The notes beneath the pieces were generated by a model. The model was not told the DNA's origin. It worked only from the letters and a program-made list of their open reading frames with translations, and did no database searches. 64,000 nt of DNA from Bacillota bacterium. GTDB lineage: Bacteria > Bacillota > Bacilli > Bacillales_A > Planococcaceae. Numbering within the stretch: the first letter of the stretch is position 1; every line of letters starts with the position of its first letter. Location of the stretch: NCBI GenBank assembly GCA_018816185.1, contig JAHIWI010000008.1, positions 1 to 64,000 of the forward strand, written 5' to 3'. The translations under genes and the position numbers were made by a program. Of the stretch, positions 1 through 64,000 are shown piece after piece.

Positions 1-170
1 AGGACTCAGTCTTGATTCTATTGATGACTTAGAATAGTCTAAGTGGCCCCAAATGATTTTTGGATTTTATTTCTGTATGTAAGAGTAACATGTCATTTAA
101 AGGTAGTACAGCATATCGAATCACTGTTTATCTGAAAATTCTTACATTTAGGCGCAATCCACATATTCAT

Positions 171-950
171 TTAGTGTTTTTTTGACCCTCCGATTAATTC
201 ACGAATTTCATTGTGATTCCCTGAGTGAAGAGCATCAACGATTCTACTTCCGACAATTACCCCATCTGCAAGTTTACTAATTTCTCGAACTTGGGAGGGT
301 GTTGAAATTCCAAATCCAGCCATTACAGGAACTAAACTAAATTTTTTCAATAAAGCTAAATGTTCCTGTAGATTATCTGCGAAGTCATTTTGAGCACCTG
401 TAATACCGGTAACTGTAACTGCATATAAGAATCCTTCAGATGCTTTGGCAATTCGCTGAATACGGTCAAGTGGACTCGTCAAACTGACTAGCTGGATCAA
501 TGCGATATTATGTTTCGTTAGGTCAGATTTTAGAATCTGGCACTCTTCTAATGGCAGATCGGGTACGATTACACCGCTAACTCCAACTGTATGACAAGCT
601 TTAGCAAACTCTTCGATTCCATATTGAAAGATTGGATTTAAATACGTCATTAATACAATCGGAATCTGTATTTCATTACGCAAGCGACCCACTTCAGCTA
701 GAACGTCTTTTAACGTAACGCCATGAGCAAGAGCACGTTTTCCGGCTTCTTGAATCGTTGGTCCATCTGCGACTGGATCTGAAAAAGGGATGCCTAACTC
801 AACGGCAGTAGCTCCCGCTTCTTGTAATAAAATAAGTTGCTCACCTAAACGATCGAGTCCTCCGTCACCAGCCATAATATAAGGAATAAAAGCGCGGTCA
901 CCTTTAGTGACACAATCTTCAATCGCTGTTTGCAATAAATGCTTACTCAT
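171..950 (-). CDS. trpA: tryptophan synthase alpha subunit
   Basis: ORF with TrpA motifs ([22 protein letters not shown]); start set at MSKHLLQ, not the upstream extension. Confidence 0.95.
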
Positions 951-2157
951 GGTTTCCACCCCCAAGTGCTTCACGAACAGTTACAACATCTTTGTCTCCT
1001 CTTCCTGATAAGCAAACAACGATGATTTGATCCTTTTCCATTTGAGTAGCAAGCTGACTAGCATAGTGAATCGCATGTGCGGTTTCCAGTGCTGGAATAA
1101 TTCCTTCTGTACGAGCCAGTAATTGCACTCCTTCTAAAGCTTCTTTGTCTGTTACTGACGTATAAGAAACGCGTCCAATTTCTTGTAAAAAACTATGTTC
1201 GGGTCCAATCCCAGGGTAATCTAAACCTGCAGAAATGGAATGTGCTTCTTGAATTTGACCGGCCTCATCCTGTAAGAGATGCATCAGTGCTCCATGCAAC
1301 ACACCAACGGAACCTTTCGTTAATGTTGCCGCATGCTTTTCAGTATCGAGTCCCTTACCAGCCGCCTCAACGCCAAATAACTTCACATCCTTATCCTCAA
1401 TGAAAGGATAGAACATGCCCATCGCATTACTTCCGCCGCCAATACATGCGACAATCGCGTCCGGTAAACGACCTTCTTTTTCCGAGATTTGTTTACGAGT
1501 CTCATCCCCAATCACACGTTGGAAGTCACGAACCATTTTAGGGAAGGGGTGAGGACCTAATACAGAGCCCATAATGTAGTGGGTATCTCCCACATTTGTG
1601 ACCCAGTAACGTAAGGCTTCATTCACAGCATCTTTCAATGTGCCGCTTCCTTGTTTCACGCTAATCACTTTGGCACCAAGTAACTCCATTCGAAAGACGT
1701 TGAGCTGTTGACGACGAACATCTTCTTCACCCATGAAAACGACACACTCTAAATCGAGTAGAGCACAGACAGTTGCCGTTGCGACCCCATGTTGACCAGC
1801 GCCTGTTTCAGCGACGATTTTTTTCTTACCCATTCGAACGGCGAGCAATGCCTGACCAATAGTGTTATTTATTTTGTGAGCACCTGTGTGGTTTAAATCT
1901 TCTCGTTTCAAGTAAATTTTAGCGCCACCCATTTTTTTCGTTAAACGCTCTGCATAGTAAAGAGGGTTTTCACGCCCAATATAATCTTTTAAATAATAAC
2001 GAAGATCTCTCTGGAAATTTTCATCAATTATTGCTTCATCATAAGCTTGTTCTAAATCAATTACTGCTTGCATTAAAGTTTCTGGAATAAACCGCCCACC
2101 ATATTTGCCGAAATGTCCCTTTTCATCTGGTTGATTGTATGTTGTCACCATGCTCAT
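943..2157 (-). CDS. trpB: tryptophan synthase beta subunit
   Basis: [32 protein letters not shown] motifs. Confidence 0.97.
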
Positions 2158-2768
2158 CTCTCCTCATCTCTAACTGCGCGAATAAAGGCGCGAATTTTGC
2201 TTTCATCTTTACGCTGATCTGTCTCAACTCCACTTGATACATCCACCATATAAGGACGCACTGTCTGTACCGCTATTCGAACATTTTCTGCATTCAGTCC
2301 TCCGGCTAAAATCGTTTTTTCTTTAGGTGAATCTTCATTACCTATTAGTCCCCAATCGAAGGTTAGCCCTGAACCACCTCGAAACTCGATGCTTGGGGTA
2401 TCAAATAAATACAGGTCTACATCATAAGTTAAAGCGTTTTGAACATCTTCTTTTGAAGAAATGGAGAAAGCTTTAATAACAGGAACACTAATTGAATTTA
2501 CATATTCAATCGATTCATCTCCGTGAAGTTGTACATAATCTAGTGGCACTTCTTTTGCGTATTTCTCGATATTCTCAATGGTTTCATTCACAAACACACC
2601 AATCTTTACTACATCTTGTGGAACTACAGCAGTCATTCTCTGTGCTTGAGAGAGAGTGACTTGACGTCTACTATTGGCAAATACAAACCCGATTGCATCA
2701 GCTCCAGCATCCACAGCTGCTCGAACATGTTCAACTTCCTGAAGACCGCAAATTTTTACCAAAGTCAT
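2154..2768 (-). CDS. trpF: phosphoribosylanthranilate isomerase
   Basis: VKICGL N-terminus, [11 protein letters not shown], operon context. Confidence 0.95.
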
Positions 2769-3556
2769 TGCTCTTCACCAAGCTTTACTTGAAATGAAAG
2801 CAGTGTATGTTCGACGTCAGTTGATTTCATTAATGTTTCTCCAACCAAGATCGCACTTGCTCCCGCTTTTGCAACCCTTTTTGCATCTCCCGGAGTTTCA
2901 ATGCCACTTTCACTAATAAGCACACGTTCTTCATGGAAAGGGAACTGAGCCGCAATTTTTTCGGTTTCACTTAAATCGACTTTAAAGGTCTTTAAGTCTC
3001 GGTTATTAACCCCAATTAGTTTGGCTGGGATAGCTATGGCGCGCTCTAATTCTTCTAAATTATGAACCTCGACTAACACTTCTAATTTTAAAGAGGAAGC
3101 ATAGTCATAAAGCTGCCTTAAGGTTTGTTGACTGAGTGCAGCAACGATGAGCAAAACAACGGATGCACCCGCTTCATAAGCACGATCGATTTGGGAAGAA
3201 TCAATGATGAAATCCTTACATAACACTGGAATGGATACGGTTTGAGCAACATCTCTCAAATCTTCAATTGACCCTTTGAAAAAGACCTCATCTGTTAGGA
3301 CGGAAATAGCAGATGCTCCAGATTGTTCATATAATCGAGCTTGTTTAATAGGGTTGATGTTGGCATTGATCATGCCTTTAGAAGGCGATGCCCGCTTTAT
3401 TTCTGAAATGACTTGTAACTGTGTCGCGTTTTTTAATGTGTTAAATAAAGAAGGTTTGCCTGAATGTATCCTTGAGCTCTTAAGAATTGGATTGGAAGTT
3501 AATAGTTCTCTCACTTCTTTTTGCTTTACTTCAAGAATTTGCTCTAAAATCGTCAT
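2765..3556 (-). CDS. trpC: indole-3-glycerol phosphate synthase
   Basis: EIKRASPSKG, LCKDFIID, GVNNRDL, ISESGI motifs. Confidence 0.96.
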   Translation of the reverse strand: MTILEQILEVKQKEVRELLTSNPILKSSRIHSGKPSLFNTLKNATQLQVISEIKRASPSKGMINANINPIKQARLYEQSGASAISVLTDEVFFKGSIEDLRDVAQTVSIPVLCKDFIIDSSQIDRAYEAGASVVLLIVAALSQQTLRQLYDYASSLKLEVLVEVHNLEELERAIAIPAKLIGVNNRDLKTFKVDLSETEKIAAQFPFHEERVLISESGIETPGDAKRVAKAGASAILVGETLMKSTDVEHTLLSFQVKLGEEQ

Positions 3557-4584
3557 CGTCTTACCTCCGATACTTGTCGTCTTTTACTGTAGGCGATTAT
3601 TTGACTAAGTGAGTTTTGTGCTCGACCAGAATTTACGCTTTCTCTGGCTTTGTGAATGCCTTCTTGAATCGTGCTAGTGACCCCTGCAGCAAATAATCCA
3701 ATCCCTGCATTTAATAAAACCGTATCGAGGTAGGGGGACGGTTCACCTTGTAAAACGCTCGTTAAAATTCGGGCGTTTTCACGTGTATTGCCACCTTGAA
3801 TGGCTTCAAGAGGAGCGGTGGATAATCCGACTTCTTCGGGATGCAAAGTAAAAGGGGTTAAATCGCCTTGATCCATTAAAACAAGATGGTTTTCACCTGC
3901 TAAAGAAGCTTCGTCCATCCCATTAGGACCTGTTAGGACAACACTCCGTTTTCGGCCAAGTCGGTGTGATACCGCTGCTAAATCCATTAATCGGCTTTGA
4001 TCATATACGCCAATTAACTGTGAAGTTAGCTCAACTGGATTTGTTAAAGGACCTATTAAATTAAAAATACTGGGCTTACCAAATGACCTTCTTACTTCTT
4101 GGATTTGTTTCATATTTGGATGCATGAAAGGTGCAAATAAAAAGGCAATGTTTGTGTGTTCGAGCAACTCAGTGATTTCATCAGGTTGAAAATCGAGTGC
4201 GATTTCAAGTTCTTCTAACACGTCTGCGCTACCGGTTGTGCTCGATATTCTCCGATTCCCATGTTTCGCCACCTTTAATCCTGCTCCAGCTAAAACGAAA
4301 GATGCTGTGGTGCTAATATTGAACGTATTTGCACCGTCTCCACCTGTCCCACAATTATCAAATACATCTCCAAGTGGGAGTGGCACTTGAATGGCTTTTT
4401 CTTTTAACACGCTGACTAAGCCTGTGATTTCTTCAATCGTTTCACCTTTAATAGATAACGATTGAATAAATGAGGCAATGTCATCTTTAGAAGCTTCTGC
4501 AGACATTAACTGTTCTGCTACTTCTCTCATCTCAAGTTCATTAAGGGAAATACCTTGTTGAACCTTCTCTAGATACGTTCTCAT
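3553..4584 (-). CDS. trpD: anthranilate phosphoribosyltransferase
   Basis: CGTGGDGANTFNIST, KHGNRRISSTTGSADVLE motifs. Confidence 0.96.
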   Translation of the reverse strand: MRTYLEKVQQGISLNELEMREVAEQLMSAEASKDDIASFIQSLSIKGETIEEITGLVSVLKEKAIQVPLPLGDVFDNCGTGGDGANTFNISTTASFVLAGAGLKVAKHGNRRISSTTGSADVLEELEIALDFQPDEITELLEHTNIAFLFAPFMHPNMKQIQEVRRSFGKPSIFNLIGPLTNPVELTSQLIGVYDQSRLMDLAAVSHRLGRKRSVVLTGPNGMDEASLAGENHLVLMDQGDLTPFTLHPEEVGLSTAPLEAIQGGNTRENARILTSVLQGEPSPYLDTVLLNAGIGLFAAGVTSTIQEGIHKARESVNSGRAQNSLSQIIAYSKRRQVSEVRR

Positions 4585-4601
4585 CTCAATCTCTCCTCTG
4601 C

Positions 4602-5174
4602 CTAGGCTATTTCATTTAAAAAAGCTTGTAGAATTTTCTGTCCATCCTTAGTGCCAATGGATTCTGGGTGGAACTGTACACCGTATAATGGGTAATCGAC
4701 GTGTTGAATGGCCATGATCGCGTTATCGTCCATAGATCGAGCAGTTGTCTTTATACATGTGGGCAAACAAGATTCGTCTAATAGCAACGAATGATAACGC
4801 ATAACAGGGAGGGGCTGAGGTAAATAAGCGAACATTCCTCCATTTGAATGGCGAACCACCGAGATTTTCCCATGCATGACTTGAGTTGCTTGTTTTATTT
4901 TCCCGCCAAAAGCTACGCCAAGTAACTGGTGCCCTAAGCACACACCAAGAATCGGAATGGTTTGGTGAAATTGATGAATGATGGCTAACGATTGAATCTT
5001 TTCATTTGGTGAACCAGGACCAGGTGATAGCACAATGGCTTTTACATGCATTGACTCAATCTCCTCAATTGATATCTCATCATAGCGAGCCACATGCACC
5101 TCTTCACCAAGCATGGATAGGCTTTGGAACAAGTTATACGTAAACGAATCATAGTGGTCAATTAGTAAAATCAT
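4602..5174 (-). CDS. trpG: anthranilate/aminodeoxychorismate synthase glutamine amidotransferase component
   Basis: DHYDSFTYNL, SPGPGSP, GVCLGHQ, QFHPESI motifs. Confidence 0.93.
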   Translation of the reverse strand: MILLIDHYDSFTYNLFQSLSMLGEEVHVARYDEISIEEIESMHVKAIVLSPGPGSPNEKIQSLAIIHQFHQTIPILGVCLGHQLLGVAFGGKIKQATQVMHGKISVVRHSNGGMFAYLPQPLPVMRYHSLLLDESCLPTCIKTTARSMDDNAIMAIQHVDYPLYGVQFHPESIGTKDGQKILQAFLNEIA

Positions 5175-6538
5175 GACAGCACCTCGAGCAAAGACTTTGC
5201 TTTATGCAAAGTTTCTTCATATTCAGCCACTGGATTGGAGTCGTAAACAATGCCTGCCCCAGCTTGGACATAAGCGGTTTGATTTTTTACCACAAAAGTT
5301 CGAATAGCTAAAGCGATGTCTAAATTTCCGTTGAATCCAAGGTAACCAACGGCTCCGCCATATACACCTCGTTTAACAGTTTCAAATTCCTGAATCAGCT
5401 GCAGCGCACGTATTTTTGGAGCTCCTGATACAGTGCCCGCTGGGAGACAAGCGATTAAAGCATCGAGAGGATGGAGATTTGGTTTGAGTGTGCCACACAC
5501 TTCTGATACAAGATGCATCACATGCTGATATTTTTCAACGGTCATATATTTCGTGAGATGAATGGACCCAATTTCACTAATGCGGCCTAAATCATTTCTC
5601 CCTAAGTCGACCAACATTCGATGTTCTGCTAGCTCTTTAGGGTCGTTTTGTAACTCGGTTTGAAGTGCAGAGTCATCTTCTTTAGTTGCCCCACGTTTTC
5701 GTGTACCAGCGATTGGATTCGTTGTAACTCGACTGCCTTTAATATTCAATAAACTCTCGGGCGAGGACCCGAGTATGACATGTTCGTCAAAATCTACGTA
5801 AAACATATAAGGTGATGGGTTCTCCTTACGTAATTTCCGGTACAAAGTAAATGGATTTTCTGTAAAGGGTGCTTCGAGTCTTTGGGATAAGACAATTTGA
5901 AAAATATCACCTGCGCGAATATGTTCTTTTGCTTTTTTCACTTGGTCAACATAATGTTCTTGCGTAATGTTTGGTGTAAAAGCAACAGCAGTTAAAGTGT
6001 CATCCGACGTGTTTTCTTTTATTTCTAATTGTTCCTGAATGTTTGTAAGTTCAGTTGGGTCTGTCCCTCTGTGTATAATCGTTACATCTTGCTTTAAATG
6101 GTCATAAACAATAATGGTTTCGTAGACTAATAAGTGAATGTCTGGCATGTCACGATCGTCTAGCAACTGATTTCCAATGGATTCGTACTGAGCGATTACG
6201 TCATACCCAATATAGCCAACGGCACCGCCAGTAAAAGGGAATTCATCATCGTCATCTTTTGTGAATGTCAGTAATTTTTTCAATACATCTAGAGGTCTTC
6301 CGACATGTTGCTTGATTTCTTTTGTTTGTAAATCGGTTTCCAAAAGTTCCTTTTCAAACCCTCGATATTCTTTCATTGGATTGGAACCGATAAACGAGTA
6401 CCTGCCAGATTCCTCGTGCTTTAATGAACTTTCCAATAAAAATTTTCGAACTCCCTTTAATCGATGAAAAATAGAGATTGGTGTTAATGTGTCTCCATTT
6501 ATCCGTAGCCGATTTGTTTCATTTACTACACTACTCAT
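5171..6538 (-). CDS. trpE: anthranilate synthase component I
   Basis: chorismate-binding motifs (AGDIFQIVLSQR, SPSPYMFY-like, PAGTVSGAPK, QAGAGIV); first gene after T-box. Confidence 0.95.
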   Translation of the reverse strand: MSSVVNETNRLRINGDTLTPISIFHRLKGVRKFLLESSLKHEESGRYSFIGSNPMKEYRGFEKELLETDLQTKEIKQHVGRPLDVLKKLLTFTKDDDDEFPFTGGAVGYIGYDVIAQYESIGNQLLDDRDMPDIHLLVYETIIVYDHLKQDVTIIHRGTDPTELTNIQEQLEIKENTSDDTLTAVAFTPNITQEHYVDQVKKAKEHIRAGDIFQIVLSQRLEAPFTENPFTLYRKLRKENPSPYMFYVDFDEHVILGSSPESLLNIKGSRVTTNPIAGTRKRGATKEDDSALQTELQNDPKELAEHRMLVDLGRNDLGRISEIGSIHLTKYMTVEKYQHVMHLVSEVCGTLKPNLHPLDALIACLPAGTVSGAPKIRALQLIQEFETVKRGVYGGAVGYLGFNGNLDIALAIRTFVVKNQTAYVQAGAGIVYDSNPVAEYEETLHKAKSLLEVLS

Positions 6539-6559
6539 GCTCTACTCTCCTCTGCTCAA

Positions 6560-6915
6560 GCACCTCAGAACGCAAAAAAGCCCCCTGCAAGTGAACAAGA
6601 AAGTTCATCTGCAGAGGACGGAATGACCGCGGTGCCACCTCATTTAAAAGCCTATTGGGCTTTCACTTTAGGATCTGTAACGTAGATCAGACGTTTTCCC
6701 ATACTCAGGTTCTGGGAAACTCTCCAAAGTCCATTCACGCAATTCGTTTCTATCAGCTTCCACCAACCGCTGACTCTCTAAAAGAACGACCTTACGCTAC
6801 TTCTCTTTGTCGTTGATTTCTCGGCTCTTCTCTTCTGTACTCAGCTCATCTGTTCTAATTGGCGATGTCGCTCCCGACACCTTCTGCCTTAATTCCCGAA
6901 CAAAAAAGTTGTTCT
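6560..6915 (-). promoter_or_regulatory. T-box leader (tRNA-Trp responsive) upstream of trpE
   Basis: Minus strand carries AGGTGGCACCGCGGT (T-box core), then GC hairpin CCTCTGCAGATGAAC..GTTCACTTGCAGGGG plus T-run; Stem I-like GAA-TGG-ACTTTGGAG with UGG at 6731-6733. Confidence 0.92.
6572..6618 (-). terminator. T-box-controlled intrinsic terminator
   Basis: CCTCTGCAGATGAAC/GTTCACTTGCAGGGG hairpin then GCTTTTTTGCG. Confidence 0.85.
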
Positions 6916-7370
6916 CATCTTATTATGTCTAGTAGGATCTGTCAATCATAAATGCGTTTTTTTGGAAACTCCTGGGCTTTCGCGTGTAGAAATCAATTAA
7001 GAGGAAAGGTATGGTTTTGAAAAAGCAAGATCTCCAGTTGAAAGAGCAAGCTCGTCAATTGAGAGTGAAAGTTAGTAGGTATTTAGAGCAATCTCCATTT
7101 CCGAGATTTCTTTGCAACAATTTAAAGAAATGTTTGATGGGGACTTCAGAAAATGCTGGAAGCCTAAGGACAAACTACCCTCAAGTGTGCTCAAAATACA
7201 TTCTAAATTCGTCACTATCACAACTATGTAATCATTTCGGTAATCGAAAAATAAATCGAATGAGATATTGAAATATTCAAATAATATTGTTAAAGTTTAA
7301 TAATCATTTGCAGGAAATCATAGGATAATTAAACAATATATCCAAAAAGAGAGGAGGCGCACTACGATTT

Positions 7371-8195
7371 ATGAAGTATTTCATTTCAATAGACATGGAA
7401 GGAATCACAGGATTACCTGATTACACTTTTGTTGATTCATCTAAACACAATTATGAGAGAGCCCGCCGAATCATGACGGAAGAAGCGAATGCAATTATCG
7501 AAGGACTCCTTTTAAAAGGCGCAAAAGACATCCTGGTGAATGATAGTCATTCAAAGATGAATAATTTATTAGTAGAAGATTTACATACTGAGGCGACGCT
7601 GATTACAGGAGCGGTCAAGCCTTATTCCATGGTTCAATCGTTAGATCATACATATGAAGGTGCTATTTTTGCTGGTTATCATTCTCGCGCTGGGCAGCCC
7701 GGGGTAATGAGCCATTCTATGACGTTTGGTGTTCGAAATATGTACATAAATGATGTGGTAATTGGAGAACTCGGTTTCAATGCTTATGTTGCTGGGCATT
7801 TTGGAGTGCCCGTTATATTAGTGGCAGGGGACGATGGAGCATGTCGCGAAGCGGAAGCGCTTATTCCGAATATCACAACGCTCGCCGTAAAAGAGTCAAT
7901 TACGCGACAAGCTGTAAAGACGCTTCATCCAAAAAAATCTCAAGCTTTATTAAAAGAACATGTTCAAAAAGCAGTTGATAACCGCCATTTGGTGAAACCA
8001 TTAACTCCGCCGGAAAATCCGACCTTAAGAATTGAGTTTAATAACTATGGCCAGGCAGAGTGGGCAGCGTTAATGCCTGGAACAGAAATTGAAAATGGAA
8101 CGACGATTGTGAAGTTTGAAGCAAAAGACATTTTGGAAGCGTATCGTGCGATGTTAGTGCAAGTGGAGCTAGCTATGCAAACGACGTTCTGTTAG
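7371..8195 (+). CDS. dppA: D-aminopeptidase DppA, M55 family
   Basis: MKYFISIDMEGITGLPD; HSRAG and NDSHSKMNNL motifs; operon context. Confidence 0.92.
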   Translation: MKYFISIDMEGITGLPDYTFVDSSKHNYERARRIMTEEANAIIEGLLLKGAKDILVNDSHSKMNNLLVEDLHTEATLITGAVKPYSMVQSLDHTYEGAIFAGYHSRAGQPGVMSHSMTFGVRNMYINDVVIGELGFNAYVAGHFGVPVILVAGDDGACREAEALIPNITTLAVKESITRQAVKTLHPKKSQALLKEHVQKAVDNRHLVKPLTPPENPTLRIEFNNYGQAEWAALMPGTEIENGTTIVKFEAKDILEAYRAMLVQVELAMQTTFC

Positions 8196-8207
8196 GGGGA
8201 ATCGCTA

Positions 8208-9143
8208 GTGCTCGCATATACAATTAAGCGATTTTTCATGATGATCGTGACAATCTTAATTATTTCGACTTTGACATTTATTTTAATGCATTCAATTCCA
8301 GGCTCACCTTTCAATGAAGAACGGACAACCAATGAAACAATTCAAGCGAATTTAGAGAAATTCTATAAGTTAGATGAGCCCTTACCAGTTCAGTACTTAT
8401 ATTATTTAAAATCAATTGTCACGTTTGATTTTGGACCATCTATTAAAAAGCCAAATGAAACGGTCAATGAATTACTAGCCCGAGGTTTCCCAATATCGTT
8501 TGAACTTGGAATGACGACAATTTTAGTTGCGGTGATTTCCGGTATATTACTTGGAACCTTTGCCGCACTCAGACATAACGGTTTCATCGATTATTTCGCC
8601 ATGACGTTTGCGGTTGTAGGGATTTCTGTTCCAAACTTTGTACTTGCTACATTGTTGATACAAAAGCTGGCGGTCGATTATAATATTTTCCCTCCTGCGA
8701 CCTGGTCGAGCCCCATGCATATGGTGCTGCCGGTACTCGCGTTGGCAACAGGACCAATGGCGATTATTGCCCGTTTGACTCGCTCGTCTATGTTAGAGGT
8801 GCTTACGCAAGACTATATTCGAATGGCCAAAGCAAAAGGGCTATCACCCTTTCGAATTGTGGCCCGACATGCGCTTCGAAATGCACTAATGCCCGTTGTG
8901 ACGATTATGGGAACGATGCTTGCAGGGATATTAACCGGGACATTCGTAATTGAAAAAATCTTTGCCATTCCTGGGATGGGTAAATATTTTGTTGAAAGCA
9001 TAAATAACCGAGACTATCCAGTTATTATGGGCACGACCGTTTTTTACAGTACGTTCCTCGTATTCATGTTATTTGTCGTTGATATCGTTTACGGATTACT
9101 AGATCCTCGGATTAAGTTACATAAGAAAGCGGGGGATGCGTGA
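8208..9143 (+). CDS. dppB: dipeptide ABC transporter permease
   Basis: DppB/OppB inner membrane permease with EAA loop. Confidence 0.9.
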   Translation: MLAYTIKRFFMMIVTILIISTLTFILMHSIPGSPFNEERTTNETIQANLEKFYKLDEPLPVQYLYYLKSIVTFDFGPSIKKPNETVNELLARGFPISFELGMTTILVAVISGILLGTFAALRHNGFIDYFAMTFAVVGISVPNFVLATLLIQKLAVDYNIFPPATWSSPMHMVLPVLALATGPMAIIARLTRSSMLEVLTQDYIRMAKAKGLSPFRIVARHALRNALMPVVTIMGTMLAGILTGTFVIEKIFAIPGMGKYFVESINNRDYPVIMGTTVFYSTFLVFMLFVVDIVYGLLDPRIKLHKKAGDA

Positions 9144-10096
9144 TGACAAAAAACCACGAATCAACAACCGTATCACCCAACCAAATACCAGACGAGTGGT
9201 TTCGTAAAAAAGACAAAGATTTAATCGAAGCAGAAGCTGTCGTCCGACCATCGCTTTCTTACTGGAAAGATGCTTGGAGACGACTAAAACAAAATAAATT
9301 GGCCATGACAGGGTTAATATTCCTTGTGATATTAGCGTTACTTGCCATATTTGGTCCGGTTTTTTCACCTCATGAGGTAGATGGAATGGACTTGCCTAAT
9401 CAAAATCAGCCACCAAGTGCTGAGCATTTATTTGGAACGGATGAAATGGGACGAGATGTATTTACTCGAACTTGGTATGGTGCTCGCATATCATTGTTTG
9501 TCGCACTAGCTGCAGCTCTAATCGATTTCTTTATTGGCATCATATATGGAGGCATTAGTGGCTATAAAGGTGGCCGAGCTGATGGGATTATGATGAGAGT
9601 CATCGAAGTACTGTATGGCTTGCCACATTTATTGGTTGTGATCTTATTGTTGGTTGTAATGGGACCAAGTTTAACAACCATTATTATTGCGTTGACGATT
9701 ACCGGATGGGTAGGAATGGCGCGGATTGTGCGCGGACAAGTGTTGCAAATTAAGAATTACGAATTTGTAACTGCGTCGAAATCATTCGGAGCTAAGACTC
9801 CACGTATAATTCGAAAGAATTTATTGCCAAATACGATGGGTCCAATTATTGTCCAAATGACTTTGACTGTACCAAGTGCTATTTTCGCTGAGGCATTCTT
9901 GAGTTTCTTAGGCTTAGGTATTCAAGCTCCATTTGCGAGTTGGGGAGTTATGGCGAATGATGCACTTCCTGTTATTTTGTCGGGTCATTGGTGGCGCCTA
10001 TTCTTCCCAGCGTTCTTTATTTCATTTACGATGTTCGCATTTAATGTCTTAGGTGACGGTTTGCAAGATGCGCTCGATCCGAAGTTGAGGGGGTGA
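9140..10096 (+). CDS. dppC: dipeptide ABC transporter permease
   Basis: DppC/OppC-type permease, GTDEMGRDVFTR motif. Confidence 0.9.
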   Translation: MMTKNHESTTVSPNQIPDEWFRKKDKDLIEAEAVVRPSLSYWKDAWRRLKQNKLAMTGLIFLVILALLAIFGPVFSPHEVDGMDLPNQNQPPSAEHLFGTDEMGRDVFTRTWYGARISLFVALAAALIDFFIGIIYGGISGYKGGRADGIMMRVIEVLYGLPHLLVVILLLVVMGPSLTTIIIALTITGWVGMARIVRGQVLQIKNYEFVTASKSFGAKTPRIIRKNLLPNTMGPIIVQMTLTVPSAIFAEAFLSFLGLGIQAPFASWGVMANDALPVILSGHWWRLFFPAFFISFTMFAFNVLGDGLQDALDPKLRG

Positions 10097-11229
10097 CACA
10101 AATGAATGAACATCAATTAGATCTAGCGAAAGAAATAGAAAAAGAAAAGAGAGATGAGCTCAGTAGGATGAAGAAACAGAGTCAATCTGTTCCTAGTTAT
10201 AAAACAAAGAAACAGAAAATGATTTCAGAAGAAGTCATTTTAGAAGTTGATAATTTACATGTTCAATTCAGTACTTTTGGTGGAAGTGTTCACGCAGTTC
10301 GAGGAGTGTCATTCAATCTTCGGAAAGGCGAAACACTCGCGATAGTTGGTGAATCAGGTTGTGGGAAATCAGTTACGTCAAATGCCATTATGGGACTCAT
10401 TCCTCAGCCGCCGGGTCGAATTTCTGAAGGTCGTGTCATGTTCAAAAATCAAGAACTGACCAAGATGACGAAGAAACAGATGCGAAAAGTGCAAGGGGTC
10501 GACATTTCTATGATCTTCCAAGATCCAATGACGGCGCTAAACCCAACGTTAACGATTGGAGAACAGTTAACGGAAGGTGTCCGAACACATACGAATGCGA
10601 GCAAATCAGAAGCAAAGGAAAAAGCGCTAGATATGCTTCGCTTAGTCGGGATTCCAAATCCACAAGAACGTCTGAAGCAATATCCCCATCAATTTTCAGG
10701 AGGAATGAGACAGCGTATTGTGATTGCGATGGCACTCATTTGTGAACCGGAATTATTGATTGCGGATGAACCAACTACTGCTCTGGATGTAACGATTCAA
10801 GCACAAATCCTAGAATTATTCGAAGAGATTCAACAAAAGACAGGTGTTTCGATTGTGTTGATTACGCATGATTTAGGTGTGGTCGCGAAAATCGCTGATC
10901 GGATTGCGGTTATGTACGCAGGAAAAATCATTGAACTAGGCACGAAGCGAGAAATTTTCTACACACCTCAACATCCGTACACACAAGGATTACTTAAGTC
11001 GGTTCCTCGTCTTGATTTACTTGAGGAAGAACTTCAACCGATTGAAGGCACACCACCAGATTTATTCTCACCACCAACGGGCTGTCCATTTACAGCGAGG
11101 TGTCCGTTTGCAATGGAAGTGTGTGAGCATATTCATCCAGCTACAACGGTGAAGTCTTTGACACACCAAGTAGATTGTTGGTTACAAGATGAACGAGCGC
11201 AAGCTTTTCGTAATGAATTAAAAGTATAA
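10093..11229 (+). CDS. dppD: dipeptide ABC transporter ATP-binding protein
   Basis: Walker A GESGCGKS, signature FSGGMRQR, oligopeptide C-terminal domain. Confidence 0.9.
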   Translation: MTQMNEHQLDLAKEIEKEKRDELSRMKKQSQSVPSYKTKKQKMISEEVILEVDNLHVQFSTFGGSVHAVRGVSFNLRKGETLAIVGESGCGKSVTSNAIMGLIPQPPGRISEGRVMFKNQELTKMTKKQMRKVQGVDISMIFQDPMTALNPTLTIGEQLTEGVRTHTNASKSEAKEKALDMLRLVGIPNPQERLKQYPHQFSGGMRQRIVIAMALICEPELLIADEPTTALDVTIQAQILELFEEIQQKTGVSIVLITHDLGVVAKIADRIAVMYAGKIIELGTKREIFYTPQHPYTQGLLKSVPRLDLLEEELQPIEGTPPDLFSPPTGCPFTARCPFAMEVCEHIHPATTVKSLTHQVDCWLQDERAQAFRNELKV

Positions 11230-11351
11230 GTTTGTGGATGTTTGTACATAAAAACCTTGCACTATTTTAGTAAGCAACAACTCAAAAACCGGTTGAACGC
11301 ACATATGTGCAAAATAATATAGTTCAAACAATTAACCAAGGGGGAACACAC

Positions 11352-12989
11352 ATGAAGAAGTGGTTACTATTAGTATTGACAGCGTTGCTAGTTACAGTAT
11401 TGGCAGCTTGTACGGCGAATAATGATGCAGGTGAAAAACCAGCGGGTGATAGCGACAAAGGGGACGAAAAAACAGAAGAGAAAGTTCTTTACTTAAATAA
11501 TGGAAATGAACCAACTACGTTTGATCCATCAGTTGGATTTGATGCGGTTTCATGGAATGCATTGAATAACTTGATGGAAGGCCTAACTCGTTTAGGTGAA
11601 GATCATTTACCAAAAGAAGCAACAGCTGAAACAATTGATGTTTCAGAAGATGGATTGACGTATACATTCAACATTCGTGAAGATGCAAAATGGTCTAATG
11701 GCGATTCTGTAACAGCAAATGATTTCTTATATGGATGGACGCGTATGTTAGATCCGAATACGGCTTCACCAGCAGCATTTTTAGGCTATTTCATCGAAGG
11801 AGCGGAAGCGTTCAATACGGGTGAAGGTACAATAGAAGATGTAGGTATGAAAGTTGTAGATGAAAAAACATTTGAAGTAAAATTAACAGCTCCAACTGAT
11901 GCATTTTTAAACATTATTACAAACCCAAGCTTTTTCCCAGTTAATGAAAAAGTGGCAACTGAAAATCCAGAATGGTTCACGGAAGCGGAATCATTCGTGG
12001 GTAACGGACCATTCCAATTAGCTAAATGGGAACATGATGTGAAAATGGTATTCGAAAAGAATGCTGAGTACTGGGATGCAGAAACAGTTAAGTTAGATAA
12101 AGTCGAGTGGGCTATGGTAAATGATTCAAATACAGAATACCAAATGTACCAAGCTAACGAGCTTGATGTATCAGATGTTCCAGCAGAACTATCAGAGCAA
12201 CTAATGGATAGCGATGAAGTGTCAGTTCAAGATCAAGCAGGAACGTACTTCTATCGTTTCAATACAACGATGGAGCCATTTACAAACGCTAAGATTAGAA
12301 AAGCATTTGCACTAGCTGTGAATCAAGAGCAAATCGTTGAATTCGTAACGAAAAATGGTGAAAAACCAGCTCATGGTTTCGTATCTTACGGATTCCAAGG
12401 TCCGGACGGAAAAGACTTCCGTGATGCTGTTGGAAATTTGGTTGAGTTTAACGCAGAAGAAGCGAAGAAATTGTTAGAAGAGGGTATGGCTGAAGAAGGC
12501 TACGAAACATTACCAACTGTTACGCTAACATATGCTACTTCAGATACACATCAAAACATTGCAGTCGCTTTACAAGCACAATTTAAAGAAGCGTTAGGTA
12601 TAGATGTGGAGCTTGCGAATGTGGAATCAAGTGTATTTTCTTCTGAACAAAAAGAATTGAAGTATCAATTATCACGTTCATCTTTCTTACATGATTATGC
12701 GGATCCAGTGAACGCAATTGAAAGCTTTATTACAGGTTCATCCATGAACCGTACAGGTTGGTCAAATGCTGAATTTGATAAGTTGATTGCTGATGCAAAA
12801 GCTGAAACAGATCCAGCTGTACGTTGGAAGCATTTGATGGATGCTGAGAAATTATTAATGGAAGAAGCACCGATTTTCCCAATTCACTTCTATAACCAAG
12901 TGGCTTTACAAAAGCCAGGGTTGAGTGGGATTGTTCGTCACCCAGTCGGTTACTTAGAGTTGAAATGGGCAGATAAATCTGCTGAATAG
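11352..12989 (+). CDS. dppE: dipeptide-binding lipoprotein (SBP family 5)
   Basis: lipobox LLAAC; RBS GGGGG upstream of ATG at 11352; OppA-like. Confidence 0.9.
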   Translation: MKKWLLLVLTALLVTVLAACTANNDAGEKPAGDSDKGDEKTEEKVLYLNNGNEPTTFDPSVGFDAVSWNALNNLMEGLTRLGEDHLPKEATAETIDVSEDGLTYTFNIREDAKWSNGDSVTANDFLYGWTRMLDPNTASPAAFLGYFIEGAEAFNTGEGTIEDVGMKVVDEKTFEVKLTAPTDAFLNIITNPSFFPVNEKVATENPEWFTEAESFVGNGPFQLAKWEHDVKMVFEKNAEYWDAETVKLDKVEWAMVNDSNTEYQMYQANELDVSDVPAELSEQLMDSDEVSVQDQAGTYFYRFNTTMEPFTNAKIRKAFALAVNQEQIVEFVTKNGEKPAHGFVSYGFQGPDGKDFRDAVGNLVEFNAEEAKKLLEEGMAEEGYETLPTVTLTYATSDTHQNIAVALQAQFKEALGIDVELANVESSVFSSEQKELKYQLSRSSFLHDYADPVNAIESFITGSSMNRTGWSNAEFDKLIADAKAETDPAVRWKHLMDAEKLLMEEAPIFPIHFYNQVALQKPGLSGIVRHPVGYLELKWADKSAE

Positions 12990-12999
12990 TACAAGAGGT

Positions 13000-13027
13000 T
13001 GCGGCGTTGCAATAGCGCGCCGCACAC
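13000..13027 (+). other. GC-rich intercistronic hairpin between dppE and ldcA
   Basis: TGCGGCG..CGCCGCA inverted repeat without T-tract. Confidence 0.55.
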
Positions 13028-13219
13028 TTCTGTTAATAAAAGAAGTTATACTAGGAGGTATATCTTGTTTTATTAATAGAAGACAGGACTCCAAAGCATT
13101 GGCGTGCTTTCCTTACTGGTCGCTTCACTTAAATATCGAATGTAATTGAAACCGACTAACGTGAAAGAAAATCATCAGTAATGTTTAACAAAACCAAACA
13201 AAAAAGAGGGGTAATTCAT

Positions 13220-14143
13220 ATGCGTATTAGACCACCGAGATTACATAAAGGGGATACAATCGGAATTATTTCTCCATCAAGTCCACCTAATTTAGAGAGC
13301 TTACAACGTTCACTATCATTCTTAAAAGACCTTGGCTTAAACGTCAAAATGGGCAAACATGTTGAAAGCAAACATGGCTATCTTGCGGGGACTGATGAAG
13401 ACCGATTATCAGATTTACATGAAATGCTTGCAGACCCTGAAATTAAAGGCATCATTTGTGCTGGAGGAGGATACGGAGCAGGGCGGTATGCAGATCGAAT
13501 AGATGTTCAATTAATGGCTGAGCAACCAAAAATATTGTGGGGGTACAGCGATATCACTTATTTACACACCACAATAGGTCAATATGCGAATGTCGTTACT
13601 TTCCATGGTCCAATGCTCGCTTCAGATGTTGGATTGGACACATTCCAAGACTTGTCCGCTAAAATGTTCAATCAATTGTTTGAACCGATTGAACTTCATT
13701 ATTCCGAAGCGATTTCACCACTAACTTCATTGGGTGGCGGTGTTGCTCAAGGAGAATTGGTAGGAGGGAATCTCTCGTTACTCGTTAGTGCACTCGGTAC
13801 TAAGTTTGAAATTGATACACGAGGGAAGCTGTTATTAATAGAAGATGTGGATGAAGAGCCATATCAAATTGATAGCATGTTAAACCAATTGCGTTTAGCT
13901 GGAAAATTAAATGAGGCAGCTGCAATCGTCGTTGGCGATTTTGCTCGTGCAGAACCGAAAAAACGTAAAGAAACCCTTTCACTAGAAGAGGTATTACAAC
14001 ATTACTTGGGAGATTTAAGTAAACCGGTTGTTACAGGATTCAAAATCGGACACTGTGAACCGCATTTTGCTATTCCTCTAGGTGTAGAAGCACGATTAGA
14101 TGGAGATTCGAAAACACTTACAATTTTACCAGGCGTCGAATAA
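13220..14143 (+). CDS. ykfA: LD-carboxypeptidase (S66 family, YkfA/LdcA-like)
   Basis: GDTIGIISPSSP, GGGYGAGR, WGYSDIT motifs. Confidence 0.9.
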   Translation: MRIRPPRLHKGDTIGIISPSSPPNLESLQRSLSFLKDLGLNVKMGKHVESKHGYLAGTDEDRLSDLHEMLADPEIKGIICAGGGYGAGRYADRIDVQLMAEQPKILWGYSDITYLHTTIGQYANVVTFHGPMLASDVGLDTFQDLSAKMFNQLFEPIELHYSEAISPLTSLGGGVAQGELVGGNLSLLVSALGTKFEIDTRGKLLLIEDVDEEPYQIDSMLNQLRLAGKLNEAAAIVVGDFARAEPKKRKETLSLEEVLQHYLGDLSKPVVTGFKIGHCEPHFAIPLGVEARLDGDSKTLTILPGVE

Positions 14144-14159
14144 ATGGAGGTGTCCGAAC

Positions 14160-15260
14160 GTGAACATCCTTTCAATTGAAACAGTTCCAGTCGCTGTTCC
14201 GCTAACAAAACCTTTTAAAACGGCACTTCGTACTGTCACGGTTGCTGAATCTGTTTTTGTGAAAATAACGACAGATAGTGGCTTGGTTGGTTGGGGAGAA
14301 GCCCCGCCAACCCATGTCATTACTGGAGATTCACTTGGCAGTATACAATTTGCAATTGAACATGTAATTGGGCCACAGTTAATCGGATTAGATTTGAGGC
14401 ATTCGGAGCGGGTTTTTCAAAAATTGCACCGATGTATGGTAGGCAATTCGAGTGCAAAAGCTGCTTTAGATATGGCTGTTTACGACTTACTTGGACAGCA
14501 GGCAGGAATGCCTCTCGTGACCTTCCTAGGTGGGTATCGAGATACACTTGAAACAGACTTCACCGTTAGCGTAAATGATGCTGAAGAAATGGCGGAAGAC
14601 GCTATGCGCTATGTAAAAAGTGGTTTTAATGTGCTGAAGGTTAAAGTTGGAATTGACGATATTGAAAAAGATATTGATCGGATTCGTGCGATTCGAGCGG
14701 AAATTGGTTTTGAAACGAAATTGCGTCTTGATGCAAATCAAGGCTGGGAAGCAAAAGAAGCTGTTCGCGCAATTGGGCAGATGGAAGATGCGGGTCTACA
14801 AATCGAATTGATTGAACAACCGGTTAAAGCTCATGATATCGAAGGGTTAAAGCATGTTACTACTCATACATATACTCCGATTATGGCAGATGAAAGTGTT
14901 TTCTCGCCGGAAGATGCCTTACAGGTACTACAATTACGTGCAGCAGATTTAATCAACATTAAACTGATGAAAGCCGGGGGCATTTATAAAGCACTAAAGA
15001 TAAACGCTCTCGCAGAAAGTTATGGCATAGAATGTATGACAGGAAGCATGATTGAAACGAAACTTGGCATCTCTGCTGCGGCTCATTTTGCCGCAAGCCA
15101 ACCAAACATTACTCGCTACGATTTCGATGCACCTCTTATGTTAGCTGAGGACATTGTCGAAGGCGGAGTAATTTATGAAGGACGTATCATACGATTTTCA
15201 ATTACAAATGGTTTAGGTATAGATAAAGTTCGTATGGATGAACGATTCATGCGTAAATAG
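14160..15260 (+). CDS. ykfB: L-Ala-D/L-Glu (dipeptide) epimerase, enolase superfamily
   Basis: GTG start after RBS; VKVG, LRLDANQGW, ADESVFS motifs. Confidence 0.92.
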   Translation: MNILSIETVPVAVPLTKPFKTALRTVTVAESVFVKITTDSGLVGWGEAPPTHVITGDSLGSIQFAIEHVIGPQLIGLDLRHSERVFQKLHRCMVGNSSAKAALDMAVYDLLGQQAGMPLVTFLGGYRDTLETDFTVSVNDAEEMAEDAMRYVKSGFNVLKVKVGIDDIEKDIDRIRAIRAEIGFETKLRLDANQGWEAKEAVRAIGQMEDAGLQIELIEQPVKAHDIEGLKHVTTHTYTPIMADESVFSPEDALQVLQLRAADLINIKLMKAGGIYKALKINALAESYGIECMTGSMIETKLGISAAAHFAASQPNITRYDFDAPLMLAEDIVEGGVIYEGRIIRFSITNGLGIDKVRMDERFMRK

Positions 15261-15274
15261 TAGGGGGATTTCAC

Positions 15275-16213
15275 ATGTTAGTTCAAACATCAACAACTTG
15301 GGTATGTTCAGTCGCGGTCTCAACCGTATGGACAACGCCAGAATCAGTACGAGAGATTGATCAACCTGGAATAGATAATCCAGTTCTTATAAACAAATGG
15401 ATTGAAGCTATGACTCATAAAGAATTACTAGACTTGTGCGACGATAATCGTGTCCAAACACAATTATTATTTGGTGAACCTGTGATTGTAGAAGAGATAG
15501 TCGGAGACTGGGCAAAAGTGATTTGCACATGGCAGGCATCTAAAAAACATGAGCATGGTTATCCAGGATGGGTACCACTTTCTCAACTAAAGGAACTTCC
15601 GAGAATCTCAGATTTCGGTTACGCCAAGGTACGTATCCCAAAAGTACAATTGTGGACATTAGATCGAAAACCAAAACTGGTTGTTCCATTTAATACGATT
15701 TTACCTGTAATCGACAGCAATTCTTCCTTTACCATGGTTCATACACCACTTGGTGATTTACTCGTATGGAGCGAGCATGTTGAAATTTCCCCAGGAATTG
15801 AATCTTTTATCGAACGTTCTGGGGCAGAAATCGTTTCCTGTGCAAGTACGTTTTTAGAGTTACCTTATTTTTGGGGAGGTATGTCACCATACGGATTTGA
15901 TTGTTCGGGACTCACGTACAATATGTACAAAGCCCATGGTTACTTTATTCCTCGAGATGCTGGAGATCAAGCTACAAAAGGGATCAAAGTGGATATGACA
16001 GATAAATCGAACTGGGAACTAGGTGATTTACTCTTTTTTGCAACAGTAGGTAAGGAGTCCGTTCGACATGTTGGAATTTATTATGGAAATGGTCAAATGA
16101 TTCATTCTCCATCAACAGGTCTATCCGTAGAAATCATCGAACTAGAAGGCACAAAATACGTGGATGAATTAGTTGGAGTGAGACGATATGCTCGAGTAGA
16201 GGAGAATGCGTAA
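15275..16213 (+). CDS. ykfC: NlpC/P60 gamma-D-glutamyl-L-amino acid endopeptidase (YkfC-like)
   Basis: SH3-like N-terminus and NlpC/P60 YGFDCSGL..HVGIYYGNGQMIHS. Confidence 0.9.
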   Translation: MLVQTSTTWVCSVAVSTVWTTPESVREIDQPGIDNPVLINKWIEAMTHKELLDLCDDNRVQTQLLFGEPVIVEEIVGDWAKVICTWQASKKHEHGYPGWVPLSQLKELPRISDFGYAKVRIPKVQLWTLDRKPKLVVPFNTILPVIDSNSSFTMVHTPLGDLLVWSEHVEISPGIESFIERSGAEIVSCASTFLELPYFWGGMSPYGFDCSGLTYNMYKAHGYFIPRDAGDQATKGIKVDMTDKSNWELGDLLFFATVGKESVRHVGIYYGNGQMIHSPSTGLSVEIIELEGTKYVDELVGVRRYARVEENA

Positions 16214-17175
16214 TGGCTGACAAGGTTTTATTGGAAGTTAAAGACCTAAAAAGACATTTCGATCTAGGTAAAAACCAAATCCTCAAAGCAGTAGATGGGA
16301 TAAGTTTTGACATTTACCAGGGGGAGACGTTTGGACTTGTCGGAGAATCAGGCTGCGGGAAATCGACAGCAGGCCGTACAATCATGGGATTGTACAATCG
16401 AACGGACGGAGAAGTGTCGTATGGTGGCAGAAATGTGCATGAAATGAGCGAGAAAGAACGTTATGAATTTCTGCGCAATATGCAAATGATTTTCCAGGAT
16501 CCATATGCGTCACTAAATCCACGCTCGACTGTGTTTGAAATCATTGCAGAACCGATGGAAGTCCATGGTTTACATAAGAAAAAAGAAGCGATGCAAAGAC
16601 GTGTATATCAATTGCTTGAAGATGTTGGACTTAATCGTGACCATGCTAATCGCTATCCGCATGAATTCTCAGGAGGTCAACGTCAACGAATTGGGATTGC
16701 ACGTGCATTAGCATTAGATCCGGATTTCATTATTGCCGACGAACCGATTTCAGCATTAGATGTGTCCGTTCAAGCGCAGGTAGTCAAACTTCTACAAAAA
16801 CTACAAAAAGAAAAAGGATTGACTTATCTTTTCATCGCACATGATTTGTCGATGGTTAAATACATCTCAGATCGAATTGGCGTCATGTACTTAGGGCATA
16901 TGGTGGAGTTAACAACGAGTGACCAACTCTATGCAAACCCATTGCATCCGTATACGCAAGCATTGTTATCAGCGATCCCAATACCAGATCCAGATATTGA
17001 GGAATCTCGCGAGCGAATGTTGCTTGAAGGGGAATTGCCGAGTCCAATCAATCCACCATCAGGATGTGTTTTCAGAACACGTTGCCCTCATGCAATGGAC
17101 GTATGTGCGCAAGTCAAACCAGCTTGGCAAGAACAAGAACCAGGTCACTTTGTCGCATGTCATTTGTATCAATAA
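16213..17175 (+). CDS. ykfD: dipeptide/oligopeptide ABC transporter ATP-binding protein (YkfD/DppF)
   Basis: [24 protein letters not shown], oligopeptide C-terminal domain. Confidence 0.9.
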
Positions 17176-17308
17176 AACTTAGAGTGGGCACTGAAACTTT
17201 TCTTTCCATAAATCGTTTTGTATGATGAATCTATATCATATTAGGCGAGAATACCCCAGCTTCCAGGAATAAAGAGTAAGTGGTGGGTAGTTCAAAAGGA
17301 GAGAGATC

Positions 17309-17785
17309 ATGACAAATACGATACCTATGAGCGACTCGAGAACGATACAAACTCACTTAGTTTTACCACCAGATACGAATCACCACGAAACGATCTTTGG
17401 TGGTAAGGTTTTATCTTACATAGATGAAATTGCAGCAATCACAGCGATGAAACATTGCAAAAGTGGAGTCGTCACAGCTTCGATCGACTCCGTCGATTTT
17501 CTTTCTTCAGCAAGAGTAGGCGATGTGTTAGAGCTTGAAGCAGTCGTCAGCTCAACAGGACGGACATCAATGGAAATTTACGTTCGGGTTCAATCGATGA
17601 ACTTAATAACAGGTGAAACGAAGTTAACAACTGAGTCATTCCTAACATTTGTCGCAATAGACCAGGCAGGAAAACCAATTCCAGTGCCAGGAATTTCGCC
17701 TAAAACGGAATCGGAAACACGATTGTTTGAATCGGGACCAGCCAGACGAGAACATCGTAAGCAACGTATTAAAATGAAATACTAA
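17309..17785 (+). CDS. acyl-CoA thioesterase (hotdog fold)
   Basis: NHHETIFGGKVLSYIDEIAAI motif. Confidence 0.88.
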   Translation: MTNTIPMSDSRTIQTHLVLPPDTNHHETIFGGKVLSYIDEIAAITAMKHCKSGVVTASIDSVDFLSSARVGDVLELEAVVSSTGRTSMEIYVRVQSMNLITGETKLTTESFLTFVAIDQAGKPIPVPGISPKTESETRLFESGPARREHRKQRIKMKY

Positions 17786-18101
17786 TTTTTGGCGAGCAGC
17801 TAGTTGTTGCTCGCTTTTTGATTGGAATTGGTGGGGCTTTGATGCAAAGTGGGATTGTCGCTTGATCAGAAATCTCTGGATATTTAACGAAAAAGGCTGC
17901 ATTCGCAGCCCTAATTAGTTCTTTTACGCTGCGCTTCTGAAGGAATCGCTGGAAGTGGAGAGTTGTTAACCATGAAGCCCAGGAGTTTCGACAAGAAAAG
18001 TATTCAACATACTTAATAACGACTTAAATCCTCTCTTTTATTACTAAACTTGAAACTTTTCTACATGAAAATCGTAATATTAAAAAAGGGGAGAAACTAT
18101 C

Positions 18102-18488
18102 ATGTTGTTATCTTTCGACAAGTACCAAAACGTACTGATTATAGGAGTATTGTTGTTATATATATTAAATACGGTCTTCATCCAATCTAATGTGCTTTCA
18201 ATTATTCTTTTTGTGTTGTTTGTCTTGTTCCAGTTTTTGAGACTTCGAAAAAACATTCAAAAATTATCTTTCATGCAAATTGGAATAATTATTATGATTT
18301 TCATTGGGACAATCACTCTTCTCGTCTTCGTGTTTATGTGGCTTAACCATTTAGATAGCACCGGAGTCATTTCATTTTCCGACACTTCCATGTTTATTAT
18401 CCAAATTTCATTGATTGCACTATTTTTACTGCCTTTAACGACAGGAATTCACAAATTATATCTCCGATTCACTCAAAGTAGAGCTTAA
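18102..18488 (+). CDS. small multipass membrane protein, unknown function
   Basis: ORF with RBS AAAAGGGGAG and several TM segments. Confidence 0.7.
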   Translation: MLLSFDKYQNVLIIGVLLLYILNTVFIQSNVLSIILFVLFVLFQFLRLRKNIQKLSFMQIGIIIMIFIGTITLLVFVFMWLNHLDSTGVISFSDTSMFIIQISLIALFLLPLTTGIHKLYLRFTQSRA

Positions 18489-18522
18489 AAAAGGATGTCA
18501 TCAAAAGATGGCATCCTTTTCC
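18489..18522. terminator. intrinsic terminator (bidirectional)
   Basis: AAAAGGATGTCATCaaaaGATGGCATCCTTTT. Confidence 0.85.
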
Positions 18523-18529
18523 GTTATCG

Positions 18530-19069
18530 TTATTTTCGATATTCAGAGGCTAACATGCCGTATAAATGCATATCATGTCGTCTGCCGTCGCGTTGCATCC
18601 ACTCTCTGAACGTACCTTCGTGCTTAAAGCCAAGTGATTCATATAATTTAATGGCACCTGCATTGTAACTGAAAACACTTAATTGTACGCGATGTAAATT
18701 CACTTCATTAAAAGCATAATTTAATAATAATTGCATCGTTTCTTTTCCGTAACCTTTGCTATGGTAGTCCGGACCAAGGGCAATGGAAACCCAACCGATA
18801 TGGTGTGGCCAAATGATATCCTCGATCGCACATACTCCTAAAAAATCTTCACTACCCACGGGACGAATGGCAAAGCGGAAAGTTTTATCAGAATGCTCTT
18901 CTATTAGTTTTTCTGCATTTTTTTCTGACTCTTCTCTGATAGGAAATGCATTATAATATCGACCAAAAGCTTCAACGCCGTTCCATACTCGATAGGTCGA
19001 TAAATCCCCTTTTTTAATTGAAGTTAAGCGAATTTTTTTGCCTGTAAACATTAGGTATTCCCCTGTCAT
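18530..19069 (-). CDS. GNAT (RimJ/RimL-type) N-acetyltransferase
   Basis: GYGKETMQLLLNYAF..NLHRVQLSVFSYN..LYESLGFKHEGTFRE. Confidence 0.88.
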   Translation of the reverse strand: MTGEYLMFTGKKIRLTSIKKGDLSTYRVWNGVEAFGRYYNAFPIREESEKNAEKLIEEHSDKTFRFAIRPVGSEDFLGVCAIEDIIWPHHIGWVSIALGPDYHSKGYGKETMQLLLNYAFNEVNLHRVQLSVFSYNAGAIKLYESLGFKHEGTFREWMQRDGRRHDMHLYGMLASEYRK

Positions 19070-19155
19070 AAGTTTTTCTTATAAAGTTTTATTCATTCCA
19101 TGTCATTTTCTTATTACGCCTCTCGAAGTACAATTTAAGTATAGAAGAGAAGGCG

Positions 19156-19902
19156 GTGAAGTTAATGGATTTAATTCTACTATATGTCATTGGAGTCGTG
19201 GCCACAACGATTGGTACACTTGCAGGTGGTGGAGGTTTTATAAATTTGCCAACAATGCTTTTGTTAGGCATGCCAATACACTCTGCGATTGGTGCCAATA
19301 AAGTTTCGAATACAGTGAGTTCCTTCAGTAGTTTTTTTACCTTATATAAAAGAAAACAAATTTCATTTAAAGATTCCTACTGGATTATTCCGTTCAGTTT
19401 AATTGGCGGACTTACAGGTGGGTGGATTGCTTCGCTTTTATCATCCAAATATTTATTCATCGTCGCTATCGTCTTATTAGTACTGGGCTTTCTAACATCT
19501 TTCATTGGAAAAGATAATTTCACGGGGAATAAAGAATTAACTCTGAATAAGGTTAGTGGGCCAGGACTATACGGAATTGGGATTTATGATGGCTTGTTTG
19601 GCCCTGGTCAAGGAACTTTAATGTTGTATTTATTTAGTTATTTAAATGTCGCATATATTAAATCTGTTGGTCTTGTTAGACTTGCAACGTTCTCCAGTTG
19701 TTTTGGTGCAGCAATTAGTTACATTGCATCAGGTGTCATCATTTGGCCATTAACTCTTGCTCTTATGGCCGGATCTATAACTGGTGCTCAAGTAGGTGTT
19801 CGAATTGCTGAAAAGCTAAATCCTCGTTTTGTGAAACCCATTCTTCGAATCATTACGACTATATTAATTGTTCAATTAATACTGGAAAATCTCGTTTTTT
19901 AA
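19156..19902 (+). CDS. TauE/SafE family sulfite exporter-type permease
   Basis: GGGGFINLPTMLLLGMPIHSAIGANK signature. Confidence 0.85.
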   Translation: MKLMDLILLYVIGVVATTIGTLAGGGGFINLPTMLLLGMPIHSAIGANKVSNTVSSFSSFFTLYKRKQISFKDSYWIIPFSLIGGLTGGWIASLLSSKYLFIVAIVLLVLGFLTSFIGKDNFTGNKELTLNKVSGPGLYGIGIYDGLFGPGQGTLMLYLFSYLNVAYIKSVGLVRLATFSSCFGAAISYIASGVIIWPLTLALMAGSITGAQVGVRIAEKLNPRFVKPILRIITTILIVQLILENLVF

Positions 19903-20136
19903 GGGGGGACTGATTTGAGGTCTCTCTTTTTTTATTGGAAAAATAAATTCGTTCATTAAAAGTGGCAGAATGCATATTTCCCGGGAAATTCTGTGTTTTC
20001 AAGATGCTATGTTGGAATAAAATGCTGAATTTGAAACTTTCCTCTGGTTGTTTCGTAAATAAAAACATTGGCGATGAGGAATTGAACTTTATTGGATACA
20101 TTTCGTCTTATAAAAATACTACTTTAGATAGGGAAG

Positions 20137-21069
20137 GTGAAAAGTGTGGAGCAACAACCAATCGTAGAATTGAGACAACTTTCGAAAACTATTGGGAAAA
20201 AGAAAATTATTGATAATTTAAATCTGTCTTTATTTCCCGGTCAAATCACAGGATTTTTAGGACCAAATGGTGCTGGGAAGACGACAACCATCCGAATGAT
20301 GTCAGGGTTAATGAAACCGACAAGCGGAGAAGTCGTTGTTGAAGGGCAAACATTAAACGATCACTTTGAAGAGACGATGAGTAAAGTGGGTGTAATTGTT
20401 GAAAATCCAGAGATGTATAAATATATGTCTGGATGGAAAAACCTGTTGCATTTTGCGCGAATGGATAAAACAGTTACGAAAGAACGCATCATTCAAGTAG
20501 TTGAACAGGTAGGAATGCAAAATCGTATCCATGAGAAGGTATCTTCTTATTCACTAGGAATGCGTCAAAGATTAGGATTAGCTCAAGCGTTGCTTCACCG
20601 TCCAAAGTTTCTTATTTTAGATGAGCCGACAAATGGTTTAGACCCAGCAGGGATTCGCGAATTTCGTACATATTTAAGAAAAATTGCTGTCGAAGATGGT
20701 GTGTCAGTATTTGTTTCAAGTCATTTATTATCTGAAATTGAACTCATGTGTGATCGTATTGCCATCATTCAAAATGGTCAGCTGATTGACCTTAGAGAAA
20801 TGAACCAAGTAGAGGAAGCTCATTATTATATTGAAGCGCAACCTGCAGAACAAGCGAGCGAACTACTTATTGCCCAAGGACTTGTTCTTGAAGTTAGTGG
20901 ATCCGGATTTATTGCAAAAGTGGAACAAGTTCAAATCCCTTCAATCATTCATTCACTTGTGGCTGCGAATTTGGAAGTTTTTGCTGTTCAACCATTCCGT
21001 AAAACACTAGAAGATCAATTCTTAGAAATGACAGGAGGTGGCCAAATTGCTGAATCTCATAAGAAATGA
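20137..21069 (+). CDS. ABC transporter ATP-binding protein
   Basis: GPNGAGKTTTIRMMSGL, YSLGMRQRLGLAQAL. Confidence 0.92.
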   Translation: MKSVEQQPIVELRQLSKTIGKKKIIDNLNLSLFPGQITGFLGPNGAGKTTTIRMMSGLMKPTSGEVVVEGQTLNDHFEETMSKVGVIVENPEMYKYMSGWKNLLHFARMDKTVTKERIIQVVEQVGMQNRIHEKVSSYSLGMRQRLGLAQALLHRPKFLILDEPTNGLDPAGIREFRTYLRKIAVEDGVSVFVSSHLLSEIELMCDRIAIIQNGQLIDLREMNQVEEAHYYIEAQPAEQASELLIAQGLVLEVSGSGFIAKVEQVQIPSIIHSLVAANLEVFAVQPFRKTLEDQFLEMTGGGQIAESHKK

Positions 21070-21994
21070 ATGGATGAAACTATGGCATAAAAAAGCCACT
21101 TGGATCATGGCCGGATTGTTAGTCCTCATCTTGATAGGTGTATCCGGTATTGGAAAATGGGCTCAATCAAATATGATGCAACCAGAAAATCAACCAACCT
21201 GGGAACAAAATTTGACTGAAACTCAAGCATTCACAAAAGCGCAACTTGCTGAGCCAAACATAGATAAGGAATTTAAAAAGCAACTTGAAGAAGATTTGGC
21301 GATTATTGACTATCGATTATCGCAAAATGAACCACCAATCGACCCAGGCAGTCGCGAACAACATATTCTAGATTCTAATACAATGTTGTCATTAGTGTTG
21401 ATGTTTGCGGTAATCGCTGCTGCAAGTATCGTAGCTGCGGAATTTTCTCAAGGCACAATCAAAATGTTATTAAGTAGACCTGTTAAGCGTTGGAAAATCC
21501 TAACGTCTAAATATGTAACAACCATTCTTTATGCATTAGTATTAACAGTGATTGCGATTATTTCAGCGGTCATAGCCGGATTCATTTTCTACGATTCAGG
21601 AAGTGGCGTATTGCTGGATGTGCAGGATGGAAAAGTTGTTGAGATATCTTATTGGGGTCGAGTGATCGCCTTATATGCGCTACAATTTGTTGGTGTCATC
21701 GTCTTTACTACCTTTGCTTTTGCGATTGGTAGTGTGTTCCGAACAAGTTCATTAGCCATCGGATTATCGATCTTCCTCTTATTCATGGGACCAAATATTG
21801 TGTTCTTTTTAAGAGAATATGAATTTACAAAGTATATCCTATTTACGCATATTGATTTAACGGGGTATATTACCGGAAATATGTTCGTTCAGGATATCAC
21901 GTGGCCGTTTTCAGTAGCAGTATTGCTGATGTATATGTTGCTGTTTTTATTCATCAGTTATTGGTCATTTACAAAACGAGATATAACAGCTTAA
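21047..21994 (+). CDS. ABC-2 type transporter permease
   Basis: probable TTG start with AGGAGG upstream; 6-TM ABC-2 topology. Confidence 0.85.
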   Translation: MLNLIRNEWMKLWHKKATWIMAGLLVLILIGVSGIGKWAQSNMMQPENQPTWEQNLTETQAFTKAQLAEPNIDKEFKKQLEEDLAIIDYRLSQNEPPIDPGSREQHILDSNTMLSLVLMFAVIAAASIVAAEFSQGTIKMLLSRPVKRWKILTSKYVTTILYALVLTVIAIISAVIAGFIFYDSGSGVLLDVQDGKVVEISYWGRVIALYALQFVGVIVFTTFAFAIGSVFRTSSLAIGLSIFLLFMGPNIVFFLREYEFTKYILFTHIDLTGYITGNMFVQDITWPFSVAVLLMYMLLFLFISYWSFTKRDITA

Positions 21995-22038
21995 TGAAAA
22001 AGACATCGTTGCCCAGTAAAAGGGCCGATGTCTTTTTT
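21994..22038 (+). terminator. intrinsic terminator
   Basis: AAAAAGACATCG..CGATGTCTTTTTT. Confidence 0.85.
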
Positions 22039-22045
22039 TATTTTG

Positions 22046-23020
22046 CTAGCCTATAACATTTATGACTACCTTACCTTGAGCATGTCCTTCTTCTACGTAT
22101 CGAATCGCTTCGGGTACATCATTTAAAGTGTAACATCTGTCAATAACCGGGGTTATTTTGCCGGCGCTCAGTAACTCTTGAATTATGTGCAGGTCGGCTT
22201 TTTTACGTACTGCAAAGAGCATCACCATTTTCTGCTTTACGAAACGAGATAAAACTAGAGCTCGGAGCGAACGACTTAATGGGCCAAGAAAACGCCCCTT
22301 ATCAGGACCGCCAACTAGGACGAGAATTCCATTTGAGTCCAATACTCGTCTACAATTTGTCAGCGAATGATTTCCTACAGCATCAAATATGAGGTCATAT
22401 TGTTGTTCACTGCGAGTAAAATCTTCCAGCGTGTAATCGATGACATGGTCTGCTCCAATTGAACGTACCATTTCTACATTTCGGGTACTACAAACACCAG
22501 TAACAATCGCACCGAACGATTTGGCAATCTGAACCGCAAACGTACCTACACCTCCAGCCGCACCATTTATCAAAACCTTTTGACCTGGCTGAATTTGACC
22601 TTGATCGCGAAGTCCCTGCAAAGCTGTAAAAGCAGCAATAGGTACAGCAGCAGCTTGTTTAAAGGTCATATTGTTTGGTTTAATCACGAAAGCTTTTTCA
22701 TTAGCACAAACATACTCAGCAAACGCACCATTGCAGCCTCCGAATACCTCGTCTCCTGGTTTGAATTCCGTTACGTCTTTGCCCACAGATTCAACCGTAC
22801 CAGCCACATCTACACCTAAACGATTGTTCTTTGGTTTTAGCATTCCCGCTTGTATGCGCAGCACGTAAGGGGTGCCTCTCATAAAGTGCCAGTCCAAGGG
22901 GTTAACGGAAGCAGTGTGAACTTTTAAAAGGACTTCATCATCTTTAGGAATAGGTTTTTCTAGTTCCTTAAGTTGGAGGATATTAGACGATCCATAATTT
23001 GTATAGATAATCGCTTTCAT
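22046..23020 (-). CDS. zinc-independent MDR/quinone oxidoreductase-type NAD(P)-dependent alcohol dehydrogenase
   Basis: VNPLDWHFMRG, INGAAGGVGTFAVQIAK. Confidence 0.88.
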   Translation of the reverse strand: MKAIIYTNYGSSNILQLKELEKPIPKDDEVLLKVHTASVNPLDWHFMRGTPYVLRIQAGMLKPKNNRLGVDVAGTVESVGKDVTEFKPGDEVFGGCNGAFAEYVCANEKAFVIKPNNMTFKQAAAVPIAAFTALQGLRDQGQIQPGQKVLINGAAGGVGTFAVQIAKSFGAIVTGVCSTRNVEMVRSIGADHVIDYTLEDFTRSEQQYDLIFDAVGNHSLTNCRRVLDSNGILVLVGGPDKGRFLGPLSRSLRALVLSRFVKQKMVMLFAVRKKADLHIIQELLSAGKITPVIDRCYTLNDVPEAIRYVEEGHAQGKVVINVIG

Positions 23021-23224
23021 AGGTAGGTCCCCTTATATTCATTTTAAGCACTACATTACATGATTTCTTATCGATTAATTCGACAAGAATTATCATAAGC
23101 CTTTAAATTTGAAATTAAATGAAATTAAAGATGTGTATGGATCTGTAAGCATTATCAATTTATATGCCTTTACTTAATGAAAAAGACATCGCAACCCGAT
23201 AGTGGGAGCGATGTCATTCTCGTA

Positions 23225-24520
23225 TTAAATATCATGAATGGTAGAAATAAGTCGGTCAGAAGAACTTGCAACCTGTGTCGTTGCATTGGTCAATTCGTCT
23301 AAAACGGTAGCCATTGTAACGATTTGTTCAGTTGTACGCTCGCTCTGATCTTTAATGCCAGACATTGCGTCAACAATTGTGTTAAACGATAATGATAATT
23401 GTTGTTGTGTATCAACCGATTCGTTAATTTGTGTGTCTACATGCTGGACAGATGATTCCATGTTCGTGATGCTTAATTCAGTTTGCTGAATTAAAGACGA
23501 GACACTTTGAACTGCAGATTTTGTTTCCTCAGCTAACTTTCGAACCTCGTCAGCCACGACTGCGAAGCCGCGTCCATGTTCACCAGCTCGTGCAGCTTCA
23601 ATTGAAGCATTAAGTGCTAGTAAGTTCGTTTGGTCTGCGATCGATGTTACAAGACCAACGATCTCGCTGATTTTTTGAGATGAAATTCGTAACTTTGTCA
23701 TTGTTTCTTCAAGTGTTGTCACACTGTCCAAAATCGATTTCATTTGATTGCTTTGTTGATCTAATAATAATTTACCTGATTGTGATTTTTCTTCAGTAGA
23801 ATTAACGAAGAATAACCCTTGTTTCGTAAAGCTCGCAATTTCGTCAGATTCAGCAGATAATTGTTGAATCGATGCATTGGTTTCTTCACTAATTGCACCT
23901 AATTCTTCAGCAGTTGTGCGAACGGTAGAAATTAAACTCTCCTTGGTATCAGCTGCTTCTTGGCGTATACGTTCATGCTGTGCATCGTACGCCTCGATAA
24001 CTAACTGTTGCTCGAAATTAAGTACTTTTGTGATCGCTTTAATTGCCAAAATATTGTCAGCTGTAGACATATTTAATGAGAAAATAATATCAGTTAATCC
24101 AGAAACAAAGCTTTGGAATGAACCCATATACCACTTCGTTCCAAGACCAATTCGAACATGTACATGTGCAATGGTATGACGTTGGTTTATGTATGCTTGA
24201 TTAATTTGCCCTTCAAACATTTCGTCTAAATGACGTTTTAAAGTTACTTTTAAGCGATCTACCGAACTATTTTTTTGAATGATCTCATTTAAGCCTGAAC
24301 CATATTCAAGTGCTTGGTAAAAATGAGTTACTAAATCCTCAAGATGAGGTTGAATATGTGGTTGAAGTTGTCGAATGACAGCCAAATCGTTCTTGGTTAA
24401 ATCTATCATTTGAATCTGCTTCTCTAGTTCCTTATTATGAGAAAGGTCTAGAATAACCTGCTCTTGCCAAGTTTGTAGATTTAACACAATTGATTTATTT
24501 GTAGCTTTTTTGCTTTTAAA
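23225..24520 (-). CDS. globin-coupled methyl-accepting chemotaxis protein (HemAT-like)
   Basis: N-terminal globin-like region; conserved MCP signaling tip [36 protein letters not shown]. Confidence 0.88.
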
Positions 24521-24659
24521 CATAGTCACCATGCACGTGTCCCTCTTCCTTTTACAATAACTAAAATAGTCCCTACGTACCTATATATCGACATGAATAC
24601 TATTTTTTTGAGAATACGTCGACAATAAAGATTAGATTTTATGAAAAGGAGACGCGAAT

Positions 24660-25223
24660 GTGAAAAAATTTCTATCTATAATAAATATCTTATTTTTACT
24701 AGTTTTAGGCGGACTTCTTTTTGTATGGATTGATAGAGAAATCGAAAATAAGCGAATTCGAGAGGCAAGACCATTGCCTAGCGGATTGCATAATATAGTA
24801 GAAGAAAAAAGTGTGGAATTAGTCGAACAAGCGAATAAAATAGGAATTCCTATTTTAATTACAGACGGATTTAGATCGATAGAATCACAAAATGAAATTT
24901 ACGATCAGGGCAGAACAAGTAGTGGCGCTATTGTTTCCTATGCAAAAGGAGGCGAAAGTTATCATAATTACGGACTTGCGTTCGATTTTGCCTTACTCAA
25001 TCAAGACAACTCCATTTCATATGATTTACAAAGAGACTCCAATGGAAATGGAGAAGCAGACTGGTTTGAAGTTGCCCGAATAGGAAAGGATCTTGGTTTT
25101 ACATGGGGTGGCGACTGGCGTGGTTTTAAAGACTATCCTCACTTTGAATATACTTTAGGCTTATCTATTCGTGAACTGCAAAATGGTTGGAGAATCGAAG
25201 ATAAAATAGAAGAAAGTAACTGA
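24660..25223 (+). CDS. M15 family peptidoglycan L-alanyl-D-glutamate endopeptidase, CwlK-like
   Basis: TDGFRSIESQNEIYDQGR..SYHNYGLAFDFAL..WGGDW..DYPHFEY. Confidence 0.88.
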   Translation: MKKFLSIINILFLLVLGGLLFVWIDREIENKRIREARPLPSGLHNIVEEKSVELVEQANKIGIPILITDGFRSIESQNEIYDQGRTSSGAIVSYAKGGESYHNYGLAFDFALLNQDNSISYDLQRDSNGNGEADWFEVARIGKDLGFTWGGDWRGFKDYPHFEYTLGLSIRELQNGWRIEDKIEESN

Positions 25224-25230
25224 TAATTTG

Positions 25231-25279
25231 TGAAAGAGCAAGCTCCTGTTTACACTATAAACAGGAGCTTGCTCTTTCA
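25231..25279. terminator. 22-bp perfect inverted repeat between convergent genes; probable bidirectional transcript end
   Basis: TGAAAGAGCAAGCTCCTGTTTA-cacta-TAAACAGGAGCTTGCTCTTTCA. Confidence 0.65.
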
Positions 25280-25285
25280 TTCCGT

Positions 25286-25591
25286 CTATTCAAACACACT
25301 CAAATCCACGCGTCCATCCCTCAAAAACCCAACATCTTCACTTTCAAGTAACATGCGCTGCAACTCGCGTGATTCATCGTCAGGAACAGCAATTTCTCCT
25401 TTTGCATTGACGACACGATGCCAGGGCAATTGATGTTTTTCGCTCATTGTATGTAAAATACGAACAACTTGGCGAGCAGCACGAGGGCTTCCTGCTAATC
25501 TGGCTACTTGTCCATAGGTGACGACTCTGCCTGGGGGAATCTCTTTTAAAATGCGCACAACTTCAGCCGTAAATGGTTGCAATTCGCTCAC
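25286..25591 (-). CDS. alkyltransferase-like (ATL) MGMT-family DNA-binding protein
   Basis: MGMT fold with PWHRVV where active-site PCHRV is expected; RILKEIPPGRVVTYGQVA. Confidence 0.88.
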   Translation of the reverse strand: MSELQPFTAEVVRILKEIPPGRVVTYGQVARLAGSPRAARQVVRILHTMSEKHQLPWHRVVNAKGEIAVPDDESRELQRMLLESEDVGFLRDGRVDLSVFE

Positions 25592-25691
25592 TCCTCACTT
25601 CCTTCATTGTAATCAAACCGTGTTCCTCGTGTCGATACAATATGATATATTACGGGTAACGAATAATTATTTCATAAAGGGGTGTCGATAG

Positions 25692-27338
25692 ATGTTTGAT
25701 TGTCGAGAAGAAGTATTGGCTTTAACGAAGCAACTTGTGCGGATTGAAAGTATTGTGAATGAGGGCGGGGAAAAGGTTGTCTCACAAGCTATTCATACCC
25801 TTATTTCTTCCTATCCATATTTCCAAGAACATACGGATAACGTCATCTATCAGCCAACTGAAGACGATGACCAAGAACGATACAATGTCATCGCTTTTGT
25901 GAAAGGGACGAAAAGTCCTTCCAATAAAACCGTCATATTGATGGGGCATGTCGATACAGTTGGTATTGATGATTTTCAATTAAAAGAATATGCATTAGAT
26001 CCCGATGCTTTAGCACAAGCGCTTCACAATGAAGAGTTGCCACCTGCTGTTCGTGCCGATCTTGAGTCTGGTGAATACGAATTTGGACGCGGCGTGCTCG
26101 ACATGAAATCAGGTGTTTCGAGTCATCTGTATTTATTAAAATACTATTCGGAACATCCTGATGAACTGGAAGGGAATTTGCTCGTTGTCTTTGAATGTGA
26201 CGAGGAAGATGGCTCTCATGGAATCATTTCTTCTTTAACTGAACTTAAAAATCTTCGAGAAACGCTTGGTTTTGAATATGTAGCGGCGATTAATGCTGAC
26301 TTTGTATCTCCAAGGTATAACGGGGATCCTAATCGGTACATATACAAGGGGACAGTCGGTAAGTTATTGCCATCATTCTTTATTACCGGATCGGAAACGC
26401 ATGTGGGTTCATGTTTTGAAGGAATCGATCCTAATTTCATCGCCGCTCATTTGACGCGTCAAATTAGTTACAACCCAGCTCTTTGTAATGAAGCACTAGG
26501 TGAGACGACGGTACCACCGGTTTCATTGAAACAAATGGACTTAAAACCAACCTATACCGTGCAAACCGCATTATCGGCATATGTGTATTTCAATTTCTTC
26601 ATTCATTCATGGTCACCAAAAGAAGTACTTGAATTATTGAAAGTGGAAGCATCAACGGCGTTCGCAACAGCTTTACATGAGTTCAAGAAGCACTATCAAG
26701 CTTTCACGCAAGCAAGCGGGGAGCCAATGAATGAGATTTTATGGGAACCAAGAGTTATGACGTATGAAGAGATGGATGAACATTTAGTAGATGAACATGG
26801 GGAAGCGTATATTCAACATATGGATGAATTCAAGGGACAACTGATGTTACAAACGGAACTAGATACCCGCATGTTTGCAGCCCGAGTTGTCGAAGAAGCG
26901 TGGAAGTGGATGCCGAATAAAAACCCAGCGATTATCGTGTTCTATTCGTCGCTTTATTCGCCAAGAATAGAGCTATCTGGTAAAACAGATAACGAAAGAA
27001 CTTTATTAGATGCACTCGATATAGCTGTCGAGAATGTCCAACCGCATTATCAACATCCAATCGTGACAAAGAACTTCTTTCCTTACATCTCGGATATGAG
27101 TTTTGTCGCATTAAGCGATGATGAAGTTGGAATATCCGCTGTATCTGCAAACAACCCAGGATGGGGTACGAAGCATTACGTCAATTACCAAGCCATTCGC
27201 GATATCAATGTTCCAGTAATTAATATAGGTCCATATGGACACGATGCGCACAAACAATATGAACGAATGGAACGTAGCTTTACACTTGATATCGTTCCAA
27301 ACTTAACGAATCAAGTGATTAAAGAATTAATTGGATAA
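25692..27338 (+). CDS. M20 family peptidase, RocB-like
   Basis: ILMGHVDTVG, GRGVLDMKSG motifs; size and architecture match RocB. Confidence 0.88.
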   Translation: MFDCREEVLALTKQLVRIESIVNEGGEKVVSQAIHTLISSYPYFQEHTDNVIYQPTEDDDQERYNVIAFVKGTKSPSNKTVILMGHVDTVGIDDFQLKEYALDPDALAQALHNEELPPAVRADLESGEYEFGRGVLDMKSGVSSHLYLLKYYSEHPDELEGNLLVVFECDEEDGSHGIISSLTELKNLRETLGFEYVAAINADFVSPRYNGDPNRYIYKGTVGKLLPSFFITGSETHVGSCFEGIDPNFIAAHLTRQISYNPALCNEALGETTVPPVSLKQMDLKPTYTVQTALSAYVYFNFFIHSWSPKEVLELLKVEASTAFATALHEFKKHYQAFTQASGEPMNEILWEPRVMTYEEMDEHLVDEHGEAYIQHMDEFKGQLMLQTELDTRMFAARVVEEAWKWMPNKNPAIIVFYSSLYSPRIELSGKTDNERTLLDALDIAVENVQPHYQHPIVTKNFFPYISDMSFVALSDDEVGISAVSANNPGWGTKHYVNYQAIRDINVPVINIGPYGHDAHKQYERMERSFTLDIVPNLTNQVIKELIG

Positions 27339-27368
27339 ACAAACTTGACCTACTAAGGGGGCATATTG

Positions 27369-27698
27369 ATGAACATTAGAATGTCGAAAAATATAGGATT
27401 TCAAGTACATGATGTTGAAAAGGCAAAAGAATTTTACTCGACTATTTTTGGAATGAAGGAACCTGATCAAAAAGAAGTGGATGAGGTAGAATTTAGAACA
27501 AAGAACAATTCGATTTACTTAATGGGTGGAAATGAAAATCTTGGCCTTATAATGGAAGTGGTCGTCAGCGATTTGGATGAAGCAAAGAAATATTTTGTCG
27601 AAAATGGCTGTGAAATCGTTAGGTGGCATGGCAAAGGGAAAGACTGTTACATTAAAGATCCTTTTGGGATGATTTTTAATGTTTGGGAAGAGTCATAA
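27369..27698 (+). CDS. VOC/glyoxalase-like protein
   Basis: DVEKAKEFYSTIFGM..IKDPFGMIFNVWEES. Confidence 0.85.
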   Translation: MNIRMSKNIGFQVHDVEKAKEFYSTIFGMKEPDQKEVDEVEFRTKNNSIYLMGGNENLGLIMEVVVSDLDEAKKYFVENGCEIVRWHGKGKDCYIKDPFGMIFNVWEES

Positions 27699-27781
27699 TT
27701 TAGCATTCAGTAAAGAATTAGGCATTATTTAGTCTTCTCGTGGTAAGATGGAGATATCGTATAAACGAAGGAGCAAACTAC

Positions 27782-28063
27782 ATGAAAATTACAAATCATT
27801 TATTTGATAAAATTAATGACCCTACAGGAATTATTGAAGGTGACCGTTACGAATTCTTATTAGACCTTGAAATTGATGAGGAAGATGAGTTATTCACTGA
27901 AGGTGGCGTTGACCTTCGTGTCATTATAGCTTCAGATGACAATGGTTTGCGTATTGTCCAGTATTACTTCACAGATAAAGGAACGAAAACAACAATGGAT
28001 TTCGCTCTTGAAGATGATGAAGAAGCTGAAATTTTAGCGTTCTGTAAAGAAAAAATGGCATAA
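27782..28063 (+). CDS. conserved small acidic protein (possibly DUF6509-like)
   Basis: ATG at 27782 after GAAGGAG; acidic 93-aa protein. Confidence 0.65.
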   Translation: MKITNHLFDKINDPTGIIEGDRYEFLLDLEIDEEDELFTEGGVDLRVIIASDDNGLRIVQYYFTDKGTKTTMDFALEDDEEAEILAFCKEKMA

Positions 28064-28224
28064 TTAAAAATCCTTTTAAACCAATTCATCAGGTTTAAAA
28101 GGATTATTTTTTATTTATGGATATCTGAATAAGAAAAGTCTTTTCTAGCACTATAATGGGTGCAAGAAGCAATTTTCTAATTTCCAACCTTATCACTTTC
28201 ATTTACCTGTAAAACTCTTGTACC

Positions 28225-28536
28225 ATGAAGGAAAAGGAGGGCTGCCAGTTGAAGGATGACCACCACGCAAAAATTCAATATACACTTGTTGAACGTAAAA
28301 TCGATTATCATTACCAACTTCAAAAAATTGCAACCAAGCATGAATTAGTTGTAACTAAAGATGAAGTGATCACGGCTACAACTGCCTTCGGTTTACACCA
28401 AGTGCTAGATGTCTCCTACAAACCTTTTTCATCAGAAGCAGGAATCCTGTATCTCCATACGAACCAAGGTGTTTTTCCATTTCATATTCACTCAAATCCT
28501 TCTACCTTTATTGAAACTTTTCTGTTATTTAAATAA
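28225..28536 (+). CDS. conserved hypothetical protein
   Basis: ORF with RBS-like AAAAGGAGGG; start uncertain. Confidence 0.55.
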   Translation: MKEKEGCQLKDDHHAKIQYTLVERKIDYHYQLQKIATKHELVVTKDEVITATTAFGLHQVLDVSYKPFSSEAGILYLHTNQGVFPFHIHSNPSTFIETFLLFK

Positions 28537-28539
28537 AGC

Positions 28540-29697
28540 CTATTCCACAATCAAAAGTTCATCGATAAAGGTTGCCATATGATGCTGAGTCGACTCAGTA
28601 TATTGTTTGTGATCAATTAAATGGGCATCTGTTAACACATCCATTGGAATGATTTCGAAGTCGCGATTATTTGTATGATGGGTGTAAGTGGATATGAAGT
28701 TTGGTTCGTTTAAGGTGATGGTAGATTTCCCTTGAAAAGTCGTTTTAGTTACTTCAATGCCCCCAATCCCACCAATTCGTCTATCTAACCCTATTTGACC
28801 GGACAAAAAATTCCCTAAACTATACATAACAAACGTCTTAGAACCATCTGGCCTTTCAATCCAATCCATTGGCTGCAATACATGTGGGTGGTGACCAATA
28901 ATGATATCCACTCCCATCGTTGATAGCTCGCGAGCGAGTTCAAGTTGAGAAGTACTTGGTAAACTTTCGTACTCATTTCCCCAATGCATCGAGACTACTA
29001 CAACATCTGATAATTCCTTGGCTTTACGAACATCTTGTTGAATAAGAGGTAAGTCAATTAGGTTAATTAAATACGGTTTATCTTCTGGAACCGGCATGCC
29101 ATTCGTTCCGTAGCTATAGGCTAAAAATGAAAACGTAATATCGTTTTTCGTCAACATTCGAATTTCTTCTCGATCTTCAAATGACTGAAATGCGCCTGTA
29201 TAAGGCATTTGAATTTGATTCCAATACGATAAGGCATTTTGAATAGCTTGTTCACCCTTATCCATCGTATGGTTATTCGCTAGTGTCACGATGTCGATCC
29301 CCGCATCCTTCAAAGCATCGCCAATTTCAAAAGGACTATTAAATAGCGGGTAGCTAGAGAGTCCTAACTCTTTTCCGCCAATCATCGTTTCTTGGTTTGC
29401 CACTGCAATATCTGCACTTTCTAACAAAGGTTTTACTTGGTTAAACATAGGAGAGAAATCATAAGTGCCTTCAGGAGTTGCCGCATCTTTGTACACCGGT
29501 TGATGGAGAAGGATATCACCAATAGCTACTAACTTGGCACTTTTAACAATAGGTTTGTCCAATTTTTTAGGTAGTATCGGTTCAATTTCCATTGCATGGG
29601 TGACTGGTTCCACTTCAACATTAAAATCGATTGAAGAGGATTCCTCACAACCACCGAGGAAAACAAACAGTGCAAATAGAATGATATATTTTTTCAA
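28540..29697 (-). CDS. CapA-family (poly-gamma-glutamate-type) lipoprotein
   Basis: LGGC lipobox; ANQETMIGG, LANNHTMDKG, MHWGNEYE, IIGHHPHVLQP motifs. Confidence 0.92.
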   Translation of the reverse strand: MKKYIILFALFVFLGGCEESSSIDFNVEVEPVTHAMEIEPILPKKLDKPIVKSAKLVAIGDILLHQPVYKDAATPEGTYDFSPMFNQVKPLLESADIAVANQETMIGGKELGLSSYPLFNSPFEIGDALKDAGIDIVTLANNHTMDKGEQAIQNALSYWNQIQMPYTGAFQSFEDREEIRMLTKNDITFSFLAYSYGTNGMPVPEDKPYLINLIDLPLIQQDVRKAKELSDVVVVSMHWGNEYESLPSTSQLELARELSTMGVDIIIGHHPHVLQPMDWIERPDGSKTFVMYSLGNFLSGQIGLDRRIGGIGGIEVTKTTFQGKSTITLNEPNFISTYTHHTNNRDFEIIPMDVLTDAHLIDHKQYTESTQHHMATFIDELLIVE

Positions 29698-29786
29698 GAC
29701 ATACCCACCTTTTTGAGAAATACATGCATGTTAGCATTGCTTAAATGTATGTCCAATAAGCGAGGGTTATTATGAAAAAGTCATAA

Positions 29787-29815
29787 TTGACAAAATTCAG
29801 TGATTCGCATATTCT
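29787..29815 (+). promoter_or_regulatory. sigma-A promoter TTGACA-N17-TATTCT for the leader/mutS2-like unit
   Basis: TTGACA 29787-29792, 17-nt spacer, TATTCT 29810-29815. Confidence 0.8.
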
Positions 29816-29855
29816 AACAATGATAGTAAATGTGCTCGAAAGAGGAGATTGTTTT

Positions 29856-29879
29856 ATGAGTGTGAATGTTCTTAACTAA
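29856..29879 (+). CDS. leader peptide MSVNVLN*
   Basis: ATG AGT GTG AAT GTT CTT AAC TAA with AGAGGAG 8 nt upstream. Confidence 0.65.
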   Translation: MSVNVLN

Positions 29880-30211
29880 CCCGTTAATTGAATACGGTCT
29901 TGAATAAAGCGAAAACCCATAAATTAATTGGGTTATTTAGTATGCGCTTTTCAAGAATGTTAAGAACAAGCATCATAGCAATGAAGAATGGATATGTAAT
30001 TTCCAGCTATGGCATGTATTTGTCATCGCTTTTTTTTATGCTGATTAGTGAGTGTTTCGGAAATCAGTATAAGAAAATACATCGCTTTCACCATTTTGGT
30101 GTAACGTGATTTTTCTAATGGGAATTTATTTTGAGGGAGCCTTAAAACTCAAATTGAATTCTCTACGAATGAAGGAAAAGACTATCCAGCATAAGTAGGT
30201 CAATCTTCAAA

Positions 30212-30248
30212 GCCATCATGAGTGTTTTCATGGTGGCTTTTTTTATTT
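30212..30248 (+). terminator. intrinsic terminator in leader, 20 nt before the MutS2-like gene
   Basis: GCCATCATGA-gtgtttt-TCATGGTGGC then T7. Confidence 0.88.
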
Positions 30249-30267
30249 GAAAAAGGAGGAAAAATAA

Positions 30268-32193
30268 ATGAATCAACAAACAATTGATGTATTAGGATAT
30301 CAAGAAATTTTACAAGAGGTAGGGAGTTACGCCATCACCGAGCGTGCGAAGAAGACAATTGAGGAAATGCGACCTTCAACTAATAAAAAGTCGATTGAAC
30401 ATACATTGAGCGAAGTACAAGAGGCACTAGAGATTATGCAAATAAGTTCGAGTATACCCATTCACACACTTAGTGACATGGAACAATACATTGAACAAGC
30501 AAAAAAGGGGTTGTATATACGAGCCGATCAATTTACTCGCATCGTCTCTTTTTTAGATCATTGCCATAAGTTAAAACGCTTCATGAAAGATAAACAATAT
30601 GCTGCGCCTACTATTCATTTATATGCAGAATCTATTGGTGATTTAAGCGAATTGGAAGCTGAAATCACCCGCTGTTTAAAGCACGGCCAAGTTGATGATT
30701 ATGCCACGAAGGAACTTTCAACGATTAGAAGACAATTAGGTATGCTACTTACTAAGGTAAAAGATAGAGCTCAAACGATGGTGAAGTCTAAAACCTTCGC
30801 ACCTTATTTACAGGAAAGTATGGTTTCCGAAAGAAATGGACGATTTGTCTTTGCTGTTAAAAGAGAATATCGAAACAAAGTGAACGGGAATGTTCTCGAT
30901 ACATCAGCTTCAGGAGCGACATTATTCATGGAACCAAAAGAATTGGAAGTCATGCAGGGTGAAATCGACTTATTAAAAATTGCTGAAGAGCATGAAGTCG
31001 AGAAAATCTTATATGAACTGACTGAACAATTTCTTGAACATGAAATGTCGATGAATATTGCGATGGACACAATGCATCATTACGATGTTATTTTTGCAAA
31101 AGCGAAACACAGCAAACTAATTGAAGGGCAATGTCCTATTTTAAATGAAGAATACCTCATTCATTTAAAAGGAGCTAGACATCCTATGCTAAAAGGGAAT
31201 GCGGTTCCACTTTCTTTACAATTTGGAGAGCACGATCGCGCACTCGTTATTACAGGACCGAATACAGGTGGGAAGACGGTAACACTTAAAACAATCGGCT
31301 TACTTACCATGATGGCGCAAACGGGCTTATATATTCCAGCTGAAAAAGGGAGTACACTTCACATTTTCCAAAAGATTTTCGTAGATATTGGCGATGGTCA
31401 AAGCATAGAAGCAAATCTGAGCACATTCAGCTCACGCCTCGTCAATATTATTGAGATTTTAAAGTCAACGGATCAACGCTCACTCGTGCTGCTCGATGAA
31501 TTAGGGTCTGGAACAGACCCAAGTGAAGGGATGGCTTTAGCAATCGTCATTCTTGAACAACTCTTTGAGAAAGGGGCAACGCTTTTTGCAACCACTCATT
31601 ACAGTGAAATGAAGGACTTTGCCGATGCAAAAGAAGGCTTTTTAAATGGTTCCATGGAGTTCGATCTGGAAACTTTGCGTCCTACTTATCGTCTTTTATT
31701 AGGGCAAAGCGGGAAAAGCCAAGCATTTGATATTGCTTTGAAACTTGGGTTACATCCAGATTTAATTAGAAAAGCATATGTCATTTCGTACAAAAATGCG
31801 CATCCATTTTCGAATTCGATTCCAAGTGAAAACTTGAAAGATCTTCATTATGTAAAACAAATAACCACCTTTAAACATGATCGAAAACTTCGCAAAGAGG
31901 ACGTAGAGGATAAAGTTCCGTTATTTGAACAAGGAGACAATGTGAAAATAACTGCTACGGATGAAACTGGCATTGTCTATAAAGGGCCAAGTAGCATCGG
32001 AAATTATATTGTTCAAGTGAAAGGTGAAAAGAAAGAGTTTAACCATAAACGTCTTAAACTTCATATTAAAAAAAGTGAACTATATCCAGAGGATTATGAT
32101 TTTGATATTGTATTTAAATCTAAAGAATATCGCAAAGTGAAAAATCAGTTGGATCGAAAGTATGTAGAAGGTCTAAATCTAGAAGAAGATTAA
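30268..32193 (+). CDS. MutS2-family ATPase lacking C-terminal Smr domain
   Basis: GPNTGGKTVTLKT Walker A, LLDELGSGTDPSEG Walker B, ATTHY; KOW-like C-terminal FEQGDNVKI..; ends at 641 aa without Smr. Confidence 0.88.
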   Translation: MNQQTIDVLGYQEILQEVGSYAITERAKKTIEEMRPSTNKKSIEHTLSEVQEALEIMQISSSIPIHTLSDMEQYIEQAKKGLYIRADQFTRIVSFLDHCHKLKRFMKDKQYAAPTIHLYAESIGDLSELEAEITRCLKHGQVDDYATKELSTIRRQLGMLLTKVKDRAQTMVKSKTFAPYLQESMVSERNGRFVFAVKREYRNKVNGNVLDTSASGATLFMEPKELEVMQGEIDLLKIAEEHEVEKILYELTEQFLEHEMSMNIAMDTMHHYDVIFAKAKHSKLIEGQCPILNEEYLIHLKGARHPMLKGNAVPLSLQFGEHDRALVITGPNTGGKTVTLKTIGLLTMMAQTGLYIPAEKGSTLHIFQKIFVDIGDGQSIEANLSTFSSRLVNIIEILKSTDQRSLVLLDELGSGTDPSEGMALAIVILEQLFEKGATLFATTHYSEMKDFADAKEGFLNGSMEFDLETLRPTYRLLLGQSGKSQAFDIALKLGLHPDLIRKAYVISYKNAHPFSNSIPSENLKDLHYVKQITTFKHDRKLRKEDVEDKVPLFEQGDNVKITATDETGIVYKGPSSIGNYIVQVKGEKKEFNHKRLKLHIKKSELYPEDYDFDIVFKSKEYRKVKNQLDRKYVEGLNLEED

Positions 32194-32225
32194 AAGTGCA
32201 AAATAAGGAATAATACAACATATTG

Positions 32226-32232
32226 TGTCGAA
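32226..32232 (+). promoter_or_regulatory. candidate Spo0A box (TGTCGAA)
   Basis: exact TGTCGAA upstream of a consensus promoter for a Spo0E-like gene. Confidence 0.45.
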
Positions 32233-32253
32233 ATAAAAATAACACACTATATA

Positions 32254-32282
32254 TTGATTTTTAAGGGCTGAAATCATATAAT
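32254..32282 (+). promoter_or_regulatory. sigma-A promoter TTGATT-N17-TATAAT
   Basis: TTGATT 32254-32259, TATAAT 32277-32282. Confidence 0.7.
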
Positions 32283-32416
32283 AAATACAAGATATAAAGT
32301 TCTTCGTTTCAGTACTAAATACTTCTTAGTGAAACACTTCTCTGCAATTTGTAACCCAGTTTTTATTTCCTTAAATATGTGCATGACAAAATCATTTTGG
32401 TTTGGGGGATGGGAAT

Positions 32417-32602
32417 ATGAAAATGAAGTCATTGAGTAAGAGAAGCGTGACATTGATGCTCATAAACATTAAAAAGAAAGAAATGATCTTGAAAGCAAAA
32501 CGGTATGGTCGAACACATCCTACAGTTGTGAAGTGTAGCCAACAATTAGATGTGTTACTAAATCAGTATCAAGGGATTCATTTATACAAAGATGTTGTTT
32601 AA
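32417..32602 (+). CDS. Spo0E-family aspartyl-phosphate phosphatase-like protein
   Basis: small protein ending ...HPTVVKCSQQLDVLLNQYQ; SQxLDxLLNxY matches the Spo0E signature. Confidence 0.72.
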   Translation: MKMKSLSKRSVTLMLINIKKKEMILKAKRYGRTHPTVVKCSQQLDVLLNQYQGIHLYKDVV

Positions 32603-32686
32603 TCCAATACCTCCAATTAAAAAAGGCAGAAGAATGGGCTCCATGCCTAATCTTCTGCCTTTTTCTATATTCACTGTAATTTAAAC

Positions 32687-33904
32687 TTATAATAAAGATT
32701 CTTTCGGTTCCCGAGCATAGAGCATATACACTAAAAAGAAGAGGCCAGCACTGAGCAAACGCAACCCTGAATTGATGTACATAGCAGTTTCAACACCCCA
32801 AGAGTTCAATAGCCAGATGCCCACTTGAGGAGCAAGGAAAGCAACGAGTGCTAACAGTACATTGTACGTTGTAATACAGTAGGTACGTGACGCCTCAGGA
32901 GACTGTTCAAGTAAAAGGTTAAACAACAGCAAGACCACGCCAGATAGGAAGAAACCGGACATTGTTTGTACGATTGTTAAGTAATACAAATTGGTCGATA
33001 ACACGGTCAAAAATGGAGTGCTCGCCATGCCGATAGCTGCATAAACAAATACACGAACGTTTGATTTCCGCTCAGCCCATTTTTTCCACAAAGGGAAAGT
33101 CAAAATTTGCATAAGCATATTTCCCACCGAAAACATACTTATCCAAAAGATAGTCGCACCTACAACCCGAACATGGTAAATGTTGAAAATTCCCCACGCC
33201 ATTTGCCACGCAAAATTAAAGAATAACGCAGCCGCTAAAAACCAAACAAAACTTGAGTGTTTAAAAATGGACCACTCCATTAATTTCTTTTTAACCAATG
33301 GACCGCTTCCAGGAGTATGGGGCTCATCATGCTTCATCAAAATGAAAGCTTCTAGTAATCCAAAACCAAATGCGATGGCAAATAAAATCTGGTATGCCGT
33401 TACATTATTTGATTGATCTTTCATCACAATCCCAATAACTAAGGTTGAAACTAATCCAACCATTGTTAATAAACGATTTCGATCACTAAAGAATTCCCCG
33501 CGTCTCGATTCACTAATCATGCCACTAATTAATGTTTGCCACCCAATATTGGCGACAGTATTCGGCACGCTCATTAAGGCGACAATAATCAGAAATGCCC
33601 AGGCTTGCATCGATTCGGAAGGGATATAAACGACAACAACGATAAACAAAAACATGATTCTCGCTAACAGAATGGAGAGGGCAACAAGCTTCTTATGTTC
33701 GTGAGCCCGATTAAGTAAGATAGCAGCCGGTATCGTCATAAGTAATGCCATCAGAGGGGGAAGCGAACTGATTAACCCGACTTGATAATTCGTTGCGCTT
33801 AAAATGGTGATCGCAAATATTGGGAAAAAGTTATTTGAAAAATTCATCGCCACAGTCGATGCCATGCCATTATATATACTTATTTTTTCGTTATATGGAC
33901 GCAT
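32687..33904 (-). CDS. MFS transporter
   Basis: 12-TM hydrophobic pattern, MFS-like loops. Confidence 0.85.
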   Translation of the reverse strand: MRPYNEKISIYNGMASTVAMNFSNNFFPIFAITILSATNYQVGLISSLPPLMALLMTIPAAILLNRAHEHKKLVALSILLARIMFLFIVVVVYIPSESMQAWAFLIIVALMSVPNTVANIGWQTLISGMISESRRGEFFSDRNRLLTMVGLVSTLVIGIVMKDQSNNVTAYQILFAIAFGFGLLEAFILMKHDEPHTPGSGPLVKKKLMEWSIFKHSSFVWFLAAALFFNFAWQMAWGIFNIYHVRVVGATIFWISMFSVGNMLMQILTFPLWKKWAERKSNVRVFVYAAIGMASTPFLTVLSTNLYYLTIVQTMSGFFLSGVVLLLFNLLLEQSPEASRTYCITTYNVLLALVAFLAPQVGIWLLNSWGVETAMYINSGLRLLSAGLFFLVYMLYAREPKESLL

Positions 33905-34134
33905 ATTAATCTCCGCATAATTTCATAAATTTGATGTTACGCTTTGAATTATATACCTGTTCAAAAAGAATACAAGTCCTTTGTGGCACGAAATATTCGT
34001 AATCGAAAAATTGGGTTGAATGGACCTAGAACCATTTTGGGCAAAAGTCATGTTCCATCAATTAATCCTTTTAAATCCTGAAATAGAGGGGGTATTCAGA
34101 ACCTTATCGTTCACTTTTAAAAATCCAATTACAC

Positions 34135-34192
34135 TATGAAAAAGAGTTATCAATTTCCTCTTTAAAAAGGCAATCGATAACTCTTTTTAGTA
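34135..34192 (-). terminator. intrinsic terminator of the subtilase gene
   Basis: AAAGAGTTATCGATT..AATTGATAACTCTTTTT on minus strand. Confidence 0.75.
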
Positions 34193-34204
34193 TGTGTTTA
34201 TTAA

Positions 34205-35467
34205 TTATTGAACACGTGCAAATCCGAAACCAGACGCATAGTCGTCGCCAGTTGTTGCTCCGTAACCGCCTTTAATATCGTAATTCTTCGCACGATTTTG
34301 TAAGTTGGCACGTAATGTTGCATTTGACCAGCTAGGATTTTGAGACCAAAGCTTTGAAGCTAAACCGGCAACGTGAGGTGTTGCCATAGAAGTTCCGCTG
34401 ATTGTGTTATACCCACCATTATTCCAAGTTGAATAAATCGACGCACCAGGTGCAGAAATTTCTACATCTCCTTGGTTAATGTAATAGTCTCCATCTGTAG
34501 AAGCATACCCACGAGAAGAGAAGTCAGCAACTCGGTATGTACCGTTTTGTTGAACATTTTCAAGTGCCGCAACTGCTACTGCATTTACTAGAGCCCCAGG
34601 GTAACCAATCGATCCTTGATAAGGACCTTCATTTCCTGCAGCCGCTACAACTAAAACACCTTTGTTGTATGCGTACGTTACTGCACTTGCAATTAAACTA
34701 TCATTACTAGCAGAACCTAAAGACATATTGATTACCGTTTTAGTTCCGGATGAAGTAGCTTGATCTGCTGCATGGCGAATCGCTGCTGCAATATCATCTG
34801 AGTATCCTGATCCATTATCAGCAAGAACTTTATAAGCCCATAAATCCGAATCTGGAGCTACACCATAAATTCCAGCACCATCACTACCGCCGTCAGCTAA
34901 AGCAGATCCAGCAACATGCGTACCATGACCGTGTGCATCATTACATACCCCGTTGACTAGGGAAGTGGCTTGCGTGAAGTCTTTACATTGTTCAACTGTA
35001 TTTTCTAAATCATAATGATTTACGTTAACGCCGGTATCAAGGACTGCAATGTTAATACCTTGTCCACCAGATGTTGTTGTTTGACTGCTATTGTTATAGA
35101 TTGCTTTAATTCCCCAAGGTGTTTGATGAGAAGGGTATTCACCAGCAGTAGCTTCGAACTGGTTCGCTCGAATATCCGTATCAAGTGAAACTTGTTGAAC
35201 TTTTGTCACCGTAATATTTTTGTTCTTTTGTAGTGCGGCAAATTGTTTTTCGTTCATTTCTGTTGAGAAACCATTTTCGGTTAATTCCCAGCGTGCTTTG
35301 TATTTACTTTTAAGTGAAGATTTAGTAGATGAATCGGAAGCTTCCACATAAACTCGGAATTTCTCGTCACCATTGCTCGTTGTCGTTGCTGCATTTGCAC
35401 CAACAGTTGGCATTGCTAGACTTGCTGTAAGTAAAACGCTCATCAAGATTTTTTTCGACTTGTTCAT
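34205..35467 (-). CDS. secreted subtilisin-like S8 serine protease with I9 propeptide
   Basis: signal peptide; VLDTGVN, DAHGHGTHVAGS, GTSMATPHVAG catalytic motifs. Confidence 0.95.
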   Translation of the reverse strand: MNKSKKILMSVLLTASLAMPTVGANAATTTSNGDEKFRVYVEASDSSTKSSLKSKYKARWELTENGFSTEMNEKQFAALQKNKNITVTKVQQVSLDTDIRANQFEATAGEYPSHQTPWGIKAIYNNSSQTTTSGGQGINIAVLDTGVNVNHYDLENTVEQCKDFTQATSLVNGVCNDAHGHGTHVAGSALADGGSDGAGIYGVAPDSDLWAYKVLADNGSGYSDDIAAAIRHAADQATSSGTKTVINMSLGSASNDSLIASAVTYAYNKGVLVVAAAGNEGPYQGSIGYPGALVNAVAVAALENVQQNGTYRVADFSSRGYASTDGDYYINQGDVEISAPGASIYSTWNNGGYNTISGTSMATPHVAGLASKLWSQNPSWSNATLRANLQNRAKNYDIKGGYGATTGDDYASGFGFARVQ

Positions 35468-35614
35468 TTGTGTGCTCCTTTTTCTTGTGTATTTTTCTTG
35501 CTAAACCAAATCTAGCACACAAACTATATTTTGATTATTGGGAAAATTAATTCGAAATCAAATGAAAACTTAAGAGAATAGCTGAATTGTGAATTTCTGC
35601 TAATTTATTAAAAA

Positions 35615-35643
35615 TTGAGAAAATAGACATCTCTACGTATAAT
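35615..35643 (+). promoter_or_regulatory. sigma-A promoter TTGAGA-N17-TATAAT
   Basis: in the divergent intergenic region, 32 bp before the regulator ATG. Confidence 0.8.
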
Positions 35644-35674
35644 GAGTCTACAAACTTTGTGAGTAGGTGAAGAC

Positions 35675-36892
35675 ATGCAAATAGGCTCATTAATTAAATA
35701 TCATCGGACAAAGCAAAAGATGACACAAAGTGAACTTGCTGAAGGAATATGCTCGGTGCCACATCTGAGTAAGATAGAAAACAATAGCAAGGAAGCTAAT
35801 GTTGAGACCATCAGACTGGTGCTCGATCGTCTAGAAATTGACCTGCACGATGTGGAAGAAAGTGAAGTGAAAGTTGAGGTTTTACTTAATCAGCTGCTTC
35901 AAAATATGCTCTATCTTGAAACAGAAAAAGCAGTGAGTACTTTTCTAGAGCTACAGGTGTATAAAGAAATGGTACCTTTCACCAAACACATCTACCTATA
36001 CGAAATTTACAAATTAAGATATTACTTGTTCACTAAAGACCTAGATTTTGCCGATGAACAGATAAAATGGCTCAATGCTCAACGGCAAAATTTTTCCCAA
36101 CATGAAAGCTATTTACTTTCCTATTTTACTGGGATATTTTTAATCTTAAGGGGGAAATATGAGGAAGCGGATGAGAAAATCTCAGCAATACTTCAAGAGT
36201 ATTATGAAACAAATACATTTGAAGGAGAAATCTATTATCATCTTGCACTGGTTAAAGGGTATATGTATCAATCCGGTCATGCGATTAATTATGGAAAGAA
36301 AGCATTGAATTTTTTCAAAGATCACTTCAATTTCAAAAGAATTCTCCATGTTCAAATGTCTTTAGCCATTAATTACTCGCAATCCAAAATCTATGATGAG
36401 GCTTTGGACAATTATCAACATCTCGTAAGGAACACAGAAATGCTGAAAGAGACCGCCCTATTGCCTCATATTTATCATAACATTGGTGATTTAAGACATC
36501 GTATGGGTGATTATGAACAAGCTTTGCACTATTTCAAGAAGAGCGCGGTCATCTTCCAAGAAAGAACCGAAAACTATCTTCTCTGTTTATACAATTTAGC
36601 TTTGACCGAGTTCAAACTAGAAAAATGGGATGATAGTAAAATCAGTTTTACTTTATTAAATAAAGAAGCAAAAGAAATGAAAGTTTCGCCTTACCAACTT
36701 TATTCATCGTACTATTTGTTTCTTTTAAATGATAAAAAACAAAAAGCCATGACTTTCTTAGAAGAAAAGATACTTCCGTCTATAGAAAAGGCAGACGAAC
36801 AAAAAGAATTTTATCGATACTTCAGTAAGATTCTTGCGGAGTATTATAAAAACGAAGGTAAATATGAAAAAGCAGTTAAATACATTTTATAA
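35675..36892 (+). CDS. HTH-TPR transcriptional regulator of the RRNPP type (NprR/PlcR-like)
   Basis: N-terminal XRE HTH (IKYHRTKQKMTQSELAEGICSVPHLSKIENNSKEAN) followed by TPR-type helices; 405 aa. Confidence 0.88.
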   Translation: MQIGSLIKYHRTKQKMTQSELAEGICSVPHLSKIENNSKEANVETIRLVLDRLEIDLHDVEESEVKVEVLLNQLLQNMLYLETEKAVSTFLELQVYKEMVPFTKHIYLYEIYKLRYYLFTKDLDFADEQIKWLNAQRQNFSQHESYLLSYFTGIFLILRGKYEEADEKISAILQEYYETNTFEGEIYYHLALVKGYMYQSGHAINYGKKALNFFKDHFNFKRILHVQMSLAINYSQSKIYDEALDNYQHLVRNTEMLKETALLPHIYHNIGDLRHRMGDYEQALHYFKKSAVIFQERTENYLLCLYNLALTEFKLEKWDDSKISFTLLNKEAKEMKVSPYQLYSSYYLFLLNDKKQKAMTFLEEKILPSIEKADEQKEFYRYFSKILAEYYKNEGKYEKAVKYIL

Positions 36893-36904
36893 GGAGTGTT
36901 ATTG

Positions 36905-37033
36905 ATGAAAAAAACATTGATTTTATTATTGATTATCGGATTTGCAAGTTTGGTTAGTAACGATGTGAGTACAGTTTTAGCCGCAGAACCTGCTGAAACT
37001 CAAGATACAGTAGCAATTCGTCCGCCAGTTTGA
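36905..37033 (+). CDS. 42-aa secreted propeptide, candidate cognate signal of upstream regulator
   Basis: MKKTLILLLIIGFASLVSNDVSTVLAAEPAETQDTVAIRPPV*; AAGGAG 8 nt upstream; 12 bp after regulator; followed by terminator. Confidence 0.82.
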   Translation: MKKTLILLLIIGFASLVSNDVSTVLAAEPAETQDTVAIRPPV

Positions 37034-37049
37034 CCACATAATTTTTAAT

Positions 37050-37085
37050 GGAAAAACTCCCGAGAATATCTCGGGAGTTTTTGTT
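37050..37085 (+). terminator. intrinsic terminator
   Basis: AAAAACTCCCGAGAatatCTCGGGAGTTTTTG. Confidence 0.9.
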
Positions 37086-37139
37086 TGTAGGTAAATAAAT
37101 AGATTTACATTGTGTGTGATTTTTTATAATACACTTGGT

Positions 37140-37290
37140 GCAATGCTGTGAGCCTAGTGCTTTTCGTTTCGGTGCTCGCTTTCCGCGGGCACGGCCTCAG
37201 CCGCTTCATTCGCTTCGCTCACTGCAGGGTCTTCAGCTCGCGCTGTTCCCGCAGGAGTTTCGCGCCTTCACTCCAAGCAACTTAAATTGT
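37140..37290 (-). repeat. dispersed GC-rich intergenic repeat, copy 1
   Basis: minus strand GCGAAACTCCTGCGGGAACAGCGCGAGCTGAAGACCC...GGCTGAGGCCGTGCCCGCGGAAAGCG; matches 42765-42885 in the other orientation. Confidence 0.75.
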
Positions 37291-37437
37291 TTTATAAAGG
37301 GCTATGTTAAAGATAAAGGGAAAAATCGCATAAAAAATGAGCTTGGAGATACATCTCCAAACCCATTGTATTTTTGTTCTTTTTTACTAAAGCACGCGTT
37401 ACTTGAATAAGAGTTTCTACTATTTTTTCGGTTACCC

Positions 37438-37890
37438 TTATAAATTGTTCATTCTGATAATCTCTCCTAAATTATAGCCTATCCAAGCCCCAACAAATGG
37501 GATAGCATAGCTAGGAAAGTCCAATCTTAAAGAGTTGAAATCCTTAACAAACAATAAAACTGCAAAACCAACACCTATAACACTGATGAGGACAGCCTCA
37601 GCTATTCTATTTCGCTTCCACCGTTTCTCTCCCAAACGATTTCTATCAAATTCCTGCACACGTCTATTTGTCTTTGTACCAATAGGTCTTCCTGTCTTTA
37701 GGGTGTACAACGTGATAGCTAATATTATCCATATAAGCACAAAAAATATTCCAATGATGAGGGAGTGCATTCCGTTATCAGTAAAAAAAACAAGGAGCAC
37801 GAATAACAACAGCATTACGAGATTGTTTTGGACTACTTGTTTCTTTTTTAAATGCTTAACTTCTTGTATATCCCATTGTGTTTCATCCAT
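37438..37890 (-). CDS. membrane protein of unknown function
   Basis: multi-TM ORF, RBS AGGGAGG. Confidence 0.7.
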   Translation of the reverse strand: MDETQWDIQEVKHLKKKQVVQNNLVMLLLFVLLVFFTDNGMHSLIIGIFFVLIWIILAITLYTLKTGRPIGTKTNRRVQEFDRNRLGEKRWKRNRIAEAVLISVIGVGFAVLLFVKDFNSLRLDFPSYAIPFVGAWIGYNLGEIIRMNNL

Positions 37891-38143
37891 TTTATCCTCC
37901 CTTTCAATTTCACAACTTCTATAACTCCCATGAAAGAACGTAATATTCTTTCATTATCTGTGGTGTAGATGTTATTTTTGAGATACATGGATGGCTAACC
38001 TGCTTCGTTAATTTAAGTGTAAAATTTCATAAACAATCGCACCTTACGAAAAATCAACCGTAATTTTAACATAGCCTTTATAAATAATAATTTGCGATTT
38101 TGCTATAAATCAACAAATGAAAACCAACAGTATTCCCATAGCT

Positions 38144-38458
38144 TTAAATCGCTATATTAGTTTCAGTTTCATTAGAACTATATTTCATAAAGTATGGTTG
38201 AATCAACATTGCAATGAGACCTGTTACTACTATTAACGTGATGGTTACTGGAAGTGATAATGAAATAATAGTAGATATAGAACCGATGAGAATTATCGGC
38301 ATAATTATCACTGATCCTATTAATCTTGAACGAAATGTAATTCGATTTTCTGTTTTACACACAGGACAAATAATGGGTCGATAGAATAAACTCAATGATT
38401 TACTTACTTGACCCCAAGAAAACGTAGTTCGACATTGATCACATTTTGGTAAACCCAT
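38144..38458 (-). CDS. zinc-ribbon/TM protein (TIGR04104-like)
   Basis: CDQCRTTFSW..CPVCKTENR CxxC pairs plus two TMs. Confidence 0.75.
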   Translation of the reverse strand: MGLPKCDQCRTTFSWGQVSKSLSLFYRPIICPVCKTENRITFRSRLIGSVIIMPIILIGSISTIISLSLPVTITLIVVTGLIAMLIQPYFMKYSSNETETNIAI

Positions 38459-38470
38459 AAGACACCACCC

Positions 38471-38707
38471 CTAATCTGCAATTTTTCTTTCAACAAAACT
38501 CCATACAATGAAGATTAAAACAGCCACTCCGAATACCAACATAGATGCGTTGAACACGAAATTGAAATCCATCTCTGAAACCCAACGTGACTCAATACCC
38601 GCTTGATCTCTTATTTCATACTTGATTACTTCATAATCCATTAAAACCAAAGATAAGATCAAGCCGATTATAATTCCACCTAGTATAGAAAATGAGAATT
38701 TTCTCAT
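38471..38707 (-). CDS. small two-TM membrane protein
   Basis: ORF upstream of the zinc-ribbon gene. Confidence 0.6.
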   Translation of the reverse strand: MRKFSFSILGGIIIGLILSLVLMDYEVIKYEIRDQAGIESRWVSEMDFNFVFNASMLVFGVAVLIFIVWSFVERKIAD

Positions 38708-38770
38708 TCAATGGCCCCCTAAATTATCATTATCTGTTGTGAAAAAGAAAATTATTAAAGTGAATTACTA

Positions 38771-39583
38771 CTAGCCTAATTCTTCAACGCTAGAATTTCT
38801 TAGTACAATTCTCAAACGACGAATTACAAACCAAATTAGCGTCGTACTGATGATAAGCGCTCCAATTTTCAAAGGGATTTGAGTGTATAAATCCGCTTTG
38901 GTGTTTAATAAGAGCCATTCAGGCCATGTAGGATTTAAGTAAGCCATAATCATCGCAAAGGAATTATTAGCTATATGAAATAATATAGGGATAGCTAAAT
39001 TGTTCGTTATTAAATACACTAATGCAGCTATGATTCCGAAAATAGTTGAGCCAATGATATCCATATGTAAGATTCCAAATAAAATACTTGAGATCATAAT
39101 GCCGCTCCAGACCGAGGTTTTCAAAATCATTCTTTTTAGTAACAATCCTCGGAAAATAAACTCTTCCGCAATAGGACCAATAATACATATGAACAGAATA
39201 GTAAGGGCTAAAAAGAATGGATTTTCAGGGAGAAGAAAGGGTTCAAAAATCAGATCTACTAACCTTGGTGCAAAAGAATTAAGAGTGATAAATTGGAGCC
39301 AAGAAATGCTAAGTGAAAAGAGGACGGAAATTGCAACAAAAACTAAAACGGAAGGAATCCATTGTTTTGAACCCTTAATAAATACGACATCACTTAAAGA
39401 AACGCTATGTTTATTAAATTGGTATCGAAAGTAAACAACGGGTGCAGCGATATACAAAGCAAATTGGAATGCAAGACCAGAAACATCCTCACTTGCAGAA
39501 AATAAAGTCGCTACTACTATGAACAAGATGATAAACAATATAGTGATACCGAATAAATGGCGATTTTTCATTTCTTCAAACAT
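38771..39583 (-). CDS. CPBP-family intramembrane glutamic endopeptidase
   Basis: IAEEFIFRGLL and ILFGILHM motifs. Confidence 0.9.
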   Translation of the reverse strand: MFEEMKNRHLFGITILFIILFIVVATLFSASEDVSGLAFQFALYIAAPVVYFRYQFNKHSVSLSDVVFIKGSKQWIPSVLVFVAISVLFSLSISWLQFITLNSFAPRLVDLIFEPFLLPENPFFLALTILFICIIGPIAEEFIFRGLLLKRMILKTSVWSGIMISSILFGILHMDIIGSTIFGIIAALVYLITNNLAIPILFHIANNSFAMIMAYLNPTWPEWLLLNTKADLYTQIPLKIGALIISTTLIWFVIRRLRIVLRNSSVEELG

Positions 39584-39863
39584 TTCACCACTCCTATCTA
39601 ATCAGTATTACGTTTATTGGTAAGAAATGGTTTCATTTATAAAGTGGAATACAATAATTAGTCTAACGATGTCCCCGGTAGCAATTATCTTTAAAATTCT
39701 ATTTTTCGACAATCATGTATATTCCGAATCCCGTCCCACATAGTCAACTATTTGGAATTGAAAAAGAAGAGTTTAATTCATAATCGAATTAGACTCTTCT
39801 TACTTATTTTCTATTTTAGTACTTTCAGTCACTTGAAACAGTGAGCTGTTTTCCTGCTGCATT

Positions 39864-40199
39864 CTAATTTACATTATCCATACCATTATTCTTCTTTTTC
39901 AATTTAACGTCCTGCTCTTTTGTGAAATCCGGTTCCTTGCCGAATTCTGTCCTTAAAGTAGGATTGGATAAAGATGAATGTCGGTGGGTAACCGGGTCGA
40001 TCTCTTCGTCTGGCTTAAATAATAGACCAAGACATATTAGTCCACTAATCCCCACAAGACCATATACCACCCTAGATAAAAACGCATCTTGACCACCAAA
40101 TAACGTTGCAACTAAATCAAATTGAAAAAGTCCAATCAACCCCCAGTTAAGTGCACCGATAATAACTAGAGCTAGCGCGATTCGTGAAAGCCCACTCAT
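39864..40199 (-). CDS. DUF378-like membrane protein with hydrophilic C-terminal tail
   Basis: ALVIIGALNWGLIGLFQFDLVATLFGG. Confidence 0.85.
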   Translation of the reverse strand: MSGLSRIALALVIIGALNWGLIGLFQFDLVATLFGGQDAFLSRVVYGLVGISGLICLGLLFKPDEEIDPVTHRHSSLSNPTLRTEFGKEPDFTKEQDVKLKKKNNGMDNVN

Positions 40200-40643
40200 A
40201 CATTGATTCCTCCTTCGATTAAAATTTTTTTGAATCGGTAATTACCTTAAGCAGATTAGTACCAATACTTTAAATCAGGTATATCGATCTCTGCATCGGT
40301 ATGTTGCAACACCAAAAAACCTTATCGGCAATTGCTTATTGATTCGTACTTATCTTTTACCAAAAAGTCTATTTAATACATATTAATCGATATGAAGACA
40401 GATCTTAAAAAAATGGCTAGTTTTACAAATATTTTTATATTATCCTTCGCAGTTTTTTTAGTGTCTATCTCCACAATTTAAAGGAGATAATTGATAGGAT
40501 GTAAAGCCTTTAAAGAATCTTGCGTTAAAACTAAGAATTTATGAAAACTTATAATCATTACATAAAGCAGTAAGGTGTAATATGTTACCATTAATGGAGA
40601 AGTGTGAGTGGGCAAATTTATCTGTTGTAAATGGGGGATTGAA

Positions 40644-41375
40644 ATGATTTTACATACTAATATCAGTGGATCTGGAGAGTCATTAGTTTTTTTGCATTCG
40701 GGGTTACAAACGGGAGACACAGATTTTAATTATCAAAGGGAATATTTCAACAAAAAGTTTACAATTATCTCACCAGATTTGAGGGGGCATGGCCTTTCTC
40801 ATTCAGTCGAAATACAAAATTATTTTGAAGACTCTGCGTCGGATTTATTAGAAACTCTTAATCATCTTGAATTAGATCAAATACATTTAGTTGGCAGCTC
40901 CTTAGGTTCACTTGTAGCCATTAAGTTCGCACAAATGTATCCAGAACGAATAATTACTCTAACTCTTTCAGGGATTACTACAGTTAAACCAGAAAATTGG
41001 ATGGAAATTCATAATGAAGATGTATCCCATCAAGCTAACTTATTACTAAATAATGAAGCAATTTCATACTTCGATCAATTGCATGGTCAAAATTGGGAAC
41101 AGTTTTTACATATGGGTAAGAATGCAAGCTGGTATCCTTTCGAAGATATGAAGTTGTTAAGTTCTTGTTCGTTCCCTACATTAATAATGGTAGGTGAAGC
41201 TCAACGAAATGAAACAAATGTTGCATTAGAGTATCCTATGAATAATTCAAATGTTCATATTGCTATTGTTCCGCTTGCTGGACATTTGGTACCTTCAGAT
41301 CAACCAAAAATATATTCGCTTATTTTAGAGGAATTTATTCAACAAAACGATGATTCATTAGCTAAATTAAAATGA
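40644..41375 (+). CDS. alpha/beta hydrolase
   Basis: LVFLHSGLQ, DLRGHGLS, LVGSSLGSLVA, GHLVPSDQP. Confidence 0.88.
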   Translation: MILHTNISGSGESLVFLHSGLQTGDTDFNYQREYFNKKFTIISPDLRGHGLSHSVEIQNYFEDSASDLLETLNHLELDQIHLVGSSLGSLVAIKFAQMYPERIITLTLSGITTVKPENWMEIHNEDVSHQANLLLNNEAISYFDQLHGQNWEQFLHMGKNASWYPFEDMKLLSSCSFPTLIMVGEAQRNETNVALEYPMNNSNVHIAIVPLAGHLVPSDQPKIYSLILEEFIQQNDDSLAKLK

Positions 41376-41391
41376 GAAAGAGGTTAATACT

Positions 41392-42048
41392 TTGATAAAA
41401 GCAATCATATTTGATTTTGATGGATTAATTATAGATACAGAGAGTATTTGGTATGAATCTTACAAAGAAACTCTACAAAGTTATCAGTTTGACTTACCTC
41501 TTGCGGAATTTGGAGAATGTATCGGATCAGATGAAACTGTCCTAAATACATACTTTAAAAAGAATTTAGGAGAAAGTTGCAATGTTGACGAAATTGAAAC
41601 GCGTGCTTTTGATATCTATAAAACTAAAATGAGTTCCCCTGAAGCACGTATTGGTGTATTAGATTATTTGCAAGAAGCTAGTAAAACTGGATATAAAATT
41701 GGTCTTGCTTCTAGTTCATCAAAGGAATGGGTTACAAAATATTTAGAAGAACTTGGTTTGTTGAATTATTTTGAAGTAATTGTCACCCGTGATGATGTCC
41801 AAAAAGTGAAACCTGCGCCAGATCTTTATTTAAAAGCCATTAAAGACTTGAATATTAATTCTTCTGAAGGACTAGCATTCGAAGATTCTTTAAACGGGTC
41901 AATAGCGGCAATGGCTGCAGGACTAAATTGTGTCATTGTCCCAAATCCCGTGACCGAATTATCAGCATTCGAAAACTACTCTCTACGATTGAAATCAATG
42001 TCGGAAAAAAGTTTGAGTGAGGTAATTGAGTTGATAGAAAAGAGTTAA
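41392..42048 (+). CDS. HAD-superfamily hydrolase (beta-phosphoglucomutase-like)
   Basis: IFDFDGLIIDTE, LASSSSKEWV, FEDSLNG. Confidence 0.9.
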   Translation: MIKAIIFDFDGLIIDTESIWYESYKETLQSYQFDLPLAEFGECIGSDETVLNTYFKKNLGESCNVDEIETRAFDIYKTKMSSPEARIGVLDYLQEASKTGYKIGLASSSSKEWVTKYLEELGLLNYFEVIVTRDDVQKVKPAPDLYLKAIKDLNINSSEGLAFEDSLNGSIAAMAAGLNCVIVPNPVTELSAFENYSLRLKSMSEKSLSEVIELIEKS

Positions 42049-42077
42049 GTATGAATTTCTAAACAAAGTCAATTTAA

Positions 42078-42395
42078 ATGAAGGAATTGATGGACATGTA
42101 CATAACCTCAATCGAATTTACTGAAGAAGAGAAAAAACATACGCTAGAAACGTTTTTTCAAGATGGTCAATTAGTGAAGCTACCTAAGAAAGAAAAACGA
42201 AAAGTAATCATCTTTTTAGAGTTAATTAAGACTTTTGAGGAAAACAGAATTTACAGTGAGAAAGAGGTAAATGAAGTAATTAAAGCCATTCATGGTGATT
42301 TTGCAACTATACGAAGATACTTAATCGATTTTAAACTACTCGAACGAAGCACAGATGGAAAAGAGTATTGGGTTAACAAATCTTTTTCAAAGTAA
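42078..42395 (+). CDS. DUF2087-type protein
   Basis: FFQDGQLVKLPKKEKRKVIIFLELIK..DFATIRRYLIDFKLLER. Confidence 0.8.
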   Translation: MKELMDMYITSIEFTEEEKKHTLETFFQDGQLVKLPKKEKRKVIIFLELIKTFEENRIYSEKEVNEVIKAIHGDFATIRRYLIDFKLLERSTDGKEYWVNKSFSK

Positions 42396-42475
42396 AAGAA
42401 TAAGATCTTCACAGCGCAAGCAATTTGTTTAGCAGTTATCTATAATCATTTTTTGTACTCCTCTGGGAGTGACAT

Positions 42476-42634
42476 ATGAACAATAGGAATCAAATGAAAA
42501 CAGGTGGAGAGAAATGTTCGAATTCTATCTATCTGTTTTTGATTTTAATACTTGTCTTTCCGGTAGCATTTTTTAATGTGGCCGCCAATGTGTTTTTCAA
42601 TTCTATAATTTGTGAAGTTCATTTTTCATTCTAA
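42476..42634 (+). CDS. small single-TM protein of unknown function
   Basis: 52-codon ORF MNNRNQMKTGGEKCSNSIYLFLILILVFPVAFFNVAANVFF..; GGGAGTG upstream. Confidence 0.35.
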   Translation: MNNRNQMKTGGEKCSNSIYLFLILILVFPVAFFNVAANVFFNSIICEVHFSF

Positions 42635-42764
42635 TTATAAACTTAGTGTTTTCGAATCAAAGGATAAGAGATGCCATTAATTCAATTGAGATAAAAATAG
42701 TAGACTTTTTTTCTTGATATTAGTCTGCATTTTTGTGTAATTATATTTACGAGATATTGGATTG

Positions 42765-42885
42765 AAGTGGAAGACGGCGACTCCTGCGGGAATAGCATGA
42801 GCTGAAGGCCCCCGAAGAACGAAGTGATGAGGAGACTGAAGCCATGCCCGCGGAACGCGTCCGTCTGAAACGGCGAAAATCAGAC
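42765..42885 (+). repeat. dispersed GC-rich intergenic repeat, copy 2
   Basis: GGCGACTCCTGCGGGAATAGCATGAGCTGAAGGCCC...CTGAAGCCATGCCCGCGGAACGCG. Confidence 0.75.
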
Positions 42886-43014
42886 ATTTCTTTTTGTATT
42901 TAAATGTGAACCATAAAATCATAGATAAACATAAGTCGTACTCTTTTAATGTATTGAGAGATATACTGATTAATAGATATATACATAGTTTTTCAATTAA
43001 AAAGGAGTTCAATC

Positions 43015-44286
43015 ATGTCTCGACAAACAGACAATTTTCAGAGTTACGTAGATTCACCGGAGAAACAACAACAGCTTTATCAAAGAACTTTGTGGATCGT
43101 GGTCATGTCCCAAATATTTGGAGGAGCCGGTCTTGCAGCAGGAATTACAGTTGGAGCCCTTATTGCCAAAGATATGCTGGGGACTGACGGATTTGCTGGA
43201 TTACCAATAGCAATACTGACCCTCGGTTCGGCTGGAGCGGCTTTAACTGTTGGCCGTTTATCCCAACGCTTTGGTCGAAGAATTGGACTTGCGTCAGGAT
43301 TTTTTGCAGGGGGATTAGGGGCAATTGGTGTCATATTCGCAGTAGTAAACAATAACGTATTTCTATTTTTTGCTGCTTTATTAATTTATGGTGCAGGGAC
43401 TTCAACTAACTTGCAAGCACGATATGCAGGTACTGATTTAGCAAATGTAAAACAGCGAGGAAAAGCAATTAGTATCGCAATGGTTTCAACTACTCTTGGT
43501 GCAGTTGCAGGACCAAATCTAGTTGGAGTCATGGGCGATTTTGCTTTATCAATCGGCGTTCCTACCTTAGCCGGTCCGTTCATTTTAGCAGCATTCGCAT
43601 TCATTGTTGCTGGTTTTGTACTTTTATTGTTACTTCGCCCAGATCCTTTAATCGTTGCTAAATTTATTGCTGAAGCACAAGACGAGAACAAGGGAACTAG
43701 TACTGAGATCTATGAAGGGACGGCCTCTAGCAATAGATCAGGCATAGCTTTAGGAGCAACCGTCATGGTCATTACTCAAGTTGTGATGGTTGCCATTATG
43801 ACAATGACGCCTGTACATATGAGAGACCATGGACATAGTTTGAATGCTGTCGGGATGGTTATCAGTATCCATGTAGCTGCGATGTATCTACCCTCACTGA
43901 TTACTGGTGTACTCGTGGATCGATTTGGTCGACTGGCGATGACAATAGCTGCTGGAGTTACATTAATGTCAGCAGGGATTGTAGCTGCTTTTGCTTCTGG
44001 AGGCTCTTTATTCGTCATGATTATGTCACTTGCACTTCTCGGTCTAGGATGGAACTTTGGATTGATAAGTGGGACAGCACTAATCGTGGACTCAACTAAT
44101 TTAGCCAACCGCGCTAAAACTCAAGGAACACTAGATGTTTTAGTTGCATTAGCGGGAGCGTCAGGTGCAGGACTTTCAGGAATGGTTGTCGCTCAAACGA
44201 GTTACGCAACGCTATCACTTGCTGGAGGGTTTCTTTCCATCTTATTAATACCAGTAGTGATTCAATCCATTAAACACGCAAAGTAA
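43015..44286 (+). CDS. MFS transporter
   Basis: 12-TM, GRLSQRFGRRIGL loop. Confidence 0.88.
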   Translation: MSRQTDNFQSYVDSPEKQQQLYQRTLWIVVMSQIFGGAGLAAGITVGALIAKDMLGTDGFAGLPIAILTLGSAGAALTVGRLSQRFGRRIGLASGFFAGGLGAIGVIFAVVNNNVFLFFAALLIYGAGTSTNLQARYAGTDLANVKQRGKAISIAMVSTTLGAVAGPNLVGVMGDFALSIGVPTLAGPFILAAFAFIVAGFVLLLLLRPDPLIVAKFIAEAQDENKGTSTEIYEGTASSNRSGIALGATVMVITQVVMVAIMTMTPVHMRDHGHSLNAVGMVISIHVAAMYLPSLITGVLVDRFGRLAMTIAAGVTLMSAGIVAAFASGGSLFVMIMSLALLGLGWNFGLISGTALIVDSTNLANRAKTQGTLDVLVALAGASGAGLSGMVVAQTSYATLSLAGGFLSILLIPVVIQSIKHAK

Positions 44287-44311
44287 TTGTTTACAACAAA
44301 GGGGACTTTTA

Positions 44312-44767
44312 ATGTATTTAGATCATGTGAAAATTGAAGAATTAAATGCGGAAAACTGGTACGACTGTTGCAGATTAGAAGTTGAACCGAGTCAATCAAA
44401 ATACATAGAGTCAAATGCTGTATCAATTGCTCAGTCAAAGTTTGAACCAACATTAATACCATATGCCATATATTTTGAAGAAAAAGTAGTCGGTTTTTTA
44501 ATGTACAACTCAGTTCAAGAGGAGCTTGAAGGGCATTGGATCTATCGAATAATGGTCGATAAAGACTATCAAGGCAAGGGTATAGGGAAAGCTGCAACGA
44601 AGTTAATGATATCTGAGATGGCTAAACAGCCTAACATTAAAAAATTAGTAGTCGGATATCATCCAGAGAACAAGGGAGCACATAACCTTTACGCAAGTCT
44701 AGGTTTTATCGATTATGGAGATCGTTTCGGTAAGGAAATGGCTGTAGTAAAAAATGTGAATGAATAA
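44312..44767 (+). CDS. GNAT acetyltransferase (diamine/spermidine-type)
   Basis: IYRIMVDKDYQGKGIGKAATKLMI..GYHPENKGAHNLYASLGF. Confidence 0.85.
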   Translation: MYLDHVKIEELNAENWYDCCRLEVEPSQSKYIESNAVSIAQSKFEPTLIPYAIYFEEKVVGFLMYNSVQEELEGHWIYRIMVDKDYQGKGIGKAATKLMISEMAKQPNIKKLVVGYHPENKGAHNLYASLGFIDYGDRFGKEMAVVKNVNE

Positions 44768-44795
44768 AAACCTTTAATTTAAAAATAAACAACAA

Positions 44796-44834
44796 AAAGG
44801 CTGTTAGATCCCACGGGATTTAACAGCCTTTATT
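44796..44834. terminator. bidirectional intrinsic terminator
   Basis: AAAAAGGCTGTTAgatcccacgggatTTAACAGCCTTT. Confidence 0.85.
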
Positions 44835-44840
44835 AGTTGC

Positions 44841-45761
44841 TCAATCAAACAAATTCATGCTCAAGTAGCGTTCGCCAGTGTCAGGGGCAATACATAATAC
44901 CTTTTTCCCTTTGCCAAATCTCTTGGCAATCTCGATAGCCGCAAATACAGCTGCGCCTGCAGAAGGACCGACAAAAACGCCTTCTTCGCGAGCCAGTTTT
45001 TTAAAGATTTCCACTGCCTCATCATCTTCTATTTGCATGATTTCATCGTAAACTTTTGTATTTAAGATATCTGGAATAAAACCTGGACTAGTACCAACGA
45101 GTTTATGTTTACCAGGTTTTCCTCCGGATAATACAGGAGACCCTTTTGGTTCAACCACGGCAATATACAAATTCGGAAGCTTTTCTTTTAATGTTTCTCC
45201 CGTTCCTGTAATCGTTCCACCTGTTCCAGCTGTAGCAACGAATGCATCCAATTCGCCATTCATTTGCTCCAAAATCTCAAGTGCTGTTGTCGTACGGTGG
45301 ATATCAGGATTCGCAGTGTTTTCAAATTGTTGGGGTATAAAACTATTTGGGATTTCTTCTTTCAGTTCAAGCGCTTTTTTAATAGCGCCAGGCATTTTTT
45401 CCTCATTCGGGGTTAGCACGACTTCAGCGCCAAATGCTTTCAAGAGATTAATGCGTTCCTGAGTTGCATTGTCTGGAAGTACAAGAATGGCACGATAACC
45501 TCTTGCGGCGGCTACCATTGCAAGACCGATGCCTGTATTGCCACTCGTAGGCTCGATAATCGTATCGCCAGGTTGAATTAACCCCTGTTCTTCCGCCATT
45601 TTAATCATATTATTGGCTGCACGATCTTTTACACTCTTCGTTGGATTAAACATTTCTAACTTCACATAAACGTCCGCCGCATTCTCTGGCACAATCTTAT
45701 TCAATCTGACGACAGGCGTATTGCCAATCAAATCAGTTATATTGTTAACTGGTTTCATCAT
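44841..45761 (-). CDS. cysK: cysteine synthase A
   Basis: KLEMFNPTKSVKDRAA, EPTSGNTGIGLAM, GTGGTITGTG. Confidence 0.93.
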   Translation of the reverse strand: MMKPVNNITDLIGNTPVVRLNKIVPENAADVYVKLEMFNPTKSVKDRAANNMIKMAEEQGLIQPGDTIIEPTSGNTGIGLAMVAAARGYRAILVLPDNATQERINLLKAFGAEVVLTPNEEKMPGAIKKALELKEEIPNSFIPQQFENTANPDIHRTTTALEILEQMNGELDAFVATAGTGGTITGTGETLKEKLPNLYIAVVEPKGSPVLSGGKPGKHKLVGTSPGFIPDILNTKVYDEIMQIEDDEAVEIFKKLAREEGVFVGPSAGAAVFAAIEIAKRFGKGKKVLCIAPDTGERYLSMNLFD

Positions 45762-45971
45762 GTAACAACCTTTCTTGTTCCTTATTGGTACTTTCTATTG
45801 TAGCAAAAACCGTTGGAATTGTATCTTCAGCGGAACTTCTGTACTGTTACAGCCTTTATTCTTTATTACCCAAAGGAAGGTTTGAACGAAGAGGTATATT
45901 TGAATTGGATTAGTGAAACTATGTTACCATTAATATACAAATCATTGGGGTAGAGAAAGGATGTTTTTTGA

Positions 45972-47987
45972 ATGAGAAGAGGCATATGGGCTTTGGTGGT
46001 ACTGCTGTTCCTAGTTCTCCTTTCGGGTTGTCAAGAAAAGGTGACACCAGAGGAGCGGTTAGCGGAATATGTGAAGCATTGGAATAAAGCGGAGTTCGCA
46101 GAAATGTATAGTAACTACTTAAATAAAGAAACGAAGAACACATTCAATACAGAAGATTTTGTGGACCGTCAAGAAAAGTTATATGGCGACCTAGGGATAA
46201 AAGATGTGGAAGTTTCCTATAAAAAGACTTCTAAAGATAAAGAATGGGATGTTGAAAAACCTGCAACGTTTCCGATCCAAGTGAAAATGGAGACAATAGC
46301 TGGACCAGTTGAATTTGAACATAAAATAACGTTAGTCAACGAAACACGTGAAGATTCAGAGAACTGGTATGTGGAGTGGAATCCTTCCTTCATTTTTCCG
46401 GAACTTGCTAAAGGAGATGCCATTCGTATTCAAACATCAAAATCGTTACGAGGCGAGATTTTAGATCGAAACGGTTTGCCAATTGCAATTAATGGGACTG
46501 GCTATGAGATTGGCATTGTTCCTGAGAAACTTACAGACGAGAACAATAAGGTGAAGTTAGCTGATTTACTAGGAATCTCAACTGAGACAATAGATAAACA
46601 GCTGAATCAAGGCTGGGTCAAACCGAACTTATTTGTACCAGTTGGTTATGTAGCAAAAAGTAACACAGAGTTATTAGACCAAATCGCTCAATTAGCTGGG
46701 GTTACACGGATGGACACAGCCATGCGTGAATATCCTTATGGCGAAGCTCTGTCCCATTTGTCAGGATATATTGGCGATATTACGGGTGAACAACTAGAAA
46801 AATGGGCAAAAGAGGGTTATACAGAAAGTGATACTGTAGGCAGACAAGGCCTAGAGTTGTTACTTGAAAAGCGTTTAAGAGGAACGGATGGAACCCGCAT
46901 TTATATTGATAAGGCGGTTGAGGGGATTGAACCAATAACCATTGCAGATAAACCAGCTGTACACGGAGAAACCGTTAGATTGACGATTGACGCCGAGTTG
47001 CAGAAGTTAACGTATGATTCGATGAAAGGGGAAGCAGGAACTAGTGCTGCTGTGAATCCTGAAACGGGAGAAACACTTGCTTTAGTTAGCTCTCCAGGAT
47101 TTAATCCAACTGAATTTATGTTAGGGATGAGTGGGGATAAGCTAAAAGAATTAAGTGAAAATCCGTTAAATCCTTTATTTAATCGCTTTAAGACTTCGTA
47201 TGCGCCAGGTTCGGCAATAAAACCTGTAACTGCTGCGATCGGTTTGGCAGCCGGAACTCTTAATCCGGCTGAAGGCCGAACGATTAACGGAGAAACGTGG
47301 CAAAAGGATGCATCTTGGGGTGACTATCGTGTAACTCGTGTTCATCCTGAAGCGCCAAACCCGATTGATTTGAATAAAGCCATGGTCTATTCAGATAATA
47401 TTTATTTCGCACAAGAAGCTTTAGACATGGGGAGAGAACAACTTGTTGAAGGTTTAACAGGCTATGGCTTTGGTGAAGAGATTCCATTTGCCTATGGCAT
47501 GAAGACTTCGCAAATATCTAATGAAGGAACGATTAGTTCCGAAGGTCAGCTAGCTGATACTTCATTTGGACAAGGACAAATGTTGACGAATATTCTTCAT
47601 CTCGCTTCGATGTATGAAGTTTTCCTAAACGATGGGACCATGTACAAACCTACATTATTTTTGGATGAAGAAAAAGCACAAGTATGGAAGGAAGGTTTGG
47701 TTAATGCCGAACAAGCAACCACACTCCGCACGAGTATGCGAAACGTGGTTGTAGATGGTTTCGCACAAGCGGCAAATCTTCCGAACGTTCCTCTTGCAGG
47801 TAAAACGGGTACAGCCGAACTGAAAGCTGCTGGAGAAGAAGGTGGAAAGCAAAATGGTTTTTTTGTTACCTATAACTCAGAAGACCCGCAGTTTATATTG
47901 GCGATGATGATTGAAAGTGTAGAAGATAATGACGGCAGTGCATATGTCGCAGAACGAGTTTCGAATATTTTTAAATATGATTATTAA
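45972..47987 (+). CDS. class B penicillin-binding protein (MecA-like N-terminal domain)
   Basis: lipobox LLSGC; NTF2-like N-domain; SSPGFNPTEFM, GSAIKPVTAAIG, YSDN, GKTGTAE motifs. Confidence 0.9.
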   Translation: MRRGIWALVVLLFLVLLSGCQEKVTPEERLAEYVKHWNKAEFAEMYSNYLNKETKNTFNTEDFVDRQEKLYGDLGIKDVEVSYKKTSKDKEWDVEKPATFPIQVKMETIAGPVEFEHKITLVNETREDSENWYVEWNPSFIFPELAKGDAIRIQTSKSLRGEILDRNGLPIAINGTGYEIGIVPEKLTDENNKVKLADLLGISTETIDKQLNQGWVKPNLFVPVGYVAKSNTELLDQIAQLAGVTRMDTAMREYPYGEALSHLSGYIGDITGEQLEKWAKEGYTESDTVGRQGLELLLEKRLRGTDGTRIYIDKAVEGIEPITIADKPAVHGETVRLTIDAELQKLTYDSMKGEAGTSAAVNPETGETLALVSSPGFNPTEFMLGMSGDKLKELSENPLNPLFNRFKTSYAPGSAIKPVTAAIGLAAGTLNPAEGRTINGETWQKDASWGDYRVTRVHPEAPNPIDLNKAMVYSDNIYFAQEALDMGREQLVEGLTGYGFGEEIPFAYGMKTSQISNEGTISSEGQLADTSFGQGQMLTNILHLASMYEVFLNDGTMYKPTLFLDEEKAQVWKEGLVNAEQATTLRTSMRNVVVDGFAQAANLPNVPLAGKTGTAELKAAGEEGGKQNGFFVTYNSEDPQFILAMMIESVEDNDGSAYVAERVSNIFKYDY

Positions 47988-47996
47988 AAATAACAG

Positions 47997-48047
47997 TTGA
48001 AGTGAAAACCATCCATGCAATTGGCTATCGCATGGATGGTTTTTTAC
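47997..48047 (+). terminator. intrinsic terminator
   Basis: AAAACCATCCATGC..GCATGGATGGTTTTTT. Confidence 0.88.
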
Positions 48048-48068
48048 GTTTTTGTGAGAATTGTTCAT

Positions 48069-48434
48069 TCAACGGAAACGTTTATGAAGATAGTTCGAAT
48101 AGATGAGGCACCCTCCATAGCCCGCCAAGTATGCGAGTAACAAGATGAAAAACCCATTAACGGTAATGGTCATGTTCCCGATGTATATCTGACTAAGAAT
48201 GATGTAAAGAGTAGCGCATATACCTCCGATATGAGGCGAGTGTTTCATATAGAAATGCATAGCTATGATCCCACCTACAAGTGCAATAATAAAAAAGTTG
48301 ATTTTAATAAGTAGTGCCCAGGATATCGAGTGATTTACGGAGTTTTCAATAAAAAGTAATAAGTGTTGTGTTAAATATTGAAAGACTAAGGAAAGGAAAA
48401 GGACAGGAAACCAATCATATTTTCTGTTTTTCAC
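48069..48434 (-). CDS. multi-TM membrane protein of unknown function
   Basis: ORF with AAAGGAGG RBS on minus strand. Confidence 0.6.
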   Translation of the reverse strand: MKNRKYDWFPVLFLSLVFQYLTQHLLLFIENSVNHSISWALLIKINFFIIALVGGIIAMHFYMKHSPHIGGICATLYIILSQIYIGNMTITVNGFFILLLAYLAGYGGCLIYSNYLHKRFR

Positions 48435-48514
48435 GTACTAACCTCCTTTAAACAACTATATGCATGTGGAAGGAGTAATTATTAACTCACTTAAATTAAA
48501 AGCTGATGCTCCAA

Positions 48515-48605
48515 TCCTTCACCACTAACCTGGACTGAGCTCCCGAAGGAAGCGGCTAAAGCCGTGCCTCCCGGAAAGCATCCGTAGCAATGGAAATCAG
48601 CCACT
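48515..48605 (+). repeat. degenerate member of the GC-rich repeat family
   Basis: GAGCTCCCGAAGGAAGCGGCTAAAGCCGTGCCTCCCGGAAAGCATCCGTAGCAATGGAAATCAGCCAC. Confidence 0.5.
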
Positions 48606-48716
48606 TTATTCCTAGCTTATAACCAAAACAGTTGACTGAAAATAACATGAAAACCAGTCTCGAAAAGGAGTATACTTTATTCAAAAGAAATTCACTTGTG
48701 AAGGGGGAGTCATTTC

Positions 48717-50456
48717 ATGCTCGATTTAATGGTCATTATGTTGGAGAGAGTTGGGATGATTGTTGCAGTAGCCTTCATTTTAACGCGATTGGGATTTTTT
48801 AAAAACATGATTCATTACAATAAACTTAATCGGAAACAGGAAGTCACCGCGATTCTGTTCTTCGGTTTTTTCGGGATAATTGGTACATACTTTGGCGTCG
48901 CGTTTAATACAGTAACACACCAATTTAACAGTGTTGCAATTGAGATTGCATCAGACGAAGCGATTGCTAATTCTCGTGTTATTGGCGTCGTTGTAGCTGG
49001 CTTACTTGGAGGATACCGAGTTGGAATCGGAGCGGGTTTAATCGCTGGTATTCACAGGATGACTTTAGGCGGGTTCACAAGCATTGCATGTGGTATCTCT
49101 ACCATTGTTTCAGGACTTGTAGCAGGCGCATTTTATAAAAGAGGGAAAGATATTAAGCCAATCACCGCATTTGCAATTGGTGCTTTTGCAGAAGCAATTC
49201 AAATGAGTTTGATTCTTTTGTTAGCGACCCCCTTTGAACAAGCTCTATCTTTAGTACAAGCTATTGGAATTCCTATGATTTTAGCAAATGGAATCGGCAC
49301 AGCAATTTTTCTGTTGATTGTCTATAACGTCATTAGCAATCAAGAAAAAGATACCGCGTTGCAAGCACAAAAAACGTTGCGTATTGCCAATCAAACCCTG
49401 GGGTATTTACGAAAAGGTATGAATAATGACACCGCGCTTGCTGTGTGTACCATTTTGCAAAGAGAATTATCGCCAAGTGCTGTTGCCATGACGAGTCAAA
49501 CTGAAATATTAGCACATGTGGGACAAGCGAATGATCATCATAAAGCGAATAGCCCTATACAAACTCAAATTACGAACGAGGTACTGAAACATGGCGAGCT
49601 TGTCGTAGCGAAAAATCGTACGATTCATTGCGCAGAAGAAGAGTGCTCTCTTGGTGCAGCTGTCATAGCACCGCTCAAACAACGTGGAGAAACCATTGGA
49701 ACTCTCAAGGTTTACTATCCTTCGGAAAAAGCAATAACTGACGTCAGTGTGGAACTGATTGCTGGTTTAAGTTCATTGTTAAGCGACCAGCTAGAGATAG
49801 CGAATGCTGAAAAAGCATATCAGTTAGCGAAAGAAGCGGAAATTAAAGCCCTTCAAGCGCAAATTAGTCCTCACTTTCTGTTTAATACAATGAATATCAT
49901 TGTTTCTCTTATTCGCACAAATCCCGATAAAGCCCGTAAATTATTAACATCGCTTTCTTATTTTTTGCGTCAAAATTTAGAAGGTACTACAGCAATTAAG
50001 GTTTCGTTGGAACAAGAATTACAACATGTTAGAGCTTATCTTCAAATAGAGGAAGCACGTTTTGTGGATAAATTAACGATTTCTTCAGAAGTGGATGAAC
50101 ATGTTTTAAATGAATTGATTCCACCTCTTACGTTGCAACCCATTGTTGAAAATGCGATTAAGCATGGAATAAAAGACATGGAAAAGGACAGTGTAGTTAA
50201 CATTTCTATTCAGGATATAGGCACTGAAATTGAAATTAGAGTAAATGATAACGGATTTGGCATTCCGCCAGAAAGACTGTCGGTTTTAGGGTCAACTCAA
50301 ATCGATTCTACAATCGGAACAGGAATGGGCTTATACAATGTTAATCGCCGTTTAATTATGACATTTGGCGAACAAGCGGCATTGAAAATTCAAAGTGAGT
50401 ACAACAAAGGGACATGTGTGTCATTCCGCATTCCGAAAATGGAGGAGAATAGTTAA
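48717..50456 (+). CDS. lytS: LytS-type sensor histidine kinase (5TMR-LYT, GAF, HisKA_7TM/His_kinase)
   Basis: NSRVIGVVVAGLLGGYRVGIGAGLIAGIHR; LQAQISPHFLFNTMN; NDNGFGIP. Confidence 0.92.
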   Translation: MLDLMVIMLERVGMIVAVAFILTRLGFFKNMIHYNKLNRKQEVTAILFFGFFGIIGTYFGVAFNTVTHQFNSVAIEIASDEAIANSRVIGVVVAGLLGGYRVGIGAGLIAGIHRMTLGGFTSIACGISTIVSGLVAGAFYKRGKDIKPITAFAIGAFAEAIQMSLILLLATPFEQALSLVQAIGIPMILANGIGTAIFLLIVYNVISNQEKDTALQAQKTLRIANQTLGYLRKGMNNDTALAVCTILQRELSPSAVAMTSQTEILAHVGQANDHHKANSPIQTQITNEVLKHGELVVAKNRTIHCAEEECSLGAAVIAPLKQRGETIGTLKVYYPSEKAITDVSVELIAGLSSLLSDQLEIANAEKAYQLAKEAEIKALQAQISPHFLFNTMNIIVSLIRTNPDKARKLLTSLSYFLRQNLEGTTAIKVSLEQELQHVRAYLQIEEARFVDKLTISSEVDEHVLNELIPPLTLQPIVENAIKHGIKDMEKDSVVNISIQDIGTEIEIRVNDNGFGIPPERLSVLGSTQIDSTIGTGMGLYNVNRRLIMTFGEQAALKIQSEYNKGTCVSFRIPKMEENS

Positions 50457-51187
50457 TGAAGACGATGATACGAACACTCGTGGTAGATGACGAACGGTAT
50501 GCGCGGGAGGAACTCGTTTTTCTTCTTAATCAATTTCCTTCTATCCAAGTAATTGGAGAAGCGGATTCTGGCGATCAAGCTGTGATGAAAACAATTCAAC
50601 TACAACCAGATTTAGTGTTTCTTGATGTAGAAATGCCCAAAATGAATGGAATGGAAGTTGCAAAGGCGTTATCTGAACTAAAGAATATGCCTTTTATTAT
50701 TTTCGCCACAGCCTATCCTCGGTTTGCAGCTGAAGCATTTCGTATTAATGCGGTGGATTATTTATTGAAGCCTTACGATGAAGATCAGTTAAAACAAGCG
50801 ATTTCGAGAGTAGAAAAGAATTTAATTCCTCAAGCGAAGGTGGATGTTGCTAGTAACTTAGGAAAGTTAGCGGTTGAAAAGGACGGAGAGATTGACTACG
50901 TTCATATTGAAGATATTTTGTACATGTATCGAGAAGAAAAGGTCACAAAAATTATTACTCAAAAGTGTGAATACGAAGTTAAGACAGCACTTAAAGAATT
51001 AGAAAGTCGGTTAACCCCATTTTCCTTCTTCCGGATTCATAAAGGGTATTTAGTGAACTTGAAATATGTGAGTCGTCTAACTCCATGGTTTAATGGAGCG
51101 TATCACTTGGAATTAACAAGTCGTGAAGAGAAATTATCCGTCAGTCGTAATTATGTCAAAGGATTAAGACAAAGATTGGAAAGGTGA
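50456..51187 (+). CDS. lytT: LytTR-family response regulator
   Basis: receiver DDERYAREEL..DVEMPKMNG and C-terminal LytTR domain (IEDILYMYREEKVTKI..FFRIHKGYLVNLKYV). Confidence 0.93.
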   Translation: MKTMIRTLVVDDERYAREELVFLLNQFPSIQVIGEADSGDQAVMKTIQLQPDLVFLDVEMPKMNGMEVAKALSELKNMPFIIFATAYPRFAAEAFRINAVDYLLKPYDEDQLKQAISRVEKNLIPQAKVDVASNLGKLAVEKDGEIDYVHIEDILYMYREEKVTKIITQKCEYEVKTALKELESRLTPFSFFRIHKGYLVNLKYVSRLTPWFNGAYHLELTSREEKLSVSRNYVKGLRQRLER

Positions 51188-51241
51188 AACTTTGCATCTT
51201 ATTGGGCTAATTCCGCATGTCAATCTCGTAATCTAGCATGA
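51187..51241 (+). promoter_or_regulatory. three GCAT-centred direct repeats at 21-bp intervals, candidate LytTR-box array
   Basis: GCAT at 51194, 51215 and 51236. Confidence 0.55.
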
Positions 51242-51284
51242 TAAATAAAAACGCCCTATTGATTGAAAATTTCAATTAATATAA

Positions 51285-51300
51285 ATGAAAGCGATTTCAT
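51285..51300 (+). promoter_or_regulatory. cre (CcpA) site
   Basis: aTGAAAGCGATTTCAt; perfect match to TGWAANCGNTNWCA. Confidence 0.75.
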
Positions 51301-51320
51301 ATCAGAGAGGGGCGTTTTCA

Positions 51321-52775
51321 TTGTATACGTTTTTATTAGGAATAGTGCTATTAGTGGTCGGTTATTTCACATACGGTAAGTTTATTGACAAGATGTTTGG
51401 TGTAAAGGAAGATCGTGCAACACCTGCTTATGTGCAGAGTGATGAAGTCGATTTTGTTCCAATGTCTACGACAAAGAACTCATTAATACAATTATTAAAT
51501 ATTGCAGGAGTAGGACCTATTTTCGGTCCCATTATGGGTGCTTTATACGGTCCTGTTGCTTTCCTTTGGATTGTGTTCGGTGCTATTTTTGCTGGTGCGG
51601 TTCATGACTATTTAACAGGTATGATATCTATCCGTAACCGAGGTGCTCATCTACCTGAATTAGCAGGTCAATACTTAGGTAAAATCATGAAACATGTAGT
51701 AAATGCGTTTGCTGTTCTTTTATTACTATTAGTGGGGACAGTTTTCGTTACAGCTCCAGCTGGCTTGCTATACAACTTAATGGATGGTTGGATGGCAATG
51801 GGTTATATCTTGGTAGCTATTTTTATCTACTACATTTTAGCGACTTTATTACCGATTGATAAAATCATCGGTCGAGTTTATCCGTTATTTGGATTGCTTT
51901 TAATCATTAGTGCGTTAGGTGTTGGTGGTGGCATGATATTTACAGGAGCTGACATTCCTGAATTGACATTGTCTAACTTGCATCCCGATAATATCCCGAT
52001 TTTCCCATTGTTGTTCTTAACGATTTCATGTGGAGCATTATCAGGTTTCCATGCGACACAAACACCAATTATTTCCCGTACGACTCAGTCTGAAAAACAA
52101 GGGCGTAAAATTTTCTACGGCATGATGATTGCAGAAGGTGTTATTGCGATGATTTGGGCTGCAGCAGGTATGGCTTTATTCAATGGTCCCGTTGGTTTGA
52201 ACGAATTATTAGCAGCTGGGGGTCCAGCAATGGTTGTTAGTGAAGCGTCGACTATGTTACTTGGAGCTGTTGGAGGAACTCTAGCAATTCTAGGTGTTAT
52301 CATTCTTCCAATCACTTCTGGAGATACTGCATTTAGAAGTGCTCGAATGATAATTGCAGACTACTTTAAATTAGCTCAAGGTAAAGTGTTAAGTCGCTTA
52401 TGGATTGCGCTTCCATTATTCGTTTTATCATTTGCTTTAACGAAAATCGACTTTACACTACTTTGGAGATATTTCTCTTGGGCAAACCAAACGACAGCAG
52501 TTATTGCGTTGTTTGTAGGTGCGATGTATTTATACATTGCGAAGAAAAACTACTGGGTCGCTCTTATTCCAGGAACATTTATGCTTTACACGACAATGAC
52601 CTATATTCTTAATGCACAAATTGGTTTTAGATTACCAATGAATGTAGCTTATATTGGAGCATCTGTTATAACAATTGCATTAGTAGCATTGTTCTTCGTA
52701 GCAGCAAATAAAGCCCGAGCTGATCAAATTCCATTAGAGGAAGATGTATCAGGATGGGGAGTTAAGACAATATAA
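51321..52775 (+). CDS. cstA: CstA-family carbon starvation / pyruvate or peptide transporter
   Basis: TTG start at 51321 with GAGAGGGG; GPIFGPIMGALYGP, HDYLTGMISIRNRGAHLPEL. Confidence 0.9.
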   Translation: MYTFLLGIVLLVVGYFTYGKFIDKMFGVKEDRATPAYVQSDEVDFVPMSTTKNSLIQLLNIAGVGPIFGPIMGALYGPVAFLWIVFGAIFAGAVHDYLTGMISIRNRGAHLPELAGQYLGKIMKHVVNAFAVLLLLLVGTVFVTAPAGLLYNLMDGWMAMGYILVAIFIYYILATLLPIDKIIGRVYPLFGLLLIISALGVGGGMIFTGADIPELTLSNLHPDNIPIFPLLFLTISCGALSGFHATQTPIISRTTQSEKQGRKIFYGMMIAEGVIAMIWAAAGMALFNGPVGLNELLAAGGPAMVVSEASTMLLGAVGGTLAILGVIILPITSGDTAFRSARMIIADYFKLAQGKVLSRLWIALPLFVLSFALTKIDFTLLWRYFSWANQTTAVIALFVGAMYLYIAKKNYWVALIPGTFMLYTTMTYILNAQIGFRLPMNVAYIGASVITIALVALFFVAANKARADQIPLEEDVSGWGVKTI

Positions 52776-52798
52776 AAATGAACAATGAATAAATGAAG

Positions 52799-52854
52799 AA
52801 GAGGCTGTCCCATAAGGTCATGAAAAATGACTTTATAGGATGACCTCTTTTTTA
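52799..52854 (+). terminator. intrinsic terminator
   Basis: AAGAGGCTGTCCCATAAGGTCAT..ATGACTTTATAGGATGACCTCTTTTTT. Confidence 0.8.
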
Positions 52855-53015
52855 TCCAAATGAGATTTGTTTAATTTCCATGGTCTATTGAATGAAAGGG
52901 AAAATCTTTAAGAAGGGATTTGGGGTTCGGGAGTTTGAATGAGAGATATAGATGATGTATATGCAACTTGCTATTTACGCATACTTGAAGGCGTAAGGGA
53001 GCGTGTATATTCGTG

Positions 53016-53642
53016 ATGACTGATTCTGCATTCAAAGTTCATTTATCTTTGCTTTTCCTAGTAATCGCTGTATTAATTTGGTCTGTGATTAAACCAACTG
53101 AATTTCTGACGTGGGTTGCTGAATCCAGTCCTGCAATCGTTGCTTTAGTCATCTTAATCGCAACTTATCGCAAGTTTCGTTTAACGACACTTTCATATAC
53201 GATAATTGCTATCTTATCTATTTTGACATTCATAGGTGGTCATTACACCTATTCGGAAGTGCCTCTATTTAATTGGCTACAAGATACATACGATTTAAAA
53301 CGAAATCATTATGATCGATTTGGGCATTTCCTAAAAGGTTTGTCGGCAATCGTTGTAATGGAGATTTTGATAAGGAAAACGTTATTAAAAAGGGGTGCAT
53401 GGCTAAAAGGAATTACCATTAGTATCATCCTTGCTATTGCAGCACTTTATGAGATAGTGGAGTGGTTGAGTACGAAGTTGCCATATGCACAGAAAGAAAA
53501 AGAAGATTTCTTAGGGATGCAAGGAGACAGATGGGATGCTCAATGGGACATGTTCCTTGCTTTGAGTGGATCAATTTTAGCTTTAATCATTTTTTCACGT
53601 TTACTCAATAAGCAGTTGAAAAAGTTAAAACACCCCTACTAG
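53016..53642 (+). CDS. DUF2238/YjdF-family membrane protein
   Basis: NHYDRFGHFLKG..EIVEWLSTKL..GMQGDRWDAQWDMFLA. Confidence 0.88.
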   Translation: MTDSAFKVHLSLLFLVIAVLIWSVIKPTEFLTWVAESSPAIVALVILIATYRKFRLTTLSYTIIAILSILTFIGGHYTYSEVPLFNWLQDTYDLKRNHYDRFGHFLKGLSAIVVMEILIRKTLLKRGAWLKGITISIILAIAALYEIVEWLSTKLPYAQKEKEDFLGMQGDRWDAQWDMFLALSGSILALIIFSRLLNKQLKKLKHPY

Positions 53643-53677
53643 AGACGCACAGAGCGTCGATAGAGGGGTGTTTTTGA
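53630..53677. terminator. intrinsic terminator
   Basis: AAACACCCCTActagaGACGCacagaGCGTCgaTAGAGGGGTGTTTTT. Confidence 0.9.
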
Positions 53678-53704
53678 GTTTGACAGTAGAATGGCAAAGT
53701 AAAC

Positions 53705-54292
53705 TTAGCTATTTTGTCTTTGTAAAATTGGTTTTAATCGATATCCAAATAGTCCAGCTAAAACAGCTAAAATCAAATCTTTAGGCAATGGAACGACCAT
53801 CCATGCCCAAGCCATTTTGTATGAAAATCCTTCAGGTGCTGAAAACCAAAGTTTATAAGCTGCATACATCCAGTTTGTACCGAATACATAGTTGAAAACA
53901 AGGCCAGCTAAACCAGCAACTACGAACCCGACTTTTGATGGATACTTTTCTACTATATATCCTACGATATACGCCACTAAAATGAATGATAGAATAAATC
54001 CAAATGTGGGACTAAGTATCGTATCTAATCCACCAGAAAATTTTGCAAAGACAGGTAAACCTGCTAAACCGATAAGAGCGTATACCAGCATTGCAATAGC
54101 ACCTTGGCGTTTGCCAAGTAACATTCCTGCTAAAATAGCGAAAAATGTTTGAAGTGTAATAGGAACGCCACCGATTATTAAAAAGGAAGCGATATTGGCG
54201 CCAATCATCATTAAAGCAGCGAACATCGCTGTTTGTACCAGTTGTAATGTGCGTGAATGATTGCTTGATCTAGTTGCAGTAGAGCTCGTCAT
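53705..54292 (-). CDS. bioY: BioY biotin transporter (ECF S component)
   Basis: GGVPITLQTFFAILAGMLLGKRQGA..YALIGLAGLPVFAKFSGG. Confidence 0.93.
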   Translation of the reverse strand: MTSSTATRSSNHSRTLQLVQTAMFAALMMIGANIASFLIIGGVPITLQTFFAILAGMLLGKRQGAIAMLVYALIGLAGLPVFAKFSGGLDTILSPTFGFILSFILVAYIVGYIVEKYPSKVGFVVAGLAGLVFNYVFGTNWMYAAYKLWFSAPEGFSYKMAWAWMVVPLPKDLILAVLAGLFGYRLKPILQRQNS

Positions 54293-54346
54293 GTTAATCC
54301 TCCATTAAGTCAATTTAGCATCAGTATAATAGAAGTTTAATTTATA

Positions 54347-54376
54347 AGTCAACTTAAATTTTGGTTTAGTTAACAC
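54347..54376 (-). promoter_or_regulatory. candidate BirA operator overlapping bioY promoter
   Basis: minus strand TGTTAAC-N15-GTTGACT; TTGACT also serves as -35, with TATACT ~18 bp downstream. Confidence 0.6.
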
Positions 54377-54497
54377 AAAACTTTTAAAATTAAATTCAGA
54401 TAACTATATTTCTAATAAATTGAAAATAAGTATAATGTATAAAAGATCTATTGTTTCCAATAAGTACTAATGAGTAAATGAAGAGAGGAATGAGGAA

Positions 54498-54836
54498 ATG
54501 AAAAATAATTTCATTGCAATATCTATAGTTAGTTTAGGTATTTGCATTCTTATTGGGAGCTGGTTAATAGCGGAGGGTTTTAAAGAAGTAAATGAATCAG
54601 TCCCTACTACAACAATTAAACAAGTAGACTTTTCTAAAGCACAACTCATGACAACAAAAGAAGTAGCCAACTATTTAGGAATCGATCAGGAAGAAATGGT
54701 TAAGTTAGGTCCAGTTGGAGGAGAGGGATACACCTCGAGCATCTTACCTTATGTGAAGATTGGCAACAAAGTCTATTATTCTAAATTAGCGATTGATATG
54801 TGGTTGCAACGTGGGGAGTCAGTTAGTGTTGAGTAA
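54498..54836 (+). CDS. N-terminally membrane-anchored excisionase/MerR-like HTH domain protein
   Basis: TM segment FIAISIVSLGICILIGSWLIA then MTTKEVANYLGI..YVKIGNKVYYSKLAIDMWLQ. Confidence 0.75.
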   Translation: MKNNFIAISIVSLGICILIGSWLIAEGFKEVNESVPTTTIKQVDFSKAQLMTTKEVANYLGIDQEEMVKLGPVGGEGYTSSILPYVKIGNKVYYSKLAIDMWLQRGESVSVE

Positions 54837-54874
54837 ACAATGTTTACATTAGGGAATGAAAGAGAGGGGAAAGT

Positions 54875-55543
54875 ATGAAAGGGATTACCAATTCGATCAC
54901 AGGATTTAAAGGGTTAGAGGTACCATATAGATTTATTAAACATGAGAAGACATCAAATCAATTAGCCATTTTCCTACCGGGTGAGGGATATACAAATAGT
55001 CGCCCGTTATTTCATTTTACTGAGGATGTTTTCAAGAATCATAATACTGATATATTAGAAATAGATTATCAGTACAAAGAAAAAGCGTATGATGATTTCA
55101 GTATGGAAGAGATTTGCGAGGCAGTCCAATATGATGTTAAAAAAGTGATTGAAAGCGTTCTTTCAGAGATATCTTATGATCAATACTATTTTGTTGCCAA
55201 ATCATTAGGGACAATAGGATTAAACTCGATTATGAATAAACCCGAATTTGAAAACGCTAAAATCATTTGGTTAACTCCTTTACTCGTAAGAGATGAGGTT
55301 CTAGAAGCTATGGTTCAAAGTCAGCATATCTCGCTAAGCTTTATGGGAACCAATGATCGAAATTATGTAGTGCCTCGTTATGAGCGCATGATACAAAATC
55401 CAAATATCTTATCTTCGCTGATTCCACAAATTAATCATGGAATGCAGTACGAAGCAGACACACTTGGATCAATCGATGTCCTAAAGAAGGTCATTGGAGA
55501 TATCGAGTATTTTGTGAAAAGTACGATGATTGAGAATAAGTGA
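54875..55543 (+). CDS. alpha/beta hydrolase-like protein
   Basis: FVAKSLGTIGLNS nucleophile elbow; C-terminal His region QINHGM. Confidence 0.7.
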   Translation: MKGITNSITGFKGLEVPYRFIKHEKTSNQLAIFLPGEGYTNSRPLFHFTEDVFKNHNTDILEIDYQYKEKAYDDFSMEEICEAVQYDVKKVIESVLSEISYDQYYFVAKSLGTIGLNSIMNKPEFENAKIIWLTPLLVRDEVLEAMVQSQHISLSFMGTNDRNYVVPRYERMIQNPNILSSLIPQINHGMQYEADTLGSIDVLKKVIGDIEYFVKSTMIENK

Positions 55544-55548
55544 GAATG

Positions 55549-55592
55549 AAAAAGTGCCGTCATGGAAATTTACCATGACGGTGTTTTTTCGG
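55549..55592 (+). terminator. intrinsic terminator
   Basis: CGTCATGGaaatttaCCATGACGGTGTTTTTT. Confidence 0.88.
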
Positions 55593-55727
55593 TTGTCTAT
55601 CATCTTAAAAAATTAGTATTCAAGTGTTATTAAAAGTGATAATCTGAATTTAGAATATTCAAAAACTATTATTCAACATATGATTTGATAGGGTGTCAAA
55701 TTTCGATAAAAGGTACGGTGCTAATAT

Positions 55728-56987
55728 ATGGAGCTTCTCACAAAGGATTTACTTATTAATTTTTTGTTCATTCTCTTGCCGTTGTTTTTATTACAATTGT
55801 TTTATTCTCTAAGGTTTGTCTATAAAATTGATAAATTAAAAGACATTTTATTTACAATCCTTTCGATGCTTTCAATTGGATTATGTATGGCCTTTCCGTT
55901 CTCTATAGGGGATGGATTAATTTTTGATTTGAGAAGAGTTCCATTAATTTTAGGTGTTCTATATGGAGGACCTAGAATTGGTATACTATTACTCGCTTTT
56001 CTTATTGTTACACGTGGTTTAATAGGAATAGAAACTGGGTTTTATATTTCTATGGTATCCTTCACCGTGCTGACGATTTTTTTAAGTGTTGTATCAAAGT
56101 ATTATGTCAAAATGACTTTGAATAAAAAGCTTGTTATAAGTGGACTATTAGTTACCGTTTCAATTCAGATGACGTATCTTCTAATTACGAGGTTTGCTTT
56201 GTTGGAATTACCCAATCACATTTGGATCCAATATTTTGCAGTAAACATTATCGCGACGTTGATGGGGACGTTTTTAATTGAAATCATACGTATGAATGCT
56301 GATTTATTAGAGAAGTTGATGAAAGCAGAAAAACTAAAAATAGTTAGTCATTTAGCGGCGAGTATTTCTCATGAAGTGAGAAACCCTTTAACAACTTGTA
56401 AAGGATTTTTACAACTTTCACATCAAGAAGAAACCTCTCCTAATATAAGGAATTATTTAGGGACGGCGATACAGGAGTTGGATCGAGCATCTAATATTAT
56501 TAATGATTACTTAACGTTTGCGAAGCCTGCTCCAGAAACCATGGAGAAAATTTCTGTTTGTAATGAAGTCCAAAATGTTGTCAATATATTAACTCCGTTA
56601 GCCAATATGAGCAACGTTCAACTTAAAACTTCAAAAGTTGAATATATTGAGTGCTTTATTTTAGGTGATCATAGGAGATTGCAGCAATCTTTAATTAATA
56701 TCGTAAAGAATGGTATTGAATCTATGCATAATGGTGGGGAATTAGAGATACATTTAACTTCTGATTATTCTTCAGTACGTATTGAGATTCGAGATGAAGG
56801 CAAAGGAATGAGTCAGCATCAAATTAACCGATTAGGTGAACCGTATTTTACCACAAAGGAAAATGGAACTGGTTTAGGCATGATGGTGTCTTTCAGTCTT
56901 ATTAAAAGTATGGGTGGGCAAGTCAATGTAGATAGTGAAGTTGGAAAGTGGACATTGTTTTCAATTGAATTTCCAGTAGTTCAGTAA
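55728..56987 (+). CDS. KinB-like sporulation-type sensor histidine kinase
   Basis: 5TM N-terminus; SHEVRNPLTTCKGFLQL, DEGKGM, GTGLGMMVSFSLIKSMGGQ. Confidence 0.88.
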   Translation: MELLTKDLLINFLFILLPLFLLQLFYSLRFVYKIDKLKDILFTILSMLSIGLCMAFPFSIGDGLIFDLRRVPLILGVLYGGPRIGILLLAFLIVTRGLIGIETGFYISMVSFTVLTIFLSVVSKYYVKMTLNKKLVISGLLVTVSIQMTYLLITRFALLELPNHIWIQYFAVNIIATLMGTFLIEIIRMNADLLEKLMKAEKLKIVSHLAASISHEVRNPLTTCKGFLQLSHQEETSPNIRNYLGTAIQELDRASNIINDYLTFAKPAPETMEKISVCNEVQNVVNILTPLANMSNVQLKTSKVEYIECFILGDHRRLQQSLINIVKNGIESMHNGGELEIHLTSDYSSVRIEIRDEGKGMSQHQINRLGEPYFTTKENGTGLGMMVSFSLIKSMGGQVNVDSEVGKWTLFSIEFPVVQ

Positions 56988-57143
56988 ATATCCCTATATT
57001 TTCATATGAAAAAGCGGCTGAATTTAAATCTTCAGTCGCTTTTTGTTTGGATTTCATTCGTGTAATGTTGTGTTTGGATAGTTCGTGTAAGAGTTATATG
57101 GCTATCTTGATTTACATTTAATCGATTATAAAGGAGTATTTGC

Positions 57144-57623
57144 ATGACAGGTAAGACACACATCATTGGCGGATTGGCAGCAAGTCTTGCAGTTTCGCAG
57201 TTTTCAAATTACGATCCTGTTCTTTTAGTAGGAGCGGGAGTTGTCGGTGGACTGATCCCTGATATTTGTCATGGCGGTAGTAAAATTGGTCGAACGTTTC
57301 CACTGTTATCGAGATTGATTAACATTTTGTTTGGACATCGTTCTTTCACGCACAGTTTGCTTTTTTTGGTCATTGTCGCAGCACTTTTACATACATATGC
57401 ACAAAATGAAGCAGTGACTGTAGGGATTTTAGTTGGTATGATCAGCCATTACATTTTAGACATGTCTACAAAAAATGGGATTAAATTATTTTTCCCAATA
57501 ACAATTAAGGTGCGTTTTCCGATGACAACACGAACTGGTGGGAAAGTGGAAGAATTGATATTGGCAGCTTTGTCTTTGATATCCGTTTATTTTGGATACG
57601 AAGCGTTTGGTTTTTATTTTTAA
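57144..57623 (+). CDS. YdjM/DUF457-family membrane metal-dependent hydrolase
   Basis: MTGKTHIIGGLA, GGLIPDICHGGSKIGRT, HRSFTHSLLF, HYILDMSTKNG. Confidence 0.88.
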   Translation: MTGKTHIIGGLAASLAVSQFSNYDPVLLVGAGVVGGLIPDICHGGSKIGRTFPLLSRLINILFGHRSFTHSLLFLVIVAALLHTYAQNEAVTVGILVGMISHYILDMSTKNGIKLFFPITIKVRFPMTTRTGGKVEELILAALSLISVYFGYEAFGFYF

Positions 57624-57639
57624 AGACTATGCTCAATAA

Positions 57640-57775
57640 AAAAGAATGATCGGCTATTTCTTTCGCTTTCTCCGGACGAAACGCTAACCTCATCAGCTCA
57701 TCTGTCTACAACCAGCTGTGTCTGTGAGGTTAAGTTTGTTTCTTTATTCCGCAGAAGTCTTTAGAAATACCGACC
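57640..57775. repeat. possible highly degenerate copy of the GC-rich repeat
   Basis: CTTTCGCTTTCTCCGGACG..TTCCGCAGAAGTCTTTAG flanks; weak similarity. Confidence 0.3.
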
Positions 57776-57859
57776 ATTTTTTTATAAAAATGCAGGTTTC
57801 TAGTTGTATAAATTCCATCAAATTTCGAATCCTAATCCATGGTTAAATAGAAAACCACT

Positions 57860-58378
57860 TTAATTAGCAGCATCAGGGAATATACGTTTAACAAGCATGC
57901 TGAATTCTTCACCTAAACCTTCAATTGGTTCGCCCGCTTCGATTTTATCAGCATAGTCCGTCATTCGATCAACAAAGTCTGGATTCACTGACACATATAC
58001 ATTTTCTAAATCCGTATTTGTCGCTTTAACTTGATCACCAATTTTAGCGTTAATTTGCTCGATTTCGTCAGAACCTTCTACTACTTCTGATAAATCATCT
58101 GTTAATACAGCTGCTACATAAGCATTGTTATTTGTAATAATGACCGTAGCACTTTTCACTTCTTCTAATTCCGTCACTTTTTTCTCCGCTTCATCGGCAC
58201 GTTCTAAATTTGCGTTGTCCATTTCATCTTCATTTTCCATTTCGTTGTTTAGGGATTCATCTGGCTCCGCATTGTTTGTGGTGTTATCAGTGGTTTTGTC
58301 CGCTTCTTGTGTTCCACATCCAAAAAGCGCTAAACAAAGAATAAGGGTTGAAAGGAGTATCCATAATTTCTTCATTTT
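57860..58378 (-). CDS. YhcN/YlaJ-family sporulation lipoprotein
   Basis: LFGC lipobox; KSATVIITNNNAYVAAVL; start at MKKLWIL. Confidence 0.85.
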   Translation of the reverse strand, partial: KMKKLWILLSTLILCLALFGCGTQEADKTTDNTTNNAEPDESLNNEMENEDEMDNANLERADEAEKKVTELEEVKSATVIITNNNAYVAAVLTDDLSEVVEGSDEIEQINAKIGDQVKATNTDLENVYVSVNPDFVDRMTDYADKIEAGEPIEGLGEEFSMLVKRIFPDAAN

Positions 58379-58515
58379 GTACCTCCAAATAGTTTGATGC
58401 TTTAGGTTGGGCATTTATTTGCCCTTTACTCATGGTTTTATTTGGTGATACAGATGAAAATGAATGAGAAAAAGCGACTGAAAGAAAGCAGTCAGTCGCT
58501 TTTTTAAATACTTAT

Positions 58516-59232
58516 CTACTCTAATTCAGCCGATTGAATTACTTTTTGTCCATCAATGATGACGTAGAAAACTCTGATTTTCACTTTTGATTCTAAATCA
58601 TCGAAAAATGGTCTTGCTACTTCGGCAAGTCGCATTGCTTCAATCTCATTTTGTTCATTGACCACTTCAATGGAGTTTAAATCTTGTCTGCCATTATAAG
58701 TGACGACCTCTTCTTCGACTTTTAATTTCCCATCACTTAAAGTTGTTGCAGTTGCACCTTCCCAAATGATTTCCTCAGATACCTTCCAGTCTTCTGCTTC
58801 TTCTGCAGTTGACCAAACCTCAAGTGTATAAGTTCCATTTACTAGGGAAGCAAGGCCTTCAGAGGCATCAACATCCATTTCAAGCGTTTCGCCAGGTTTC
58901 AACACGCTTTCTTGAAGCATTTGCGTGTACATTTTGTTCTCTGAGTCCTTGTAAAGGACATCTCCGTTTTCATCCATTAGCTGATAATCGAAAAATTGAG
59001 CGCTGTTCATCGTTAAGGTTACATCTTTCTCTGTGTCATTTTTAAGCTGGAAGACATACTGATGATCACCTGCTTCATTCTTAATTAAGCTAGGGACCAC
59101 AGCACCTGCTACAATTCCTTTGTTTTCATTGTCGCTTCCTGTGTTGGAATCTTCACTTTCGTCAGTTGTTCCACAAGCGGCTAACAATAAAACTACACCA
59201 GCAGTCATCATCATTTTCCACAATTTCTTCAT
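58516..59232 (-). CDS. BsuPI-domain lipoprotein
   Basis: LLAAC lipobox; FQLKNDTEKDVTLTMNSAQFFDYQLMDENGDVLYKDSENKMYTQMLQESVLKPGETLE. Confidence 0.85.
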   Translation of the reverse strand: MKKLWKMMMTAGVVLLLAACGTTDESEDSNTGSDNENKGIVAGAVVPSLIKNEAGDHQYVFQLKNDTEKDVTLTMNSAQFFDYQLMDENGDVLYKDSENKMYTQMLQESVLKPGETLEMDVDASEGLASLVNGTYTLEVWSTAEEAEDWKVSEEIIWEGATATTLSDGKLKVEEEVVTYNGRQDLNSIEVVNEQNEIEAMRLAEVARPFFDDLESKVKIRVFYVIIDGQKVIQSAELE

Positions 59233-59390
59233 TGGAATAAACCACCCTTCATTTATATATATTAGTCCGTAGTAAGAGTAGAAGAGTTACAACAAAATTA
59301 AAATAATTATGTGTTATAAGGATAACGTTGAAACTTTCATAGGCGTTATCTCGTATCTTGTATCAAATGGTTTTTGGAAGGAATTTGTAG

Positions 59391-60038
59391 ATGAAAAACA
59401 ACGTTATCTTGCTCGATTTAATTTTTTATTTAGCTTTGCCCTTATTTGTATGGCATGTGTTACGCGACCATGTTGGTGACTACTATGCCATGTTGTTGAC
59501 GAGTGTACCAGGAATTATTTATACCTTATATCGATTTAAACAAACCAAGAAACTGAATGTTACCGGGACTTTTATTTTGGCGTCTTTAGTCATTGGAACT
59601 GTGATTGACTTATTATCAGGATCTGCACTAAGACTTCTATGGAATAATGTATTTTACTCACTTGCTATGGGTGTGTTTTTTTTAGGAACGATGCTATTTA
59701 AACGTCCACTAGCACTCTATTTCGCATTAGATGTGGCTGAATTACAAGGTCATGATCGGAAATTTAGTGAGCGTTTATTTTATCACAAACCATTAATCCT
59801 TATTTTCCAAGGAATCACACTTATTTTAGCTTTAAGAAGTGGTTTGTTCGCAGGTTTAAATTCCTGGTTAATCTTAGAGTATGGAGTCGAGGCTTTTGAT
59901 AAAGGAATTGTATTAAAACAAGTATTAGGTTGGGTAATAACCGGCGTAACTGTTATCGGGTTTTTCTATGTAAGTAAAGTGATACAAGACTCGCCCGAAT
60001 TGATTAAGAAAGTGCAAGCTGATCTTGCAGAAACGTGA
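59391..60038 (+). CDS. VC0807-family membrane protein
   Basis: multi-TM; SVPGIIYTLYRFKQTKKLNVTGTFIL..FKRPLALYFA. Confidence 0.75.
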   Translation: MKNNVILLDLIFYLALPLFVWHVLRDHVGDYYAMLLTSVPGIIYTLYRFKQTKKLNVTGTFILASLVIGTVIDLLSGSALRLLWNNVFYSLAMGVFFLGTMLFKRPLALYFALDVAELQGHDRKFSERLFYHKPLILIFQGITLILALRSGLFAGLNSWLILEYGVEAFDKGIVLKQVLGWVITGVTVIGFFYVSKVIQDSPELIKKVQADLAET

Positions 60039-60098
60039 TTTTAGGTTTTATTGAAGAGGAATAGGGAACTCTTATTACTAAAAAAGGAGAGGATTTCT

Positions 60099-60467
60099 AT
60101 GCCTTGGAATAAAAATGATTACCCAGATTCATTTAATAACTTGAATGCAAATGTTAGAAATAAAGCAATCGAAATTGCCAATGCATTGCTTGAGGATGGA
60201 ATGGAGGAAGGAAGAGCCATTGCCATCGCCACTGAAAAGGCAAGAGAATATGTGACTGGAGACAAGAAGCAAGACGTCTATCAAGTGAACGCACATACCG
60301 ACGGATGGCAATTAACGAAAGAATCGAGCAAGAAAGCTATTTTTGTATCCGAAACGAAAGATGCATTACTCGAAAAAGCCAAACCATATGTAAATGAAAA
60401 AAACGGGGTATTGAAGGTTTACCATGAAGACGGTTCTTTGCAAGATACATTTTATGAAGTAGATTGA
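60099..60467 (+). CDS. DUF2188-containing protein
   Basis: MPWNKNDYPDSFNNLNANVRNKAIEIANALLEDGMEEGRAIAIAT..; ATG at 60099 with AAAGGAGAGG. Confidence 0.85.
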   Translation: MPWNKNDYPDSFNNLNANVRNKAIEIANALLEDGMEEGRAIAIATEKAREYVTGDKKQDVYQVNAHTDGWQLTKESSKKAIFVSETKDALLEKAKPYVNEKNGVLKVYHEDGSLQDTFYEVD

Positions 60468-60559
60468 TCTTGAGGTTGCCTCGTTAGGAGGTGACCTTTT
60501 TTGATTGTCGCCTAGTATGCTACAGCCACTAAATCAAGGGTATTGAATTGTTTGAAAAT

Positions 60560-60695
60560 CATGAATTTTAGAATGTGGTACTCGAATCCTTGAATCGGGT
60601 ACTCGAATTCGAGAATAGCGCCATCCAAATGGAGAACAACCACAACCAATCCTTGAATACCAACCGCCAAATCGAGAATGCTCCTATTTCGAGAC
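60560..60695. repeat. degenerate 21-bp tandem repeat array
   Basis: GAAT/GAAC box recurs at 60571, 60592, 60613, 60634, 60655, 60676; partner box at 60563, 60584, 60605, then (as CAAA/CAAT-type) at 60626, 60647, 60668. Confidence 0.85.
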
Positions 60696-60702
60696 AAAAA
60701 TA

Positions 60703-60733
60703 AAAAAGCCTCTGCCGCAGCAGAAGCTTCCAA
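60703..60733 (-). terminator. intrinsic terminator of amino-acid ABC operon
   Basis: minus strand AAGCTTCTGCtgcgGCAGAGGCTTTTTT. Confidence 0.85.
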
Positions 60734-60739
60734 ATGTAA

Positions 60740-61462
60740 TTATAAAATTTTATCCAAAAAGTCTTTTGCTCTTTCAGTTTTTGGATTAGTGAAGAAATCG
60801 TTCGGTTTACCTTCTTCAAGTAAGACACCGTGATCTAGGAATAGAATACGATCAGCGACTTCACGAGCAAAACCCATTTCATGCGTCACGACAATCATCG
60901 TCATGCCTGATTTCGCAAGGTCTTTCATAACATCCAATACTTCTTTCACCATCTCAGGATCAAGGGCGGATGTTGGTTCATCGAATAACATCAGTTCAGG
61001 TTCCATAGCTAATGCACGAGCTATTGCTACACGTTGTTTCTGACCGCCTGAAAGACTGCTTGGATAAGCAGATTCTTTTTCAGACAAGCCTACTTTGTGC
61101 AACAAGCTTCGTGCGCTTTGTTCAGCTGCTTGTTTTTTCACGCCTTTTGCTTTCATGGGTGCATAGGTTAAGTTTTCTAAAACCGTCATATGAGGAAATA
61201 AATGAAAATGTTGAAAAACCATACCGATTTGTTGGCGCATTTTATGGATCGGCGTTTTTGAATCGGTTAAATCATGATTTTCAACGAGAATTTTCCCTGA
61301 TGAGGGATTCTCTAAAACATTTAAGCAACGTAGAAAAGTCGATTTTCCGGAGCCAGAAGGACCGATTATAGCGACGACTTCGCCTTTTGAAATTTGTGTC
61401 GAAATATTAGTTAGCACTTCATTTTTCCCGAAGCTTTTAGAGAGATTTTCAACTCTAATCAC
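60740..61462 (-). CDS. polar amino-acid ABC transporter ATP-binding protein
   Basis: [30 protein letters not shown]. Confidence 0.93.
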
Positions 61463-62114
61463 TGACCTTCAACCTCCTTTCAATCACTTTGCCAATGGAG
61501 GATAGAACAAAGACCATCAACCAGTAAATAAATCCGACAAAAAGCAAAGGTTCAAAACTACGGTAGATGTCTGATCCCACCACTTGAGCACGACGCATTA
61601 AATCTAAAACCGAGATCGTTGATACAAGTGCAGACTCTTTCGTCAATGTGATAACTTCGTTCATAAGCGCAGGTAAAATATTTTTAAAAGCTTGCGGTAA
61701 AATGATGTCTTTCATCATTTGTTTATAAGGGATTCCTAGTGCCATAGCAGCTTCTGTTTGGCCTTTATCGACTGCTTGAATTCCCGCTCGAATAATTTCA
61801 GATATATATGCGGCTGAATTCAGTCCAAAAGCTAAAATAGCTGATAAAAATGGAGAAATATCATAGCCAGTCAGTTGCGGAATAGCAAAATAGAAAATCA
61901 TCAACTGAAGGATTAATGGTGTGCCTCGAAAAATGGATGTATAAACGATGGCAAACCAATTTAATAGTTTAATCGAACCAATCTTACATAATGCTAAGAG
62001 TGTTCCTAATATAAACCCAAAAATCAATGCAACAAATACAAATTTTAACGTTACCCAAATTCCTTCTAACATAAAAGGAATATAAGGCGTGATTTGACCA
62101 AAGTCTAAATTCAT
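61455..62114 (-). CDS. amino-acid ABC transporter permease
   Basis: His/Glu/Gln/Arg/opine permease motifs [23 protein letters not shown]. Confidence 0.92.
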
Positions 62115-62153
62115 GCCTTACACCTCATTTCTATATTTTACTTTCACGCAAAC

Positions 62154-62939
62154 TTATTCTTCTTTCAACCATTTGTCTTTCAATTCTTGCAACTTGCCAC
62201 TTTCTTCAGCTTCTTTTAAGATTTCATTTACTTGGTCAACCAATTCGCTACCCTTAGGGAATGCAACTGCCATACCTGGGGAACTACTTGTTGGATCGTC
62301 GAAGCCAGCTAATCCTTGTTCTTCAATGTATCCTTGAGCTACAGCCTTATCCATATAAGCAACATCAATTTTTTTAGACAATAACTCTTGAATCAGAACG
62401 TTTGAGTTATCCACCGCTTTCATTTCAAAATCTACTGTTTCTTTTTGAATTTTCTTAGCACCATCTTCTTGAATTGTGCCTAATTGAACGCCAAGTGATT
62501 TGCCTTTTAAGTCTTCGATCGTTTTAATATCCGAATCTTTTAATGTAATAAACATTTCACCTGAATGATTATATTCTGTAGAAAAATCGACGTTTTCCTT
62601 ACGTTTATCTGTTGCTGACATACCGGATAACACCATATCAATTCGTTCTGTTTGCAATGCACCAATCAAGCCATCAAATTTCATATCTTGAATTTTAAGT
62701 TCATATCCCAATTCATCGGCAATGTAATTAGCTAAATCAATATCAAAACCTTCAAAGTTCCCTTCAACATCTCTTGACTCGAACGGTGGGAAATCAGCTG
62801 AAGTTGCCATTTCTATTACCTTTTTCTCCCCATTATTTGAAGAGTTTGCATCCTCATTTTTTGAAGACTCTCCTCCACAAGCACCAAGAAGCATTGCACT
62901 AATTGTTATCGTTCCTACTAGACTCCATTTTTTCAACAT
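62154..62939 (-). CDS. amino-acid ABC transporter substrate-binding lipoprotein
   Basis: LLGAC lipobox; ADFPPFESRDVEGNFEGFDIDLANYIADELG. Confidence 0.92.
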   Translation of the reverse strand: MLKKWSLVGTITISAMLLGACGGESSKNEDANSSNNGEKKVIEMATSADFPPFESRDVEGNFEGFDIDLANYIADELGYELKIQDMKFDGLIGALQTERIDMVLSGMSATDKRKENVDFSTEYNHSGEMFITLKDSDIKTIEDLKGKSLGVQLGTIQEDGAKKIQKETVDFEMKAVDNSNVLIQELLSKKIDVAYMDKAVAQGYIEEQGLAGFDDPTSSSPGMAVAFPKGSELVDQVNEILKEAEESGKLQELKDKWLKEE

Positions 62940-63245
62940 GTATATTCCTCCTTGTTAATGTATAATTATGCGATTAAATGGATTTTAACACGCTATTTAT
63001 AACGTGTATAGTATTTTTATTCAAAAAATAAAAGTTCCATAATTCTGAAAACTTATGATTAAGCATATGTATTGGAGAGGTTTAAGGGACTAAAAGAGTT
63101 TATTTGAAATGACGTTGTGAATAAATATGCATAAAAGAAGATTTGATTCATCGTCGAATAAAACCCCGCAGGGTATATGCTTTGACACGAGGCTTAGTAT
63201 CAATACAATAGGGAGTAGAAACAAATACGAATGTTGGAGGAAAAT

Positions 63246-63608
63246 ATGAAAAAATTAGTAGTTTTGATTGCCATCGTTACATTATTTCTTACTGCATGTG
63301 GTTCAGAAAATAGCTATGAAACGATTGAAATAGATACGATTCCACAAAAAATCGAAGAAGGGTACCAAGTGCTGGATGTTAGAGAGCCGTCTGAATATGA
63401 CATGGGACATATCGTTGGTGCCGAAAATAAGCCACTTTCTGAACTGAAAGCTGGTAACTTCGAAGGTTTGGATTCAAGTGAAAAGTATGTGGTAATTTGC
63501 CAAAGTGGAAATCGATCTAAAGAAGCTAGTGAAATCTTAACTGGTGAAGAATACTCAATCTTAAATGTTTCTACAGGCATGTCGTCTTGGACAGGGGAAA
63601 TCGAATAG
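63246..63608 (+). CDS. rhodanese-domain lipoprotein
   Basis: LTACG lipobox; YQVLDVREPSEYDMGHIVGAENKPL..VICQSGNRSKEA. Confidence 0.9.
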   Translation: MKKLVVLIAIVTLFLTACGSENSYETIEIDTIPQKIEEGYQVLDVREPSEYDMGHIVGAENKPLSELKAGNFEGLDSSEKYVVICQSGNRSKEASEILTGEEYSILNVSTGMSSWTGEIE

Positions 63609-63680
63609 TCTCGACGAATTGTTAGGTATTTCAAGTTTTAGCATATTAACTAGTTCTATAAGTTGAATTCATTTGCCCGC

Positions 63681-63720
63681 TTGAGCATACTAAATGAAAG
63701 ATACATAAATTCATTTAGTA
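63681..63720 (+). promoter_or_regulatory. operator-like 11-bp perfect inverted repeat overlapping a promoter
   Basis: TACTAAATGAA-N11-TTCATTTAGTA (63688-63698/63710-63720); TTGAGC-N17-CATAAA overlaps. Confidence 0.65.
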
Positions 63721-63732
63721 GGATGTGAAGCG

Positions 63733-64000
63733 ATGTTTTTGGCGTGGAATGAAATTAAGAAAAACAAACTCCGATTTGTGTTAATCACGGGTGTTTTAAT
63801 GCTTGTTTCTTATTTAGTGTTTTTCTTATCTGGTCTGGCAAACGGACTAGAGAGCTTGAATCGAGAAGCGGTAGATAAGTGGGATGCTACGGGGATCGTT
63901 TTAACAGAGGAATCGGATAAGAGTATGCCTCAATCTTCGATGACAATTGAAGATGCAGACGCGATTGATGCGAATGAAATTGCTGTTATTGGTCAATTAA
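63733..64000 (+). CDS. ABC transporter permease (FtsX/DevC-like), truncated by window end
   Basis: MFLAWNEIKKNKLRFVLITGVLMLVSYLVFFLSGLANGLE; open to 64000. Confidence 0.8.
   Translation, partial: MFLAWNEIKKNKLRFVLITGVLMLVSYLVFFLSGLANGLESLNREAVDKWDATGIVLTEESDKSMPQSSMTIEDADAIDANEIAVIGQL

Follow-up and report, generated by a model that had tools for sequence, protein, structure and literature searches.

A predicted ribosome-stalling attenuator likely to induce an Smr-less, KOW-containing MutS2 homologue in Bacillota when translation is inhibited

What controls a MutS2-type ATPase gene that lies behind a leader with a seven-codon open reading frame (ORF) and transcription terminators, and what would a MutS2 protein without its Smr domain do once it is made? 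Such a gene is present in the window, by which we mean the whole 64,000-nucleotide stretch of Bacillota DNA analysed here. Our answer, which we consider likely, is that the locus is a ribosome-stalling attenuator that induces an Smr-less, KOW-guided ribosome splitter (denoted MutS2r) when translation is inhibited. The source genome is 82% complete, and the genus name Paenisporosarcina rests on loci with 79-81% protein identity.

Organization of the leader

The elements upstream of the MutS2r gene are the following:

29787-29815, + strand: sigma-A type promoter TTGACA-N17-TATTCT (motif match, conserved in congeners)
29841-29847, + strand: Shine-Dalgarno sequence AGAGGAG of the leader ORF (from the sequence; kept in homologues)
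29856-29879, + strand: leader ORF, MSVNVLN-stop, 7 codons (from the sequence and homologue comparison)
Last three codons of the leader ORF, + strand: segment A, the 5' strand of helix P1
29880-29958, + strand: two hairpin regions, predicted to form a three-way junction (leader alignment and fold)
29959-29968, + strand: segment B, the anti-ORF segment GUUAAGAACA, 3' strand of P1 (complementary to 29867-29876)
29971-29979, + strand: predicted antiterminator strand CAUCAUAGC (pairs with GCUAUG, 30006-30011, of terminator 1)
30005-30038, + strand: intrinsic terminator 1 (T1), stem-loop 30005-30030 plus eight U
30209-30244, + strand: intrinsic terminator 2 (T2), stem-loop 30209-30240 plus U-run
30223-30228, + strand: segment C, UGUUUU in the loop and 3' arm of T2 (can pair with segment B)
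30253-30259, + strand: Shine-Dalgarno sequence AAGGAGG of the ATPase gene (from the sequence)

The promoter is the sole exact match to TTGACA-N17-TATTCT in the window, against 0.01 expected over 64 kb; its -35 and -10 elements are kept in five Paenisporosarcina congener loci, and from its position the transcription start is expected near 29822-29823 (+ strand). When the window was searched on both strands for short ORFs led by a strong Shine-Dalgarno sequence and complementary over at least 9 nt to a segment 40-200 nt downstream, the MSVNVLN ORF alone was found. The leader RNA at 29840-30075 folds with z = -4.6 relative to shuffles (0/200), and T1 is conserved within the genus. A first-pass annotation of this DNA had named the promoter and the seven-codon ORF with its Shine-Dalgarno sequence, both of which were borne out at the positions listed. 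It had further described a leader with one terminator at 30212-30248; a terminator does precede the gene, but its stem-loop spans 30209-30240 and is followed by the U-run, and the leader contains a second, upstream terminator (stem-loop 30005-30030) as well as a long-range helix formed with the complement at 29959-29968, both of which had been overlooked.

Outside the main helix, two motifs are strongly conserved in the leader alignment (A5): AAUU..AUA, at about 29885-29895 just after the stop codon, and UUAUUU..UAUG, at about 29930-29945. One congener locus (L006, genome G076) carries an insertion of ~220 nt between T2 and the gene.

A MutS2-type ATPase without an Smr domain

The coding region comprises:

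30268-32193, + strand: Smr-less MutS2 ATPase (MutS2r), 641 aa, with lever, clamp, MutS_V ATPase, KOW-like domain and C-terminal ELYPEDYD motif
31243-31779, + strand: MutS_V ATPase domain, residues 326-504 (MutS_V, 119 bits)
31930-32073, + strand: KOW-like beta-barrel, about residues 555-602 (AlphaFold2 model and hhalign)
32077-32193, + strand: family-specific C-terminal tail with ELYPEDYDFDIVF, in the place of the Smr domain (alignment A4)

Residues 2-519 of MutS2r match TIGR01069 with 594 bits (cut-off 400), and the Walker A sequence TGPNTGGKT, the Walker B/catalytic DE, the LSTFS signature and the H-loop are kept across relatives. The AlphaFold2 model (mean pLDDT 83) shows a MutS2 core and a C-terminal beta-barrel, which is homologous to the KOW domain of canonical MutS2 (hhalign probability 89.6, E 1.9e-6); these matches uphold the earlier assignment as a MutS2-type ATPase with a KOW-like region. 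Among experimental structures the best match is 7qv3 (TM 0.72/0.78), in which B. subtilis MutS2 is bound to a collided disome; the C-terminal domain alone gave no significant match in a profile search of the PDB. Smr families gave no match in MutS2r, whose modelled chain ends after the KOW-like barrel and a short helix; the absence of Smr that had been claimed thus stands, an overlooked Smr domain having been looked for. Premature stops or C-terminal truncations were seen in the Smr-less MutS2 copies of three loci (L030, L120, L121).

Distribution and phylogeny

The genome also encodes a canonical MutS2, on contigs C285 and C262, between which the gene appears to be split. In a tree built from the first ~520 residues, for which the canonical sequences came mostly from the genomes that supplied Smr-less ones, 56 Smr-less and 19 canonical MutS2 proteins fell on opposite sides of one branch with support 100/100; MutS2r does not group with canonical MutS2 orthologues. 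Genome contigs searched with the C-terminal tail alignment (A4) yielded 549 relatives, and the C-terminal domain was present in 31 of 399 sampled Bacillota genomes. The family ranges over Bacilli, Paenibacillus relatives and Clostridia.

In the tree, the window gene is placed among those of Bacillaceae, apart from the Smr-less genes found in the rest of its family, and it occurs at high identity in six of nine genomes of its genus; this suggests acquisition by horizontal transfer. In a plasmid collection, genuine Smr-less matches were found on pSOL1 of C. acetobutylicum and on a Cytobacillus plasmid. Matches from Listeria in that collection were rejected as canonical MutS2 (polX-mutS2-trxA where annotated), and three "phage" records with an Smr-less MutS2 (L209-L211) are unannotated and UNVERIFIED and look like bacterial contigs, not phage genes.

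Conservation of the leader ORF

We read the upstream regions of 174 Smr-less MutS2 loci; the control set comprised 173, since one was too short upstream. The leader ORF was present at 150 of these 173 loci and in 1.0% of 1,730 dinucleotide shuffles, figures that amount to a description with a control and not to a blind test, as the pattern was written after inspection of the data. The ORF together with a pairing of at least 8 nt was found at 99 of the 173 loci, many of which are related so that the counts are not independent, against 0.06% in shuffles. None of 18 canonical mutS2 genes was preceded by the leader ORF. Terminators between leader ORF and gene also occur in most relatives. The first-pass annotation had inferred that ribosome stalling or translation-targeting antibiotics induce the paralogue, and had specified that homologues without leader ORF or terminator would refute this reading, which the comparison instead supports; ORF, long-range pairing and terminators recur across Bacillota.

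The 150 ORFs encode M-[S/L]-x-x-V-L-N-stop or the diverged forms MSVVGIN, MSAVGSN, MSEVGSK and MSVLSVMVIIN. Their length is 7 codons in 139 cases, 11 in eight, 8 in two and 6 in one, and VLN-stop hardly varies over a range that runs from Paenisporosarcina through Paenibacillus to several Clostridia. The identical peptide MSVNVLN is encoded by ATGAGTGTGAAT... in the window, with AGT for Ser, and by ATGTCGGTGAAT... in locus L089, with TCG; this change of Ser codon family argues for selection on the peptide. All 150 ORFs end with TAA or TAG and none with TGA, which terminates 40 of 170 downstream genes. The bias may reflect an RNA-pairing constraint or a dependence on RF1.

Helix P1 and a model for attenuation

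In nearly all class-1 loci (the GTTCTTAAC type), the last codons of the leader ORF pair with a segment ~70-115 nt downstream to form P1 (8-13 nt). Relatives of the Lysinibacillus and Solibacillus type have the same kind of layout in other letters, for example GUAGGUAU with AUACCUAC. RNAalifold applied to class-1 leaders returned P1 alone and showed no covariation, the helix being invariant in that class. Covariation is confined to comparisons between gene families, in which both sides are changed in 5 of 13 pairs. The covariation score of P1 was 0.222 against 0.111 (0/500 shuffles) and fell to 0.060 or less when the partner was slid.

According to computed folds of the window leader, P1 has a probability of 1.00 and T1 of 0.96 in the absence of a ribosome. 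Covering the end of the ORF brings P1 to 0 and raises the T1 antiterminator pairing, CAUCAUAGC with GCUAUG, from 0.01 to 0.24 at equilibrium. In a partial transcript ending before the 3' arm of T2 is complete, pairing of segments B and C rises from 0.00 in the free RNA to 0.79 with a ribosome. Once the whole leader has been made, the equilibrium still favours the terminators even with the ORF covered (T1 0.73, T2 0.96), so antitermination would have to be kinetic. Similar B:C pairing was computed in several other genera, and the full hairpin favours the terminator in all cases computed except locus L138, where the two are about even. Taken locus by locus, B:C complementarity reached p <=0.05 at 17 of 139, the segments being too short for significance at most single loci.

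We propose the following sequence of events. At baseline, ribosomes would complete MSVNVLN and leave, whereupon segment A would pair with segment B ~80 nt downstream; the resulting P1 would sequester B and its neighbour, and T1 and T2 would stop transcription. A translation inhibitor would hold a ribosome on the seven-codon ORF, cover A and thereby block P1. The freed segment B and the adjacent CAUCAUAGC could then invade T2 and T1 before these are complete, allowing RNA polymerase to read into the gene. The sequence evidence strongly supports transcription attenuation of the MutS2r gene by a leader peptide. That the signal would be a translation inhibitor such as an antibiotic we infer from the tet(M)/Tn916 and BmrCD precedents, mainly because tetracycline or another translation inhibitor is reported to relieve part of the attenuation in Tn916/tet(M) (PMC9154091).

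The same leader in front of other genes

A covariance model (R1) was built from 53 MutS2r leaders only. Run over 399 Bacillota genomes, it gave ten matches at E <=0.001: five precede MutS2r, four a BmrCD-like ABC exporter and one tet(M). The exporter leaders score 42-48 bits and that of tet(M) 42 bits, with E-values, which are rough for this model, of about 1e-4 to 1e-5 per genome. The leader peptides are MIKGVLK-stop before the exporter and MRQGILK-stop before tet(M), and the matched tet(M) adjoins a Tn916-type conjugation gene. The diverged leaders of the Lysinibacillus- and Solibacillus-like relatives score only 13-21 bits with R1. Over 401 Bacilli, 74 genomes were matched at E <=0.01. The 58 matches examined lie before MutS2r (38), BpsA (PF01861; 12), the ABC exporter (4), tet(M) (2), a GNAT acetyltransferase (1) and an MFS exporter (1); an unrelated housekeeping gene followed none of the 58. 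A search with the leader pattern before other genes within the family found MutS2r only, plus one match with two mismatches.

BLAST with the tet(M) leader showed that this type also precedes tet(O) and tet(S). MRQGILK-stop with its Shine-Dalgarno sequence and the long-range P1 pairing are present upstream of all three genes (L224, L306, L284, L285). The tet(M) "leader peptide" annotated in PLSDB is a different ORF that overlaps the terminator. Rfam has no family matching the MutS2r leaders (window, E up to 1; 20 loci) and lists the tet(M) leader RNA (L224:1416-1580, - strand) as RF02864, "Enterococcus sRNA 30", which is probably the attenuated tet(M) transcript and not a separate sRNA.

Leader-bearing loci for BpsA, a branched polyamine synthase, are L266, L271-L273, L279, L280, L288, L290, L291, L294, L298 and L301; an R1-type leader in this position suggests that branched-polyamine synthesis responds to translation stress. 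In the MFS exporter locus (L304), GTTCTTAAC pairs with GTTAAGAAC as P1 and a terminator is present, but the seven-codon ORF is absent from its usual place.

Function of the product and alternative explanations

The ATPase of B. subtilis MutS2 drives the splitting of stalled ribosomes, and removal of Smr strongly lowers binding of the protein to ribosomes (PMC10897456). Delta-SMR and KOW mutants of that protein nevertheless retain partial rescue and near-normal erythromycin tolerance, which a Walker B mutant does not (PMC10897456). On these data MutS2r would be expected to split stalled ribosomes in a less collision-dependent manner. It keeps the splitting ATPase and the KOW domain, the contact with uS10 in B. 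subtilis MutS2, but not Smr, by which canonical MutS2 is anchored to collided ribosomes; it could split drug-stalled ribosomes more generally and feed them into RQC. By analogy with the B. subtilis protein we infer ribosome splitting by MutS2r, and we suppose that it confers resistance or tolerance.

The same attenuator might instead control a protein that does not split ribosomes. During translation stress it might work on DNA, in repair or against recombination, or else regulate canonical MutS2 or act as its partner. MutS2 has long been described as an anti-recombinase, MutS-like ATPases bind DNA, and what MutS2r is missing is precisely the Smr anchor to collisions. We nonetheless judge such a role unlikely: MutS2 is devoid of the mismatch-recognition domains (PMC10897456), the KOW domain by which it contacts the ribosome is kept in MutS2r, and the leader is common to ribosome-protection and drug-export genes. 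The company of these genes, together with rescue-type ones and no amino-acid biosynthetic gene, bears equally on the notion that the leader works like a classical amino-acid attenuator and senses, in place of an antibiotic, a shortage of charged tRNA for Leu, Asn or Lys. Conservation of the last residues, V-L-N or V-L-K, would fit such a sensor, but repeated codons are absent from the leader ORF and the last residue varies between Asn, Lys and Ser, and we regard this as the least probable of the explanations. It is also very improbable that binding of a ligand or protein is the role of the conserved RNA and the ORF is secondary. The unpaired AAUU..AUA and UUAUUU..UAUG motifs are indeed conserved beyond what an attenuator stem needs; against this, AAUU..AUA lies within or adjoins the stretch that a ribosome at the stop codon would cover, and the start, Shine-Dalgarno sequence, length (7 codons in 139/150) and stop of the ORF are all conserved, as is the peptide across the switch in Ser codon family.

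Implications

Beyond the attenuator proposed for MutS2r, a wider reading, which we offer tentatively and rate at somewhat less than an even chance, is that the seven-codon leader and the P1 three-way-junction RNA constitute one widely dispersed, largely unrecognised sensor of translation inhibition, with a Bacillota regulon of MutS2r, tet(M)/(O)/(S), multidrug ABC and MFS exporters, BpsA and an acetyltransferase. The sensor may read stalling at an (Asn/Lys)-stop decoded by RF1; this stall position is proposed because all 150 MutS2r leaders end with TAA or TAG and none with TGA. If the regulon exists, the Smr-less MutS2 proteins would represent a novel class of antibiotic-tolerance factors that are inducible. 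The MutS2r leader in its own right, conserved across Bacillota and recurring before tet(M), tet(O) and tet(S), points to ribosome-rescue factors induced by antibiotics as a family so far unrecognised. It would tie ribosome rescue by MutS2 to an inducible antibiotic response through a duplicate without the collision sensor, placed under a tet(M)-type RNA switch. The proposed attenuation of MutS2r predicts a resistance or tolerance gene, now annotated as endonuclease MutS2, in many environmental and gut Bacillota. One conserved RNA could also serve as a probe for further inducible resistance genes, including those on mobile elements; branched-polyamine synthesis is an unexpected candidate. In the literature covered, which did not extend to the 1992 description of the tet(M) leader, we found neither an attenuator described in front of an Smr-less MutS2 nor any mention of MRQGILK.

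Comparison with known systems

The erm and vmlR genes, to which the locus had first been likened, proved the less apt comparison: tet(M) fits the RNA better and HflXr the protein. The leader of tet(M), tet(O) and tet(S) in Tn916 and its relatives shares with that of MutS2r a seven-codon ORF (MRQGILK-stop) with a Shine-Dalgarno sequence, a terminator before the gene, pairing of the ORF end with a segment ~75 nt downstream that encloses a three-way junction, and the AAUU..AUA motif; moreover, tet(M) is matched by the model trained on MutS2r leaders only. It differs in that the gene encodes a ribosome-protection GTPase, not MutS2, and in that only one terminator is obvious. HflXr of Listeria (lmo0762, rli80 attenuator) is likewise a duplicated ribosome-splitting factor under a leader-peptide attenuator, the other copy being kept, and is proposed to split stalled ribosomes (PMC6310831), but it is an HflX GTPase with a different RNA and a 14-aa leader containing the RLR macrolide motif.

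Canonical B. subtilis MutS2 has the lever/clamp, ATPase and KOW domains in common with MutS2r (~33-40% identity in structural alignments, TM ~0.7-0.8), whereas MutS2r lacks Smr, belongs to a separate clade, has the attenuator leader and ends in the ELYPEDYD tail. The vmlR, cplR and lsaA attenuators also combine a short upstream ORF with a terminator, and those of VmlR (MIN-stop) and LsaA (MAGN-stop) end in Asn-stop, but their ORFs have 3-4 codons, the RNA is different and the products are ABC-F proteins. Finally, transcription of the B. subtilis ABC exporter genes bmrCD is attenuated through bmrB in a ribosome-mediated manner (PMC4191407), and an exporter of related type carries the MutS2r-type leader; the bmrB leader itself, in contrast, has 53 codons and contains the terminator.
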